Of a DNA stretch of 52,784 nucleotides, positions 1-52,784 are shown piece by piece (position 1 is the first letter of the stretch; the number at the start of each line of letters is the position of its first letter). The notes beneath the pieces were generated by a model, which had not been told where the DNA came from, searched no databases, and saw nothing but the letters and a program-made list of their open reading frames with translations. The stretch is from a bacterium (lineage in GTDB: Bacteria; Patescibacteriota; Minisyncoccia; 1-14-0-10-42-19). The position numbers and the translations under genes are program-made. The DNA lies in NCBI GenBank assembly GCA_030690215.1, contig JAUYHD010000034.1, positions 1-52,784 on the forward strand. The letters run 5' to 3'.

Positions 1-1
1 C

Positions 2-289
2 GAAACGAACTTCTTCGGTTCTCTTACGGAAAAAGCAGTGCAGAAATTCCAGAAAAAATACGGCGTAGCTCTTGAGGGTGATCCAGGGTTTGGATTTGTG
101 GGACCAAAAACGCGTGTAAAGCTACAAGAAGTGTTTGGGGGTATAATGCCCGACGTTTCTATCCCGCCATCGGTAGAAGTGCCCTCGTCAAGTTCCGCTA
201 CTGATACAGCGACAGTGCAAGCGCAAATCGATGCGGCGCAAGCGCAATTAAATCTGTTACTTCAGCAATTAGAAGCACTTTCGCAATAG
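2..289 (+). CDS. Peptidoglycan-binding domain protein, C-terminal end (partial)
   Basis: The frame is open from the window edge, so the start lies upstream; an internal GTG at 38 is not needed as a start. The visible N-terminal part, FGSLTEKAVQKFQKKYG followed by GFVGPKTRVKLQEVFG, is the end of a PG_binding_1 three-helix repeat (pattern FGxxTxxAVxxFQ), which in known families binds cell-wall peptidoglycan. It is followed by a Pro/Ser/Val-rich linker and a Gln/Ala/Leu-rich helix that may form a coiled coil. The domain is usually a C-terminal wall anchor on secreted proteins; what precedes it cannot be seen. A hairpin terminator follows at 315-360. Confidence 0.8.
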   Translation, partial: ETNFFGSLTEKAVQKFQKKYGVALEGDPGFGFVGPKTRVKLQEVFGGIMPDVSIPPSVEVPSSSSATDTATVQAQIDAAQAQLNLLLQQLEALSQ

Positions 290-314
290 AAGCCGAATAA
301 TATTTACACATAAG

Positions 315-360
315 AACGCGCGGTGTATGATAACAAGCATCATCGCGCGTTTTTTATTTT
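315..360 (+). terminator. Rho-independent terminator
   Basis: The 8-bp stem AACGCGCG/CGCGCGTT encloses a smaller ATGAT/ATCAT hairpin and is followed by a T-rich run. It closes the unit of the peptidoglycan-binding protein. Confidence 0.8.
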
Positions 361-390
361 CGTCCGCAGATTTTTATTGCCAATGAGCGT

Positions 391-1374
391 ATGTTGATTA
401 CTGCAAATTATCATTATATCCGTCATTCCTTCGATCTTCCGTATCCGAGTATTTGCGGCGTTACTCCTGATCAATTTAAAAAACAACTTATTATTCTTTC
501 GCGCTTCGGCGCGTTTATACACCCGCTACAACTCAAAGAGGCGATTGAACAAGGAACATCAATTCCTTCTCACTCATTATTTGTTACGTTTGACGACGGC
601 TTGCGCGAACAATATGAGTTAGCGCTTCCCATTCTTGATGAACTTGGCATTCCGGCTCTTTTTTTCGTTATTACGGGCGTGCTTTCAGAAAAAAAAGTTT
701 CTCCTGTCCATAAAATCCACTTATTACGAAGTGTTATTCCGCCTGGAGTACTTCTTGCTCGTATAGTTTCATATGCAGAAGCAATCGGGGGCATTGCCCC
801 GCTTACAAAAGAAGAAGAGGAACGCGCGATGTTCCATTATGATTATGAACCACCCGATGTCGCGCGTCTGAAATATGTACTCAATTTTAAGTGTGCGTCT
901 GCCGCACATCAGCAAATAATTGACCGTATATTTCAGGAACATTTTGATGAAAAGAAAGTATACACGGAACTCTATATGAATGAGGCACAATTGGCCGATC
1001 TCGCGCATCGCCATTTTTTAGGAAGTCATGGCTATGAGCATGTGCCGCACGCGTCTCTTTCGGATGAAGCGCTTCGTTCCTCTCTTCATAAATCCTTTTC
1101 ATATTTTTCGCGTATTCCGTATACCCCGTTTGCAATAAGCTACCCGTATGGGAGCCGTGAGGCATGCGGCGGGAATCTTTCGCGTTTTGCGCGTGATGCG
1201 GGATTTGTGTATGGCTTTACAATGGAGAAAGCGGGAGCGGATTCTTTTAAAAATCCATTGTTGCTTCCTCGGTTTGATTGCATTGATCTTCCCGGAGGGA
1301 AAAATAATACGTTCGGGGATGCCCCGCTTTTCTCTTCGGTGCAGCCTGCGTCGTGGTTTGATGGACATAGCTGA
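391..1374 (+). CDS. Polysaccharide deacetylase family protein (NodB fold)
   Basis: 327 aa. The NodB signature is visible: TFDDG at residues 66-70 supplies the catalytic base and a metal-binding Asp, SHGYEH at about 212-217 is the H-x3-H metal site, and SYPYG follows at about 250. Family members remove N- or O-acetyl groups from polysaccharides in a divalent-metal reaction. No signal peptide is seen, so it may act on a cytoplasmic, lipid-linked or nucleotide-linked glycan intermediate rather than on the wall. The ATG at 391 is about 30 bp after the preceding terminator and opens a run of glycan genes. The substrate cannot be told from sequence. Confidence 0.85.
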   Translation: MLITANYHYIRHSFDLPYPSICGVTPDQFKKQLIILSRFGAFIHPLQLKEAIEQGTSIPSHSLFVTFDDGLREQYELALPILDELGIPALFFVITGVLSEKKVSPVHKIHLLRSVIPPGVLLARIVSYAEAIGGIAPLTKEEEERAMFHYDYEPPDVARLKYVLNFKCASAAHQQIIDRIFQEHFDEKKVYTELYMNEAQLADLAHRHFLGSHGYEHVPHASLSDEALRSSLHKSFSYFSRIPYTPFAISYPYGSREACGGNLSRFARDAGFVYGFTMEKAGADSFKNPLLLPRFDCIDLPGGKNNTFGDAPLFSSVQPASWFDGHS

Positions 1375-1434
1375 ATATGAAAGAGAGAAAGCGATGCGTG
1401 GCATTTCATTATTTTTTTTATATAGTATGTACAT

Positions 1435-2208
1435 ATGCGTGAAATAAAAGAACAAAAAGAAACAGGAACTTTATATGGTACGCTTTTTACGAACTATGAC
1501 AGCGCGTTGTTTGAAGATTCTGTTGAATTATTTTTTGAGCGACATAAGAAATGGGGGATTGATTTGGACTGGTTTAAAGACAAGGTGTGTCTTGATGCCG
1601 GCTGCGGCGGGGGGCGGTTTGTGGTTGCGTTGTCGCGGTTAGGAGCGCGCGAGGTAAAAGGCATAGACATTAGCGAGGAAGCGGTATCTGCGGCAAACAA
1701 GAGGGTACGTGAACGAAATCTTTCTCAAGCAGAGGCAACGGTCGCATCCGTGCTTGCTATACCGTATCCTGACAATTACTTTGATTATGTCGTATGCAGC
1801 GGCGTTATTCATCACACTCCTGATCCGTACAAAGGATTCCAAGAATTGGCGCGAGTTCTTAAGCCAAACGGAAAATTGTTTTTTTCTGTATACGGCGCGG
1901 GCGGCTTGGCATGGTTTTTGCAGGTAGATATATGGCGCTTTTCGATATGTAAGATTGTGCCATTTTCGATTATGGAGAAGATATGGAAGTTTGTCGGGGT
2001 CCCTGCAAACAAACGGTACAATTATCTTGATAATCTCTATGTTCCGTATTGTTTCCGATATACCGAACACGAAATAAGACGGTGGCTCACACAGGCGCAA
2101 TTCCATAATCTGAAAAGGGTAAAGTTCGAACGGTATGATTATGAAAAAGTATCTTCCCGCATTCTGTACGGGGAAGGGTGGATACAATTTTATGCCGATA
2201 AAAAATAA
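1435..2208 (+). CDS. Class I SAM-dependent methyltransferase
   Basis: 257 aa. The SAM-binding motif I, LDAGCGGGRF, lies near residue 45-54; the acidic end of strand beta-2 is GIDIS and the motif IV/V region is SGVIHHTPDP followed by RVLKPNGKLF. This is the Methyltransf_11 pattern. The C-terminal half is variable and probably determines the acceptor. A TATAGT box lies about 8-14 nt before the ATG at 1435. Sitting between a deacetylase and a formyltransferase, it probably modifies a sugar or glycan, although small-molecule methylation cannot be excluded. Confidence 0.85.
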   Translation: MREIKEQKETGTLYGTLFTNYDSALFEDSVELFFERHKKWGIDLDWFKDKVCLDAGCGGGRFVVALSRLGAREVKGIDISEEAVSAANKRVRERNLSQAEATVASVLAIPYPDNYFDYVVCSGVIHHTPDPYKGFQELARVLKPNGKLFFSVYGAGGLAWFLQVDIWRFSICKIVPFSIMEKIWKFVGVPANKRYNYLDNLYVPYCFRYTEHEIRRWLTQAQFHNLKRVKFERYDYEKVSSRILYGEGWIQFYADKK

Positions 2209-2218
2209 TACAACCGCT

Positions 2219-3013
2219 ATGAATGTCGTTATATTTACAAGTAATGCCATTCGGCATATGTATGTCGCAAATATGCTCGCAGAACGGGCAGACCGCGCGC
2301 TTATTGTGTCAGAATGCAAGCCGCATGACACGCTTTCTTTTGAGGGCGACAAGACTTCCGTCCAAAAGCATTTTCAGCTTCGCTACGAAACAGAGCGCGC
2401 GTTTTTTGCGGGGCACGATGTATTCAGCGCATCCACGCTTCCTATACTGCACAAAGAAGTGAACATGCCGTATGTCTACGAAGTCGTAAAAAAATTCAAA
2501 CCGACCATGGCGTATGTCTTTGGTTCATGGATTATCAAGGATCCTCTGTTATCGCTTATTCCGCAAGGAAAATTCATAAATCTTCATTTGGGTCTTTCTC
2601 CGTACTATCGGGGATCAGGTACCAATTTTTGGCCTTTTGTAAATAAAGAACTTGAATATGTCGGGGCAACAATTCTTCATATTGATTCAGGTATTGATAC
2701 GGGGGATATTCTGGCGCATGTGGTCCCTCAATTTGAAGAGAATGATACGGTTCATACCATTGGGTGCAAGGTGATCCGAGAGAGTGCGCGCACACTCGTT
2801 CATGTTATGGGCATGGTGCGCGCGGGTAAAACGCTTCCGCGCACGCCTCAGTGGGAAGTGCAAGAGAGTCATTATTATCGGTCGCGTGATTTTAACGAAG
2901 AGGCGCTTGCGCGCTATTATGAAAATCTTCACGGCGGCATGATAGGAGAATATATTCGAGCGCCAAAAAAGTCTCCCCGCCTCATATTCTTAGAAGATGA
3001 ACCGCGTATATAG
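2219..3013 (+). CDS. Formyltransferase family protein (probable sugar N-formyltransferase)
   Basis: 264 aa from the ATG at 2219. That start is preferred over in-frame upstream codons at 2135 and 2192 because MNVVIFTSN begins the first beta strand. The formyl_trans_N core is clear: INLHLGLSPYYRG carries the Asn-x-His pair, and HIDSGIDTGDIL carries the catalytic Asp seen in Fmt and in amino-sugar formyltransferases. It lacks the C-terminal tRNA-binding domain of Met-tRNA formyltransferase, so an NDP-amino-sugar acceptor using 10-formyl-tetrahydrofolate is more likely. It abuts the next gene by one base. Confidence 0.8.
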   Translation: MNVVIFTSNAIRHMYVANMLAERADRALIVSECKPHDTLSFEGDKTSVQKHFQLRYETERAFFAGHDVFSASTLPILHKEVNMPYVYEVVKKFKPTMAYVFGSWIIKDPLLSLIPQGKFINLHLGLSPYYRGSGTNFWPFVNKELEYVGATILHIDSGIDTGDILAHVVPQFEENDTVHTIGCKVIRESARTLVHVMGMVRAGKTLPRTPQWEVQESHYYRSRDFNEEALARYYENLHGGMIGEYIRAPKKSPRLIFLEDEPRI

Positions 3014-3014
3014 C

Positions 3015-4364
3015 ATGAAGACCGTTTTTCTTTTTATTGGGAATCCCGTATATGCGTCTGATTTGCTGCGCACCGATTATATCGCCTATCTTGCCTCGCA
3101 ATTTCGTGTGGTCGTGTTTTTGCCCGAAGCGATGCGAATAGATACATATCCCGCTTTTCCGACGGTAGAATATCGTTCTCTTCCTCTATATAACAAGCGT
3201 CTTTGGGCATACGCCAAAGAATTCCGTTTAACGTTAAATCGCGTTAATGAAACATGGGCGGAAACTCTTTTTAACCGCGAACGATTTGATGTTCAGCATA
3301 GGCGGACACTGCGTATCATAGCGCGCGTGTTCCCGCGTGGTCTTATACGGAATGCCCTGTTTACTTTTTTTGAAAACTTTTTTACGCGCAAACTTCCTGA
3401 ACTTGGAAAAGCGGTAGGAGAGCTCTCTCCGGCGCTTTTTTTGGTTCCGGCGCCCGGGCTCAATCCCTTTGAGGCGCAAGCGGTCATACAGGCAAAAAAA
3501 TTTAAGATTCCGAGTGTCGCGATAAATTTTAGCTGGGATAATTTGACGTCCAATTTTTCGCATGTGCGCAAGACCGATTATATTATTTGCTGGAATGATC
3601 TTGAGTATAAAGACGCGCTTTCTTTGCACGGCTACAAAAAATCTTCCGCATTCATATCGGGTCCGATTCGTTTTGACCGTTATTTTCGCGATACAGAAAA
3701 GCATATGACCCGAGAGCAGTTTCTTTTAGAAAAGGGCCTTGACCCTAAAAAAAAGACGCTTCTTTTTACGAGCGTGACAAAAAATTATCCATTTCAAAAA
3801 GATTTGGTTCGGCGTATCGTTGCCCTTCGCAACACGGGGGCTATCCGGGGATGCCCGAATATCTTTCTGCGCGTGCATCCTCTTGATACCATTGAGACAT
3901 ATAATGAATTTCGTAGCATCCCTTATTTTTATATAGAAAAAGCAGGGCAAGAATATATTGGGAGCACAGGGAAGACATACGTAGAAATGTCAGAGAAAGA
4001 TCTTATAAATTTAAAGCGCACATTGCTTTACGCTGATTGCAATATGAATCATGTCTCCACTATTACGATAGAAGCGTCTATTGTTGATACCCCTGTCGTT
4101 AATATTACGTTTGATGATATATATGGCTTGATGTATAAACAACGTCATTACGCCCCCGTGCTGGAACACAAGGCCGCTATTCTTGCAAAGACTGACGACG
4201 AATTGGCATACGCGCTAAATCGCTATTTTGAAGATCCGTCACTCCATAGAGAAGGGCGCAAAAATTTAGTCCGCGATTTTATTCCCTATCAGGATGGTTT
4301 GAGCTACAAAAGGAATGTTGAAGTTCTGCATTCCATTATTTCTTCCATAACTCCTAACTCATAA
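3015..4364 (+). CDS. GT-B-like surface carbohydrate protein, paralog 1
   Basis: 449 aa from the ATG at 3015; a start at 2997 would overlap the upstream gene. This is the first of three paralogs in the window, with those at 7105 and 8672. The shared signature is a strand-loop reading NFSWDNLTSN, then IICWNDLEYKDA, FISGPIRFDRYF, LLFTSVTKNYPF, IFLRVHPLD and a C-terminal DPSLHREGRKNLVRDF. The two-lobed layout with a late acidic/His loop resembles CDP-glycerol glycerophosphotransferase or capsule GT-B enzymes. No transmembrane segment is seen. The likely role is transfer of a sugar or polyol phosphate during surface-polymer assembly; donor and acceptor are unknown. Confidence 0.6.
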   Translation: MKTVFLFIGNPVYASDLLRTDYIAYLASQFRVVVFLPEAMRIDTYPAFPTVEYRSLPLYNKRLWAYAKEFRLTLNRVNETWAETLFNRERFDVQHRRTLRIIARVFPRGLIRNALFTFFENFFTRKLPELGKAVGELSPALFLVPAPGLNPFEAQAVIQAKKFKIPSVAINFSWDNLTSNFSHVRKTDYIICWNDLEYKDALSLHGYKKSSAFISGPIRFDRYFRDTEKHMTREQFLLEKGLDPKKKTLLFTSVTKNYPFQKDLVRRIVALRNTGAIRGCPNIFLRVHPLDTIETYNEFRSIPYFYIEKAGQEYIGSTGKTYVEMSEKDLINLKRTLLYADCNMNHVSTITIEASIVDTPVVNITFDDIYGLMYKQRHYAPVLEHKAAILAKTDDELAYALNRYFEDPSLHREGRKNLVRDFIPYQDGLSYKRNVEVLHSIISSITPNS

Positions 4365-4394
4365 CTTATTACTTATTACTCATAACTCGTCACC

Positions 4395-6242
4395 ATGTGT
4401 GCAATAATCGGCTACATAGGAAAACCAATAAATAAAGCAATCTTTGAAAAAGCCCGTGATGCTATGGCGCATAGGGGCCCGGATGATAAGGGCGTCTATT
4501 ACGATGAATCGTGTCCTTGTGCGTTAGGGCATCGCCGTCTTTCTATTCTTGATTTGTCTCAAGCGGGTCGCCAACCCATGGTGTCTTCCGATGGACGATA
4601 TGTCATTGTTTTTAATGGAGAGATATTTAATTATCTTGAATTGAAAAAAGAACTTTCCTCATACTCTTTTCATTCGCAGAGCGATACCGAAGTGCTCCTT
4701 GCCGCGTTCATCACATGGGGAGAGGCATGTCTCCAAAAATTCAACGGCCAATTTGCGTTTGCTATATACGATACCCGCACGCAAGAATTATTTTGCGCGC
4801 GCGATCATCTTGGTATTAAACCGTTTTTTTATACGACGAAAGATGGCGCGTTTGCGTTTGCTTCAGAAATTAAAGGATTGCTCGCGCTTGGCGTAGAAGC
4901 AAAACCGAATAATCGGATGATATATGATTATCTTGCGTTGAGTATGTATGACCATACGCAGGAAACATTTTTTGAACATATCATGTCTTTGCCTGCGGGG
5001 CACTTTCTTCGATATGCGGGCGGACGAATTGTCATACAATCGTATTGGGATCTCAAAAATAGAGATGAGAGTATTTCTCAATCCTATAAAAAGGGGGAGG
5101 CGGTAGAGCGATTGCAGTTTTTATTGCAGGATGCGCTTCGCCTGCAGTTTCGAAGCGATGTGCCGGTGGGACTCAATCTTTCAAGCGGCATTGATTCAAA
5201 CGCGCTCTTGTATTTTTCACAACATATATATACTCATCCGCTTCATTTATTTACGTCATGTGTTGCAGACGAGGGCTTGAATGAATGCGCTCTTCTTGAG
5301 GGCCGACTTTTAGAAGATGAAAAAAATCGCTGGCATACCGATTTTTTACGCCACACAGATATAGCGCCTCTTGCAGATGAAGTGCTCGCCACACAAGACC
5401 AGCCATACGGAGGCATGCCGACAATCGCGAATTATCATATGTATAGGGAAACGCAACATCAGGGAGGCGTAAAAGTTATTCTTGAGGGACAGGGGGTGGA
5501 CGAAATACTTGCCGGGTACAGTTATTATTTGCCCGCGTATTATCGCGATGCAATGAGGCGGCGTGATTTTTACGTTGTGTGGCCCTATTTCAAAATGATG
5601 AGGCAGGATGGAGCCGGGTGGTGGCAGGCGCTTTCTTCGTTGTCGTCGCTTCTTTTTACGCGTGAAGGGCGGAGTCAGGATTTAAGCAAAGAGAGCGGAA
5701 CGAATATCGTATCACAGGCGCTTAGGCGCGAATATGAAGGAGAAAAAAGAGGCAAATACGCCGAACCGTTTTCTTCCTCGCTTTTAAATGCGCAATATCG
5801 CGATCTTACATCCACGAAACTTCCGCGCGTGCTTCGGTTTAACGATCACGCGAGTATGGCATTTTCTAAAGAGTTGCGTGTTCCGTTTCTTGATAGACGC
5901 ATTGTGGAATTTTGCTTTTTTGCGCCTCCGTTATTAAAAATAAAAACAAAGTATCATAAGGTTTTGTTGCGGAAGGCGGTTCAGCCGTACATTCCTGATT
6001 CCATGAAGCGCAACCCCAAAGTGGGATTTGGGGCATTCCAGACAAAGTGGTTTCGTGCTTATTTTAAAGAATTTGTGTATAGCATTATTACTTCCCACGC
6101 ATTTCAGAATAGGCCATATTTTGACCACGATGCGTTGCAAAAACAGACAGACGCATTTTTCGCGGGAGACGCTCCAAACTCCTTTTTCTTGTGGCAGGCG
6201 ATTAATCTTGATATGTGGTTCCGCAGATTTATTGAAAAATAA
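4395..6242 (+). CDS. asnB: Asparagine synthase (glutamine-hydrolysing)
   Basis: 615 aa, usual length. Cys2 (MCAIIGYIG) is the Ntn glutaminase nucleophile; HRGPDD and NGEIFNY belong to the glutamine site. The synthetase domain has the PP-loop as SSGIDS at 263-268 (usually SGGxDS), and later EGQGVDEILAGY and ELRVPFLDRR. Glutamine-derived ammonia is passed to a carboxylate activated with ATP. Within glycan loci AsnB paralogs often amidate uronic acids or other carboxylates rather than make free asparagine, so the substrate is open. A REP-like palindrome and a RAYT gene follow directly. Confidence 0.9.
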   Translation: MCAIIGYIGKPINKAIFEKARDAMAHRGPDDKGVYYDESCPCALGHRRLSILDLSQAGRQPMVSSDGRYVIVFNGEIFNYLELKKELSSYSFHSQSDTEVLLAAFITWGEACLQKFNGQFAFAIYDTRTQELFCARDHLGIKPFFYTTKDGAFAFASEIKGLLALGVEAKPNNRMIYDYLALSMYDHTQETFFEHIMSLPAGHFLRYAGGRIVIQSYWDLKNRDESISQSYKKGEAVERLQFLLQDALRLQFRSDVPVGLNLSSGIDSNALLYFSQHIYTHPLHLFTSCVADEGLNECALLEGRLLEDEKNRWHTDFLRHTDIAPLADEVLATQDQPYGGMPTIANYHMYRETQHQGGVKVILEGQGVDEILAGYSYYLPAYYRDAMRRRDFYVVWPYFKMMRQDGAGWWQALSSLSSLLFTREGRSQDLSKESGTNIVSQALRREYEGEKRGKYAEPFSSSLLNAQYRDLTSTKLPRVLRFNDHASMAFSKELRVPFLDRRIVEFCFFAPPLLKIKTKYHKVLLRKAVQPYIPDSMKRNPKVGFGAFQTKWFRAYFKEFVYSIITSHAFQNRPYFDHDALQKQTDAFFAGDAPNSFFLWQAINLDMWFRRFIEK

Positions 6243-6260
6243 TTACCATTATCAAACTAT

Positions 6261-6277
6261 TAAACACCGAGTGTTTA
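6261..6277. repeat. REP-like palindrome, copy 1
   Basis: TAAACAC-CGA-GTGTTTA, a perfect stem with a 3-nt loop just upstream of the RAYT transposase start. The same core recurs at 6472, 6969, 19766, 52550, 52571 and 52606. Confidence 0.85.
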
Positions 6278-6297
6278 GTAATTGGTAGAATCTGAGT

Positions 6298-6969
6298 ATG
6301 AGAAATATAATTATAGCCCCAGAAGAGCACTATCATATTTTGAATAGAGGAAATAACAAACAACCGATATTTTTGGACGACCACGATCGGGCTCGATTTC
6401 TTTTTCTTATCCTTTATTTTCAGTCGTCCGTCATTGTTCTTAATGTTTCGTACCATATTCTTCATTTTATGAAACACTCGGTGTTTAATATTTCTAGAAA
6501 TATGAAAAAGGAGATATTCGAAAATCGGTATATTGATCTTGTGAATTTTGCGCTTATGCCGAACCATTTTCATCTCACTATTCAAGAACGAAAAGAGGGT
6601 GGTACCGCAAGATATATGCAGCGTGTGCTTAATGGATATACAAAATATTTTAATGCAAAATATAAAAAATCTGGCCATCTATTTCAGGGTCCGTATAAGG
6701 CGATACATATCAGCCACGATCGACAGCTTCTCTATCTTTCCGCATATATCCATAGCAACCCAAAAGAATTACAAAAATGGAGCAGAAAACCAGAAGCATA
6801 CCCCTGGTCAAGTTATCAAGATTATACGCAGAAAAACCGCCGGGGTAGTTTATTGCAAATGGGGATTATCACAGAGCAATTTCCACATGTTAAAAAATAC
6901 AGAGATTTTGTTGAAACAAGTGGCGCAAAGAAACAGAATAAGTATTTGGGAGAAGAACACTATATTTAG
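6298..6969 (+). mobile_element. RAYT/Y1-type (IS200-like) transposase gene
   Basis: 223-aa reading frame. The HUH motif is MPNHFHL (His90, His92). The segment NGYTKYFNAKYKKSGHLFQG carries the tyrosine expected to attack DNA (Tyr114 or Tyr117). YIHSNPKEL and the C-terminal YPWSSYQDY are typical of REP-associated tyrosine transposases. These enzymes cleave and join single-stranded DNA at REP hairpins and are usually single-copy housekeeping-like genes rather than autonomous insertion sequences. Here REP-like palindromes flank the gene at 6261 and 6969, and a third lies inside the reading frame at 6472-6486 where it encodes KHSVF. It interrupts the glycan locus between asnB and a GT-B paralog. 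Confidence 0.9.
6472..6486. repeat. REP-like palindrome inside the RAYT coding sequence
   Basis: AAACAC-TCG-GTGTTT, the REP core in reverse orientation, read in frame as KHSVF in a variable segment before the HUH motif. Confidence 0.8.
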
Positions 6970-7003
6970 TAAAATACTAAACACCGAGTGTTTAGTATTT
7001 TAC
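6969..7003. repeat. REP-like palindrome, long copy downstream of RAYT
   Basis: A 16-bp perfect stem GTAAAATACTAAACAC with loop CGA. It begins at the last base of the transposase stop codon and may also stop transcription. Confidence 0.85.
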
Positions 7004-7023
7004 GTGGGGTGGGGGTGGGTTTG

Positions 7024-7066
7024 CCCCGTTAGATAGAGCATCGTAAGTCTTGCTCATCTAACGGGG
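7024..7066. repeat. Hairpin element beginning TTGCCCC
   Basis: CCCCGTTAGATAGAGC pairs with GCTCATCTAACGGGG with one bulged base and a loop of about 12 nt. Related TTGCCCC-headed hairpins occur at 15368 and 31889. Confidence 0.6.
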
Positions 7067-7104
7067 TTGACGAAAGCACGATTTTAGGGGAGAATACTGG
7101 ATAC

Positions 7105-8538
7105 GTGTCTATGGAAAAGGCGAAGAAAAAAACCATTGCAATCTCAAGTTTTCATACGCTCATTTCGCGTAATATTTTGCGTTCAGGTTTGTTGGAAGAA
7201 CTTCAAGGGAGAGTGAATATTGTTATTTTTTGTCCACAGCATAAGAAAGATTTTTTTAAAAATGAATTCGCGGGCGAGCATGTTTCCGTGGTGGGCGTTC
7301 CCGGTGTTTCTCTTTCACGGAGAGAACGAGTGGCGCGAACTATCGGTGCCGCCCTTCTTCCTACGTCAACCATTCAATTTAAAAAAAAAGCGAAATATTG
7401 GCGCGATAAAAAAAGAATACACTACATATTTTCGCTCGCATTACTTTCAACCATAGCGCGCCTAAAGCATACGCCCATATTGTTTCGACGATTGTTTTCA
7501 TCACTCTACGATCAGGATATTTTTGGCGCTTTTTTCCAGGCGTATCAACCGGACCTTGTGTTTTCTACGGACGTTCTTGATTGGAATGACGTTCGGATGC
7601 TCAAAGAAGCAAAGGCGCACGGTATAAAAACCGTAGGCATGGTTCGTTCTTGGGATAATCTTTCTAATAAGTCGCTTGTACCGGTTGCGGCTGATTCTTT
7701 TTTGGTAAACAATGATTTCACAAAAAAAGAACTGGTGGAATTTCACAACATACGCTTTAAAGATATTACCGTTGTCGGTATGCCGCAATTTGACTACTAC
7801 ATTGGATACCAGCCGACAGGAAGAAAAAAATTTTTTGAAAAATTAGGATTTGATCCCGGGCGTAACATTATTATGTTCGCGCCGATGGGCAATAAGTTTA
7901 TTGAAACCGATTGGCAGATGCTGCAATTGCTTCATGATAAAATATATGTAGGAGATATTCATGGGAGTCCCCAGATTTTAGTGCGGTTTCCCCCGGGGGA
8001 CGATTTTCGTCGCGACCAATTACGACTATCGGATAGGGTAAACATATATTTTGATAAGCCGGGTACTGCGTTTCAGAGTGAGAAGCGGAAAGATAATGAA
8101 TTAGGCAGAGAGGATATGATTCATCTTGCCGATTCTCTTTTCTATTCAGATGTGCTGGTAAATGCCGGTTCTTCCTTGTGCATTGATATCGCTGCGTTTG
8201 ACCGGCCGATTATATATCCCGAATTTGATGGGGGAACGGATGCCCCATATTTTCGGAGCGTGCGCCATTTTCCCGAATATCATCATTACAAACATCTGGT
8301 TATGAACAACGCGTGCAAAAACGTATCTTCTCCCGAAGAGCTTGTAGTATGGGTGAATCGGTATGTTGCGGATCCGTCACTTCATAGAGAGGAACGCAGA
8401 GCGCTTGTGCGGGCGCATTGCAGTAAGCACGACGGCAAAGCGCATACGCGGATTGCGTCTGTGCTTTTACAAATGCTGGAGAATGGATTTAGCGCTGCTC
8501 CCAGCAGCGTATTATATTCAAACAAACAGTATGATTAG
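7105..8538 (+). CDS. GT-B-like surface carbohydrate protein, paralog 2
   Basis: 477 aa from GTG at 7105, or 475 aa from ATG at 7111. The GTG lies 6 nt after an AATACT box, so both starts remain open. It shares with its paralogs PDLVFSTDVLDWNDV, VRSWDNLSNKS, VNNDFTKKELVEFH, VVGMPQFDYY, a strand-loop IIMFAPMG and a C-terminal DPSLHREERRALVR. The strongest match is to the 8672 paralog; the 3015 gene is more distant. No transmembrane helix is seen. A role as a GT-B or glycerophosphotransferase-like enzyme in surface polymer assembly is inferred from fold pattern and position only. Confidence 0.6.
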   Translation: MSMEKAKKKTIAISSFHTLISRNILRSGLLEELQGRVNIVIFCPQHKKDFFKNEFAGEHVSVVGVPGVSLSRRERVARTIGAALLPTSTIQFKKKAKYWRDKKRIHYIFSLALLSTIARLKHTPILFRRLFSSLYDQDIFGAFFQAYQPDLVFSTDVLDWNDVRMLKEAKAHGIKTVGMVRSWDNLSNKSLVPVAADSFLVNNDFTKKELVEFHNIRFKDITVVGMPQFDYYIGYQPTGRKKFFEKLGFDPGRNIIMFAPMGNKFIETDWQMLQLLHDKIYVGDIHGSPQILVRFPPGDDFRRDQLRLSDRVNIYFDKPGTAFQSEKRKDNELGREDMIHLADSLFYSDVLVNAGSSLCIDIAAFDRPIIYPEFDGGTDAPYFRSVRHFPEYHHYKHLVMNNACKNVSSPEELVVWVNRYVADPSLHREERRALVRAHCSKHDGKAHTRIASVLLQMLENGFSAAPSSVLYSNKQYD

Positions 8539-8555
8539 AATAGAAAAAATAACAT

Positions 8556-8647
8556 AATACGAACAATGCGAATTTTATACAAACACCACGAACATAATAT
8601 AAATGGGATCAGTTATTAATGCGCGTATTATTCGTAGTGTTCGTATT
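8556..8647. repeat. Imperfect inverted repeat between GT-B paralogs 2 and 3
   Basis: AATACGAACAATGCGAAT (8556-8573) is matched inversely by ATTCGTAGTGTTCGTATT (8630-8647), 15 of 18 positions, around an AT-rich 56-nt middle. The 133-bp gap holds no gene. Confidence 0.5.
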
Positions 8648-8671
8648 TGTTTGTGGCGTTAGTATTTTTTT

Positions 8672-10039
8672 ATGAAAACTATTTTTATAACAATTTTCCA
8701 AGGAGTAGAAGCCAAAAATATTTTGCGTACAGGAATAGTAAAGCGTCTTTTAGAGGATTCGCGAGTTCGTGTGGTGTTATTTGTTGGCAATAAAGAAAAA
8801 GCGCAATTGTATCAGCGTGAATTTTCGCACCCCCGCATGATATATGAGATAGTCCCGCGTCCTCTAACAACGGCACTGGATAGGTTTTTTGCGTCTCTGA
8901 AATTTCAATTGCTTCGGACGGATACGACGCATCTGCGAAAGAAGATGGCGTTTGAAAAGGAGGGAAACCGCATATTGTTTTTTGCAAGCAAGACATGGAA
9001 TTGGATTATCGCGAGAAAACCACTGTTGCGGTTCGCGCGCTTTTTGGATTATCGGTTTGTGCATGACGCTACGTATTCGCATTATTTTGAAACATATAGG
9101 CCGGATATTGTTTTTATGGCGCATTTATTTGATGAACAAGAGATTCATTTATTGCGCGAAGCAAAAAAACGGAATATAAGGACAATCGGCTTTATTAATT
9201 CATGGGATAAAGTGACTGCGCGATGCGTATTGCGCCTCCTGCCGGATCGTTTTGTTGTGTTTAATGATATTGTGAAAGAAGAACTTGCAACGCATAACGC
9301 AGTTGACCCCTCGCATATTTTTATTGGAGGTATTCCGCAATATGATTTATATTTTAAAAGGACGGATGGGACGCGAGATGATTTTTTTAAGGCAATCGGC
9401 AGTGAACCGCAAAAAAAGCTCATCGTATACGCGCCCATGGGAAGCGCGTTTAGCGGTTCTGATTGGGATATGCTTGATGTGTTGTGTCGCTATAACAAGA
9501 AAGGAGTGTTTGGTAATGCCGTAGATTTGCTTGTGCGATTCCAGCCGAATGATTTTATTGATAAAAAAGAATTAGAAAAGCGACCATGGCTCTTATACGA
9601 TTACCCCGGTATTCGTTTTTCTTCAAAACGGGGCGTAGATTGGGATATGAGCGCGGAAGATGTTAACCATCTTGCGCACACGCTTGCCCACATGTCGGTG
9701 CTGGTGTGTTACGCGTCCAGTATGAGCGTTGATGCGGCAATATTTGACAAGCCCGTTATTAATATAAATTTTGAATTAAAACACATGCCTCTTCACAAAT
9801 CTCCGACCCAATTTTATCACATGGCGCATTATAAAAAGGCGTTATGCACAGGAGGGATTCGATGTGTAGAAAATGAGAAAGAGCTTATCGGGTGGATTAG
9901 GCGCTATATAGGGAATCCTTCTTTGGATGCGGGTGGACGCGATACGCTTGTCCGTCAGCAGTGCTTCCATACGGATGGAGAATCGGGGAGGCGAATAGGA
10001 GAATATATTTTATCTTTTTTGCATACCCGCAATGTTTGA
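8672..10039 (+). CDS. GT-B-like surface carbohydrate protein, paralog 3
   Basis: 455 aa. It has the same ordered motifs as the 7105 gene: PDIVFMAHLFDEQE, INSWDKVTARC (SWDK instead of SWDN), VFNDIVKEELATH, IGGIPQYDLYF, IVYAPMGSAFSGSDWDMLD, LLVRFQPND and NPSLDAGGRDTLVRQQ. The two genes are tandem and clearly paralogous, separated by a palindromic gap. It overlaps the next methyltransferase by 8 bp, which suggests translational coupling. The catalytic chemistry is not proven by sequence; transfer of a sugar or polyol phosphate onto a surface polymer is the working guess. Confidence 0.6.
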   Translation: MKTIFITIFQGVEAKNILRTGIVKRLLEDSRVRVVLFVGNKEKAQLYQREFSHPRMIYEIVPRPLTTALDRFFASLKFQLLRTDTTHLRKKMAFEKEGNRILFFASKTWNWIIARKPLLRFARFLDYRFVHDATYSHYFETYRPDIVFMAHLFDEQEIHLLREAKKRNIRTIGFINSWDKVTARCVLRLLPDRFVVFNDIVKEELATHNAVDPSHIFIGGIPQYDLYFKRTDGTRDDFFKAIGSEPQKKLIVYAPMGSAFSGSDWDMLDVLCRYNKKGVFGNAVDLLVRFQPNDFIDKKELEKRPWLLYDYPGIRFSSKRGVDWDMSAEDVNHLAHTLAHMSVLVCYASSMSVDAAIFDKPVININFELKHMPLHKSPTQFYHMAHYKKALCTGGIRCVENEKELIGWIRRYIGNPSLDAGGRDTLVRQQCFHTDGESGRRIGEYILSFLHTRNV

Positions 10040-11024
10040 TTATCATACAATTAAAAAAGAAAAAGTCGCATGTAATTTATGCGGCAAAGAAAATTATCAT
10101 ATTCTTGCCGGGCATTCATCAGACGGTTTGCCCGCGGATACGTGTCTTTGCAAGCACTGCGGGCTTATCTATCTCAATCCACGGATGACAAAAGAGGGGT
10201 ATGATGAGTATTACAAATATTTTTACAGAGAGCATCGCGCGCAGATAAAGGGGAAGGGGAGCAATGTCGCAACATATGAACGAGGATTTGACAGCGCGGT
10301 TCGTTTTGGCGAAGCGGTAGGCAGATCGTTACAAGAATATATGTTGTCAGAAGGCGCGACTGTTGATGTGGGGTCGCATACAGGAGGAATTTTATTCGGA
10401 TTAAAAAAAATATTTCCCGCGATTGATATGGTTGGTATTGAGCCGTCAGTGGAGGCGGCGTCTTTCGCAAACAAGCGCGGCATCAAAACATATAATTGTT
10501 TATTTGAAGATTTCCCGCGCGATAAAGAAACGAATGTTTCAAATATTCTTTGCATGCAGACCTTAAACCACCTGTTGGACCCGAAAGGGTTTATGATATG
10601 GGCGCATGAAACGCTTATCCCTGGGGGGCGTCTTATTCTTTCCGTAAAGAATTTTCGGGACCAATGCAGACGAGGCGGGTCGCTTGCATCGGGGATACAG
10701 ATTGACCACGCCTATATGTTCACGCCCGAGACAGTGCGGCGCATGGTTGAATCGGCGGGGTTTACGGTTTTATACGAAGACGCTGATGAATATAAAACAG
10801 ACGAAGAATTAATGAAGCAGAAAAAATCCGGTTTGTCTTGGCATCATATCCGGATTGTTGGGAAAAAAAATGAAGGCAACAACGTTTTGCCTTTGGTACC
10901 TCATCCGGAAATCGTTCCTCTTCTTAGGCGCCAGCTTTCTCGGTGGAATATTGTTTTCTATTATCTATTATTTTATTCTCGGAGAACTGCGTGGTTTCGT
11001 AAGCTGTTTGCTATAAAAAAATAA
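10032..11024 (+). CDS. SAM methyltransferase with N-terminal zinc-binding domain
   Basis: 330 aa. The N-terminal segment has CNLCGKENY and CLCKHCGLIYLNP, two CxxC pairs as in sugar C-methyltransferase-type enzymes with a zinc-binding head (Methyltransf_13/23 layout). It is followed by VDVGSHTGGILFGLKK (motif I), GIEPSVEAA, and a late LNHLLDPKGF...GGRLILSVKN. Such proteins methylate nucleotide-sugar or glycan intermediates. The start at 10032 overlaps the preceding gene by 8 bp, so it belongs to the same operon. Confidence 0.8.
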   Translation: MFDYHTIKKEKVACNLCGKENYHILAGHSSDGLPADTCLCKHCGLIYLNPRMTKEGYDEYYKYFYREHRAQIKGKGSNVATYERGFDSAVRFGEAVGRSLQEYMLSEGATVDVGSHTGGILFGLKKIFPAIDMVGIEPSVEAASFANKRGIKTYNCLFEDFPRDKETNVSNILCMQTLNHLLDPKGFMIWAHETLIPGGRLILSVKNFRDQCRRGGSLASGIQIDHAYMFTPETVRRMVESAGFTVLYEDADEYKTDEELMKQKKSGLSWHHIRIVGKKNEGNNVLPLVPHPEIVPLLRRQLSRWNIVFYYLLFYSRRTAWFRKLFAIKK

Positions 11025-11032
11025 TATCAATC

Positions 11033-11920
11033 GTGACCAACACCATTCTTTTTCTTTTGTTCATGGTCCCCGGTACCCTCTTTTTGAGCGCGTATGATTT
11101 GATGCGTCGGGATATGCTCAAAGACGGACTCTATCATGAGCGCGCATTTTTGGGTGTTGCGATGATGGGGAGTGGTATTATACTTTTTATTCCATTTTTC
11201 TTTATTCCCTTCCCCGAGCTTAAAGCAGGTTTTTGGCCGGCGTTTATGGGCACTGTGGCAATTAATTTTGTAGCTCAATGGCTTTGGTTTAGAGCATTTC
11301 GGCTTGAAGAAGCATCGTTGATTTCTCCCTTGTATCTTTTGACTCCGCCACTCGTACTTTTTACGGGCTTTATAATACTTGGCGAGAAACCTTCGCTGTG
11401 GGGGATTGTAGGTGTTCTCACGACTATTATCGGTCTTTGGATATTATTTCAATCAGGAAGGAGGGAGGGCGCTAATCTTTTTGATACTATAAAGCGCAAA
11501 GGCGTACTTTTTGGGATATGCGGTGCTGTATTATTTGCATTCTCTTTCCCCCTTGATAGAAAAGCGATTCTTACTTCTTCAGGACTTTTTTATACCGCGC
11601 TTGCGGTGTTGCTCATTGGTGTTTTAAGTATCGGTGTAAGCATGTTCTCCGGGTCTCACGCGCGTCATACATTTTTTCTTCTTTTCCGAAAGCCCAAAAA
11701 AATGGCGTTGTTTTTTGCGGTTTCAAGTATTGCGTTTTTTCTTCCCAACCAAGCGCTAAGTTACAGCTTTGCCGCGTATGCTTCAAGCGTAAAACGCCTC
11801 TGGTCATTATGGACCGTTTTGTTCAGCGGCATGTTTTTTAAAGAGCGGAATATTCGAAATAAAATGATAGCAACCGTAGTGATGCTTTCCGGCATTTTTA
11901 TAACGATTATTCTTGGGTAG
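11033..11920 (+). CDS. EamA/DMT-superfamily membrane protein 1
   Basis: 295 aa from GTG at 11033, 8 bp after the preceding gene. About ten hydrophobic segments are arranged as two EamA halves; the first half ends in GEKPSLWGIVGVLTTIIGLWIL and the second in a run of GIFITIIL. DMT proteins move metabolites, amino acids or nucleotide sugars, and small relatives flip lipid-linked sugars. With three such genes in a row inside a glycan locus, export or flipping of glycan precursors is plausible, but no substrate motif is visible. Confidence 0.75.
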   Translation: MTNTILFLLFMVPGTLFLSAYDLMRRDMLKDGLYHERAFLGVAMMGSGIILFIPFFFIPFPELKAGFWPAFMGTVAINFVAQWLWFRAFRLEEASLISPLYLLTPPLVLFTGFIILGEKPSLWGIVGVLTTIIGLWILFQSGRREGANLFDTIKRKGVLFGICGAVLFAFSFPLDRKAILTSSGLFYTALAVLLIGVLSIGVSMFSGSHARHTFFLLFRKPKKMALFFAVSSIAFFLPNQALSYSFAAYASSVKRLWSLWTVLFSGMFFKERNIRNKMIATVVMLSGIFITIILG

Positions 11921-11978
11921 TTTTTGCGTGTATGGTTTAATATCCGCTTTTTTATTTTTAGGAGTAACGCATAAAAAA

Positions 11979-12007
11979 TTGACATACGTATATTTTTGTA
12001 TTACAAG
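11979..12007 (+). promoter_or_regulatory. Sigma-70-type promoter for the second EamA gene
   Basis: TTGACA, a 17-nt spacer, then TACAAG; an AAAGGAG ribosome site follows shortly before the ATG at 12059. Confidence 0.6.
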
Positions 12008-12058
12008 ACAGTAGATACATTAATTGTAATTTAAAAACAAAGGAGAATAATAATAACC

Positions 12059-13027
12059 ATGGAATTATTCACTATCGTATTGATATGGACGCTTCCGTTA
12101 GTTTCGGGCATGGCAGATGCCGCTTCACGAAGCGTTATTAAAATTGCGAGCAAATTACACGATTTTACTCTTCTTTCGGTGGGGCTGTTATTTGCATTGC
12201 CATTTTATCTTATATGGCTATTTTTTACGGGGATGCCCATAGTGGAGAACGGATTTTGGGTTGCAATTGCTCTCCATGTTCCTCTTTTCACCGGCGCAAT
12301 GATTCTTATGGTGGAAGCGCATAAAGCATCCGGACTTGCATCCACCATGCCGTATATGGCACTCACGCCCGCTTTTCTCTTGGGGGTAACGCCTTTTTTG
12401 GCGCTATTCTTCTCGGAATTGGGGGGAAGCAGCCCCACACTTGTAGGGGGCCTTGGTGTTTTGGTGTTGGTCGCGGGGTTGTATGTGTTAAATATGCAAA
12501 CAAGACAACAGAGCATATTAAGCCCCGTGCGAGCGTTTTGGCATGACCGCGGCTCTCGCTTGATGTTTTTTGCTTCTATCATTTTAGCTTTTACGGCAAC
12601 ATTTGACCTTGTGGCGCTGAAGAACATACAGAACAATGTTCCATTTTATCTTCTGGTTGACCATGGCTTGTTGAGTATAATTATGGCACTGTTGATATTG
12701 GCTTATTCTGCTATGAAGTGGGAAAAAACTCTTCCATTTTCTCCGCGCGGGTTTTGGAAGTCGCTGTTCTTTTTTGGGTGCTTTACCGCACTTGCCGCGG
12801 GGCCGCATAACCTTGCATTTACATGGATCCCAATTGTGCCGTATGTTATTGCCGTGAAAAGAGCGGGGGCTATCCTTTTCGGAGTATTGGCGCTTGGTCT
12901 TGTGATGGGTATGATATTAAACCATCCGAAATTTCAAGATGATAAAAAAAATCTTAGATTCCGTATCCCCGGTACGATTATTGCCGTTATCGGCATGGTA
13001 ATTATTATTATATGGGGGAAAGCGTAA
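12059..13027 (+). CDS. EamA/DMT-superfamily membrane protein 2
   Basis: 322 aa with about ten hydrophobic segments in two halves. Its own promoter (11979) and a good ribosome site (AAAGGAG) precede the ATG. It opens with VSGMADAASRSVIKIASK, the kind of small-residue first-half helix common in DMT transporters. The repeat ends in IPGTIIAVIGMVIIIIWG. It diverges widely from the genes on either side, so the three are distinct subfamilies rather than recent duplicates. A terminator follows at 13067. A transport or flippase role for glycan precursors is inferred from position. Confidence 0.7.
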   Translation: MELFTIVLIWTLPLVSGMADAASRSVIKIASKLHDFTLLSVGLLFALPFYLIWLFFTGMPIVENGFWVAIALHVPLFTGAMILMVEAHKASGLASTMPYMALTPAFLLGVTPFLALFFSELGGSSPTLVGGLGVLVLVAGLYVLNMQTRQQSILSPVRAFWHDRGSRLMFFASIILAFTATFDLVALKNIQNNVPFYLLVDHGLLSIIMALLILAYSAMKWEKTLPFSPRGFWKSLFFFGCFTALAAGPHNLAFTWIPIVPYVIAVKRAGAILFGVLALGLVMGMILNHPKFQDDKKNLRFRIPGTIIAVIGMVIIIIWGKA

Positions 13028-13066
13028 ACAAAGGAAAATCTAAAAAATATATCCTTGTAATAGCAA

Positions 13067-13095
13067 AGAGCAGAACACCATGTCTGCTCTTTTTT
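13067..13095 (+). terminator. Rho-independent terminator
   Basis: AGAGCAGA/TCTGCTCT, 8-bp stem and 8-nt loop, then a T run. The ATG at 13080 is in the loop, so it is not a credible start for the next gene. Confidence 0.85.
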
Positions 13096-13157
13096 CATTC
13101 ATACAAAAAATTATTGTATTTGCGTTTTTTAAGGAAAACGATATACTCGGTGCTGAT

Positions 13158-14114
13158 ATGAGGAACAGTCATTTTAATAATTGGATACCGTATGCATTCG
13201 GTGAAGCAATCGGTCGGACAATAGGGAAAATTATACAAAAAGTTATAGGCACTCTGGGAAATACCCTTGGTCATACGCTTTTTGTAGTAAGCATTGTAGG
13301 TCTGGTACAAATCATTCTCGCGTGTCTTGCGTGGCAGAAAGACCGTTTTTCTTTTTTTCCGAACCGGAAGTATATTCTTGGGTCGTTATCATTCGGATTT
13401 CTTGCGTTTGTAACCATGGCACTCGGGTTTACTGTGTTCCAGCTCGGAGGATCTGTCAGCGTTAATACATTTTTTGTTACATTATCAATAATTCCAGGCG
13501 CGCTTATTGATCGTTTCTTTTTCGGGCATCGTCTGAATACGAGGCAGTGGTTTGCCATCGGGGTTGGCGTTATCGCAGGGTACGCTATTCTTGATTTTCC
13601 GTCGCTTTCTGAAATTGTAGAACTTCCGCTTTGGGTTTTGCTTTCATTGGTGATGACGTTTACTTTGGCAATAAATCAGGGCATTACAAAGATTATCCAG
13701 AATGTAAATCCGTGGGTGCAGAATTTTTGGGGCGGCATGATTACGCTTGTGTGCGCGCTTACCAGTTTTTTATTGATTCCGCCAAGGTTTCTTTTTTCTG
13801 ACTCGTTGTCTCTTATTATGTTGCTTTCGTCACTCGCGGTTATTTCAGGCCTTATGGTGGTCATTGTGTGGATTTTTAACCTGTATGGGTATCGATACGG
13901 AGCAGTAATTGCAATTAAAAAACTTACGGTTCACGGGAGTTTTTTAATTCTTGCAACGCTGTTCGGCGTTTTATTGTTTGGGGAAACCCCTAAGCTTTCG
14001 CATGCGTTGAGTGTTTTTCTTTATTTTTGCGCCTTCCTTTTGCTTGATGAAAAAACATGGGTATTTTTTCATCAGAGAGTTAAAAAAATAGTTTGCAACA
14101 TACGCTTCAGATAA
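13158..14114 (+). CDS. EamA/DMT-like membrane protein 3
   Basis: 318 aa from the ATG at 13158. The longer frame from 13080 would start inside a terminator hairpin, while TTGCGT-16-TATACT ends only 10 nt before 13158, which favours a leaderless or very short leader mRNA. An unusual amphipathic Gly/Ile/Lys segment (GEAIGRTIGKIIQKVIG) precedes the first membrane helix. About eight to ten hydrophobic segments follow, with LFGETPKLSHALSVFLYF near the end as in EamA halves. It is the third DMT-type gene in a row. Substrate unknown. Confidence 0.65.
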   Translation: MRNSHFNNWIPYAFGEAIGRTIGKIIQKVIGTLGNTLGHTLFVVSIVGLVQIILACLAWQKDRFSFFPNRKYILGSLSFGFLAFVTMALGFTVFQLGGSVSVNTFFVTLSIIPGALIDRFFFGHRLNTRQWFAIGVGVIAGYAILDFPSLSEIVELPLWVLLSLVMTFTLAINQGITKIIQNVNPWVQNFWGGMITLVCALTSFLLIPPRFLFSDSLSLIMLLSSLAVISGLMVVIVWIFNLYGYRYGAVIAIKKLTVHGSFLILATLFGVLLFGETPKLSHALSVFLYFCAFLLLDEKTWVFFHQRVKKIVCNIRFR

Positions 14115-14123
14115 AAGCGCAGG

Positions 14124-14155
14124 GGCTTTCCAAAAGAGAGCCTTTTATTTTTTTT
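14124..14155 (+). terminator. Rho-independent terminator
   Basis: GGCTTTC/GAGAGCC, a 7-bp stem with one G-T pair, loop CAAAA, then TTTTATTTTTTTT. Confidence 0.7.
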
Positions 14156-14229
14156 GGGCTGAAATGCTTGTTTTTTTCTTTCTTTGTGATAGGGTAAGGG
14201 GAAATCTTTTTGACGGAGGCACTTTTATA

Positions 14230-15321
14230 ATGACACGAGCACGAGTAGGCATTATCGGTTTTGGAGACGGAGGGCAGTCAAACGCGAAAGCATTACGGCA
14301 GATTGAAGACGTTACGATAGTCGCGGTAAGCGACATTGATGAAAAAAGGTACGGAGCTGTAGAAGAAATAGTAGGAGAATCAACCCATTTTTATTCTCGG
14401 TATCAAGATATGATTATGAAAGACGGCATAGATATGGTTATCGTTGCAACGCCTGATAATGAACACCTTGAGCCAGCGAAGTATGTTTTGGAAGAAGGAA
14501 GATATGTTTTTGTAGAAAAGCCGGTCGCGACTTCATATGAAGATCTCTCCCAATTTAGAAAGCTTGCGGATAGATTTCCCGGAAAGATTTTATTTAGCGA
14601 AAAATACAGCTTTGCGTATCCCATACAAAAAGCGCTTGCTATGCAGGGGAGAATGGGAAATTTTATGGTTGGTTCCACCCTGTATACGATGTGGAAGTGC
14701 GATAGAATAATGGGCGGCGGCAAGTGGCGGACGGAACACGCATATAACCCATGCGCAGGAGGATTAAGTCATAATTTTATGACAGCATTGCTTTTTGCAA
14801 AATCTCCGATTGTGCGTGTTCGTGCGACAGGACAAGTTCTTACATATCATGAAAATCTGGATACGCATGAAGGTTTTGACACTATGGAAGGCACGCTTGA
14901 GTTTAAGAATGGGAGGCGGTTGCAGTGGACGGTGTGTCTTGCGGTAAAAGGAGAAGATAGTCCATTTGCTCATCGTACCGTGACACACACATTTCAATTT
15001 GAGAATGGTTCGCTAGTATATGGGCCGATGCCGGGAGACGATAGGTTGACAGTGACAGGCCAAACCGTTTCTTTCGAACGAGAACCCTTGTTAACGGACC
15101 CTAATGCAACCAGCGCCCCGAAGAATCTTTGGGCTGAATATAATATCGGCGGCTTATATAGAGGAATGCATGAAGATATTCTCAGCGCTCTCAAAGGAGA
15201 AAAGAAGCCATTACATACTATTGAACATGGTCTTAATGTGGCGGCGGCATGTACGTATGCCTTTTGGTCAGCACACAAAGACGGTGAATGGATGTATATT
15301 AATGGGGATTTTCAATTTTGA
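14230..15321 (+). CDS. Gfo/Idh/MocA-family oxidoreductase
   Basis: 363 aa from the ATG at 14230; GGAGG lies 11 nt upstream, and the longer frame from 14164 lacks a ribosome site. The Rossmann motif GIIGFGDGG opens the protein, and EKPVATSYEDL carries the EKP lysine motif of the family. The C-terminal domain is the usual alpha/beta sheet with GGLSHNFMTALLF. These enzymes oxidise or reduce sugar hydroxyl groups with NAD(P). Placed ahead of neuB, it may prepare a modified nonulosonic acid or its precursor. A strong terminator follows at 15331, so neuB has its own promoter. Confidence 0.8.
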   Translation: MTRARVGIIGFGDGGQSNAKALRQIEDVTIVAVSDIDEKRYGAVEEIVGESTHFYSRYQDMIMKDGIDMVIVATPDNEHLEPAKYVLEEGRYVFVEKPVATSYEDLSQFRKLADRFPGKILFSEKYSFAYPIQKALAMQGRMGNFMVGSTLYTMWKCDRIMGGGKWRTEHAYNPCAGGLSHNFMTALLFAKSPIVRVRATGQVLTYHENLDTHEGFDTMEGTLEFKNGRRLQWTVCLAVKGEDSPFAHRTVTHTFQFENGSLVYGPMPGDDRLTVTGQTVSFEREPLLTDPNATSAPKNLWAEYNIGGLYRGMHEDILSALKGEKKPLHTIEHGLNVAAACTYAFWSAHKDGEWMYINGDFQF

Positions 15322-15330
15322 AAAATATAG

Positions 15331-15360
15331 GCAGTGCAAAATTTTGCACTGCTTTTTTTA
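15331..15360 (+). terminator. Strong rho-independent terminator
   Basis: GCAGTGCAAAATTTTGCACTGC is a perfect 22-nt palindrome followed by eight T residues. Confidence 0.9.
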
Positions 15361-15367
15361 TTTTGCT

Positions 15368-15420
15368 TGCCCCGTGAGAGTTGTTTTATAAAACAACTCT
15401 CTAATAGGGTCAAGTCTTCC
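15368..15420. repeat. TTGCCCC-headed hairpin element
   Basis: A 26-nt perfect palindrome (15376-15401; halves GAGAGTTGTTTTA and TAAAACAACTCTC) lies inside CCCGT...AGGGT. It is similar in placement to elements at 7024 and 31889, directly after a terminator. Confidence 0.6.
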
Positions 15421-15486
15421 CTAAATAAGAAAAGTGTTTTATACTAAGGAATCTTTTGTTTATTATTAATAACAAAGTTAGATGTT

Positions 15487-16590
15487 ATGGCTTTATTACA
15501 TCAAAATCAAATATGGGGCAAAATCCAAAAGGGTGTTTTTGTCACTGCCGAAATAGGAAAGAATTTTATTCAGACAGAAGAAGATCGTCCCATAGAAGAA
15601 TACCTCTCTAATGCAAAAAAATTGGTGGACGCGGCAGTAGAAGCCGGGGTGGACGCGGTAAAATTTCAGACCCACGAAGTTGAAGATGAACAATTGGATC
15701 TAGATATTACTTCGCCGCATTTTAAGGGAAGTGACCGGTATAGCTGGGTAACTCGAAACACCAAAGCCACTCCGCTTGAGGAATTTTGGAAACCGCTTAA
15801 GGCATATTGCGACCAAAAAGGCGTTATTTTCTTTTCTACTCCTATGAGCAGAAAGGCGGCGAACACGCTTGAAAAAGTTGGCGTGCCGCTTTGGAAAGTT
15901 GGTTCGGGCGACGTGCAGGATTATGTAACGCTTGATTTTATGATTGAAACGGGCAAGCCGATTATGATCGCAACCGGAATGGTGAGTTTGAAAGAGTTGG
16001 ATGAAGTAATCAAATATATAACCGATAAAGGATCGCCGCTCGTTGTCATGTATTGCATTAGCAAATATCCCGCCCCTCCGGAATTTTTTAATTTAGGAAC
16101 AATTGAATACCTGCAAGAAAAATATCCAAATGTAGTTATTGGTTTTTCAGATCATTCTATTGGCTATGACATTGCCTTATCTGCGGTAAAGCTTGGCGCG
16201 AAGGTTGTTGAAAAACATTTTTCCTGGAACCGCGAATTATGGGGCGCTGACCATAAGGTTTCTATGACTCCCAGTGAAATGAAAGAAATGGTGGGCGCTA
16301 TTCGTTCCGAAGAGTACAAGAGCGTTGATGAGAAAAAATATTATGGCGATAAAGAGAAAGAACTTGAAGGGGCGGATAATCAGTTCCGGCCGTATTTCAA
16401 TAAATCGCTGATGGCGGGTACTGACATACCGGCGGGAACGGCAATCACAAAAGAAATGATATTCGCAATGCGTCCAAAAATGTATGCGAAAGGATTGGCG
16501 TCAAATAGATTGAATGATGTTTTGGGGAAGAAGACGAATGCCCCATTAAAGAAATACGACCCCATAACAGAAGATGTTTTAGAAAATTAA
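15487..16590 (+). CDS. neuB: Nonulosonic acid synthase (NeuB/SpsE family)
   Basis: 367 aa, usual length. The N-terminal TIM barrel has TAEIGKNF, KFQTHE, FFSTPMS, KVGSGD, IATGMVS and GFSDHSIGYDIALSAVKLGAKVVEKHF, all landmarks of the family. The C-terminal SAF/antifreeze-like domain spans about residues 300-360 (SLMAGTDIPAGTAITKEMI). It condenses phosphoenolpyruvate with N-acetylmannosamine or a 2,4-diacetamido analogue to give a sialic- or legionaminic-type acid. It overlaps neuC by one base (TAATG), so the two are coupled. Which nonulosonic acid is made cannot be told from sequence alone. Confidence 0.93.
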   Translation: MALLHQNQIWGKIQKGVFVTAEIGKNFIQTEEDRPIEEYLSNAKKLVDAAVEAGVDAVKFQTHEVEDEQLDLDITSPHFKGSDRYSWVTRNTKATPLEEFWKPLKAYCDQKGVIFFSTPMSRKAANTLEKVGVPLWKVGSGDVQDYVTLDFMIETGKPIMIATGMVSLKELDEVIKYITDKGSPLVVMYCISKYPAPPEFFNLGTIEYLQEKYPNVVIGFSDHSIGYDIALSAVKLGAKVVEKHFSWNRELWGADHKVSMTPSEMKEMVGAIRSEEYKSVDEKKYYGDKEKELEGADNQFRPYFNKSLMAGTDIPAGTAITKEMIFAMRPKMYAKGLASNRLNDVLGKKTNAPLKKYDPITEDVLEN

Positions 16591-17768
16591 TGCGAATGAC
16601 GCACCATAAGAGAAAAATTTGTTTTGTCATCACAAGCTTTATCCACTACAGCCGCAATTTTTTGATACTTGAAGAGCTCCAAAAGCGCGATGATATTGAA
16701 TTGCATATTGTGGTGGGAGGTGCCGCCCTTCTTCCTAAATACCTTTCAAAATTCATGAATATAAAAGAAGAGCTTGAGCATTCGGGGTTTAAAAATATCC
16801 ATGATGCATATTTTAATCTTGAGGGAAATGACGGAATCACGAAAGCAAAAACCGCTGGTTTGGGCACGATAGAGTTTTCAACAATTTTTGGGGTGATAAA
16901 ACCGGACCTTGTGTTGGTCCGCGGGGATCGATTTGAGGTGCTTGCGGCGGTAACTGCGGCGGCATACATGAATATTCCCGTTGCCCATATTGAAGGAGGA
17001 GACCTTTCAGGAACGCTTGATGAGTCGGTGAGGCACGCGATAACCAAGCTCGCGCATATTCATTTTGTGACAAACGATGATGCCAAAAACCGCGTGTTGC
17101 GAATGGGCGAAAATCCCGACTATGTATTTAATTTCGGGAGCCCCGACGTGGAACTTGTGCATAAGACAATGAACGATTCTCTACTCGGAGAAACTGATTT
17201 TGATATGACCGGAAGCGGCGCCCATATTCCTTTGGGGACAGATTTTTTAATGGTTATGTACCATCCGGTAAGTACTGAAGTAGGAACATTGGGTGAGAAG
17301 ACAAAAATATTGCTGGAGGCGGTGCATGAAATAGGGATGCCCGCACTTTGGTTTTGGCCGAATTTTGATGCGGGGGCCGAAGAGATTTCTCAAGAGCTTA
17401 GGAAGTTTCGCGACAATACAAATGACCACGGCATCCGCTTTATGCGCTATCTTCCTCCGAAACTATTCCTTTCCCTTTTAAAAAATACGAAAGCGCTTAT
17501 CGGCAACTCCTCGGCAGGAATAAAAGAATGTTCGTATTTAGGCATTCCGGTGGTTATGACAGGCACGCGCCAACAGAGGAGGCTTCATGCGGAAAATGTA
17601 ATTGAGGTGCCGCACAATAAAGACCAAATTAAAAATGCGATAACGAGTCAGGTAAAAATGGGGCGATATCCTGCATCCGCCCTGTATCATGGGGAAGATA
17701 CCGCAAAAAAAATAGCAACTGTGCTTGCAACAACGCAGCTGTATATACAAAAAACGTTTTATGACTAA
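16590..17768 (+). CDS. neuC: UDP-GlcNAc 2-epimerase, hydrolysing (NeuC family)
   Basis: 392 aa. GT-B fold of the epimerase_2 family; LVRGDRFEVLAAVTAAAYMN, HIEGGDLSGTLDESVRHAITKLAH and the late IGNSSAGIKECSYLGIPVV are family hallmarks. It hydrolyses UDP-GlcNAc, or the UDP-diacetamido sugar in the legionaminic pathway, to the free mannosamine substrate of NeuB. The ATG at 16590 shares a base with the neuB stop; an ATG at 16596 is an alternative. The stop overlaps the neuA start by 8 bp. Confidence 0.92.
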   Translation: MRMTHHKRKICFVITSFIHYSRNFLILEELQKRDDIELHIVVGGAALLPKYLSKFMNIKEELEHSGFKNIHDAYFNLEGNDGITKAKTAGLGTIEFSTIFGVIKPDLVLVRGDRFEVLAAVTAAAYMNIPVAHIEGGDLSGTLDESVRHAITKLAHIHFVTNDDAKNRVLRMGENPDYVFNFGSPDVELVHKTMNDSLLGETDFDMTGSGAHIPLGTDFLMVMYHPVSTEVGTLGEKTKILLEAVHEIGMPALWFWPNFDAGAEEISQELRKFRDNTNDHGIRFMRYLPPKLFLSLLKNTKALIGNSSAGIKECSYLGIPVVMTGTRQQRRLHAENVIEVPHNKDQIKNAITSQVKMGRYPASALYHGEDTAKKIATVLATTQLYIQKTFYD

Positions 17769-18486
17769 AAAAATACTAGGCATTATCACAGCGCGTGGTG
17801 GGTCAAAAAGCATACCGAGAAAAAACATAAAGTTACTTTTGGGCAAGCCCCTTATTTTTTATACGATTGATGCGGCGCAAAAATCGGGCGTGTTTGATAG
17901 ACTCATTCTTTCTACCGACGATACAGAAATTGCGGACATCGCAAAACAATACGGATGCGAAGTCCCTTTTATGCGTCCCAGAGAGCTCGCAGAGGATGTG
18001 ACCCAGCATATGCCTGTTATCCAGCATGCGGTGACCTGGCTTAAGGATAATGAGGGGTATGCGTCTGATTATGTAATGATTTTACAGCCGACCTCTCCCT
18101 TACGTCAGTCCCTTCATATCCAAGAAGCCGCCGTGCTCATAGAAAAAACAAATGCTGATTCGGTGTTAAGCGTTGCTTTTGTTCCTGAACAATACAGCAT
18201 CCATAAGGCGATGGTGAAAAATCAGGATGGATTTCTTACGTTATATGGGGGAGAGCCGGTGCGAAAGCGGGTTGCGCGCAGGCAAGATTTAGCCCCGAGC
18301 TTTTGGAGTATTGGTTCAATCTATCTTTTTAAAACGGAGCTGCTGTTTGATGGAGAGAACCCAAATTTTTATGGAGAAAAAGTTGCGCCGTATATTGTTG
18401 ATAAAAAGTACGTCGTTGATATTAATGAGCCCGAAGATTGGGCGCACGCTGAACAAGCAATAAAGAGGTTATTAAGTAATGAGTGA
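17761..18486 (+). CDS. neuA: CMP-nonulosonic acid synthetase (NeuA family)
   Basis: 241 aa from the ATG at 17761, 8 bp inside neuC. It has the cytidylyltransferase signature ARGGSKSIPRKNIKLLLGKP, then LSTDDTEIADIA, MRPRELAEDVTQ and LQPTSPLR. It activates the acid made by NeuB with CTP for transfer onto a surface glycan. Completeness of neuB-neuC-neuA in one coupled operon means the cell should make CMP-activated nonulosonic acid on its own. A dedicated sialyltransferase is not obvious nearby; one of the unassigned GT-B-like proteins could serve. Confidence 0.92.
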   Translation: MTKKILGIITARGGSKSIPRKNIKLLLGKPLIFYTIDAAQKSGVFDRLILSTDDTEIADIAKQYGCEVPFMRPRELAEDVTQHMPVIQHAVTWLKDNEGYASDYVMILQPTSPLRQSLHIQEAAVLIEKTNADSVLSVAFVPEQYSIHKAMVKNQDGFLTLYGGEPVRKRVARRQDLAPSFWSIGSIYLFKTELLFDGENPNFYGEKVAPYIVDKKYVVDINEPEDWAHAEQAIKRLLSNE

Positions 18487-18605
18487 TTAGTTATTCATAT
18501 ATTTTTGTAAAACATAGGCTTTAATTTTCAATTTTTAATTATTAATTTTTAATGAATGTTTTAATTTTATAATGTTTAAAAAAATAAATCATTAGAAATT
18601 GATTA

Positions 18606-18635
18606 TCCGCCAGAGGCGGATCCGCCTTAGGCGGA
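18606..18635. repeat. 30-bp double-hairpin repeat, copy 1
   Basis: TCCGCC-AGA-GGCGGA followed at once by TCCGCC-TTA-GGCGGA. The same layout occurs at 38604 (identical stems), 31214 (C to T with matching G to A), and in altered forms at 30904 and 39584. The surrounding 18487-18675 gap is AT-rich and holds no gene. Confidence 0.85.
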
Positions 18636-18675
18636 AAAATTAGAAATTGGAAATTAAAAATTTGAAATTGTATTT

Positions 18676-19695
18676 ATGATTACGCTTATTACAGAAAAAA
18701 AAGATTATTCGTTGAAGGCGATTGCGGTGTATCGTTCTTTCGGTTCCGTTTATTTTTTGCAGGATATTGAAAAGGACAAAAAGAAAAAGAGAGAGATAAT
18801 GCAAAAAACAAATATTTTGGTGGTGCGTCTTGCGCATACAATCAACAAGTCATGGATGGATACGATGTCGAATTTAAAAATAATCGCAACAAATACGACG
18901 GGATTAAACCATATTGATACCGCGTACGCGCGAGAGAAACATGTAAAAGTAATTTCATTGCGCGGGCATACAAGTTTTTTGAAAGATATACCCTCTACGG
19001 CCGAACTCACTATGGCGCTTATATTTACTTTGATGCGCAATATCCCATGGGCGCATATCCATGTTTCGGGTAGTGGGAGCGTGGGCCAACGATGGAATAG
19101 GGATATATTTAAGGGTAATCAACTTTTTGGAAAAACGCTTGGTATTGTGGGCTTCGGTCGTCTTGGGAAAATTGTTGCGCGCTACGCGAAGGTATTCGGG
19201 ATGAATGTAGTGGCATATGATCCTTACATTTCCCGGGTGTCATTTGGGAAAATAAAAAAAGTTTCATTAGATGAATTATGTAAGCGCGCGGATATTATTT
19301 CGCTTCATGCGTCATTTGATCCCGAACATCCGCAGATAATATTTGGCGAAAAGGAATTTGAAAAGATGAGATCTGGGGCATATTTTATCAATACGGCACG
19401 TGGGGAGCTCATTGACGAAGAAGCGTTTTTAAATGTATTGAAGTCAAATAAACTTGGGGGAGTAGCGTTAGACGTTGTGGCAAATGAGCGCGAAGACGGT
19501 AGTCATTTAAGAAGTGGATTAGGTTCATGGCTTAGAGGGCGCATTCAATCTTCTTTGGGAAATGGATTTCAGCAAAGTGAAACAAAGCTGATTCTTGTTC
19601 CTCATTTGGGAGGAGCGACGTATGAGGCAATGCAGATAACCGAGGAGTTTATTGCCGATTTGGTAAAAAAGTATTTTGGGAAGAAGAGAAAATAG
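18676..19695 (+). CDS. D-isomer-specific 2-hydroxyacid dehydrogenase
   Basis: 339 aa. The NAD-binding motif is GIVGFGRLGKIVARYAKVFG, followed by ADIISLHASFDPEH, the catalytic-region INTARGELIDEEAF and GGVALDVVANE. A late VPHLGGATYEA carries the catalytic His of the family. These enzymes reversibly oxidise D-2-hydroxyacids, as in phosphoglycerate dehydrogenase. A divergent N-terminal part and the position after neuA suggest a sugar-acid or glycan precursor rather than serine synthesis, but this is not shown. A spacer of about 190 bp with a double hairpin separates it from neuA. Confidence 0.8.
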   Translation: MITLITEKKDYSLKAIAVYRSFGSVYFLQDIEKDKKKKREIMQKTNILVVRLAHTINKSWMDTMSNLKIIATNTTGLNHIDTAYAREKHVKVISLRGHTSFLKDIPSTAELTMALIFTLMRNIPWAHIHVSGSGSVGQRWNRDIFKGNQLFGKTLGIVGFGRLGKIVARYAKVFGMNVVAYDPYISRVSFGKIKKVSLDELCKRADIISLHASFDPEHPQIIFGEKEFEKMRSGAYFINTARGELIDEEAFLNVLKSNKLGGVALDVVANEREDGSHLRSGLGSWLRGRIQSSLGNGFQQSETKLILVPHLGGATYEAMQITEEFIADLVKKYFGKKRK

Positions 19696-19751
19696 CTTAC
19701 ATTCTAGGCCGAAGCGCAACACCTCATAGGCACTTCGCAGGGAGCCCGCCA

Positions 19752-19790
19752 AATATTAAACACCGATATTAAACACCGAGTGTTTAATAT
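19752..19790. repeat. REP-like palindrome (one full, one half copy)
   Basis: A half copy ATTAAACACCGA is followed by ATATTAAACAC-CGA-GTGTTTAATAT (19766-19790), an 11-bp stem. It matches the REP core beside the RAYT gene 12.8 kb away. Confidence 0.85.
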
Positions 19791-19895
19791 TTTGTGTTTG
19801 GATAAATCAGGGACTCACGTTTGCTATTTTTGTGTTATTGTGGTACGGTCATAGAAAGTAGATTTACAATAAAATAATTTTTAGGAGGTCCAGAA

Positions 19896-20909
19896 ATGGC
19901 AGATATGTATGAGTTTAATCTGCAGTCTTCTTCTTTGGAGCTTGCAGGAGAGATTATCCAGTTGCCGGATGGATTTGATTTTTCTCAGACAAATTTATTC
20001 AGCTCTTTTCTTGTTGCAAAAGACCCGTCGGTGCGAGATCCCAAAAAATATGCTCATATTTTTGAGAACGCGATGTTGCATCCTAAAGTATCAATATGGA
20101 TGAAGTTTGCTTGCTGGGCAGAGCGCATTAATGGTTTACGCCGAACGAAAGGAGCCGATATGCCGGCGCTTGCAAGTGATTTGAATGAGCTGGTGAAACA
20201 GGCAAGCGAGTACTTGCCGAACGGAAATGACAAATATACTCTTCTCGGTACGAGTTTTTATAACATGGGGATTATCAGGCGAGGGCTTCGGCAATATTGG
20301 GAAGCCGCGAAAGATCAGCGCCATGCATCCGCATGGTATAAATTAGCAGGGAATACTGAAAAGCAACTCATATCTCTTTTTGTAGCACGGGTTGAAGAAA
20401 CAACCGCTGCGTTTGTTGCTGGTGATGTAGATGGGATTAAACAATCAATTCGAGCGATGATTGCTTCTCGTGACCGTATTGCGAATGTAGTAAAGCCGTA
20501 CCCCGTTTGGATGAAGCAGAATGCCTCTATTCATATTGCGTGGGCGGCTTCTATGGCCTTTCTCGGGTTTGGTCTTACAATTGTGGGTCTAAGCGAGGAT
20601 GATGGTCCAGGCGAGGATCATTTCCGAAATTGGAGAGATCACTCTCCTGCTCAATGGGCGAAGGCCGCTCATGCAGTGGAGTTATACTATGCAGATAAAT
20701 TTTCTGAAGTAGTAGGGCAAAACGCTGTTGATATCCAAAGCTCATCAGCCGATAACGCGGGGCTAACGGTAAAGATTTTTGTCGCGCTAGCTCATAGAGA
20801 GCTGGGTAAAAAAGCCAAAGCCAAAAAAATTCTTACCGAAGTAATGAACCACGCGGGACCTGATGGCGGGATTCCAATCGCTGTTGCCACCAGACTTCTG
20901 GCAAAGTAG
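19896..20909 (+). CDS. Hypothetical alpha-helical (TPR-like) protein
   Basis: 337 aa. I do not recognise the family. The ribosome site AGGAGGT is the strongest in the window, 7-8 nt before the ATG at 19896, and an independent terminator follows at 20957, so this is a well-expressed single-gene unit. The sequence is rich in helix-forming segments with paired hydrophobic and small residues, for example GIIRRGLRQYWEAAKDQRHASAWYK and a C-terminal VALAHRELGKKAKAKKILTEV, compatible with TPR-like repeats. There is no signal peptide or certain transmembrane segment; AWAASMAFLGFGLTIVGL is a weak hydrophobic stretch. Confidence 0.7.
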   Translation: MADMYEFNLQSSSLELAGEIIQLPDGFDFSQTNLFSSFLVAKDPSVRDPKKYAHIFENAMLHPKVSIWMKFACWAERINGLRRTKGADMPALASDLNELVKQASEYLPNGNDKYTLLGTSFYNMGIIRRGLRQYWEAAKDQRHASAWYKLAGNTEKQLISLFVARVEETTAAFVAGDVDGIKQSIRAMIASRDRIANVVKPYPVWMKQNASIHIAWAASMAFLGFGLTIVGLSEDDGPGEDHFRNWRDHSPAQWAKAAHAVELYYADKFSEVVGQNAVDIQSSSADNAGLTVKIFVALAHRELGKKAKAKKILTEVMNHAGPDGGIPIAVATRLLAK

Positions 20910-20956
20910 TTTTGGCACTTTTTAAAAATTAAAATAGTATATCCAGATCGTAGTTA

Positions 20957-20985
20957 CCCCATGCGTGCATGGGGTTTTCTTTTTG
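20957..20985 (+). terminator. Rho-independent terminator
   Basis: CCCCATGC-GT-GCATGGGG followed by TTTTCTTTTT. Confidence 0.85.
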
Positions 20986-21030
20986 CCCCGGTAATGCTAT
21001 TTTTTTACATATATTGTTTGTTTGTATCAT

Positions 21031-22215
21031 ATGGAAAAGCTTTCTATTATTATCCCCGCATATAACGAAAAAGCAACGCTTCTAGCGGTCATTCGTCTTG
21101 TCCGGGGGAGCAATATCGGTAATATAAAAAAGGAAATTATTCTTGTTGATGATTGTTCTACAGACGGAACGCGGGACATAATTTCTGCTATTCCGGCTAC
21201 GGATGAGGAGGGGAATGAGTATAAGAAAATATTTCACGATGCAAATAAAGGCAAAGGTGCTGCATTGCGGTCAGGGTTTTTGGCCGTAACGGGGGAGTAT
21301 GTGATTATTCAAGATGCGGACATGGAGTATGAGCCGGGGGATTACCATGCGCTTTTAAAGCCGGTGCTTGCAGGAGAGGCGGATATAGTGTTTGGTTCCC
21401 GTACGCTCCAAAAAAATAACATTCCATTTAATGCCGTTTATTTTTATGGAGGGCTTTTGGTTGCAAAGTTGTTTAACCTATTTTTCCGCCGTTCTTTTTC
21501 AGATATCACCACGTGCTATAAATTATTTCCGCGCAGGTGTATCCCCGCGTTATTGAAATCGCATCGCAATGACTTTGTGTTTGATGCCATAGATATGACG
21601 TATGCATTAGCGCGTGCGGGCGTGATAAAAGAAATTCCTATTCATTACGCGGCGCGCACTCGCCGTGCAGGCAAAAAATTAAATTGGAAACATGGTGTCT
21701 ACTGCGTTATTGCAATGATTGCGTTGCGGAGGCGGGAAGGCGGGCGGTATGTTTCATTGAGTCGCAAACAAGATTTGTATGCCGGTATGTCCATATTTCT
21801 TTTTACGCTTGTTGCGGGGGCGGGGTTGTATATATTCAGGCGCATTCCGGAAGAGTTTATATTAAGCGGGGTAGCGTTGCCCGAAGCATTTTTTGAAGAA
21901 GCATCTTTGCCTGTGTTTTACGCTTCTGTTGTTTTTTCCTGGGTTGAGCTATTTGAGCGTACGGGTATATTGGCACCATTGATTGCATGTTTGACGCTTT
22001 TTTCTTTTATGCGTATGCCGTTTTCTTTTTTTGGGCGATTGGGAAAGGGGGCAGCACTGGTGGTGGCGGGGCAATTTTTCATGTTCGGATTTCTTTTGCG
22101 TATGACATATAGCGGAGGTAGTCTTTTGGTGGCAGGCGCTCTATTCATTCTATTATTTTTTTGTATTGCCGGCGTTCGCTTAGGGAAGGCGCGCGCGTCA
22201 GCGCACACTGTATGA
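21031..22215 (+). CDS. Glycosyltransferase family 2 with C-terminal membrane helices
   Basis: 394 aa from the ATG at 21031. The GT2 core opens with LSIIIPAYNEKATL, has VDDCSTDGT as the nucleotide-binding loop, and QDADMEY as the metal-binding DxD-like motif. SDITTCYKLFPR and VFGSRTLQ match dolichyl- or polyprenyl-phosphate sugar synthases. About four hydrophobic segments at the C-terminal end anchor it. The likely reaction moves a sugar from a nucleotide onto polyprenyl phosphate for use by membrane GT-C enzymes such as the next gene. The stop overlaps the next start (ATGA). Confidence 0.85.
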   Translation: MEKLSIIIPAYNEKATLLAVIRLVRGSNIGNIKKEIILVDDCSTDGTRDIISAIPATDEEGNEYKKIFHDANKGKGAALRSGFLAVTGEYVIIQDADMEYEPGDYHALLKPVLAGEADIVFGSRTLQKNNIPFNAVYFYGGLLVAKLFNLFFRRSFSDITTCYKLFPRRCIPALLKSHRNDFVFDAIDMTYALARAGVIKEIPIHYAARTRRAGKKLNWKHGVYCVIAMIALRRREGGRYVSLSRKQDLYAGMSIFLFTLVAGAGLYIFRRIPEEFILSGVALPEAFFEEASLPVFYASVVFSWVELFERTGILAPLIACLTLFSFMRMPFSFFGRLGKGAALVVAGQFFMFGFLLRMTYSGGSLLVAGALFILLFFCIAGVRLGKARASAHTV

Positions 22216-23786
22216 TGCATGATGTCTTTATTTTTATAGAAGCGTTTGCTTTTCTGTATCTTGCGTTTCTTGTTGGGAGATTTTTTATGCGCCGGATTCC
22301 CGGCATGGCAGACGTTACTCTGTTTTCCCGACCCATATACACCATACTTGCGGGGTTCGGCATACTTGGCCTTGTTGGGTTATTGTGCGCGTTTTTCGGT
22401 ATTTTTTCGGGGTGGGTGCTCCGTATACTTGTGTTTGCGTTTTTGTGTTTGTCCTATTCGGTGCTTTGGTCCCATCTGCGTATGCTTGCGCAGACGATAC
22501 GGTCGCCGCGTTTTTTATTCCGCCGCATCCGAGAACTGTTTGGAAAAGATTTTTATTTTATATTGATATTGGTGTTGTGGCTCGGCAGTAACGCGTTGAT
22601 TGTGCCGGTCCCCATTACCGGAAATGATACGCTCCAATACCACCAGCCCATTATTCAGGATTTCATCAATACGGGGCGGATTGATTACAAAGGAACGACG
22701 CACTCCGTGTACGGCGTTTTGGTGTTTGTTGAGTTACTCTACGCAATGCCGAGTATATTATTCGGGGATACGGTTGGTCCGTTTATTTTTCAGGCACTCC
22801 AGTACGGCGCGCTTATTATGCTCTTGGCGTTGATCTACGGATTTGTAAGAAAAAGGACGCATCATTCGTTTTTGGGGTATGCGGCCTTATTTTTTATACT
22901 TGCTATTTTTGATCTCCAACGCGAAGTAATGCACGGCGGGTATATTGATATATTTGTGATTTTGTTCGGCCTTGCCTCCGTTCTTCTTATTATTGACCGT
23001 TTGGACGACGGGCGCGGCTTTGTAGCGCCCGTAGTTGTTCTTTCGGCGTTTTTGTTCGGCATTGCAATAGGTATGAAATATACGGCATTGTTTTTTGCCC
23101 CGCCCATAGGAGCGCTCCTGCTTGCTCTTTTGGTGCGCCAGCACATATCGTTTAAGAAAAAAGTTCTGGCGCTGGGCATGTATGGAGCAGTCTCATTTTT
23201 GGTGTCGGGGTATTGGTATATTAAAAATTTTATTTTTTTTGGGAATCCTTTCTATCCTGTTTTTTCACTTTCCGGAACGGCAGAAGACGTAGGCGTATTT
23301 ATTGTCGCAAAGAATGTAGTGAATATGATTCTGTTTCCGTTTTTGAAATTCGGGGCGGTGTCTGCGACCGACTCCTCCACCAAGCTGATTGTTGCCGCAT
23401 ATTTTGCCGCGCTCTATCTTTGTGTGGCGCTTTTTTTTCTTATCAAGCGAAAAACGCCGGGGCAATCGATATACGCGTTATTTTTCTTTGTTCATATATA
23501 CATGTGGCTTATGTTTTTTAATTCTCATCAGACGCGTTTTCTGCTTCCGGCGATTATAATCGTTCCGCTTCTGCTTATTCTTTTGGGGGACGTGATGTAT
23601 CGGTATGTGCGTACTATTGTTTCTGTATCCGTGTATGCGCGTATCATCAAGGTGTCGCGGGTTTTTTTCGTCATGCTTTTTCTCCTGCTTTTTTTGGGCA
23701 ATATGCACTATTTTTACGTGAAGTTTTTATACAAGGCCGGCTTTTACACAGAACAGGGATATATTGAAAAAATAGGGGGACAGTGA
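22212..23786 (+). CDS. Multi-span membrane protein, probable GT-C glycosyltransferase
   Basis: 524 aa from the first of two adjacent ATGs (22212, 22215), overlapping the GT2 gene by 4 bp. At least eleven hydrophobic segments are visible. VPVPITGNDTLQYH in the first external loop resembles the acidic loop of GT-C enzymes using polyprenyl-phosphate sugars (PMT/ArnT type). GIAIGMKYTALFFAPP is typical of that fold. Coupling to a polyprenyl-phosphate sugar synthase upstream supports transfer of that sugar to an envelope acceptor. A longer frame from 22161 is rejected because it would read through the GT2 end. Confidence 0.65.
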   Translation: MMHDVFIFIEAFAFLYLAFLVGRFFMRRIPGMADVTLFSRPIYTILAGFGILGLVGLLCAFFGIFSGWVLRILVFAFLCLSYSVLWSHLRMLAQTIRSPRFLFRRIRELFGKDFYFILILVLWLGSNALIVPVPITGNDTLQYHQPIIQDFINTGRIDYKGTTHSVYGVLVFVELLYAMPSILFGDTVGPFIFQALQYGALIMLLALIYGFVRKRTHHSFLGYAALFFILAIFDLQREVMHGGYIDIFVILFGLASVLLIIDRLDDGRGFVAPVVVLSAFLFGIAIGMKYTALFFAPPIGALLLALLVRQHISFKKKVLALGMYGAVSFLVSGYWYIKNFIFFGNPFYPVFSLSGTAEDVGVFIVAKNVVNMILFPFLKFGAVSATDSSTKLIVAAYFAALYLCVALFFLIKRKTPGQSIYALFFFVHIYMWLMFFNSHQTRFLLPAIIIVPLLLILLGDVMYRYVRTIVSVSVYARIIKVSRVFFVMLFLLLFLGNMHYFYVKFLYKAGFYTEQGYIEKIGGQ

Positions 23787-23805
23787 TATTCTAGGATTTA
23801 TATAT

Positions 23806-26106
23806 ATGAATTCGCGCAGGCTAGAAAAAATACTCTTCTGGGTCATACGCATAGGCATATATGCCTTGCCGTTTGTGCTGCTGGTTGTTTCAAAAGACGC
23901 CTTTTTTCCGTTTATAACAACAAAAAACTTTCTTTTTCGCGGGATTGTTGAGATTGTTGCGGCGGCCTGGATTGGTCTTTTGATTATCAACTTCCGTCAG
24001 TATTGGCCGAAGAAAAGCTTGGTATTCATTGCGTTTTCGGCACTAATTGGCGCCGCTTTTCTCGCGACCATTTTCAGCGTGGATCCCTCCTATAGTTTTT
24101 GGTCTAATTTTGAGCGCATGGAGGGGATGATTTCATACATTCATTTATTCCTGCTTTTCTTGGCGCTTGCGGGGACATTCCACAGGCGCAAAGATTGGTT
24201 TGCGCTGTTTGGTGTCTCAATTGTGGTGAGCGTTATTATGGCATCCTACGGATTATTGGAATACTTCGGTGTTATCAATACGTTTGCTGATAGTTCCCGT
24301 ATTATTGCGACACTCGGGAATCCATTGTATGTCGCGGCGTATTTAACATTTCATGTTTTTTTGCTGGCGTTTCTTTTTTTCTATACAAAAAACAAGCATC
24401 TCCGTATTCTTTTTGCGTGTCTCATTCTTTTTGAATTGATTGCCTTTTTTCTCACGGGATCGCGAGGCGCGTTTTTAGGCATTGTCGGAGGGCTTGGCGC
24501 GATGCTTTTTCTCTCGCTCTTTTTAACGCGAGAGAAAAAGAAAAAAATAATTATCGCGGCAATATTGCTTGCGGTTGTTTTGTTGCCGCTTGGGCTTCAT
24601 TTTCTGCAGGACATTTCGTTTATCAAAAATAATGATGTGCTTTCCCGATTTTCAAATATTTCAATTACTGATACAACCGCCTCTTCCCGTTTCTTTATCT
24701 GGAATATGGCAATAACATCATTTTTGGAACGGCCTCTCTTGGGGTGGGGATTGAATAATTTTATTGTTCCATTCGCAAAGAATTACGATCCGCGCATGTT
24801 TGGGAATGAGCCGTGGTTTGATCGCACGCACAGCATGCCGTTTGAATGGCTTGTGTCAACGGGTATTGTAGGATTTGGCGCGTATGTTTTTTTGGTTGCT
24901 ACGATCTTTTTTTCGCTATGGAAAGCAGTGCGAAAGGAAATACTTCGTTCCCGTGACGCGCTCATTTTGTTCGGCATGGTTGTAACATATTTGTTCCAGA
25001 TGCTTTTTGTATTTGATGTATTGGCAACGCATCTCATGCTTGTATTTATTCTTGGGTTTCTTGCAGTTACCGTAACGGTGCCGAAAGACACATGGGAACG
25101 AAAAACGCGGCGCGTGGCAGGGCGCACTATTTCGGCGGGGCATGTCACAGGTATTGCTTTTGTGTGCATTCTTGCGTTTGTATTTTTGTATATGACCAAC
25201 ATCAAGCCGCATCGCGCCTCTACCGCTCTTATTGATTTATTTCGTGCGATAAGCGAGGGGAAGAACGGTGAAGTGCTTGGACATTTTGATCGAGCGCTTG
25301 CCCTTTCGGAAGGGACGATAGGACAATCGGAAGTTCGCGAACAGCTTGGGCGAATTTCGTCTGAAGGAATCGCGGGGAAGCCCGAACTAATACAAAACCC
25401 GGAGATTCAAGCGATAGTAGAACGCGCAAAAGTGGAATTAGAAAAGGAGGTTGCAACATATAATGAGACATATCCGAATGTTCGTTTTTCTCTGATGCTG
25501 GGGCGCCTGTATGGTGTGTTGGGCGCGGTGACAGGCAATGTCGCGCTCGTAGAAGATTCTTTGGAAATTTATCAAGGAGCGCTCCTGTTTGCTCCCGGCT
25601 ATATTCCATTGTATGCGCACGCTACTGATTTTTACGTTCAGTTACGTCGGTATGATGAGGCATTGGATTTGGTCCGGGAGGCAGAAAAAAAGCTTATGGC
25701 AAAAGGAAAATTTGAACCGGAGATTTCTTACTTGCTGCCTCTTATTAATGTTATTGCGGGACGATATGACGACGCGTTTCTTGAGATGAGAAAGTTGCAA
25801 ATACAAGTTGGCGGCAGCCTTCTTTCCCTTGATCCGGAGAGAAGGAACGCTGTTTTGGCGATCGCGCTTGCGAGTAATTCCGAGGAAGGAAAAAAATTTA
25901 TTGAAGATATATACAATCTGGAACACGGGTTGACCGAGGCGGGATTCATGCTTGCGAATATCTATGCCGAAGAAGGGCGATACGCAGATGCGCGGAGAAT
26001 TGTAGAAGAGGTATTACGCGCCAATCCCAATCACCCTGATAGAGAATCATTGGAGAGCGACATAGGCAAATTTTTAGAAAGTTTAGACGCGCTTGAATCA
26101 TTGTAA
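23806..26106 (+). CDS. O-antigen ligase/polymerase-like protein with C-terminal TPR region
   Basis: 766 aa. The first 440 residues hold about twelve membrane helices, with the Wzy_C/WaaL features LTGSRGAFLGIVGG and a large external loop containing RPLLGWGLNNF and DRTHSMPFEWLVSTGIVG. From about residue 500 on there are helix pairs of TPR type (GYIPLYAHATDFYVQLRRYD, ANIYAEEGRYADARRIVEEV). Such ligases join a lipid-carried glycan to lipid, protein or wall on the outer face; the TPR tail is common in the bacterial protein-glycosylation branch. The acceptor here is unknown. Confidence 0.8.
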   Translation: MNSRRLEKILFWVIRIGIYALPFVLLVVSKDAFFPFITTKNFLFRGIVEIVAAAWIGLLIINFRQYWPKKSLVFIAFSALIGAAFLATIFSVDPSYSFWSNFERMEGMISYIHLFLLFLALAGTFHRRKDWFALFGVSIVVSVIMASYGLLEYFGVINTFADSSRIIATLGNPLYVAAYLTFHVFLLAFLFFYTKNKHLRILFACLILFELIAFFLTGSRGAFLGIVGGLGAMLFLSLFLTREKKKKIIIAAILLAVVLLPLGLHFLQDISFIKNNDVLSRFSNISITDTTASSRFFIWNMAITSFLERPLLGWGLNNFIVPFAKNYDPRMFGNEPWFDRTHSMPFEWLVSTGIVGFGAYVFLVATIFFSLWKAVRKEILRSRDALILFGMVVTYLFQMLFVFDVLATHLMLVFILGFLAVTVTVPKDTWERKTRRVAGRTISAGHVTGIAFVCILAFVFLYMTNIKPHRASTALIDLFRAISEGKNGEVLGHFDRALALSEGTIGQSEVREQLGRISSEGIAGKPELIQNPEIQAIVERAKVELEKEVATYNETYPNVRFSLMLGRLYGVLGAVTGNVALVEDSLEIYQGALLFAPGYIPLYAHATDFYVQLRRYDEALDLVREAEKKLMAKGKFEPEISYLLPLINVIAGRYDDAFLEMRKLQIQVGGSLLSLDPERRNAVLAIALASNSEEGKKFIEDIYNLEHGLTEAGFMLANIYAEEGRYADARRIVEEVLRANPNHPDRESLESDIGKFLESLDALESL

Positions 26107-26121
26107 TAGTTTGTATACAGT
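26093..26121 (+). promoter_or_regulatory. Promoter with -10 box 6 nt before ATG
   Basis: TTGAAT, 17 nt, TACAGT, then ATTCAT and the ATG at 26128. The -35 lies inside the end of the preceding gene. Confidence 0.5.
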
Positions 26122-26127
26122 ATTCAT

Positions 26128-27147
26128 ATGGCAATACGACAAAAGCCAAAAATAGGAATAGTGGGACTCGGCATGGTCGGAGAGCCGCTCAAGCGGTATT
26201 TTGAGCTTGAGGGATTTAGACGCGGGAAAAATTTATTTTGTTACGATACAGACCCTAAGAAAAATTATTCGGATAATGTGCGTTCCTCAGACGTTGTGTT
26301 CGTGACGGTCCCGACACCTCGTAATCCTGACGGAAGCTGTAACTCAAAAATTGTAGAAAGCGTTATACATGAGTACGCCGATCCGGACAAGGTGTTTATC
26401 ATTAAATCAACCGTTGAGCCGGGGACCGCGGAGCGTTTGGCAAAAAAATATAAAGTAAAAATTTTATTCAATCCGGAGTTTCTTACCGAATCGCGCGCGT
26501 GGGAAGATATGATTAATCCTGACCGCCAGATTGTAGCGCATACGGCATCCGCAAAGACGCATTCTTCGGAGATTCTTAATTTATTGCCGAAAGCATTTTT
26601 TTCTTCGCCGGGAACACTCGGGGCCTATCACTTCACACGTATTAATGCGACCGAAGCAGAGTTAGGCAAGTATGCGGGCAATGCATTTGGCGCGGTAAAA
26701 GTTACATTCGGAAATATATTTGCTGATGTATGTAATGCCCTTGAATATGTATTTAAGAAAGAGGGGATCAATGTGCCGATAGATTATAATAATGTGCGCA
26801 AAATGGTTGCTCATGACCGCCGTATTGGGGATGCGTGGCTTGATGTGGAGCATGGGTCATATCGCGGTTTTGGCGGATATTGCCTTCCGAAAGATTTGGA
26901 TGCGCTTATTTTTACTGCGCGTACGCTTGAAAAAAAATTGCCCGCGGATGCGACAAACCGCGTGCTTCTTGATCGCGGTACGCGAATTCTTGAAGCGATC
27001 CGAGATTATAATAATACGCTTCTTGCCTCCCAGGGCATCCCATTTGATAATGCAACGGGGCATGACCATGAAGTGGCCGCGTTTTTGAAAGAACGAAAAA
27101 CAAAGGAACCATCTCCAAAGAAAAAGAGCGCACAAAAGAAAAAATAA
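26128..27147 (+). CDS. UDP-glucose/GDP-mannose dehydrogenase family protein
   Basis: 339 aa. The N-terminal Rossmann motif is GIVGLGMVGEPL; FVTVPTPRNPDG and KSTVEPGTAERLAKKY follow, then NPEFLTE. The central domain has NATEAELGKYAGN, and the catalytic-cysteine motif is GGYCLPKD at about residues 249-256. The enzymes oxidise the C6 hydroxyl of UDP-hexoses to the uronic acid in two steps. It is shorter than the usual 400-450 aa; the third UDP-binding domain seems missing and the tail is a Lys-rich run. The start lies 6 nt after a TACAGT box, so the mRNA may be leaderless. Confidence 0.8.
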   Translation: MAIRQKPKIGIVGLGMVGEPLKRYFELEGFRRGKNLFCYDTDPKKNYSDNVRSSDVVFVTVPTPRNPDGSCNSKIVESVIHEYADPDKVFIIKSTVEPGTAERLAKKYKVKILFNPEFLTESRAWEDMINPDRQIVAHTASAKTHSSEILNLLPKAFFSSPGTLGAYHFTRINATEAELGKYAGNAFGAVKVTFGNIFADVCNALEYVFKKEGINVPIDYNNVRKMVAHDRRIGDAWLDVEHGSYRGFGGYCLPKDLDALIFTARTLEKKLPADATNRVLLDRGTRILEAIRDYNNTLLASQGIPFDNATGHDHEVAAFLKERKTKEPSPKKKSAQKKK

Positions 27148-27151
27148 TCGT

Positions 27152-27229
27152 ATGTCTATTCACGCAAAATCGGTATTAGTTACCGGAGGTGCGGGGCGAG
27201 AAGATAGATATATATTATTTTTTGTTTAG
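27152..27229 (+). pseudogene. Truncated SDR/epimerase start, fragment A
   Basis: ATG at 27152 reads MSIHAKSVLVTGGAG, the nucleotide-binding start of an epimerase different from the intact one downstream. It breaks at GGTGCGGGG into AT-rich sequence and stops at 27227. It looks like the remnant of a second epimerase gene lost by recombination at the GC-rich glycine codons. Confidence 0.65.
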
Positions 27230-27374
27230 AAATGAATGAAAAAAGTAATTGTAACAGGTGGCGCGGGGTTTACCCCGCACCTACCTATAGGTGCGGGGCG
27301 AGAAGATAGATATATATTATTTTTTGTTTAGAAATGAATGAAAAAAGTAATTGTAACAGGTGGCGCGGGGTTTA
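27187..27374 (+). repeat. 102-bp tandem duplication over the epimerase start
   Basis: The 86-bp segments 27187-27272 and 27289-27374 are identical, with a period of 102 bp. Between them is a hairpin CCCCGCACCTA-CCTA-TAGGTGCGGGG (27273-27298). The first copy carries a broken gene start, the second the start of the intact gene. Confidence 0.9.
27236..27331 (+). pseudogene. Truncated SDR/epimerase start, fragment B
   Basis: The first duplicate copy starts MKKVIVTGGAGF exactly like the intact gene at 27338, then runs through the hairpin (TPHLPIGAG) into the next repeat copy and stops after 31 residues. It could be translated as a decoy reading frame ahead of the real gene. Confidence 0.7.
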
Positions 27375-28195
27375 TAGGTTCTTATCTTATAGAAAAACTC
27401 GTTTTAGACCCGGATATCCGGGTTGTTTCGTTGGATAATTATTTTACGGGACTGAAAAAAAATCATAGTGCGGGTGCCACATATATAGAAGGCCATACAA
27501 AGGATATTTCTCGCCATATCAAGGAGTCCATTGATATCGTGTATCATTTAGGCGAATATCCGCGCGTTGAGCAAAGTTTTGAAGATGTAGAGAGGGTATG
27601 GGATTATAATATTACAGGGACGTTTGCTGTTATAGAATTCTGTAGAAAACAAAATTCCAAACTTGTGTATGCCGGTTCAAGTACAAAGTTTTCGGATAAT
27701 GGACTTGGCCGGTACCAAAGCCCATATGCCTGGACTAAGGCAATCAATTCGGATTTGGTAAAAAATTACGGTAATTGGTATGGGCTTAATTATTCTATCG
27801 CGTATTTTTATAATGTATATGGCCCGCGGGAACGTTCAGACGAATACGGGTCAGTTATTGAAATTTTTAAAGATCAATATAGAAAAGGGGCGCCGCTTAC
27901 GGTTCGGATGCCGGGGACGCAGCGGCGTAACTTTACACATGTTCGCGATATTGTAGATGGATTGCTTCTTATTGGGGAGAAAGGGGAGAAAGAAGAATAT
28001 GGTCTGGGTGCTGAAGAGTCATATTCTATTCTTGATGTAGCAGGCATGTTTGAAAGTGATATTAAGATGATACCGGATCGTCCCGGGAACCGCGTTGATT
28101 CGTCTCTCGACGTGTCTACCGCGCGTGCGCTGGGATGGAACCCGCGTTACAATCTGAAAGACTATATTGCCGATTTTCATCGACGCGTGGAATAG
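27338..28195 (+). CDS. NAD-dependent epimerase/dehydratase (SDR)
   Basis: 285 aa. VTGGAGFIGSYLIEKL is the extended-SDR dinucleotide motif, LDNYFTG follows as the adenine-ribose site, and SPYAWTK gives the catalytic Tyr-x3-Lys. AYFYNVYGPRERSD and RRNFTHVRDIVDG are typical of UDP-sugar 4-epimerases and related decarboxylases or dehydratases. It is slightly short for the family (usual 310-330). The 5' end lies in a tandem duplication with two decoy starts upstream. It supplies a nucleotide sugar for the surrounding glycan genes; the exact product is unknown. Confidence 0.85.
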   Translation: MKKVIVTGGAGFIGSYLIEKLVLDPDIRVVSLDNYFTGLKKNHSAGATYIEGHTKDISRHIKESIDIVYHLGEYPRVEQSFEDVERVWDYNITGTFAVIEFCRKQNSKLVYAGSSTKFSDNGLGRYQSPYAWTKAINSDLVKNYGNWYGLNYSIAYFYNVYGPRERSDEYGSVIEIFKDQYRKGAPLTVRMPGTQRRNFTHVRDIVDGLLLIGEKGEKEEYGLGAEESYSILDVAGMFESDIKMIPDRPGNRVDSSLDVSTARALGWNPRYNLKDYIADFHRRVE

Positions 28196-28212
28196 ACATT
28201 CGGTACCCGCTT

Positions 28213-28240
28213 TACTTCGATACAGCGATGTATTAGAGTG
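28213..28240. promoter_or_regulatory. Degenerate copy of the palindromic operator
   Basis: The central 15 bp GATACAGCGATGTAT (28219-28233) are identical to the perfect palindrome at 28717; the outer arms match only partly. It lies 8-35 bp upstream of the TrpR-like gene start, where an autoregulatory site would be. Confidence 0.5.
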
Positions 28241-28247
28241 TTTCTAT

Positions 28248-28724
28248 ATGCCTCATGTATCAAAATACAAAGCAGAAAAGAAGGTCGTGGATGAAATACA
28301 AGAACATTTTGCCATTTTGCTTTCACGAATAAAGGATAAAGATGATATCCATGCTGTTTTTGCCGATTTGCTGACACAGACAGAACGGACTATGTTTGCA
28401 AAACGTCTCGCGATCGTTTTGATGTTAGAGCGGGGGTACTCATTTCGAATTATTAGTAAAACGGTAAAGGTGAGTGAATCGACGATTAGCGCCATGAGGG
28501 ATCGTATTGATAGAGGGGGTAATGGTTTTAAAAAAATACTCCATTATTTTGAAAATTCAAAAAATACAAGAAAATTAGATGCTATTATGATGACCATTGC
28601 GCGTTTTTTTTCGATGCCTTCATATGCGGGACGTACACGATGGCGATCGTCTGATGAAAAAGCAGAGGAGCGATATTATACATCTAGGCACGGGGGAGAT
28701 ACACGAAGAAACAACACACTTTGA
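28248..28724 (+). CDS. TrpR-family (YerC/YecD-like) transcriptional regulator
   Basis: 158 aa from the ATG at 28248; the longer frame from 28167 would overlap the epimerase. The first 100 residues have the TrpR-type all-helical layout, with LLTQTERTMFAKRLAIVLMLERGYSFRIISKTVKVSESTISAMRDRI as the helix-turn-helix and preceding helices (28365-28510). Residues after 110 are an extra Arg-rich tail. Family members bind palindromic operators as dimers. Two copies of one palindrome, one before this gene and one overlapping its stop and preceding the next gene, are candidate targets. The ligand, if any, is unknown; the tryptophan pocket cannot be judged here. Confidence 0.8.
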   Translation: MPHVSKYKAEKKVVDEIQEHFAILLSRIKDKDDIHAVFADLLTQTERTMFAKRLAIVLMLERGYSFRIISKTVKVSESTISAMRDRIDRGGNGFKKILHYFENSKNTRKLDAIMMTIARFFSMPSYAGRTRWRSSDEKAEERYYTSRHGGDTRRNNTL

Positions 28725-28744
28725 TACAGCGATGTATCAAAGTG
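28717..28744. promoter_or_regulatory. Perfect 12-bp inverted repeat, candidate operator
   Basis: CACTTTGATACA-GCGA-TGTATCAAAGTG. It overlaps the stop codon of the TrpR-like gene, includes a TTGATA -35-like hexamer and lies 14 bp before the GT4 start. Spacing and symmetry fit a dimeric helix-turn-helix protein. Confidence 0.6.
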
Positions 28745-28758
28745 GTAGACATGATAGT

Positions 28759-29925
28759 ATGAATCATAAGAAAAAAATACTTGTTTTTTCAACCGCATAT
28801 ATGCCGCTTGTCGGCGGCGCTGAACTTGCGATAAAAGAAATTACCGATCGTATTCCGGAATACGATTTTTTTATGATAACAACGCGATTTTCCCGTGCGC
28901 ATCCAAAACAAGAGCACATCGGCAATATTGAAGTGTATCGGGTAGGCACGGGGTTTGTTCCATTGTTTGATAAGTTACTTTCCCCGATATTGGGCGCGGT
29001 ACAAGCGCGCGCGCTTATGAAAAAGCACTCATTTTCTCTTTTTTGGAGCATGATGGTTTCTTTTACGAGTCTCGCGCCGTTTTTCTTGAAAATAATCGGC
29101 ATGCACAAAAAGACCCCCATTCTTTTAACCTTGCAGGAAGGCGACTCAGAGGCGCATCTTACCTATAGGTACGCCGGGCTCATGTATGTGATGTGGAAAT
29201 TGGCAGTTCGCCACGCGAACGGTATCCAGGCTATCAGCAATTATTTAGCAAATCTTGCGCGCGCGCGAGGCGCGCGCGCTTCTATTGATATTGTCCCAAA
29301 CGGTGTTGCGATATCGCATTTTACCGAAGAGCGCGCCGTCGGAGAACGTGATGCGCTTAAAGAAAAGCTCGGCAAAAAACCAGGCGATATATATATTATT
29401 ACTACGTCGCGTCTGGTCTTGAAAAATGCGGTAGATGATGGTATAAAAGCATTGCAGTACCTTCCTAGTCATATACAGTTTCTTATCCTTGGGAGAGGCC
29501 CTCTTGAGCAAGAACTAAAAGACCTTGCAAAAAAATTGCGCTTGGAAAGTAGGGTTATTTTTGCAGGAGAAGTACATCACAAGGAGATGCCGACATATTT
29601 ACAAATTTCTGACGCGTATCTTCGTCCGTCGCTTTCAGAAGGGCTCGGCAGTTCTTTTTTGGAAGCGATGGCAGCAGGTATTCCTGTCATTGCGACCCGT
29701 GTCGGCGGCATTCCCGATTTTTTAACAGACCGGGTCACCGGACTTTTTTGCAAGGTGCGGAATCCTCAGAGCATTGCCGAAAAGGTAACGGAATTGTTGG
29801 GACACGATGAATTGCGCAATTCAATTGTACGAAACGCAAAAAGAATGGTAGACGAAAAATATGATTGGAATGCCATAGCAACAGAAATGAAAATTGTTTT
29901 TGATAAATGTATTCATAATTCATGA
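28759..29925 (+). CDS. Glycosyltransferase family 4 (GT1/GT4, GT-B fold)
   Basis: 388 aa from the ATG at 28759. The N-terminal lobe starts ILVFSTAYMPLVGGAELAIKEI, with the Gly-Gly acceptor loop. The C-terminal donor lobe has FILGRGPLEQELKDLAKKL, VIFAGEVHHKEMPTYLQISDAYLRPSLSEGLGSSFLEAMAAGIPVIATRVGGIPDF (29548-29715), the E-x7-E motif of retaining GT-B enzymes. It transfers a sugar from a nucleotide donor to a growing glycan or lipid acceptor. A palindromic site upstream suggests control by the TrpR-like regulator. The stop overlaps the next start (ATGA). Confidence 0.9.
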   Translation: MNHKKKILVFSTAYMPLVGGAELAIKEITDRIPEYDFFMITTRFSRAHPKQEHIGNIEVYRVGTGFVPLFDKLLSPILGAVQARALMKKHSFSLFWSMMVSFTSLAPFFLKIIGMHKKTPILLTLQEGDSEAHLTYRYAGLMYVMWKLAVRHANGIQAISNYLANLARARGARASIDIVPNGVAISHFTEERAVGERDALKEKLGKKPGDIYIITTSRLVLKNAVDDGIKALQYLPSHIQFLILGRGPLEQELKDLAKKLRLESRVIFAGEVHHKEMPTYLQISDAYLRPSLSEGLGSSFLEAMAAGIPVIATRVGGIPDFLTDRVTGLFCKVRNPQSIAEKVTELLGHDELRNSIVRNAKRMVDEKYDWNAIATEMKIVFDKCIHNS

Positions 29926-30842
29926 TTCATGATTCTAAGAAAAGAGTGATAGTTACAGGTGGCGCGGGTTTTATCGGATCGCATCTTGTTGATGCGCTTG
30001 TTGATCGTGGGTATCACGTTGTTATTATTGATGATCTTTCAACAGGGAAAAAAGAACGCATTCATCCAAAGGCAGAATTTTATAATAAAGATATCCGAAA
30101 CTTTGATGATATCGCGCCATTATTTAAGAATGCAACATATGTTTTTCATACGGCCGCTCTTCCTCGCGTGCAATTTTCCATTACGTATCCCCAACGTACT
30201 CATGATGTAAATGTAACAGGGACCCTGAACGTGCTTCTTGCGTCGCGTGACGCCGGAGTGAAGCGGGTAATATATTCCGCTTCTTCGTCAGCATATGGCA
30301 ATCAAGCAACACTTCCATTTCATGAAGATATGGCGCCGCATCCTATAAGTCCGTATGGGTTGCAAAAATTTCAGGGGGAACTATTGTGTAGAATGTTTTC
30401 GGATGTATATAATCTTGAAACCGTTTCTCTGCGTTACTTTAACGTATACGGTCCTCGCGCTTCAGCCGAAGGCGCATATGCGCTTGTGATTGTAACATTT
30501 TTGGAACAGCGCAAAGCCGGAAAACCCCTCACTGTTGTTCCTGATGGGAAACAATCGCGTGATTTTACTCATGTTCGCGATGTGGTGGGTGCGAATATGT
30601 TGGCTGCCGAATCCACACGCGTAGGCAGGGGGGAGGTTATCAATATAGGGGCAAGTAATAATAAAACAGTAGAATACATTGCCGCTTTGATTGGCGGGCC
30701 GACTGTTTTTATTGAACCGCGGCTTGAACCAAAACACGGACGGGCTGACATCACGAAAGCAAAAGAATTGTTGGGATGGGATCCACAGGTAAAATTTGAA
30801 GAGGGGATTATGGAACTTAAAAAACTATATGGAATTGATTAG
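29922..30842 (+). CDS. NAD-dependent epimerase/dehydratase (SDR), second
   Basis: 306 aa, overlapping the GT4 gene by 4 bp. VTGGAGFIGSHLVDALVDRG is the dinucleotide motif; DDLSTGKKERI follows, then HTAALPRVQFSI, SSSAYG and SPYGLQKFQGE with the Tyr-x3-Lys pair. RYFNVYGPR and SRDFTHVRDVV complete the UDP-glucose 4-epimerase-type pattern. It differs from the 27338 enzyme, so the locus makes at least two nucleotide-sugar products. It is the last gene of the glycan region; about 1.2 kb of non-coding DNA follows. Confidence 0.88.
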   Translation: MIHDSKKRVIVTGGAGFIGSHLVDALVDRGYHVVIIDDLSTGKKERIHPKAEFYNKDIRNFDDIAPLFKNATYVFHTAALPRVQFSITYPQRTHDVNVTGTLNVLLASRDAGVKRVIYSASSSAYGNQATLPFHEDMAPHPISPYGLQKFQGELLCRMFSDVYNLETVSLRYFNVYGPRASAEGAYALVIVTFLEQRKAGKPLTVVPDGKQSRDFTHVRDVVGANMLAAESTRVGRGEVINIGASNNKTVEYIAALIGGPTVFIEPRLEPKHGRADITKAKELLGWDPQVKFEEGIMELKKLYGID

Positions 30843-30859
30843 AAAATTTTCAATTTCCC

Positions 30860-30896
30860 CTTCGACAAACTCAGGGTCCCGAGCAAAGTCGAGAGA
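30860..30896. repeat. Palindromic repeat CTTCGAC...GTCGAG
   Basis: TTCGAC and GTCGAG arms enclose CTCAGGGTCCCGAG, which is itself nearly symmetric. It resembles a hairpin repeat seen between genes in many bacteria. Confidence 0.5.
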
Positions 30897-30903
30897 TAAT
30901 TTT

Positions 30904-30935
30904 TCCGCCTTAGGCGAACCTCGCCTTTCGGGCGG
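30904..30935. repeat. Double-hairpin repeat, variant copy
   Basis: TCCGCC-TTA-GGCGA then ACC, TCGCC-TTTC-GGGCGGG: the layout of the 30-bp element with changed stems. Confidence 0.6.
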
Positions 30936-31083
30936 GCAATCAGTAAACCAATATCCCAATTTTCAAACACGAAACGGCGAATAAGCGGGGTTTGAAAATT
31001 AAATCATTGAAAATTCAATGGAAACTGAGAATTGATAATTGAAAATTAGATTTTTTAGAATGGAACGATTATCCACACTTTCA

Positions 31084-31112
31084 TTGACACCCAAAAGATT
31101 ATTTGCTATACT
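31084..31112 (+). promoter_or_regulatory. Near-consensus sigma-70 promoter of an ORF-less unit
   Basis: TTGACA, exactly 17 nt, TATACT. A TTATCCACA box (31069-31077) sits just upstream. No ORF starts downstream before the terminator at 31159. Confidence 0.8.
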
Positions 31113-31118
31113 GCAAGC

Positions 31119-31190
31119 AAGTGGGTGTGCCAATTTTTGACACATTTCATCTACATCGCGAAAAGTCCCGGCTTGCCGGGATTTTTCGTT
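31119..31190 (+). ncRNA. Candidate small RNA 1 (about 70 nt)
   Basis: From the predicted start about 7 nt after the -10 box to a 13-bp terminator stem (31159-31188; TCCGGG-type core TCCCGG-CTTG-CCGGGA then TTTTT). The 5' half can fold through TGTG (31126-31129) with CACA (31141-31144). No start codon with a useful frame lies inside. It does not match a small RNA I recognise. The promoter quality is what makes it credible. Confidence 0.55.
31159..31188 (+). terminator. Terminator of candidate small RNA 1
   Basis: CGAAAAGTCCCGG-CTTG-CCGGGATTTTTCG, 13 pairs including one G-T. Confidence 0.85.
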
Positions 31191-31213
31191 TTTCCGGCTA
31201 AAGGTTTTGTTTT

Positions 31214-31243
31214 TCTGCCGGAGGCAGATCTGCCTTTGGCATG
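31214..31243. repeat. 30-bp double-hairpin repeat, compensated copy
   Basis: TCTGCC-GGA-GGCAGA then TCTGCC-TTT-GGCATGA. Compared with TCCGCC/GGCGGA copies, the C to T change is matched by G to A in the partner arm, so pairing is kept. Confidence 0.75.
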
Positions 31244-31324
31244 ACAATGTTGCTAAACAGGGTTTTTAAAGCGTAAGCATGGCGCTCTTTTAACGCGATA
31301 AAGATAGTGATAGTATAGAGAATA

Positions 31325-31449
31325 GTACGATTCTTTTTCTTGACGGTCAGGGGCGAGCGCACTCACACATGATGTATGATGGAGTCAAACCTCCCCCTGA
31401 CTTTCTAGGAACGGAATACTAAAAATCTTGTCATGCGACAAGATTTTTT
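31325..31449 (+). ncRNA. Candidate structured RNA 2
   Basis: Downstream of a weak TTAACG-18-TATAGA promoter (31290-31319). The RNA would form GTCAGGGG (31346-31353) with CCCCTGAC (31394-31401), with an inner GGAG-TCAAAC-CTCC hairpin, then a strong terminator AAAAATCTTGTC-ATGC-GACAAGATTTTTT (31421-31449). No ORF is seen. The family is not recognised. Confidence 0.45.
31421..31449 (+). terminator. Terminator of candidate RNA 2
   Basis: 12-bp stem with a 4-nt loop ATGC, ending in a T run. Confidence 0.85.
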
Positions 31450-31625
31450 ATATATGAGAAGATGCTAAAAATTAAATTATTAAAAATTTGAAATTAAAAA
31501 TTAAAAATTGCAATAACTATTTATCCACAGGTTTGCGTTTTTTTTATTGTTTTATTCATAAAATCATCCGATACTAGTAGTAGAAGTACTGTCACAAAAA
31601 TTTTATAAAAAATTTTTACATTCTA

Positions 31626-31694
31626 TTCCGCTACTCATGGTGTGTCATATGCAATGAATAGCGGAACGACAAACAGCTCGCGGTCGATGTTTGT
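31626..31694 (+). promoter_or_regulatory. Structured 5' leader of the Lys/Arg-rich small gene
   Basis: Two hairpins in series: TTCCGCTA (31626-31633) with TAGCGGAA (31659-31666), and ACAAACA (31669-31675) with TGTTTGT (31688-31694). They end 27 bp before the start codon. No clear promoter was found, so the start of this transcript is uncertain. Confidence 0.45.
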
Positions 31695-31721
31695 TGGGTA
31701 GAAAATCTTTTCCGCAACTCT

Positions 31722-31832
31722 ATGGCAAAAAAAAGAAAGAAAGCAGCGAAGAAAAGTTCGCGCAAGACAACGAAAAGAAAAGCAGCAAAAAAGAGCAGCA
31801 AAAAGAGAAGCTCGCGCCGCAAAAAAAGATAA
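31722..31832 (+). CDS. 36-aa Lys/Arg/Ser/Ala-rich basic protein (histone H1-like tail)
   Basis: The ATG at 31722 opens MAKKRKKAAKKSSRKTTKRK and ends RSSRRKKR, with 23 of 36 residues Lys or Arg and the rest almost only Ser, Thr and Ala. This matches the composition of histone-H1-like or AlgP-type DNA/RNA-binding tails. A frame of this length could arise in purine-rich DNA. Against chance are the exact ATG, the structured leader, and a perfect terminator 17 bp after the stop. The likely role is nucleic-acid compaction or ribosome association; no domain beyond composition can be claimed. Confidence 0.65.
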   Translation: MAKKRKKAAKKSSRKTTKRKAAKKSSKKRSSRRKKR

Positions 31833-31849
31833 TCTCTTATTATCTTGAG

Positions 31850-31884
31850 GAAGCACCCCACTGTATGGGGTGCTTCTTTTTTTT
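31850..31884 (+). terminator. Perfect rho-independent terminator
   Basis: GAAGCACCCCA-CTGTA-TGGGGTGCTTC, 11-bp stem, followed by eight T. Confidence 0.92.
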
Positions 31885-31888
31885 GCTT

Positions 31889-31937
31889 GCCCCTACACCA
31901 GAGTGTTTTGGTGTGAGCTCGTAAAGCGAGCGGGGGC
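31889..31937. repeat. TTGCCCC-headed three-way-junction element
   Basis: An outer GCCCC/GGGGC stem encloses two hairpins, ACACCA...TGGTGT and GCTCG-TAAAG-CGAGC. It follows a terminator with TTTTGCTTGCCCC, as does the element at 15368. Confidence 0.6.
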
Positions 31938-32015
31938 TTGCCCTGTTGGTGTCTCTTTGGTAGCAAGATGTATTCTCAACTAGTATGTTTGGCGCAATGG
32001 AAGAAAATCTATATA

Positions 32016-32045
32016 TAGACAAGTCGATTTCTCATGGGGTATACT
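32016..32045 (+). promoter_or_regulatory. Promoter of hpf, -10 box 6 nt before ATG
   Basis: TAGACA, 18 nt, TATACT, then GATGGT and the ATG at 32052; no ribosome site fits between. Confidence 0.6.
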
Positions 32046-32051
32046 GATGGT

Positions 32052-32435
32052 ATGAAAGTTCGCCTCTACGGCAAAAACATAGGAATAACAACATCTATGG
32101 AGGTGTTGGTTAATAAGAAATTGGTGCTTCCCATAGGGCGTTTACTTTCTAACATTGATGTAAAAACGAATGTACAATGTGATATAGAAATCCGTAAGCG
32201 AAGCGTCCGGAATGCCGATATTGAGTGGCTTTGCGAGGCCCAAGTGACGGTTCCCGAGAGGCGTTTGCCTATTCGTGTGAGCGCGGTTGGCGCATCATTA
32301 GAAGCCGCAATCAATGAGGCAAAAGACGGCATTGAACGCCGCATCAAAAAGTTTAAGGGAAAAAGACAGACACGCACGCTTCGGGGCGCTCGACGCGCGA
32401 AAGAAGCGTTGAGAATGCGTAAGCGCATATCATAG
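32052..32435 (+). CDS. hpf: Ribosome hibernation promoting factor, short form (HPF/RaiA)
   Basis: 127 aa from the ATG at 32052. It has the sigma-54 modulation/S30AE domain: a beta strand MKVRLYGKNIGITTSMEVLVNKKL, INEAKDGIERRIKKFKGKR and a basic tail RTLRGARRAKEALRMRKR. The protein binds the small ribosomal subunit at the tRNA/mRNA channel and silences ribosomes in slow growth. The C-terminal dimerisation domain of long HPF is absent. Being directly upstream of secA is a common arrangement in bacteria. The start is placed by the -10 box only 6 nt upstream, pointing to a leaderless message. Confidence 0.85.
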   Translation: MKVRLYGKNIGITTSMEVLVNKKLVLPIGRLLSNIDVKTNVQCDIEIRKRSVRNADIEWLCEAQVTVPERRLPIRVSAVGASLEAAINEAKDGIERRIKKFKGKRQTRTLRGARRAKEALRMRKRIS

Positions 32436-32496
32436 CGCAGGGGAACGCAGTGTTAAGAAGTGCTGCCTTTTGACTTTTGAGCTTTGAATTTTTACC

Positions 32497-35217
32497 ATGT
32501 CTTTTCTCCAAACAATTTTTGGCGATCCGCATAGGCGCGCCATCGAAAAATTATCTACGATTGTTTCAACGATACAAGGAATGGAAGAAGAAACAAAATC
32601 CTATTCCGATGACGCGTTGAAAGAAAAAACACAAGAGTTGAAGAAGCGCTTGGAGACAGGCGTTTCTTTTGACGAGCAAAAAATCTTGATTGATGAGATA
32701 CTTCCCGAAGCATTTGCGTTGGTGCGCGAGGCGTCTCGGCGTTCCATTGCGCTTCGTCATTTTGATGTCCAATTGATCGGAGGTATGGCGCTGCATCAGG
32801 GGAAAATTGCCGAGATGAAAACCGGAGAAGGAAAGACGCTTGTTGCAACACTTCCGTTATATTTGAATAGTTTGCTTGGAAAGGGGTGCCACTTAGTAAC
32901 ACCGAATGAATATCTCGCGCGTATCGGAGGCGGGTGGATGGCCCCGGTATATCATATGCTTGGCGTTTCTGTGGGGGTTATTACCCACGATTTTTCAGGT
33001 GTATATGATCCTTTATATACTGACCCGCACGACCATGGCGATGAACGTTTGAATCATTGGCGTCCGGTGACGCGCAAGCAGGCATATGAAGCGGACATTA
33101 CATATGCCACGAATAACGAAATCGGTTTTGATTATTTACGGGATAATCTTGCAGGCACTCCTGACGCGCTTGTCGGACGTACCCCGTATTTTGCGGTGGT
33201 TGACGAAATAGATTCTATTTTAATTGATGAGGCGCGCACCCCTCTTATCATTTCAGCTCCCGATCAAGAATCCGGTGCGTTGTATAGAACATTCTCCAAG
33301 ATTACCCCCCAGCTTGAAGAGGGGCGTGATTATAATATTGATGAAAAAATGAAAGCAGTGACTATTACCGAAGAAGGTATTGATCGGGTTGAAAAGCTGT
33401 TAGGAATTCAGGATATGTATTCGGAGGGAGGAGTGCGCTATGTGCACCACTTGGAACAGGCGTTACGAGCAGAAGCGCTTTTTCATAAAGACAAAGATTA
33501 TGTTGTAAAAGAGGGAGAAATTATTATCGTTGATGAATTTACCGGCCGTCTTATGCCGGGACGGCGATGGTCAGATGGTCTGCACCAGGCGGTTGAGGCA
33601 AAAGAAGAAGTTATAGTCCAGCGTGAATCGCGCACAATGGCTTCAATCACATTCCAAAACTTGTTCCGAATGTATAGTAAGCTTTCCGGCATGACAGGAA
33701 CCGCAGCCACGTCTGCCGAGGAATTCGGCCGAGTATACAATCTTGATGTGCTTGCTATCCCCACCAACAAACCCCTCATACGAAAAGACTTGCCGGATAG
33801 GATTTTCCAAACAACAGGAGGAAAGTGGAAGGCGGTGCTTCGCGAAGTGAAAGAACGGCATGAAAAAGGGCAGCCGGTTCTTTTGGGGACGACATCAATT
33901 GAAAAGAACGAGCATCTTTCCTTGCTTTTGAAAAAAGAAGGTATCCCGCATGAAATGCTCAATGCAAAAAATCATGAACGGGAAGCCCAGATTATTGCGC
34001 AAGCAGGGCGCAGGGGCGCCATAACAGTTGCCACGAACATGGCGGGCCGTGGCGTGGATATTATCTTGGGGGGCACCCCGCAGGATCTTGACGAAGCGCG
34101 AGCCGTTCGAGAATTAGGCGGTTTGTTCGTATTGGGGACAGAACGGCACGAAGCGCGACGCATTGACAATCAACTTCGGGGACGCGCGGGGCGCCAAGGA
34201 GACCCGGGTGATACGCAATTTTATGTATCGCTTGAAGACGATCTCATGCGTATTTTTGGTCCGGATCGCATTAAGAACATGATGGGTAGGTTCGGGATTC
34301 CCGAAGACGTACCGATTGAACACGGTATGGTTTCGCGAGCGCTTTCTTCCGCGCAAGAAAAAATAGAAGGGTTTAATTTTGACGCACGCAAGCATTTGCT
34401 TGAGTATGATGATGTGCTCAATCGCCAGCGCGCGTCGGTGTATACCACGCGTAAGGATTTTCTTTTTTCCGAACCAGAAAAAATATTTGAAAAAGCAGGG
34501 GAGATGATAGAAGAGGAGATAGATAGTATTCTCGCGTTTCATACCCAGCACAATTTTGTTGATGAATGGAATATTGAAGAAATTTACGAAAATCTCCATG
34601 CGCGGCTTGGTGTTGAAGCGGACGTGCACAGTCATTTGCTTGAGATGAGAAAGGGGAGCGGGGATGCAGGCGCCATACGCAATGAAATGCATGTGTATAT
34701 TCATAATCTTTGGCGCGGTATGTTTGATATGAGGAAAACTGATTTAGGGGAAGGGGCGTTTTCTAATGTTCTTCGCGCCTACACATTGCAAATCATAGAT
34801 TTAAGCTGGGCCAATCACTTAGAGGCGATGGAATATATGCGTTCGTCAGTTCGTCTTCGCGCGTACGGCCAGCGCGATCCGCTGATTGAATATAAAAACG
34901 AAGGTTCGCGCATGTTCAAAGAAATGCAAGGAGCAATGCGCGCCCAACTTTCGCATCTTGTATTCCGGATCGGATCTAATCCTCCAATCAAGCAAGACCA
35001 AAAACTTCAGGCAAGCCATTCATCTGCAGGATCTCCGCTTCATGCGGGGCATTCTCACACGCATTCGTTACCAGCACGCGTTGCTCCCAAAAATGCTGAA
35101 GGAGAAAAAATAGGCCGGAATGACCCATGCCCATGCGGAGCGATCAACCCAGAAACAGGAAAGCCGTATAAACATAAACAATGCGGTTTAATTAACGCAC
35201 CACATCATAAAGGATAA
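32497..35217 (+). CDS. secA: Preprotein translocase ATPase SecA
   Basis: 906 aa, usual length. Walker A is MKTGEGKT at 107-114; Walker B region DEIDSILIDEARTPLIIS follows, then the preprotein cross-linking domain, TSIEKNE, NMAGRGVDIILGGTP and the helical scaffold. The extreme C-terminus has the zinc-binding SEC-C tail NDPCPCG...HKQCG; the last Cys pair is Cys/Gly rather than Cys-Cys/His. SecA drives secreted proteins through SecYEG with ATP. An insert of about 15 residues rich in Asp/His (DPHDHGDERLNHWRP) lies near residue 170-185. A His-rich linker precedes the SEC-C motif. Confidence 0.97.
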   Translation: MSFLQTIFGDPHRRAIEKLSTIVSTIQGMEEETKSYSDDALKEKTQELKKRLETGVSFDEQKILIDEILPEAFALVREASRRSIALRHFDVQLIGGMALHQGKIAEMKTGEGKTLVATLPLYLNSLLGKGCHLVTPNEYLARIGGGWMAPVYHMLGVSVGVITHDFSGVYDPLYTDPHDHGDERLNHWRPVTRKQAYEADITYATNNEIGFDYLRDNLAGTPDALVGRTPYFAVVDEIDSILIDEARTPLIISAPDQESGALYRTFSKITPQLEEGRDYNIDEKMKAVTITEEGIDRVEKLLGIQDMYSEGGVRYVHHLEQALRAEALFHKDKDYVVKEGEIIIVDEFTGRLMPGRRWSDGLHQAVEAKEEVIVQRESRTMASITFQNLFRMYSKLSGMTGTAATSAEEFGRVYNLDVLAIPTNKPLIRKDLPDRIFQTTGGKWKAVLREVKERHEKGQPVLLGTTSIEKNEHLSLLLKKEGIPHEMLNAKNHEREAQIIAQAGRRGAITVATNMAGRGVDIILGGTPQDLDEARAVRELGGLFVLGTERHEARRIDNQLRGRAGRQGDPGDTQFYVSLEDDLMRIFGPDRIKNMMGRFGIPEDVPIEHGMVSRALSSAQEKIEGFNFDARKHLLEYDDVLNRQRASVYTTRKDFLFSEPEKIFEKAGEMIEEEIDSILAFHTQHNFVDEWNIEEIYENLHARLGVEADVHSHLLEMRKGSGDAGAIRNEMHVYIHNLWRGMFDMRKTDLGEGAFSNVLRAYTLQIIDLSWANHLEAMEYMRSSVRLRAYGQRDPLIEYKNEGSRMFKEMQGAMRAQLSHLVFRIGSNPPIKQDQKLQASHSSAGSPLHAGHSHTHSLPARVAPKNAEGEKIGRNDPCPCGAINPETGKPYKHKQCGLINAPHHKG

Positions 35218-35274
35218 AAGCGGAATCTCACCGAATCCGCTAACTTGCGGAGAAGGCGGACGGGCCGGGGCTAA

Positions 35275-35340
35275 ACCAATGATTTGTAAACAAATCATTG
35301 GTCGCCCGAACATTCCGCTTGCGGTGGAATGTTTTAGGGG
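35275..35340. repeat. Two-hairpin repeat RptC, copy 1
   Basis: ACCAATGATTTGT-AA-ACAAATCATTGGT, then CGCCCG, then AACATTCC...GGAATGTT. Almost identical to 37597-37656. It ends in GGGGAAAATATAAAATT before the start codon at 35354. Confidence 0.85.
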
Positions 35341-35353
35341 AAAATATAAAATT

Positions 35354-35656
35354 ATGAAATACAATAAATTAGTACGAGACAAAATACCTGAATATATCCG
35401 AAAGAAAGGTGAAAATCCGATAACGCATATTGCTAATGACGTGGAGTATTGGCAGAAGCTGAAAGAGAAGCTGATCGAGGAAGTGGAAGAGTTTAAAAAA
35501 GACGAAAACATTGAAGAATTTGCCGATTTGCTCGAAGTGATAGACGCAATAGCCGACTATAAAAAGTTTGACCGCAATGAAGTAAAAAATGTTAGAGAAA
35601 ATAAAGCGGCAGAAAGAGGAAAGTTTAAAGACAGGATAATTTTAGACGAATCTTAA
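35354..35656 (+). CDS. MazG-like nucleotide pyrophosphohydrolase
   Basis: 100 aa from the ATG at 35354. It starts MKYNKLVRDKIPEYI and has EKLIEEVEEFKKDENIEEFADLLEVIDAI, the E-x2-E...E-x2-D metal-binding pattern of all-alpha NTP pyrophosphatases (phosphoribosyl-ATP pyrophosphohydrolase-like). Family members hydrolyse NTPs, often damaged ones, to NMP and pyrophosphate. The gene stands alone, with the RptC hairpins 20 bp upstream and RptA 1 bp downstream; the start is in the repeat's A-rich tail. The HisE function is unlikely, as no other his gene is here. Confidence 0.85.
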   Translation: MKYNKLVRDKIPEYIRKKGENPITHIANDVEYWQKLKEKLIEEVEEFKKDENIEEFADLLEVIDAIADYKKFDRNEVKNVRENKAAERGKFKDRIILDES

Positions 35657-35760
35657 CCCGCATGACATTTTCAATATTTCGACTAATTTGGCAGGTTCAT
35701 GAACGGGAGAACGACTTTAAATAAAGAAAATCCCTGCGGTTGGTTATTAAAAAAGTATAA
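35657..35760 (+). repeat. Interspersed repeat RptA, copy 1
   Basis: Opens CCCGCATGACATTTTC, has ACGACTTTAAATAAAGAAAATCC in its middle (35708-35730). The other copies are at 37483, 39153 and 48124. This copy is the most diverged. Confidence 0.7.
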
Positions 35761-35761
35761 G

Positions 35762-35819
35762 AAATGCGGAGATTTGAATACGGAGGAGCATCAAAAATTA
35801 ATAGCGAAGAAATAAAAAA
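35762..35819 (+). repeat. Repeat RptB, copy 1
   Basis: Reads KCGDLNTEEHQKLIAKK and stop in one frame; the copy at 38226 reads KCGDLNIEEHQKLVAGK and stop. The changes are conservative at the protein level, as in decayed coding DNA. Confidence 0.7.
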
Positions 35820-36431
35820 ATGGAAAAATTTGAAGACAAAGAACCATCAATCGCGGATTCAACGGATGAAGAAGTATTCCAAAAATATGTTGATGATCTG
35901 AGACTGAGTCCAGAGGACTTTGATAAGAAGATTCTTGATATGGGCGCGGGTATAGGACAATTTTCAAAATGGGCGAGAGAGCATAGAGTAAGCTCTCAGA
36001 TATATAGTATGGATAAGAGTACCGAGTTCCTTCAAGGCGAGAACGCTGTTGCGGGGAAAGCGGAAACATTGCCTTTTACTGATAACTCTTTTGATTTAGT
36101 GGTATCTGATGCGGCCATACCCCATACGTATATGGGAGAAGGCGATCCAGGTGAGGTGGAAGAAAAAGTTGCCCTAAGCTTGAATGAGGCGGTTCGAGTT
36201 CTTAAGCCTGGTGGGGAAATCCGTCTCGCGGGGGTTCTTATGGGTGATTTGTATGAAAATCAAAAAATATTAACTCGAAGCATTCAAGCCGCTTTAGATA
36301 GATTGAAAGAAAATGGAGTTCAGGTTATTTTAGAACATACTCCCTCGGGTGATACATATGAGTATGATGGACATGTAAAGAAAAATTTGCTGGCGAAAGC
36401 ATATTTAGTTACGATTAAAAAACCTAACTAG
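35820..36431 (+). CDS. Class I SAM-dependent methyltransferase
   Basis: 203 aa. Motif I is LDMGAGIGQFSKW; IYSMDKSTEF ends strand two, AETLPFTDNSFDLVVSDAAIPH is the motif IV region, and RVLKPGGEIRLAGVL follows. This is a compact Methyltransf_11 protein with no extra domain. It has no neighbouring pathway, sits between RptB and a repeated 25-bp sequence, and looks like an accessory gene. Substrate unknown. The start ATG at 35820 directly follows the A-rich end of RptB. Confidence 0.8.
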   Translation: MEKFEDKEPSIADSTDEEVFQKYVDDLRLSPEDFDKKILDMGAGIGQFSKWAREHRVSSQIYSMDKSTEFLQGENAVAGKAETLPFTDNSFDLVVSDAAIPHTYMGEGDPGEVEEKVALSLNEAVRVLKPGGEIRLAGVLMGDLYENQKILTRSIQAALDRLKENGVQVILEHTPSGDTYEYDGHVKKNLLAKAYLVTIKKPN

Positions 36432-36433
36432 CT

Positions 36434-36462
36434 TCCCGTTCGTATTGCACATCAAAAGATGC
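36434..36462 (+). repeat. Short repeat GTTCGTATTGCACATCAAAA
   Basis: Similar 25-nt stretches follow the genes ending at 37105 (37109-37137) and 38197 (38206-38230). Confidence 0.5.
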
Positions 36463-36481
36463 TGTGGGAAATAAGAAAATC

Positions 36482-37105
36482 ATGAATCCAGAATCATTTG
36501 AAAAAAAATTATATGACCCAAAAGACATAGAGGATGTTCCTAACACCAGAGCTTTGGAATTAATACGCGAAATTGAAGGTAAATTTAACGGTAACCCGGC
36601 ATTTGTTGGCATTGTTCCGAGAGGATCAATGGTGCATGGGTACAGTACGGAAAAATCCGATTTGGATATATTGGTTCTTTTTGATTCTTCAAAAATTCAA
36701 ACCAATATTGATGATAAGAGCTTTCAACGAGACTATATTGAGCGGGGCGTTCAATTTTTCTTTTTAAATATTAATCCCAGTCTTGTTATACACGACCTTG
36801 AATTGGATCCAGATAAAGACGGTGGCCCAATACGGAATTTGGCAGCGTTAACAGAAATGGTAACAGGGGATAAAGTGAGTGGTTATAGAGAGCGTATCGG
36901 TGAAAAGTTTTCAGAGTTGCCGGCGGAGAGTAAAGCGAAAATTAAAAAACGAGTTATAGATTTATTGATGGACAAAGAAAATTATAGTGCAAAGAAAATT
37001 GCACATCGTATTCCAAATCTTGAAGTCGAGGAAGAGCAATTATTACTCAAAAGGCGAAGGTTGTGGGGAGATAGATTTGATAGGATTTGGTCCAGAGAAA
37101 AATAG
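36482..37105 (+). CDS. Nucleotidyltransferase-fold protein
   Basis: 207 aa from the ATG at 36482; a GTG at 36464 is possible but lies in the repeat. IVPRGSMVHGYSTEKSDLDILVLFD is the pol-beta nucleotidyltransferase signature: a Gly-Ser followed by two metal-binding Asp residues in SDLDI. The C-terminal half is helical and charged. Such proteins transfer nucleotidyl groups to antibiotics, proteins or RNA (MNT, KNTase and others). No HEPN partner is adjacent, so a toxin-antitoxin role is not supported. Substrate unknown. Confidence 0.75.
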   Translation: MNPESFEKKLYDPKDIEDVPNTRALELIREIEGKFNGNPAFVGIVPRGSMVHGYSTEKSDLDILVLFDSSKIQTNIDDKSFQRDYIERGVQFFFLNINPSLVIHDLELDPDKDGGPIRNLAALTEMVTGDKVSGYRERIGEKFSELPAESKAKIKKRVIDLLMDKENYSAKKIAHRIPNLEVEEEQLLLKRRRLWGDRFDRIWSREK

Positions 37106-37132
37106 TATTCCATTCGCATCGCATTTCGAGAG

Positions 37133-37150
37133 GTGTCATGGGGCGTGAGA
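37133..37150 (+). repeat. Short repeat GTGTCATGGGGCGTGAGA
   Basis: Also at 47348-47365 and, as GTGTCATGGGGCGTAGG, at 47734-47750. It matches the end of RptA. Confidence 0.6.
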
Positions 37151-37166
37151 ATGGATTTTGGCAAAG

Positions 37167-37193
37167 AAAAAAGAGCGGTTTAGAGTGGCGCTC
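37167..37193 (-). terminator. Terminator of the minus-strand zinc-ribbon gene
   Basis: On the minus strand GAGCG...CGCTC is followed by six T. Confidence 0.6.
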
Positions 37194-37208
37194 AGCACTT
37201 TGATGGGT

Positions 37209-37403
37209 TTAGCGATACCCCCTGCGTAAGTTGCAATCGTCGCCGGTGAGGACAGCGTAAGCAGGTCCTGTCGGGTCCAGTTCGGCTTCCTCTTCCAGCA
37301 GTTCAAGATATCCCTCGTAGGCGCATGCTTCGCAGTATCCGTTCTTGTCTACATACTGCTTGTTCGCGAAACGACCGCATTCGGGGCAATGGAATCTTGC
37401 CAT
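37209..37403 (-). CDS. 64-aa zinc-ribbon protein
   Basis: The protein opens MARFHCPECGRFANKQYVDK and has a second pair CEAC, giving CxxC-x17-CxxC, a rubredoxin-like zinc knuckle. An acidic region (LELLEEEAELDP) follows. I do not recognise a named family; such knuckles commonly bind nucleic acid or protein. It is one of few minus-strand genes and is a complete unit: TTGACA-18-TATAAT promoter, ACGGAGGTGG ribosome site, and terminator. RptA copy 2 begins only 9 bp beyond its -35 box. Confidence 0.75.
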   Translation of the reverse strand: MARFHCPECGRFANKQYVDKNGYCEACAYEGYLELLEEEAELDPTGPAYAVLTGDDCNLRRGYR

Positions 37404-37444
37404 CGGCCACCTCCGTTAAATTTTGATTACAGAATTCTAGTCGA

Positions 37445-37474
37445 ATTATAGCATGAAAGCAGGCGGTTTGTCAA
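37445..37474 (-). promoter_or_regulatory. Perfect consensus sigma-70 promoter (minus strand)
   Basis: TTGACA (37469-37474), 18 nt, TATAAT (37445-37450), both hexamers exact. Confidence 0.85.
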
Positions 37475-37482
37475 GTTTTTGA

Positions 37483-37595
37483 CCCCCTTGGCATTTTCAA
37501 TGTTTTGACCAATTTCGGTAGTGCGTAATTGGAAAAACGACTTAAAATAAAGAGAAGTCCTTGTGTGGCAGTATAGTGTAAAAGTGCCATGAGCT
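37483..37595 (+). repeat. Interspersed repeat RptA, copy 2
   Basis: From CCCCCTTGGCATTTTC to GTAAAAGTGCCATGAGCTA; a middle of GGAAAAACGACTTAAAATAA. It runs straight into RptC copy 2, the arrangement also seen at 39153-39340. Confidence 0.8.
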
Positions 37596-37596
37596 A

Positions 37597-37656
37597 GACC
37601 AATGATTTGTAAACAAATCATTGGTCGCCCGAACATTCCGTTTGCGGCGGAATGTT
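37597..37656. repeat. Two-hairpin repeat RptC, copy 2
   Basis: GACCAATGATTTGT-AA-ACAAATCATTGGTC (14-bp stem), GCCCG, AACATTCCG-N7-CGGAATGTT. Followed by AGGGAAGAAGTATAAAAAGCGCCATG. Confidence 0.88.
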
Positions 37657-37695
37657 TTAGGGAAGAAGTATAAAAAGCGCCATGTAAATAAATAA

Positions 37696-37724
37696 TTGTA
37701 TTTCCATTTCAGATGAGTTACTAT
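37696..37724 (+). promoter_or_regulatory. Promoter of hicBA
   Basis: TTGTAT, 17 nt, TACTAT, ending 8 nt before the ATG of hicB. Confidence 0.6.
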
Positions 37725-37732
37725 TCAAATAT

Positions 37733-37966
37733 ATGAAGAAATATAAAGAAAAAATTTATCAGTATGAGGCATTTTTTGATCCAAACGGAGCGGGGTATAC
37801 CGTAACAGTACCTAAGTTGCCTGGGTTGGTTACAGAAGGTGATAATTTAAAAGAAGCACGAGAAATGCTAAAAGATGCTATTCGTTGCTATCTTGAGGCC
37901 TTGCTTAAAGATAAAACAACTTTATTTTCTCAATCACATCATAAAAAAATAAAGACCTCTGTGTAA
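37733..37966 (+). CDS. hicB: HicB-family antitoxin
   Basis: 77 aa. The degraded RNase-H-like HicB fold is clear: YEAFFDPNGAGYTVTVPKLPGLVTEGDNLKEAREMLKDAI (37757-37875), with GLVTEGDNLKEA the usual loop. It has a basic end but not the C-terminal ribbon-helix-helix DNA-binding domain of longer forms, so autoregulation may rely on another part or be weak. The stop is 3 bp before hicA. It neutralises HicA by blocking its active site. The pair is preceded by RptA and RptC. Confidence 0.9.
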   Translation: MKKYKEKIYQYEAFFDPNGAGYTVTVPKLPGLVTEGDNLKEAREMLKDAIRCYLEALLKDKTTLFSQSHHKKIKTSV

Positions 37967-37969
37967 TTC

Positions 37970-38197
37970 ATGGCGAAATTGCCTCGCATCCCTTCTTTAT
38001 TGGTGATCCGAGCTCTTAAGCGAGGTCGGTTTTATGAATATCATCAGTCGGGGAGTCACATACAACTGCGCAATGTCGATAAACCAGCATTGCGAGTGAC
38101 TATTCCTTTTCATCGTAAAGATCTCACGCCAAAAACACTCAAATCAATTATAAAACAAGCAGGTCTTAGCATCGATGAATTTTTGAAATTAATTTAA
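37970..38197 (+). CDS. hicA: HicA-family mRNA interferase toxin
   Basis: 75 aa. A double-stranded-RNA-binding-like fold with the catalytic His in GSHIQLR (about residue 29) and VTIPFHRKDLTPKTLKSIIKQAGLSIDEF at the end, the classic YcfA/HicA tail. It cleaves mRNA when not bound by HicB. Order here is antitoxin first, 3 bp apart; the toxin-first order is more usual. No frame break is seen, so the module looks intact. Confidence 0.92.
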   Translation: MAKLPRIPSLLVIRALKRGRFYEYHQSGSHIQLRNVDKPALRVTIPFHRKDLTPKTLKSIIKQAGLSIDEFLKLI

Positions 38198-38205
38198 GTT
38201 TGCCA

Positions 38206-38285
38206 TTCGTATCGCACATCAAAAAGTGCGGAGATTTGAATATAGAAGAGCATCAAAAATTGGTGGCGGGAAAATAAAAAAATTT
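38206..38285 (+). repeat. Repeat block: 25-nt motif plus RptB copy 2
   Basis: ATTCGTATCGCACATCAAAA, then RptB from 38226, which resembles 35762-35819 over about 58 bp. Confidence 0.7.
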
Positions 38286-38318
38286 CTTTTTGCTTGAATT
38301 TTCATTAACCATAATTTT

Positions 38319-38576
38319 ATGGAAAATCTTACAAGTTTTGAAAGTAGGGAATCAATAATTGATGGATTGGTCAACAGCCTTGCCGAGAAGGAGGGCATGA
38401 ATTCGGAAGATGTGGTGTTGGACATTATCACCTTCGCACCCTATGAGCAAAACGATGCCTCGAACCCCGATTATATTGAACAGGTGGCGGAGATGATAGG
38501 AATTTCTTCGGAGGAAATGATGGCCTATGCTATCAAGAAAGCGAAGGCGCATGTTGCCGAGCAGGAAAAAAAATAA
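38319..38576 (+). CDS. Small acidic helical protein, unknown
   Basis: 85 aa from the ATG at 38319. It begins MENLTSFESRESIIDGLVN and is rich in Glu, Asp, Ala, Ser and Met, with helix-forming ends (EEMMAYAIKKAKAHVAEQEKK is 38511-38573). There are no Cys, no membrane segment and no known motif. It sits between RptB copy 2 and the double-hairpin element that heads the GNAT gene. I do not recognise it. Confidence 0.6.
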   Translation: MENLTSFESRESIIDGLVNSLAEKEGMNSEDVVLDIITFAPYEQNDASNPDYIEQVAEMIGISSEEMMAYAIKKAKAHVAEQEKK

Positions 38577-38603
38577 AAAGGTGCTATGCCCATCCGTAGC
38601 TTT

Positions 38604-38633
38604 TCCGCCGGAGGCGGATCCGCCTTTGGCGGA
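38604..38633. repeat. 30-bp double-hairpin repeat, copy at the GNAT 5' side
   Basis: TCCGCC-GGA-GGCGGA-TCCGCC-TTT-GGCGGA. It is in frame with the GNAT gene if the ATG at 38586 is used, giving SAGGGSAFGGS. Confidence 0.85.
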
Positions 38634-38660
38634 AGCGAAGGAGGGTCATGGGGCTTAATT

Positions 38661-39152
38661 ATGGAAAATATGAAAGAAGAACAAGAAAAAATGAAAATCA
38701 CCACGATTGATAAAGTGAATAATATCTTAGCATTGTATCCCGAAGCAGATGAGGAGCGATTGGCGAAAATTCGGTCGGATGTCGAAAAAGATATTAAGAA
38801 GGCTGAAAAAGGAGACCGTATCGTGTACGGCATTGAAAATGACGGAAAGATTGTCGGAACTATGCAACTGGTTTTCAGGGACGATAAAGAATTTTATGCC
38901 GATGGTAAGACGAGGGCACATCTTCATCATGCCAGAGTTTTAGAGGATTTAAGGGGACAAGGAATTGGCACTAAACTTATGGAAGAAGCGGAGAATGAAG
39001 CAAAAAGAAGAGGATTTACAGAAATGACTCTCGGTGTAGATGAAGATAACCGGCAAGCGGTAAAACTATATGAGCGCTTAGGATATAAAGAATTTATGCG
39101 AGAAAAAGGTGAGCAAGGGGAGCCGATTGTAGGAATGAAAAAGGATTTATAG
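38661..39152 (+). CDS. GNAT-family N-acetyltransferase
   Basis: 163 aa from the ATG at 38661; the ATG at 38586 would add 25 residues made mostly by a double-hairpin repeat. The acetyl-CoA loop is LRGQGIGTKLMEEAENEAKRRG, and the later MTLGVDEDNRQAVKLYERLGYKEF is the usual N-terminal-of-beta-6 signature. It transfers an acetyl group from CoA to an amine. The first 60 residues (IVYGIENDGKIVGTMQLVF) form the first sheet strands. Acceptor unknown. RptA copy 3 starts at the base after the stop. Confidence 0.85.
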   Translation: MENMKEEQEKMKITTIDKVNNILALYPEADEERLAKIRSDVEKDIKKAEKGDRIVYGIENDGKIVGTMQLVFRDDKEFYADGKTRAHLHHARVLEDLRGQGIGTKLMEEAENEAKRRGFTEMTLGVDEDNRQAVKLYERLGYKEFMREKGEQGEPIVGMKKDL

Positions 39153-39267
39153 CCCCCATGACATTTTCTATGTTTCTGCGGATTATTCAGTATCATAGAT
39201 GGAAAAACGACCTAAAATAAAGAAAAGTCCTTGCGTGACAGTATTAAAAGCGTAGTGCCACGGGAGA
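39153..39267 (+). repeat. Interspersed repeat RptA, copy 3
   Basis: CCCCCATGACATTTTC to TGCCACGGGAG, with GGAAAAACGACCTAAAATAA in the middle. It leads into two hairpins at 39269-39340 and the NUDIX start. Confidence 0.85.
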
Positions 39268-39268
39268 C

Positions 39269-39340
39269 ACAACATTCTAACATTCTGCAGAATGTTAGAA
39301 TGTTGTAGGACGTGAACGCGCCACCCGGATGGCGCGTTCA
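39269..39340. repeat. Two-hairpin block, sequence-variant form of RptC
   Basis: A 38-nt perfect palindrome (39269-39306, halves ACAACATTCTAACATTCTG) followed by AGGACG and an 11-bp stem TGAACGCGCCA/TGGCGCGTTCA (39313-39340). The position and two-hairpin layout match RptC, but the stem sequences differ. Confidence 0.8.
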
Positions 39341-39361
39341 GGAAAAAGCATAAAAAGTGTC

Positions 39362-39889
39362 ATGAAAAATCAAACTAAAAAAATTTTAACGCTTTGCATT
39401 ATTCATCAGCATCCGAAGGTGTTGCTTGGTATGAAGAAGCGCGGGTTTGGAGAGGGGAGATGGAACGGATTTGGAGGCAAGGTACAAGACGGAGAAACAA
39501 TCGAAGAGGCTACCAAAAGAGAAATGAAAGAGGAGGCGGGGGTAGAAGTTTCCACCCTCACAAAGATGGGCGTTCTTGATTTTTCCGCCCAAGGCCCGCT
39601 CCGCCGAAGCGAAGACGAGGCGAGCGGATCCGCCTTCGGCGGAGAATTTTATGGGAATCCCGAAGTTCTTGAGGTGCACATTTTTAAAGCAGAGGACTTT
39701 TCCGGTGCGCTAACGGAAAGCGAAGAGATGAAACCGCAATGGTTTCATGTAGACGAAATTCCGTTCGCTAGTATGTGGCCGGACGATAAACATTGGTTCC
39801 CGTTATTTTTGAAGAATAAAAGATTCAGGGGCAAGTTCCTTTTCGGCGAATCTGATGCTATTCTGGGGTATGAGCTCAAAGAGATTTAA
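39362..39889 (+). CDS. NUDIX hydrolase, MTH1-like (8-oxo-dGTP diphosphatase type)
   Basis: 175 aa from the ATG at 39362. The Nudix box is residues 39-61 (G-x5-E-x7-REMKEEAGV). NGFGGKVQDGE before it and MWPDDKHWFPLFLKNKRFRGKF and ILGYEL after it match the vertebrate MTH1 pattern. The enzyme would hydrolyse oxidised purine dNTPs. Residues 75-94 are extra compared with that pattern: they are encoded by a 60-bp palindromic element (39584-39643) lying between LDF and EFYGNPEVLEVHIF. Such an insert in a surface loop is probably tolerated. The start codon is provided by the tail of the RptA/RptC block. Confidence 0.88.
   Translation: MKNQTKKILTLCIIHQHPKVLLGMKKRGFGEGRWNGFGGKVQDGETIEEATKREMKEEAGVEVSTLTKMGVLDFSAQGPLRRSEDEASGSAFGGEFYGNPEVLEVHIFKAEDFSGALTESEEMKPQWFHVDEIPFASMWPDDKHWFPLFLKNKRFRGKFLFGESDAILGYELKEI
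39584..39643. repeat. Palindromic element inserted in frame in the NUDIX gene
   Basis: Exactly 60 bp, bounded by TCCGCC and GGCGGA, ending GGATCCGCC-TTC-GGCGGA like the 30-bp double hairpins elsewhere. It encodes 20 residues rich in Ser, Gly, Ala and charged amino acids. Confidence 0.8.
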
Positions 39890-39902
39890 GAGGATAAGGA
39901 CT

Positions 39903-40361
39903 ATGAAAAAGAAAAAACAGATCGTTGTTGCCGTATCGGGCGGGTTTGACCCAATCCATATTGGGCACGTTCGTTTGTTTGAAGAAGCAAAAAAACTAGG
40001 AGATAGATTGATTGTTATTTTAAATAACGATAATTGGTTGCGCGCAAAAAAGGGGTACGTGTTTATGCCCGAACGTGAGCGGAAAGAAATTATAGAAGCG
40101 CTCCGTGTTGTTAGTAAAGTGGTGCTGACGCGACATCCAAAAAATCCCAAAGATATGAGCGTGAGAGAGGCGTTAGGGCGCGTACGGCCGGACATATTCG
40201 CAAACGGAGGAGATAGAATCAGAAAAAACATTCCCGAAATTGATGTATGCAAAGATATCGGCTGCAAAATAGTATGCAATATCGGGAGAGAGGGCAAAAT
40301 TCAATCAAGTTCCTGGCTTTTGGGCGGGTATGCCAATCGTATAAAGAAAGATCGGTCATAA
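39903..40361 (+). CDS. Cytidylyltransferase-like (HxGH) nucleotidyltransferase
   Basis: 152 aa from the ATG at 39903, behind AGGATAAGG. VSGGFDPIHIGHVRLFEEAKKLGD holds the HxGH nucleotide-binding motif; FANGGDRIRKNIPE is the later RTEGISTS-like region in modified form, and GREGKIQSSSWLLGGY ends the domain. Family members attach CMP or AMP to phosphorylated alcohols or sugars (TagD, RfaE-C, FAD synthase). Which substrate is used here is unclear. The first residues are overlapped by the NUDIX gene only in a longer frame. Confidence 0.8.
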   Translation: MKKKKQIVVAVSGGFDPIHIGHVRLFEEAKKLGDRLIVILNNDNWLRAKKGYVFMPERERKEIIEALRVVSKVVLTRHPKNPKDMSVREALGRVRPDIFANGGDRIRKNIPEIDVCKDIGCKIVCNIGREGKIQSSSWLLGGYANRIKKDRS

Positions 40362-40380
40362 TATATTCTAGTGGTATGGT

Positions 40381-40932
40381 ATGCAGGAGATTGAGGTAAA
40401 ATTTAAAGTACGTGATTTTTCTTCTGTTCGCGCGCGTCTGGGAAAGATGGGCGCGCGTATGATTTGGAAGGGGACCGAAGAGAGTATTTTTTTTGATACG
40501 AAGGGAAGGGATTTGTACAAAAAAGATATCCTGTTTCGGCTTCGTACATGGGACAACCACGGTGTCTATATGGCGGTAAAAACTCCCTCAAAACAACAGA
40601 GTAAAAAATATAAAATAAAAGATGAGTTTGCTCTTGAGGTGCATGATTTTGCCGCCGCAGAAAAGATGATTAAGGCGCTTGGGTTTGTGGAAGATTTTGC
40701 GTATCATAAATATCGAGAACATTGGCAATTAAACGGCGCGTATATTGAATTGGACAGGGTGGGGCGGCTGCATTTTGTTGAAATTGAATCAACAAAGAAA
40801 AATATTACTGAACTTGCGCGTACATTGGGCCTTGATTGGGAACGCGTAGAACGGCGAGGGTATGTAAAAATCTTACAAGATATTTCAAGGAGGAGAAAAT
40901 TTGATAGAGGAAAGGTAGATGATATACTATAA
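40381..40932 (+). CDS. CYTH-domain protein (CyaB/class IV adenylate cyclase-like)
   Basis: 183 aa. MQEIEVKFKV gives the ExExK motif at residues 3-7. FFDTKGRDLYKKDILFRLRTW, DEFALEVHDF and AYIELDRVGRLHFVEIES give the other paired acidic and basic strands of the triphosphate tunnel. Relatives bind triphosphate substrates with metal: thiamine triphosphate, tripolyphosphate or ATP (to cyclic AMP). Which one applies cannot be judged. It ends 2 bp before guaA, and the guaA promoter lies in its last codons. Confidence 0.85.
   Translation: MQEIEVKFKVRDFSSVRARLGKMGARMIWKGTEESIFFDTKGRDLYKKDILFRLRTWDNHGVYMAVKTPSKQQSKKYKIKDEFALEVHDFAAAEKMIKALGFVEDFAYHKYREHWQLNGAYIELDRVGRLHFVEIESTKKNITELARTLGLDWERVERRGYVKILQDISRRRKFDRGKVDDIL
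40901..40928 (+). promoter_or_regulatory. Promoter of guaA inside the CYTH gene end
   Basis: TTGATA, 16 nt, TATACT, then ATAAGC and the ATG at 40935; a 6-nt gap, so probably leaderless. Confidence 0.6.
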
Positions 40933-40934
40933 GC

Positions 40935-42467
40935 ATGATTGTGATTTTGAACTTCGGTTCACAATTTGCCCACTTAATAGCAAGGAGAATACGGAATCTC
41001 GGCGTGCGCGCCGAGATTTTACCTTGTAATGCGCCGATAGAAGAGATACGAGCGCTCCATCCCCTCGGTATCATTCTTTCAGGGGGTCCTCGTTCTGTGC
41101 TGGAGCAGGGGCACCCTCGTCCGCCAAAGGAAATTTTTGAATTGGGGATTCCGGTGCTTGGTATTTGTTACGGCGCGCAGGTTATGGCAAAGATGTTCGG
41201 AGGCATAGTGCGATCGGGAGATGCCCGTGAATACGGGAAAGAGACAGTGTCATTTGCGGTTCGTGCGCCGCTTTTTAAGGGATTCGCAAAAAAAGAGCCG
41301 GTGTGGTTTTCGCATGGGGACCATGTGTATATGCTTCCACAGGGGTTTCATGCGCTTGCCTCTACCCGTGCGTGCGCGCATGCGGCATTTGCGCACGAAA
41401 AAAACCCCTGGTTTGGCGTGCAATTCCATCCCGAAGTCGCGCATACCAAACGAGGAATAGAGATGCTTTCAAATTTTATTTTTTCTGTCTGCGGGGCAGA
41501 GAAAAACTGGAGTATTCCCATATTGAAAGATGAAATGATAAGGTCATTGCGCGATACAATAGGGAGTGCCCATGTGGTAATCGCCCTTTCGGGCGGCGTA
41601 GACTCGCTTGTGGTGGCATCCCTTCTCCACCGCGCTATTGGAAAACAGCTTCATGGCGTTTTTGTTGACCATGGTTTGTTGCGAAAAGACGAGGTTATGG
41701 AAGTAAAAAAAGCAATCAGCACACAAGGGCTTTATGATATACGCGTTATTGACGCAAAAAATAATTTTCTTGAGCGCTTGAAAGGCATTGAAGATCCGGA
41801 GAAAAAAAGAAAAATAATCGGGCATACGTTTATTCATGTTTTTGAGCGGGCAATATCATATGACTTTAAACAATTTCCGGTGCGATTTCTCGCGCAGGGA
41901 ACTATTTATCCTGATAGAATTGAATCGGGGGTGGGCATGCCCACCGCAGAAAAAATAAAAAGCCATCACAACCTTACGTTGCCGGAGCGTTTCGGTTTTC
42001 GTATCATTGAGCCGTTGGCTGATTTATATAAAGATGAAGTGCGCAAGCTCGGCGAAGAGCTTCGTCTCCCCAAAAAAGTACTATGGCGCCATCCATTTCC
42101 GGGTCCGGGGCTTGCTATTCGGATTATTGGCGAGGTGACGGAAGAGCGGCTTTTAATGGTGCGTCAAGCAGATGCTATATATATAGAGGAATTAAAAAAG
42201 GCGGGCGAATATAAGAATATCTGGCAGGCGTTCGCCGTGTTATTACCGCTTAAAACTGTGGGTGTCATGGGGGATATGCGTACCTATGAGCATATTATTG
42301 CGCTTCGCGCCGTACATTCAGTTGATGGGATGACTGCGGATTGGTATCGCATACCTCCTGATTTGCTTGAGCAGATCTCAAATCGCATTGTCCGTGAAGT
42401 GAAAGGGATAAACCGGGTGCTCTATGACATAACGCAAAAGCCCCCCGCTACAATAGAATATGAATAG
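40935..42467 (+). CDS. guaA: GMP synthase (glutamine-hydrolysing)
   Basis: 510 aa, usual length. The glutaminase triad is Cys78 in GICYGAQ with His165 and Glu167 in FHPEV. The ATP-pyrophosphatase loop is SGGVDS at 219-224. GVFVDHGLLRKDE, FLAQGTIYPDRIES, RHPFPGPGLAIRIIGEV and the final KPPATIEYE are all hallmarks. It converts XMP to GMP with glutamine and ATP. It is the only clear core-metabolism gene in this accessory stretch. The start is placed by a TATACT box 6 nt upstream rather than a ribosome site. Confidence 0.97.
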   Translation: MIVILNFGSQFAHLIARRIRNLGVRAEILPCNAPIEEIRALHPLGIILSGGPRSVLEQGHPRPPKEIFELGIPVLGICYGAQVMAKMFGGIVRSGDAREYGKETVSFAVRAPLFKGFAKKEPVWFSHGDHVYMLPQGFHALASTRACAHAAFAHEKNPWFGVQFHPEVAHTKRGIEMLSNFIFSVCGAEKNWSIPILKDEMIRSLRDTIGSAHVVIALSGGVDSLVVASLLHRAIGKQLHGVFVDHGLLRKDEVMEVKKAISTQGLYDIRVIDAKNNFLERLKGIEDPEKKRKIIGHTFIHVFERAISYDFKQFPVRFLAQGTIYPDRIESGVGMPTAEKIKSHHNLTLPERFGFRIIEPLADLYKDEVRKLGEELRLPKKVLWRHPFPGPGLAIRIIGEVTEERLLMVRQADAIYIEELKKAGEYKNIWQAFAVLLPLKTVGVMGDMRTYEHIIALRAVHSVDGMTADWYRIPPDLLEQISNRIVREVKGINRVLYDITQKPPATIEYE

Positions 42468-42545
42468 GGGTGTTGTATGATAACGGAGAGACTTTACTTG
42501 AAGAAATCAAAAAAACAGGGTGTTTTGTGAAGGGTTAGGTTGGCT

Positions 42546-42574
42546 CCTCCTCTTATTGAGGAGGTTTTTCTTTA
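42546..42574 (+). terminator. Rho-independent terminator after guaA
   Basis: CCTCCTC-TTATT-GAGGAGG then TTTTTCTTT. Confidence 0.85.
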
Positions 42575-42611
42575 GACAAAAAAGATAAGATAGTATGATA
42601 TATATAATACT

Positions 42612-43301
42612 ATGGCTAAGTTCGAAAAACGCATGGAAGCCCATGCATTAAGGAGGAGGGGTTGGAGTATCAAAAAGGTGGCAAAATATCTAGAAGTTTC
42701 TAAAAGTACCGCAAGCATTTGGTGCCGCGACCTAGAATTAACGCAAAAGCAAAAAGAAAGATTGTTGCAGAATGCAATTCGCGGAGGACATATCGGCAGG
42801 ATAAGAGGAGCGGAAGCGAACAGGAGAAAAAAGCAGGAGCGGATCGCTGCATACCAGGAAAAAGGTAAAAAAGTTTTAGAAAATTTGTCTTTTAAGGATT
42901 TACTTTTAGCCGGAATTGCGTTATATTGGGCCGAGGGTAGTAAGGGGAGTAAGCTTGTTTTTACAAATTCTGATCCACAAATGATAAAATTCATGATGTT
43001 ATGGTTCAGGAAGATCATGAAAACGCCGCAAGAGGATTTTATGCCATGCATTTTTATCAATGAAATGCATCGACCTCGTATACGAAAAGTCCAGAGGTTT
43101 TGGTCGGATTATTTGGATGTATCTATAAAGCAATTTAGCAAACCTGTTTTTTTACGGACAAAACAGAAAAAAGTATATGAAAATTATAATTCGTATTATG
43201 GAGTTCTTGCGTTACGGATACGAAAAAGTGTAGATTTAAAATACTGCATATTGGGCCTTATTGATGCATTGAAGTTAAAATATGAACATGAGTCGACGTA
43301 G
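42612..43301 (+). CDS. HTH protein with a LAGLIDADG-like C-terminal region, function unknown
   Basis: 229 aa. The N-terminus has a helix-turn-helix: RRRGWSIKKVAKYLEVSKSTASIWCRDLEL is 42651-42740. A second part has LLLAGIALYWAEGSKGSKLVFTNSDPQMIKF (about 42901-42995) and ends ALRIRKSVDLKYCILGLIDALK, a pattern recalling LAGLIDADG/WhiA-like domains. No catalytic residues can be assigned with confidence. The frame runs 10 nt into the tRNA-Met gene, which is unusual. It is next to a tRNA pair whose tRNA-Asp 3' end is duplicated downstream; a link is possible but not shown. Confidence 0.65.
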   Translation: MAKFEKRMEAHALRRRGWSIKKVAKYLEVSKSTASIWCRDLELTQKQKERLLQNAIRGGHIGRIRGAEANRRKKQERIAAYQEKGKKVLENLSFKDLLLAGIALYWAEGSKGSKLVFTNSDPQMIKFMMLWFRKIMKTPQEDFMPCIFINEMHRPRIRKVQRFWSDYLDVSIKQFSKPVFLRTKQKKVYENYNSYYGVLALRIRKSVDLKYCILGLIDALKLKYEHEST

Positions 43302-43364
43302 CTCAGTGGTTAGAGCGAACGTTTCATAAGCGTTAGGTCGGAGGTTCGATCCCTCCCGTCGGCA
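43292..43364 (+). tRNA. tRNA-Met (CAT), elongator type or lysidine-modified Ile
   Basis: 73 nt. Acceptor GTCGACG pairs with CGTCGGC (one G-T), discriminator A, no encoded CCA. Anticodon loop TTCATAA with stem AACGT/GCGTT. The G1-C72 pair and the stem lacking three G-C pairs argue against an initiator. The 5' 10 nt overlap the upstream ORF end. Confidence 0.93.
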
Positions 43365-43367
43365 TTT

Positions 43368-43442
43368 GCGGCCGTAGTGTAGCCCGGTTAACACGTCTCC
43401 CTGTCACGGAGAAGATCGTGGGTTCAAATCCCATCGGCCGCG
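43368..43442 (+). tRNA. tRNA-Asp (GTC)
   Basis: 75 nt. Acceptor GCGGCCG/CGGCCGC, discriminator G, loop CTGTCAC with stem TCTCC/GGAGA. It lies 3 bp after tRNA-Met. Its 3' 17 nt plus CA are copied at 43617 and 45422. Confidence 0.95.
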
Positions 43443-43444
43443 CA
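43426..43444 (+). repeat. tRNA-Asp 3' end, att-like copy 1 (in the tRNA)
   Basis: AAATCCCATCGGCCGCGCA. Exact copies at 43617-43635 and 45422-45440. Confidence 0.9.
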
Positions 43445-43447
43445 TAT

Positions 43448-43490
43448 AAACACCCCCCGATTACTTTTTGAATCAGGGGGTGTTTTGTTG
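43448..43490 (+). terminator. Terminator of the tRNA unit
   Basis: AACACCCCC...GGGGGTGTTTTGTT with an inner GATT/AATC pairing. Confidence 0.75.
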
Positions 43491-43500
43491 CTTTGGTGGC

Positions 43501-43635
43501 GATGGGATTTGAAGGGTATTTCAAAAATATAAACTGCTTTATATTTTTGAAAACCCAGGTTTCGGAGGAGGCTGTTTTGATGCCGCAACGCGGCTCCAAA
43601 ACAGCCGAGGGAGAAAAAATCCCATCGGCCGCGCA
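43501..43635. repeat. 135-bp tRNA-tailed repeat R, copy 1
   Basis: Begins GATGGGATTT and ends AAATCCCATCGGCCGCGCA, so its ends are inverted over 10 bp. Inside are TCAAAAATATAAA-CTGC-TTTATATTTTTGA (43521-43550) and GGCTGTTTTG...CAAAACAGCC (43570-43606) around GCCGC-AAC-GCGGC. Copy 2 at 45305-45440 is nearly identical. Confidence 0.92.
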
Positions 43636-43687
43636 AAATAACCTAGGTTGCTTCAAAAACGGCTACCTATTGGGTGGCCATTTTTGT

Positions 43688-43693
43688 TACAAT
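43688..43693 (+). promoter_or_regulatory. -10 box TACAAT, 6 nt before ATG
   Basis: TACAAT-GTCTTT-ATG, the same spacing as TACAAT-ATACTT-GTG in the second module at 45482. Confidence 0.5.
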
Positions 43694-43699
43694 GTCTTT

Positions 43700-44053
43700 A
43701 TGTCAAAATCTCTCGAAATAGCTCGTGACTTTCTAGGTAAAGAGGTACGAGTGAAGATGAATCGACCGCTTGGCTCTCATCACCCTGAGCACGGCTTTCT
43801 TTACGAAGCTAACTACGGCTTTATTTCAGGAGTGAAGGCACCCGACGGTGAGGATCTGGATGCCTACTATCTCGGAGTACATGAGCCGCTAGATGAAGTC
43901 GATGGTGTATGCATCGCCATTGCACATCGCAAGAATAACGATGACGACAAGCTAATTGTGGTTCCCAAAGGAATGGTGATGTCAGATGAAGAAATAGCCA
44001 AAGCGATCCACTTTCAAGAGCAGTGGTTTGATACGGAGATATTAAGAGCGTGA
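43700..44053 (+). CDS. Inorganic pyrophosphatase-like small protein
   Basis: 117 aa from the ATG at 43700; the longer frame from 43493 is only repeat R read through. It starts MSKSLEIARDFLGKEVRVKMNRPLGS and has HGFLYEANYGFISG and APDGEDLDAYYLGVHEPL, the Asp-rich strand of family I pyrophosphatase in a modified form, and KLIVVPKGMVMSDEEI. The fold is shorter than the usual 170-aa PPase, so its substrate may differ. Codon choice (more CTC, GCT, GAG) differs from neighbours, in line with recent arrival. It is the cargo of module 1. Confidence 0.75.
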   Translation: MSKSLEIARDFLGKEVRVKMNRPLGSHHPEHGFLYEANYGFISGVKAPDGEDLDAYYLGVHEPLDEVDGVCIAIAHRKNNDDDKLIVVPKGMVMSDEEIAKAIHFQEQWFDTEILRA

Positions 44054-44104
44054 TTCATTCAAGATTAGGAATAAAAATACAGTCCTGACCCTCCCGCATC
44101 TTAA

Positions 44105-44132
44105 TCCCAACAGCGTCCAGGATGGTGCGCAT
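44105..44132. repeat. Motif M, copy 1
   Basis: TCCCAACAGCGTCCAG-N5-TGCGCAT. Same in the second module at 46182-46209. On the minus strand it reads MRTILDAVGIKMREGQD. Confidence 0.75.
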
Positions 44133-44134
44133 CG

Positions 44135-44163
44135 AAAAAGAGCCATAGGTCAGGGCTCTTTTT
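44135..44163. terminator. Bidirectional-looking terminator
   Basis: AAAAAGAGCC-N8-GGCTCTTTTT. Confidence 0.75.
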
Positions 44164-44251
44164 CTATTATTATTTATGTCAAAAACCGCTATAATTAGAT
44201 TGTGCTATAATCAGGTTGTTAAGAGTAATATTATAATTTAATTAAAATAAA

Positions 44252-45187
44252 ATGAATTTAGAAGAAAAAATACCAACACCGAGCGTATCAAACACAGGAT
44301 CTTTTTCACAAGTTCCACCGAGCGCCCCTCTAAAAATAGGGAAGCTTAAAGCGAGCCGTATGATTGTAAAAGAATCATGGAATATTTTAAAACAGGATAA
44401 GGAGCTGGTATGGTTTCCCGTTCTTTCAATGATCTCAAGCTTAGTTGCTCTTATTCTGATGGGTATACTATTCTTTTTCATCGTAATGGATGGAGATATT
44501 CACGCGCTCGATAATCTGAAAGAAAGTGGAATGAATGTATTAGGTTATGTTATTCTTTTTGTTTATTATCTTGTGATGTTTTTTATTACCAACTATTTTC
44601 TCGCAGGGGTTTATATTATTGTTCAAGGACGATTTGGCGGACAGAATTTATCTCTAACGGATGGTATAAATGGGGCAAGTCGAAATTTAGGAAAAATATT
44701 TTTATGGTCATTAATATCTGCAACGGTTGGGGTTATATTACGAATAATCTCTGATAAATTTAAAGTTATCGGCAGGATAGTTGCTTCACTTCTTGGGGCG
44801 GCGTGGGGGATACTTACATATTTTAGTCTTCCTTCCCTAATTATCGGACAAAAATCAGTAAAAGAATCCTTCAGAGAATCTGCTACGCTCATTAGAAAGA
44901 CTTGGGGAGAGACGATTATTGTAAATTTTGGCGTAGCATTGTTTTTTGGGATCCTTATGTTTTTTGGGTTAGCGCTTTGCATAGGTATAGCTGTGCTTAT
45001 GCCGGTCAAGGGAGTGCTTATCCTTGTGTCAGTTCTTTTTGTTATTTTTATGATTGCAATTACGATTATTTCATCAGTCCTGGGTGCAATTTTTAAATTG
45101 GCTCTCTATGAATTTGCCCTAACGGGTAATGTCCCAAAAGGATTTACATCAGATTTAATAATAGGAGCGATAAGGTCTGGAAAGTAG
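44252..45187 (+). CDS. Multi-span membrane protein (DUF6159-like)
   Basis: 311 aa. After a 35-residue soluble N-terminus, about six membrane helices follow, with FFITNYFLAGVYIIVQGRFGG, FSLPSLIIGQKSVKESFRESATLIRKTWGE and a final FALTGNVPKGFTSDLI. The layout matches DUF6159-type proteins of unknown function. No catalytic residues are visible. A TGTGCTATAAT extended -10 box about 45 bp upstream gives a separate promoter. It lies between motif M1 and repeat R copy 2, so it could be native sequence or additional cargo. Confidence 0.7.
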   Translation: MNLEEKIPTPSVSNTGSFSQVPPSAPLKIGKLKASRMIVKESWNILKQDKELVWFPVLSMISSLVALILMGILFFFIVMDGDIHALDNLKESGMNVLGYVILFVYYLVMFFITNYFLAGVYIIVQGRFGGQNLSLTDGINGASRNLGKIFLWSLISATVGVILRIISDKFKVIGRIVASLLGAAWGILTYFSLPSLIIGQKSVKESFRESATLIRKTWGETIIVNFGVALFFGILMFFGLALCIGIAVLMPVKGVLILVSVLFVIFMIAITIISSVLGAIFKLALYEFALTGNVPKGFTSDLIIGAIRSGK

Positions 45188-45260
45188 GTCTAGTATAAAA
45201 ATATACCATAATGCTGTCGGATAGCAGTTCTAACATTGCCCACTAAATCGCGCCTGATAC

Positions 45261-45292
45261 AAAAACACCGTCCTTTTGGGCGGTGTTTTGTT
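45261..45292 (+). terminator. Rho-independent terminator
   Basis: ACACCGTCC-TTTT-GGGCGGTGT then TTTTGTTG, right before repeat R copy 2. Confidence 0.8.
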
Positions 45293-45304
45293 GTTTGGGT
45301 ATCG

Positions 45305-45440
45305 GAAGGGATTTGAAGGGTATTTCAAAAATATAAACTGCTTTATATTTTTGAAAACCCGGGTTTCGGAGGAGGCTGTTTTGATGCCGCAACGCGGCTC
45401 CAAAACAGCCGAGGGAGAAAAAATCCCATCGGCCGCGCAA
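45305..45440. repeat. 136-bp tRNA-tailed repeat R, copy 2
   Basis: Differs from copy 1 in one base of AACCC(A/G)GGT, one extra A before the tRNA tail, and the first few bases. It ends in AAATCCCATCGGCCGCGCA (45422-45440). Confidence 0.92.
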
Positions 45441-45458
45441 ATTGAACTGGGAGCTGGT

Positions 45459-45487
45459 TTAGAATCTTGGATCGAAATTGGTACAAT
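45459..45487 (+). promoter_or_regulatory. Promoter of ydcF-like gene, -10 box 6 nt before GTG
   Basis: TTTAGA, 17 nt, TACAAT, then ATACTT and GTG at 45494. Confidence 0.55.
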
Positions 45488-45493
45488 ATACTT

Positions 45494-46141
45494 GTGACGG
45501 ATATAGAACTCGCAAAGATTATTTGGGATTATCATCATGTAGGTCACAAGCTTGAAAAAGCAGATGGTATTTTTGTGCTGGGTAGTCACGACACAAGAGT
45601 AGCTGAATATGGAGCATGGTTATATCTCGATGGGTGGGCACCATTACTTATTATGTCGGGAGGAGTGGGCAGTCTAACTGAAGGGATGTGGCAGACGTCT
45701 GAAGCGGAACATTTTGCTTCAATCGCTGTCCGCATGGGGGTCCCACAAGATAAGATACTTATTGAATCGAAATCAACAAATACCGGAGAAAATATTCGCT
45801 ATACGAAGTCACTTCTTGAGGAGAAAGGAATGTTGGTGAAGAAACTCATTTTGGTACAAAAGCCATACATGGAACGCCGCACGTATGCAACATTTGTAAA
45901 GCAGTGGCCTGGTATGAACTTTGTAGTGACTTCGCCACCTATTCCGTTCGATGAATATCCAAATGACGAGATATCTTTGAAGCAAGTGATTGCCATTATG
46001 GTCGGTGATCTTCAGAGGATACGAGACTACCCTGATCAGGGTTTTCAAATCGAGCAAGAGATACCTGCGACCGTTTGGGAAGCTTACGAAGAGCTTGTAC
46101 GTCGTGGATACACGGGACACCTTGTTTCAACCGATCCATAG
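45494..46141 (+). CDS. YdcF/ElyC-family (DUF218) protein
   Basis: 215 aa from the GTG at 45494; a TTG at 45467 would start inside the promoter. IFVLGSHDTRVAEYGAWLYLDG, IMSGGVGSLTEG, SEAEHFASIAVRMGVPQDKILIESKSTNTGENIRYTKSLLEEKG (45697-45828) and the KPYMERRTYATFVKQWP segment are DUF218 landmarks. Relatives act in envelope polymer metabolism or bind nucleotide cofactors; the role is unclear. No membrane anchor is seen. Its TACAAT box, 6 nt before the start, mirrors that of the pyrophosphatase-like gene. Cargo of module 2. Confidence 0.82.
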   Translation: MTDIELAKIIWDYHHVGHKLEKADGIFVLGSHDTRVAEYGAWLYLDGWAPLLIMSGGVGSLTEGMWQTSEAEHFASIAVRMGVPQDKILIESKSTNTGENIRYTKSLLEEKGMLVKKLILVQKPYMERRTYATFVKQWPGMNFVVTSPPIPFDEYPNDEISLKQVIAIMVGDLQRIRDYPDQGFQIEQEIPATVWEAYEELVRRGYTGHLVSTDP

Positions 46142-46181
46142 TCAGGGGTATAAATGTCATCCTCGTTCTTCCGAATTCTGG

Positions 46182-46209
46182 TCCCAACAGCGTCCAGTAC
46201 ATTGCGCAT
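46182..46209. repeat. Motif M, copy 2
   Basis: TCCCAACAGCGTCCAG-N5-TGCGCAT, 41 bp after the ydcF-like stop. The minus strand reads MRNVLDAVGTRIRKNEDD. Confidence 0.75.
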
Positions 46210-46231
46210 ACCACAAAAACACCATCCTTTC

Positions 46232-46259
46232 TTGATTCTTTTAACATACATGATACTAT
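46232..46259 (+). promoter_or_regulatory. Promoter of the inositol-monophosphatase-like gene
   Basis: TTGATT, 16 nt, TACTAT; a GGAGG ribosome site follows before the ATG at 46292. Confidence 0.6.
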
Positions 46260-46291
46260 AGCGTGCAACAGTACAGAAAGGAGGATCCGGA

Positions 46292-47092
46292 ATGTCATAC
46301 AAAAGTTTTTTAATCCCAGCTCTTTTAGATGCATCAGAGATAGCGCGGAATTACTTCGGTAAAACAACGGCACAGTTAAAAAAGGATAACACGGTTGTTA
46401 CCGAGGCCGATTTTGCAGTGGGGGCGTTTTTGGTTGCCGCGGTAAAAAAAGAATATCCTCTTCATAATATTGTGGACGAGGAAAGGGGTGTTATAGATAA
46501 CGCGTCAGATTTTACATGGGTTATTGATCCGATTGACGGAACAAGCAATTTTGCGGCAGGCGTTCCGCTCTATGGTATTTTATTGGGGCTGTTGTATAAG
46601 GATAAACCGGTTGCCGGAGGAATTGCTCTTCCTCCGTTTTACAGAATATATACGGCAGAAAAAGGCGGCGGGGCGTTTTGCAACGGTGAGCGCATATATA
46701 CTACTCGGGAGAAAAAGCTCGCGGATGTCATTGTTGCATATGGATTTAACAGTTCCTTTGGCGCGACAGAAATAACGATACAAGAAGATGCTATGGCATT
46801 TACGCGGTTAAAGTACAAAAGCAGGGGCATCCGTATGACAATGAATATTTTTGATCCTATGATGGTTGCGGAAGGAGGATTTGGAGTATGGATGAGTCGT
46901 TCTACAAAAATATGGGATAATGTCGCGACGCACTGCATTTTGGAAGAAGCAGGGTGCCTGTACACTGATTTTTATGGGAACCCCATTGATTATTCAAATT
47001 GGCGGTATGATACAGAAAAGAAATTTACCGTTTGTACCGCAAACCCAGAATTACACGCAGATACCCAAAAAATTATACATAGCGATGTGTAA
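46292..47092 (+). CDS. Inositol monophosphatase family protein
   Basis: 266 aa, usual length. NTVVTEADFAVGAFL, the Glu-Glu of IVDEERG, WVIDPIDGTSNF and the late KIWDNVATHCILEEAG are the metal-binding motifs of the Mg-dependent FIG superfamily. The enzymes remove phosphate from inositol phosphates, fructose 1,6-bisphosphate, histidinol phosphate or PAP. Which of these cannot be judged, though the WD-x-A/V region matches IMPase most. A GGAGG ribosome site lies before the ATG, unlike the leaderless genes upstream. Confidence 0.88.
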   Translation: MSYKSFLIPALLDASEIARNYFGKTTAQLKKDNTVVTEADFAVGAFLVAAVKKEYPLHNIVDEERGVIDNASDFTWVIDPIDGTSNFAAGVPLYGILLGLLYKDKPVAGGIALPPFYRIYTAEKGGGAFCNGERIYTTREKKLADVIVAYGFNSSFGATEITIQEDAMAFTRLKYKSRGIRMTMNIFDPMMVAEGGFGVWMSRSTKIWDNVATHCILEEAGCLYTDFYGNPIDYSNWRYDTEKKFTVCTANPELHADTQKIIHSDV

Positions 47093-47155
47093 TCGCCACA
47101 ACAGTATTAAATCAGGGCTTGGAGTATTCCCTGATTTTTTATATACTGGGAGGAT

Positions 47156-47344
47156 ATGGACAAGGAAAAATTGCTACGTATGGTTGAGTCTTGGCATATA
47201 AAAATGAAGCCGGAGTACCGGGGCTTTCGATGCGCGGAATGCCAGCGGTATATGCATAAGGCATGGCATATCTGGTTTGTTCGCAAGGGATTTAAATGCG
47301 AAATCCATTTGTGCAGAACATGCGCCAAGAGACAAGAAATATAA
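47156..47344 (+). CDS. 62-aa zinc-finger-like protein
   Basis: ATG behind GGGAGGAT. It has CAEC and CRTC pairs, with CEIHLCRTCAKRQEI at the end and H, W and K residues between (HKAWHIWFVRKGFKC). The pattern suggests a zinc-binding knuckle; no family name is recognised. A TATACT box just upstream and repeats on its downstream side mark it as a single-gene unit. It may bind nucleic acid; not shown. Confidence 0.65.
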   Translation: MDKEKLLRMVESWHIKMKPEYRGFRCAECQRYMHKAWHIWFVRKGFKCEIHLCRTCAKRQEI

Positions 47345-47347
47345 AAA

Positions 47348-47365
47348 GTGTCATGGGGCGTGAGA
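47348..47365 (+). repeat. Short repeat GTGTCATGGGGCGTGAGA, copy 2
   Basis: Identical to 37133-37150; preceded by TATAAAAA as in the RptA/RptC tail. Confidence 0.65.
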
Positions 47366-47374
47366 GAGTCAAAT

Positions 47375-47704
47375 ATGAACAAAGAATTTACATTCAAATC
47401 TGATAGATTTAAGAAAGCAAGGGGTGGACACTCGCGATGGCTATTGGTTTCTTGCGAAAAATGCAGGACGCCGCTTTTAGTGTATCAGAAGGACGGCCCA
47501 GGGATATTGAAACGATTATATCTTGATCGAATTGCTATGTCGCAGTTGCAAGCGAAAACGAAGTTTGCCTGCAAGAAATGTAAAACAGTTCTAGGCATAC
47601 CGATTGTATATCAAAAAGAGAAACGTCGAGCCTACCGGCTTTTCGCAGGAGCCGTCACTAAGAGGATAATTAACGCCCATAAATTAGGAAAAATTCGATT
47701 TTAG
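47375..47704 (+). CDS. 109-aa zinc-ribbon protein
   Basis: From the ATG at 47375. SCEKCRTPLLVYQKDGPGIL and FACKKCKTVLGIPIVYQ give two CxxC pairs 40 residues apart, each followed by a hydrophobic strand, a zinc-ribbon layout. The C-terminal AYRLFAGAVTKRIINAHKLGKIRF is basic. I do not recognise a named family, although the DGPGILKRLYLDRI segment looks conserved in character. It lies between two GTGTCATGGGGCGT repeats. Confidence 0.7.
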   Translation: MNKEFTFKSDRFKKARGGHSRWLLVSCEKCRTPLLVYQKDGPGILKRLYLDRIAMSQLQAKTKFACKKCKTVLGIPIVYQKEKRRAYRLFAGAVTKRIINAHKLGKIRF

Positions 47705-47733
47705 CCATGTGTTGTATTCAATAAAGTGTAAAA

Positions 47734-47750
47734 GTGTCATGGGGCGTAGG
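47734..47750 (+). repeat. Short repeat GTGTCATGGGGCGTAGG, copy 3
   Basis: Preceded by AAAGTGTAAAA like the end of RptA copy 2. Confidence 0.65.
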
Positions 47751-47753
47751 GAT

Positions 47754-47776
47754 AAAAAAGAGCCGCTAAGCGGCTC
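47754..47776 (-). terminator. Terminator of the minus-strand membrane gene
   Basis: GAGCCGCTTAGCGGCTC followed by six T on the minus strand. Confidence 0.8.
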
Positions 47777-47788
47777 CGGGCAATAAAT

Positions 47789-48025
47789 TTACTTCCGTAA
47801 TCGCAAACAAACTGGTTCTATAAAAAGTATCCAAATTGCCGCGCTTATGACCGTGACTCCTATTAATCCGATTAATCCCAGTAACATCATGATACCCACA
47901 TCGTCTGGCGTGTAAACACCAACACCAAAGATTTTCATGCTTGCTGAACTCAGCCATTCACGGGGGAGAAACGGTAAGGAAAGGAGTGCCAAAATTACAA
48001 GGAACAAAATGCGCAATACATTCAT
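47789..48025 (-). CDS. Small two-span membrane protein
   Basis: 78 aa from the ATG at 48025 (minus strand), with GGAGGT 5-6 nt upstream; the longer frame from 48040 lacks support. The first helix is LRILFLVILALLSLPFLP, then an Asp-containing loop YTPDDVG and a second helix IMMLLGLIGLIGVTVIS. It ends AAIWILFIEPVCLRLRK. The product is unknown. Its 3' end is partly duplicated just upstream at 48062-48117. Promoter TTGTAT-17-TAACAT lies in that duplicate. It is one of three minus-strand single-gene units in the region. Confidence 0.7.
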   Translation of the reverse strand: MNVLRILFLVILALLSLPFLPREWLSSASMKIFGVGVYTPDDVGIMMLLGLIGLIGVTVISAAIWILFIEPVCLRLRK

Positions 48026-48061
48026 TTGGTACCTCCACAAAATTGTTTAGACTGAAATCAT

Positions 48062-48117
48062 GTTAGCGCATATACAAGAAAAATACAAGCTGGTTCTATA
48101 AAAAGTATCCAAACTGC
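48062..48117 (-). pseudogene. 3'-end remnant of a paralog of the small membrane gene
   Basis: The minus strand reads AVWILFIEPACIFLVYALT and stop, matching AAIWILFIEPVC of the gene at 47789. The DNA TGGTTCTATAAAAAGTATCC is shared by both. The remnant is joined to RptA copy 4. Confidence 0.65.
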
Positions 48118-48123
48118 CCCAAG

Positions 48124-48236
48124 CCCATGACATTTTCTATATTTCGACCAATTCGATAGACAACCAATGGAAAAATGGCTTAAAATAAAGAAAATCTGTG
48201 TGCGATAGTATTTAAAGTGTAGCGTTGCCACGGGAG
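48124..48236 (+). repeat. Interspersed repeat RptA, copy 4
   Basis: CCCATGACATTTTCTATATT to GCCACGGGAGCGTAGG; middle GGAAAAATGGCTTAAAATAA. Confidence 0.85.
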
Positions 48237-48248
48237 CGTAGGACAAAG

Positions 48249-48277
48249 AAAAAAGCCGCTGGGCGAACCATGCGACT
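48249..48277 (-). terminator. Terminator of the 76-aa minus-strand gene
   Basis: AGTCGC-N12-GCGGCT then six T on the minus strand, one G-T pair. Confidence 0.6.
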
Positions 48278-48309
48278 TTTAAAACCACAATTTTACTGGT
48301 ATAGATCGG

Positions 48310-48540
48310 TTAGCGTATTAAAGGTCTCAAAGAGTCATAAAACCTTCTCGATTCTTCCGAATGCAGTTTTGCCAGCGCGGCCCGCATAATAATGGATATA
48401 CGATCTTCTTGAAAACCGGCAGCTAAGAACTTTCTTATGACTTCAGATTCTTTAAGGCCTTCTTGTAGATAATCTTTCGCGATCTCAACAACGTCAAGCT
48501 CTCCGATTGGTTCGCCATTAACTGTTAACTGTTTTTCCAT
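48310..48540 (-). CDS. 76-aa helical protein, unknown
   Basis: Complete minus-strand unit: TTGACA-16-TATCAT promoter, AAGGAGGAAG ribosome site, ATG at 48540, terminator at 48249. It begins MEKQLTVNGEPIGELDVVEI and continues with ALAKLHSEESRRFYDSL; two or three helices are likely, mixed charge, no Cys. The middle (LQEGLKESEVIRKFLAAGFQEDRISIIMRAAL is 48361-48456) looks like a small UBA-like or regulatory helix bundle, but I cannot assign a family. Confidence 0.65.
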   Translation of the reverse strand: MEKQLTVNGEPIGELDVVEIAKDYLQEGLKESEVIRKFLAAGFQEDRISIIMRAALAKLHSEESRRFYDSLRPLIR

Positions 48541-48570
48541 CGCTTTTCTTCCTCCTTCTTTTTTTGTATG

Positions 48571-48598
48571 ATGATAGCAAACTGGCAGAATTTGTCAA
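48571..48598 (-). promoter_or_regulatory. Promoter of the 76-aa gene (minus strand)
   Basis: TTGACA (48593-48598), 16 nt, TATCAT (48571-48576). Confidence 0.7.
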
Positions 48599-48762
48599 GC
48601 CCCGTGGCAAGAAGCTCAAGCGTTGTCCATGGCACCATGACAACGCTTGCGATTCCGTCACTCGCCCCAGATGGAAGCAATCTTCCGCCTGTGGCTCGCT
48701 AGGAAATATAAATCGGAATATATACATAACACATTACATTATAAGAGCTGAATTTTTAACAT

Positions 48763-49641
48763 ATGAATGCTTTCTTATACGGCATCGCGGTCACTCTTTT
48801 TGTTCTTTTGGGAACATTCGCATGGTATTGGCATCGTAAGGCCCACGCAGTGTCAAGAAAAGGAAAAACGCTCCTTCAAGAGATTGTCTCTCTTTTAATC
48901 CATGATTTGCGGGGGCCGCTGGACAATATCCAAAAAATGTCGGAGCTGATGCTTTCTTCGTCTTCTATGACGGAGGAACGGCGGAAGCAATATACCGGGC
49001 TTATCCATGATAGTTCGTCTGCCATGCTCGTGCTTATCAATAATATTTCTGATGCAGCAAAGTTGGGTGCAGGTACGCTAGTCATTAAAAAGATGGAAGG
49101 CAATCTTTTACAGCTTATCAGGGACCGGATCTCATTTTTTTCACTTGCCGTTAAAAATGCCGGGCTTACCATGCGTTCATCATTTGGCAACGAGATACCA
49201 GAAGCTATTTCTTTTGATAGCCGGGTCGTATCAGACACAATAAACATCTTGTTTTCAAACGCGATTAAATTCAATGAACCGGGGGGCAACATAGTGTTGC
49301 ACGTATTCCGCCATAGAAAAGGAAAAGATCTTGTAGAGGAAGCAAAACAAAGTAATATTGAATGGTATCCGCCTACCTATAGTGAAGGAAGCGAACATGA
49401 TACTGACGCGGTTGTTATTGCCGTAACTCACAGTGATATTGGCATCCCTATAGAAACTCTCCCGCTTTTATTTAAAAAATATGAAAAAATGGGGGAGGCA
49501 TTTTTGGGAAAAGTAAAACAGGCGCATGGCATCAGCTTGCTCGTTGCAAAGCATTTGGTGCGTCATGCGGGGGGAATCATTGGCGCCGGATCCGAGGAAA
49601 ATAAAGGTACGACGTTTTTCTTTACAATCCCATTTTCGTAG
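48763..49641 (+). CDS. Sensor histidine kinase, degenerate ATP lid
   Basis: 292 aa. One N-terminal membrane helix (FLYGIAVTLFVLLGTFAW), then HisKA with His47 in LLIHDLRGPLDNIQKM and a HATPase domain with N-box INILFSNAIKFNEPGG. The G1 box is VTHSDIGIP, where the usual Asp and Gly of DTGxG are His and Asp, and the G2 box reads AHGISLLVAKHL instead of GLGL. ATP binding may therefore be weak or lost. The final GSEENKGTTFFFTIPF is normal. It stands directly before three receiver proteins, its likely partners. No sensing domain is present. Confidence 0.78.
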   Translation: MNAFLYGIAVTLFVLLGTFAWYWHRKAHAVSRKGKTLLQEIVSLLIHDLRGPLDNIQKMSELMLSSSSMTEERRKQYTGLIHDSSSAMLVLINNISDAAKLGAGTLVIKKMEGNLLQLIRDRISFFSLAVKNAGLTMRSSFGNEIPEAISFDSRVVSDTINILFSNAIKFNEPGGNIVLHVFRHRKGKDLVEEAKQSNIEWYPPTYSEGSEHDTDAVVIAVTHSDIGIPIETLPLLFKKYEKMGEAFLGKVKQAHGISLLVAKHLVRHAGGIIGAGSEENKGTTFFFTIPFS

Positions 49642-49657
49642 TGGTATAGTATATTGT

Positions 49658-50056
49658 ATGGAAGGAGAAAATAAAAAAATACTTATCGTTGAAGACGATG
49701 CCGACTTTGTAAAAGTATTGAAAGACGGCTTAGCCCAGCATGGGTTCTCTCATGTTACAAGTGCTAGTGATGGCGAAGCGGGCCTTCAAAAAGCGATAGA
49801 AGAAAAACCAGACCTTATTTTACTTGATCTCATTCTTCCGAAGATGCGCGGAGAGGAATTTTTAAAGAAGCTCCGGGGGCACGAAGAAACGCACGCTGTC
49901 GCGGTTCTCATTGTTTCGCAGCTTTCTGATTATGAAAAGATTTCAGAAACAATGGCTCTCGGTATCAAGGGGTATCTTGTAAAGTCAGATTTTAGCTTAG
50001 ACAGCATGATTGGCCAGATACAAACGATACTTTCTGAGGAGAGAAAAAAAGAATAG
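49658..50056 (+). CDS. Stand-alone response regulator receiver 1
   Basis: 132 aa from the ATG at 49658; the longer frame from 49526 overlaps the kinase. Acidic pair in LIVEDDADF, phospho-acceptor Asp57 in LILLDLILP, Ser in LIVSQLSDYE, Lys in GYLVKSDF. No output domain follows, so it acts by binding a partner. A TATAGT box ends 7 nt before the start. Confidence 0.9.
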   Translation: MEGENKKILIVEDDADFVKVLKDGLAQHGFSHVTSASDGEAGLQKAIEEKPDLILLDLILPKMRGEEFLKKLRGHEETHAVAVLIVSQLSDYEKISETMALGIKGYLVKSDFSLDSMIGQIQTILSEERKKE

Positions 50057-50059
50057 CAT

Positions 50060-50434
50060 ATGGCAAAGATTCTTCTTGTTGACGACGATAAAACATTTCT
50101 CGCTGTCCTTTTTGATTGGTTTGAGGGCAGGGGGTTTAAGGTTGCAACGCGTACAAATGGTCCTGATGCGATTGCATTTTTAGAAAAAGAACATATAGAT
50201 GTCGTTATTCTTGATTTTATGATGCAGCCGATGACGGGACTTGAATTGTTGCGGCATATCAAAGAAAACCCCAAGACAAAAGACATTCCTGTGTTTATGC
50301 TCTCGCAGTTCGGTGAAGGGAGGCATATTGAAGAAGCGATGAAATTAGGGGTGGAAGATTATTTGGTGAAAGCAAATTTTAATTTAGAGTCGCTTACGAT
50401 GCGTATCAAAAAAATTATTTCAAAAAGGAAATGA
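50060..50434 (+). CDS. Stand-alone response regulator receiver 2
   Basis: 124 aa, 3 bp after receiver 1. LLVDDDKTF, Asp52 in VVILDFMMQPM, FMLSQFGEGRHIEEAM and Lys in DYLVKANF. FMMQP replaces the usual MMP. No output domain. It overlaps receiver 3 by 4 bp, so the three receivers are coupled. A phosphorelay among them is plausible. Confidence 0.9.
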   Translation: MAKILLVDDDKTFLAVLFDWFEGRGFKVATRTNGPDAIAFLEKEHIDVVILDFMMQPMTGLELLRHIKENPKTKDIPVFMLSQFGEGRHIEEAMKLGVEDYLVKANFNLESLTMRIKKIISKRK

Positions 50435-50817
50435 ACACACGAGTAGAAAAAAAGAAAATCCTTGTTATAGACGATGATATATCCTTAAGCCGCATTCTTG
50501 CAGATGCCCTGCAGGAACACGATGTTTCATATGAAGTCACGCTTGTTTCAAGCGGTGAGAAGGGTATTCTCAAAGCAAAAGAGATAAAACCTGATTTGAT
50601 TTTGCTTGATTTGTTGATGCCGGATTTATCGGGAATAGGGGTTATGCAAAAAATGAAGCAAGATAGTGAATTAAGCGCGATACCCATACTTATTCTTTCT
50701 CAAATGTCAGATATGGAGAAAATAGCCGAAGCGCTTTCACTTGGGGCGAAGGGGTACATAATTAAAGCGGATGTGGATTTGCATTCTATGCTGGAGCAGA
50801 TAGATAATCAGCTATAA
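50431..50817 (+). CDS. Stand-alone response regulator receiver 3
   Basis: 128 aa, 4-bp overlap with receiver 2. KILVIDDDISLSRIL, Asp60 in LILLDLLMPDLSGIG, ILSQMSDMEKIAEAL and Lys in GYIIKADV. No output domain. All three receivers share an ILxLSQ segment in place of the usual Thr/Ser-Ala, so they form one local family, probably by duplication. A terminator follows. Confidence 0.9.
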   Translation: MNTRVEKKKILVIDDDISLSRILADALQEHDVSYEVTLVSSGEKGILKAKEIKPDLILLDLLMPDLSGIGVMQKMKQDSELSAIPILILSQMSDMEKIAEALSLGAKGYIIKADVDLHSMLEQIDNQL

Positions 50818-50846
50818 ACTCTACCGCATAGGAAATAGCGCGAAAC

Positions 50847-50871
50847 GTCCGCTTCTGGAGGCGGCTTTTTA
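50847..50871 (+). terminator. Terminator after the receiver genes
   Basis: CCGC...GCGG with internal pairing, then TTTTTATAT. Confidence 0.65.
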
Positions 50872-50898
50872 TATATCCGAATACTTTTGGTATGATAG

Positions 50899-51056
50899 AG
50901 ATATAGAAACATGCCCCGTATGGCAACATCGAATGTTTTATGTATTCATCGTACGGGGTGATATAAAGGATTATCGTTAAAGTGCATTTGAAGGCAATAA
51001 TCGGAATATTGTTTTTGATAAAACAAGTACGATGTTTCGATGTAGCCTAACGGGGT
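50899..51056 (+). promoter_or_regulatory. Long structured leader of the diadenylate cyclase gene
   Basis: A TATGAT box at about 50892 would give a leader of about 160 nt. CCCCGTA (50925-50931) pairs with TACGGGG, with AACAT-CGA-ATGTT inside. No known riboswitch consensus is recognised. Confidence 0.35.
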
Positions 51057-52526
51057 ATGCAGGGATACTTATTAGCAGCTCTTTATTCGTTAGACGGTTT
51101 TTTCGGCAACATCAGGGTCGTTGATTTTTTTGACGTGCTCATCATCGCGCTTTTTTTGTACATCATTATCATCTTGTTTAAACGTACGCACTCGTGGCCG
51201 ATTCTCGCGGGTATCGGGATTTTGGTTATTATTTATTCCATTGCAAAAATATTAAATTTATATCTCACGTCTTTGGTGCTCCAGTCATTTTTTGCGGTTT
51301 TCATCGTGGTACTTGTAATTATTTTTAATCAAGAGGTGCGCCGCTTTTTTGAATTTATTTCTTTTTGGAATACCCGGCAATTCAGACTAAAGCAGGAAAC
51401 ATCGCTCTTCCCTTTTGATATACAGGAAGTACTCCAGGCGGTAGCAAATCTTACAAAGCAAAAAAGGGGCGCGCTTATCGTATTTCCGGGGAATGAAAAT
51501 ATTGATCGGTTTCTTGATGGGGGCAAGCGTGTTGATGGGGTTATTTCCGAAGAGCTCTTGGAGAGTTTGTTTGACCCGCATTCTATAGGTCATGATGGAG
51601 CGGTTATTATCAACAAAAATAGAATTGCGCGGTTTGGGGCGCACCTGCCCCTTTCTTCCAATTTTAAGCTGATAGGAAGGCGGGGGACGCGCCACAGCGC
51701 AGCCTTAGGAATAAGCGAACACACAGACGCGCTTGCAATATCTGTATCAGAAGAGCGGGGGACTATATCGATTGCTCATAACGGCAAACTAAAAGAACTG
51801 GGCGGCATTGAGGAACTTGAATCGTCTTTGAAAAAATTTTACAAAGATATAATGCCGGGTTCTGTCGGGTCGCTGTGGGGTGATATTGTAAAGCACCATT
51901 CGTATTCAAAATTGCTTGCGATAGGAAGCGCTCTTATTATATGGTTTTTCTTTTCGTTTCAGGCGGAAACAGTTCAGAGGAGTTTTTCTTTGCCGATCGT
52001 ATATCGTAATCTTCCGGAACGCTTATTTATTGAAGAATCCGAACCGCGTGAAGTAATGGTTACGTTTGTTAGCCGGGGGCAGCTTGCGTTTGAGCGGATA
52101 GACGAACGACTAATAGGAATTGCGGTTGACTCGAAAAATTTTTCAGAAGGGCGTAATATAATCGTGTTGAGTGAAGATATGATTATTCATCCGTCTAATT
52201 TTGCCGTAGTGGAAGTTGTGCCATCTCAAATTACGGTCCAGGTAAAAAAATTTAATTCATTTAATGTATCGGTAAAGGCAGACACGCGGGGTGGTATAGA
52301 CAGCGGGTACCGCATTAGCTCAATTGCTATAACCCCGGATCAGGTGGGCATATTGATACCGGATGGTACGTTGGCTCCAGAATCAATCATTACCCAGCCT
52401 ATAGATATAGCAGGGCTCAAAGAAACAAAAACATTTTCTTCACACCTGGTTCTTCCCGCGAATATGCGGTTTCGGGATAGTGTAAGCCCCACGGTTACGG
52501 TTCGCGTGAATATAGTAAAACGATAA
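51057..52526 (+). CDS. cdaA: Diadenylate cyclase fused to YbbR domains (CdaA-CdaR fusion)
   Basis: 489 aa. Three membrane helices in the first 95 residues, then the DAC domain with DGA at 180-182 and GTRHSA at 210-215, both required for condensing two ATP into c-di-AMP. A fourth helix at about 285-301 is followed by two YbbR-type beta domains (about 305-392 and 393-489), outside the membrane. In Firmicutes these are two proteins, CdaA and its regulator CdaR, with four YbbR repeats; here they are one chain with two. C-di-AMP controls osmolyte uptake and wall balance. ATG at 51057 has no clear ribosome site. Confidence 0.9.
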   Translation: MQGYLLAALYSLDGFFGNIRVVDFFDVLIIALFLYIIIILFKRTHSWPILAGIGILVIIYSIAKILNLYLTSLVLQSFFAVFIVVLVIIFNQEVRRFFEFISFWNTRQFRLKQETSLFPFDIQEVLQAVANLTKQKRGALIVFPGNENIDRFLDGGKRVDGVISEELLESLFDPHSIGHDGAVIINKNRIARFGAHLPLSSNFKLIGRRGTRHSAALGISEHTDALAISVSEERGTISIAHNGKLKELGGIEELESSLKKFYKDIMPGSVGSLWGDIVKHHSYSKLLAIGSALIIWFFFSFQAETVQRSFSLPIVYRNLPERLFIEESEPREVMVTFVSRGQLAFERIDERLIGIAVDSKNFSEGRNIIVLSEDMIIHPSNFAVVEVVPSQITVQVKKFNSFNVSVKADTRGGIDSGYRISSIAITPDQVGILIPDGTLAPESIITQPIDIAGLKETKTFSSHLVLPANMRFRDSVSPTVTVRVNIVKR

Positions 52527-52549
52527 AAATGAAAACGCCTCATATGCCC

Positions 52550-52632
52550 AACACCGAGTGTTTAATATGGAACACTTGGTGTTTAATAGTTGGGTATGGT
52601 TACTAACTATTAAACACTCGGTGTTTAATAGT
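52550..52632. repeat. REP-like palindrome cluster
   Basis: AACAC-CGA-GTGTT (52550-52562), AACAC-TTG-GTGTT (52571-52583) and a 12-bp stem ACTATTAAACAC-TCG-GTGTTTAATAGT (52606-52632). They lie between cdaA and the integrase end. Confidence 0.85.
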
Positions 52633-52652
52633 CGGGTGCGGTTAACTATGTT

Positions 52653-52784
52653 TTAGGCAGGCACATTTGGCGGATTGATTAGTTGATAATTCGCGAGAAA
52701 TTCATTTGGAGTTTTCCCATTCAATCCGCAATGTTCAAGGTCATTGTAGTACATATTCCATAATCTAAGATAGTATCGTAAATC
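52653..52784 (-). mobile_element. IS-type integrase/transposase, C-terminal end (partial)
   Basis: The minus strand from the window edge reads YLRLWNMYYNDLEHCGLNGK then TPNEFLANYQL and stops at 52653. WNxYYNxxxxHxGLNGKTPxEF is the end of a DDE integrase core (IS481/IS3 type). The rest lies beyond the window; 43 residues are visible. This short frame would be missed by a length cutoff. Confidence 0.8.

Follow-up and report, generated by a model that had tools for sequence, protein, structure and literature searches.

A family of small, gene-less DNA elements with tRNA-specific ends in Patescibacteria that probably inserts at the tRNA T-loop

Results

A tRNA-Asp gene followed by two copies of a folded repeat

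The window (the whole 52,784-nucleotide stretch analysed, i.e. contig JAUYHD010000034.1, positions 1-52,784 of the forward strand; Patescibacteriota, Minisyncoccia) carries an intact tRNA-Asp(gtc) gene, the target gene, at 43368-43443 on the plus strand (ARAGORN; Rfam RF00005, 69 bits), downstream of which lie two copies of a repeat, R (43501-43647 and 45305-45451; 96% identity). The 19-mer AAATCCCATCGGCCGCGCA, which comprises the tRNA 3' part from position 57 to the 3' end, occurs at exactly three sites in the window, i.e. inside the tRNA gene (43426-43444), at 43617-43635 and at 45421-45439, all on the plus strand and with spacings of 191 and 1804 bp. The original prediction that the tRNA tail is copied twice downstream is confirmed, with the third site at 45421 rather than 45422; its description of R as a two-hairpin repeat with inverted, T-arm-like ends, which are GATGGGATTT/AAATCCCATC, was likewise borne out, the predicted energy of R as single-stranded DNA being -44.8 kcal/mol compared with -18.2 +/- 3.2 kcal/mol in shuffles (z = -8.2).

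The predicted fold consists of a stem, P1, made from copies of the tRNA T-arm, and of two hairpins, P2 and P3; the left strand of P1 is antisense to the tRNA-Asp T-arm and its right strand is a direct copy. The first unit begins with the 19-mer within the tRNA gene, after which a terminator-like palindrome (43449-43485, plus strand, from sequence) lies in the tRNA-proximal arm and pairs inside arm 1 of a circular fold. There follow, on the plus strand, the left P1 strand (43501-43510), antisense to tRNA-Asp positions 57-66 by fold and sequence comparison; a guide-like GAA (43511-43513), antisense to T-loop positions 54-56 and unpaired in P1; P2 (43514-43556), with an extrahelical A and with 19/19 pairs covarying across the family; P3 (43560-43616, from fold and covariation), the end of which is the exchange point; and the second 19-mer, which provides the right P1 strand and the remainder of the tRNA 3' end. 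In the second copy (45305-45430, plus strand, by a covariance model, R1, at 140.7 bits) the corresponding parts are at 45305-45314 (left P1), 45315-45317 (GAA), 45318-45360 (P2), 45364-45420 (P3) and from 45421 (right P1).

The accessory island and its cargo

In a sister species (G002) guaA, tRNA-Asp and a histidine kinase gene are neighbours, and the flanks are adjacent in the sister-genome loci compared (L118, L119). The genes at 43700-48040, together with an upstream helix-turn-helix ORF, have zero homologues anywhere in the G002 genome (tblastn, whole genome); since the intervening genes are missing there, the interval between tRNA-Asp and the histidine kinase gene at 48763 (43445-48762) is an accessory island of 5.3 kb that contains two R units. 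The G002-absent genes, all on the plus strand, include two cargo ORFs, one weakly similar to inorganic pyrophosphatases (43700-44053; PF00719, E = 1e-4, 22.6 bits against a cut-off of 23.5) and one encoding a DUF6159 membrane protein (44252-45187; PF19656, E = 1e-31), and two further island genes, of the YdcF/DUF218 (45467-46141; PF02698, E = 2e-21) and inositol-monophosphatase (46292-47092; PF00459, E = 3e-49) families. Cargo order is thus not fixed among relatives, as had been anticipated. One foreign-looking gene had been proposed to follow each R; the pyrophosphatase-like and YdcF-like ORFs are indeed present, but the first module has two genes, DUF6159 being the addition, such that the second R unit of the window (1804 bp) carries both. 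The upstream helix-turn-helix ORF (42612-43301, just before the tRNAs) encodes an HTH_23 protein, in which an ALYWAEGSK...NSDP region is similar to LAGLIDADG endonucleases; relatives of it are found near several R loci.

A motif, M, was also proposed to close each module. It recurs near-identically at 44104-44132 and 46181-46209, at the ends of two island modules, and reads MRxxLDAVGxxxR on the minus strand, but no link to R emerged elsewhere; a 121-bp query gave only one match in the same genome, leaving M unsupported as a part of the element.

A family of R elements at many tRNA genes

The window's own genome has R-like sequences behind tRNA-Pro, tRNA-Trp and tRNA-His, with P1 matched to the respective tRNA; shuffled sequences fold much less well than the Pro and Trp copies. 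Of the 286 class genomes sampled, 52 contain R, hereafter R-I, as detected by a covariance model built from four copies, mostly at E values of 1e-36 to 1e-10; the same model detected it in seven further genomes of the phylum that lie outside this class. Named matches are metagenome-assembled genomes of Sungbacteria, Azambacteria, Andersenbacteria, Wolfebacteria and other Parcubacteria, from different studies. R lies downstream of tRNAs of 14 isotypes (labels assigned by hand) and of tmRNA, always on the tRNA strand and often at many tRNAs of one genome; its occurrence in independent studies and in closed or single-contig genomes rules out chance or an assembly artefact. Four IMG/VR pattern scans and searches of phage and plasmid collections returned no R in viral or plasmid records, on which basis a helper virus was rejected.

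Among the tRNAs in the R loci, 19 have downstream copies of positions 57-73 without an R-I match, and many of these share a second core, GCCGGAGCGATG-stem-CCGCGAGGCGG (R-II). R-II has the same layout as R-I, with units mostly of 136-203 bp and strong covariation, but its core is unrelated; a corresponding model (R2) finds it in 73/286 genomes at up to 19 copies. R2 examples are at L060 7689+, L068 3857-, L091 189+, L098 3165+/8292-/8628-, L099 7773-/9257-, L079 6461+ and in tiles L282-L312 of G103, a closed, single-contig genome in which positions 57-73 are copied no more than 500 bp downstream of 14 of the 49 tRNAs predicted (a doubtful SeC call among them); long-range copies and cargo were both absent from G103. 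R-II often comes with the full 20-nt antisense of the tRNA 3' end, placed around a terminator palindrome. The union of both model searches gives R-I or R-II in 106 of the 286 class genomes.

These results remove tRNA-Asp specificity and the gene cassette as a rule from the original prediction: R occurs mostly away from tRNA-Asp, and nearly all units are 140-200 bp long and gene-less, which by the refuting condition set in that prediction rules out an Asp-cassette system, the more general notion of an element of tRNA tails with a folded site being upheld. Gene cargo in R units is real but exceptional, only the window (1804 bp) and one other locus of the same genome, L047, showing it. The latter has a 443-bp unit with a GIY-YIG ORF (7703-8082) between R and a degenerate R without P2; GIY-YIG genes reach up to 17 copies in this genome. 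Such tandem, cargo-bearing units, and direct repeats of tRNA 3' ends as in genomic islands, are what one would expect if R elements were remnants of larger tRNA-integrating islands left after loss of an integrase gene. We regard that origin as improbable, because unit size is tightly constrained and the units are gene-less at nearly all loci, no larger integrase-bearing unit was found, the closed G103 genome lacks long-range repeats, and the IMG/VR, phage and plasmid collections gave no match.

Several loci have unusual tRNA arrangements. R lies behind tRNA genes that apparently contain group I introns at L058, L074, L085 and L098 (5758-5983; RF00028 match in L098). At L008 (1720-2330) there is a nested tRNA-Trp array, in which one intact tRNA is accompanied by several 5' halves and, in mirror order, by several 3' halves; each is joined via a short inverted repeat, and the array also contains one R unit. 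In two genomes a CCTGCCGGCAGG-like palindrome lies inside the outer tRNA copy behind R (L057, 1370-1400; L102, 6133-6165).

Unit anatomy and tRNA-specific ends

An upstream copy of tRNA positions 57-74 (14-18 of 18 positions) lies within about 300 bp of 56 of the 71 good R elements; 47 of 48 measured units are 142-198 bp long, the single outlier being 705 bp. In all cases the direct repeat starts at T-loop position 57, position 56 never being included, and it normally ends at the tRNA 3' end. Because this is also where tRNA conservation ends (C74 being common to all tRNAs), the right boundary of the repeat is largely uninformative, and a fixed-length target-site duplication was rejected on the same ground. 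The exchange point reads GAAA|AAATCCC or AGAG|GATTCC, P2 is preceded by GAA, GCA or GGA plus GGG, and in most units a terminator precedes R; some R copies have decayed ends. Behind a tRNA-Glu in G002 (L227; contig C9, about 70977-71068) is an R-I variant without P2, which suggests that P2 is dispensable or has been lost. Comparison of the loci establishes the unit anatomy, the exact boundary and the tRNA-specific ends; a unit consists of the tRNA from position 57 to its 3' end, usually a terminator palindrome, an antisense T-arm extending to position 54, P2 and P3.

The left strand matches the antisense of the local T-loop and T-stem at 96%, compared with 82% when the tRNAs are shuffled, and the next four positions match the local tRNA at 53% compared with 31%. 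The antisense of positions 54-56 tracks the local T-loop in 54 of 56 elements (TTC/GAA in 49, TCC/GGA in two, TGC/GCA in three; two exceptions), with all five non-TTC T-loops having the matching triplet. The right copy does not extend to those positions, yet the triplet is there; pairing in P1 of R cannot explain it, whereas pairing with an intact T-loop, or copying from it, could. Beyond cassettes at tRNA-Asp, the main property of the family is that its ends match each target tRNA both forwards and backwards.

Inverted and direct copies of one and the same target could also result from host replication or repair, if palindrome-driven template switching at T-arms makes and spreads the hairpins with no dedicated enzyme. 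The antisense copy varies in length (10-20 nt), a few loci have longer direct repeats (61 bp in L105), and no enzyme was found (below), all of which accords with template switching; on the other hand, dozens of genomes have the boundary sharply at position 57, and the cores form a conserved family, both of which are difficult to account for unless a specific enzyme acts, and we judge this explanation unlikely.

Occupied and empty sites, and movement between tRNAs

A tRNA-Glu gene has a 189-bp unit in G333 and none in G389, a genome of the same genus, with both flanks matching; likewise, G121 has a unit at tRNA-Asp where the congeneric G006 has an empty site, with some rearranged sequence beside the site in this pair. 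Empty sites had been named as a check on the proposal that a non-autonomous unit with its own folded site, and without an integrase, inserts at tRNA tails, and these sister genomes support it.

In G115 an R unit lies within a tRNA-Leu gene, the original Leu 3' part being displaced behind R and, as read from sequence, able to pair with the Leu 5' acceptor strand. The new 3' part, together with 9 nt downstream, is that of the tRNA-Asp of the same array from position 58, implying that a unit from a tRNA-Asp entered tRNA-Leu at the T-loop. The array (L089, 4821-7719) comprises 21 tRNA genes on a CPR chromosome, with three R-I elements. More generally, cores are more alike in the same genome at different tRNAs (0.764) than in different genomes at the same isotype (0.683; p = 5e-6), the latter value being barely above that of unrelated pairs (0.674). 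Since cores resemble each other by genome and not by tRNA, the core spreads between tRNAs, its ends being re-tailored to each. Genome comparison thus shows presence/absence polymorphism, jumps between different tRNAs and, with these, the mobility of R.

Selection on DNA base pairing

Of the 33 pairs of R, 29 covary, with 481 double changes compared with 135 in shuffles. P2 has G-T pairs and A-C mismatches at equal frequency; the former make up only 8 of 1290 standard pairs (0.6%), compared with 203 of 3794 (5.4%) in the tRNA stems of these loci (p = 1e-17). P2 keeps its single extrahelical A even where, on reading the sequences, the stem has been replaced, and the complete unit modelled as a DNA circle takes a three-armed fold (z about -10). 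The near-absence of G-T is what a structure selected, or corrected, as DNA would be expected to show, and strongly indicates single-stranded DNA rather than RNA; it could instead reflect palindrome correction during replication.

The constant tRNA strand, the strong conserved fold and the presence of R at many tRNAs of one genome might suggest an immobile RNA element of the tRNA transcript, e.g. one acting in processing, in attenuation or as a decoy. Such a role appears very unlikely given that a terminator lies ahead of R in most units, that G-U is nearly missing from P2, that presence at orthologous tRNAs is patchy and that a tRNA-Leu is split. Nor does Rfam contain a match: none to R in the window reached the gathering threshold and none in five loci was credible at E <= 5, the R-I matches being at chance level.

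Candidate enzymes

We surveyed enzymes in 80 genomes, 40 with R and 40 without. A tyrosine recombinase is present in 76 of the 80, nearly all of which, with or without R, have exactly one; by its ubiquity this enzyme is Xer-like, and a dedicated tyrosine integrase is ruled out as a general answer. The co-occurrence of a tyrosine recombinase with R that had been envisaged was therefore not seen, only a single housekeeping-like copy in both sets. GIY-YIG nucleases, considered because two such ORFs lie just behind R, were set aside, the family being in 79/80 genomes and no more numerous in those with R. Y1 transposases occur in 29/40 genomes with R and 21/40 without (p = 0.1), and are missing from 11 of the 40 with R, including the closed, single-contig G103 with its 13 R-II copies. 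In the window an IS200-like Y1 gene (6298-6969) has its own hairpins (6255-6283 and 6969-7003), unrelated to R, and the R1 model found nothing near ten Y1 genes. With one tyrosine recombinase per genome, and with Y1 and GIY-YIG lacking a clear link to R, no partner enzyme is pinned down.

Discussion

We consider it probable that Patescibacteria harbour a family of small mobile DNA elements, non-coding and non-autonomous, of which R is the conserved part and which insert at T-loop positions 56|57; what counts against this reading is that no enzyme was pinned down among the families surveyed and that none of the units was observed in excised form. Insertion would occur at the phosphodiester bond 56|57. 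Because the unit supplies both a terminator and a replacement for the tRNA 3' end, the tRNA would stay intact, its original 3' end being pushed behind R. The active form may be a folded single DNA strand, which as a circle would take the three-armed fold, with the antisense T-arm strand as a putative guide that pairs with the target, TTC|RANNCCC, while a strand-transferase acting in trans would move one strand. The ends might be rewritten for a new tRNA either by selection and gene conversion or by direct copying of the target. In the window, tandem units would additionally have captured genes, giving rise to the 5.3-kb island.

Guided single-strand transfer of the IS608 type fits these features best. 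In IS608 a guide 5' to a hairpin base pairs with the cleavage site, and insertion, which is retargeted when the guide is changed, occurs 3' to a tetranucleotide that stays in the left flank (PMC5934647); TnpA_REP moves REPs, hairpins whose bulge is required (PMC8266576). R shares with the IS200/IS605 and REP systems folded single-stranded DNA hairpins with an unpaired base, a single strand orientation, gene-less non-autonomous copies, insertion 3' to a short fixed sequence and a guide-like sequence that lies 5' of the hairpin base and is complementary to the flank of the cleavage site (54/56; its function as a guide is our reading). It differs in that the complementarity spans about 13 nt and is different for each tRNA, the unit holds a tRNA 3' end and terminator, there are three arms, and there is neither a consistent Y1 gene nor a GTAG. 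IS608 is thus the best mechanical analogue, with REP/TnpA_REP an analogue for the gene-less copies, in the sense of working alike and not of membership.

A specific version of the preferred explanation is that an HUH (Y1) enzyme acts in trans as in those systems, with the 54-56 antisense 5' of the P2 base as an extended guide, insertion 3' to TTC, and P2 with its unpaired A as the recognition hairpin. The covariation of 54-56, the IS608 and REP precedents (PMC5934647, PMC8266576) and the higher frequency of Y1 genes in genomes with R favour this proposal; the weakness of that association, the 11 genomes with R and without Y1, the unrelated hairpins of the window's own Y1 gene, the R1 result and the lack of GTAG make it possible but, on balance, doubtful.

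R also has features in common with sites used by tyrosine recombinases. CTXphi, with its folded attP, and other Xer-exploiting elements employ a forked one-strand hairpin as attachment site. The forked single strand, extrahelical base and single-bond exchange point of R recall these and integron attC sites, and a tyrosine recombinase is at hand in 76/80 genomes; R might accordingly be a folded attachment site, most likely for host Xer, which would exchange one strand in the T-loop. We think this rather unlikely: the only enzyme is a housekeeping-like single copy whose distribution does not follow that of R, the T-loop does not resemble dif, there is no GTT exchange box, and ends that differ for each tRNA would be intolerable for a sequence-specific recombinase. 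With integron cassettes R shares a folded-strand site, an extrahelical base, tandem modules and rare gene cargo, but it has no RYYYAAC/GTTRRRY boxes and no G|TT exchange, inserts in the T-loop and is mostly gene-less. The integron-like label that had been proposed consequently fails on the integrase gene, the attC boxes and the expectation of one gene per unit (units being 142-198 bp), although an IntI-like role is formally possible for the single Xer-like recombinase. Compared with CTXphi and other Xer-exploiting elements (IMEX), the target of R is a tRNA or tmRNA T-loop and not dif, phage genes are lacking and R is absent from viral collections.

Genomic islands that integrate at tRNAs, including tycheposons, insert at the tRNA 3' end and restore the tRNA, leaving direct repeats of its 3' part. 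R shares this direct repeat but is only about 185 bp, has no integrase in the element, and possesses an inverted T-arm copy and a conserved folded core common to many different tRNAs. MITEs are likewise small, non-coding, dispersed and palindromic; unlike them, R has no fixed terminal inverted repeats, both its ends copying the local target tRNA.

The overall results place R in what is apparently an undescribed, large family of tiny gene-less DNA elements in Patescibacteria, our coverage of papers and preprints, within which no such elements were described for CPR, being incomplete. A more far-reaching, and tentative, proposal is that these are DNA-guided, self-retargeting elements, in which each insertion copies the target T-arm both ways so that the new copy carries its guide at once, with at least two unrelated cores and a presence in about a third of Parcubacteria genomes. 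The occurrence of elements on roughly a quarter of the tRNA genes of G103 would equally suit a beneficial role. If the ends are indeed re-matched to each target by base pairing, the family would represent a natural programmable inserter of single-stranded DNA without a known enzyme. R-I and R-II are common (106/286 sampled genomes) in a very large bacterial group about whose mobile elements almost nothing is known, and their activity would also account for the accessory islands of these tiny genomes and for tRNA genes that are split or nested.
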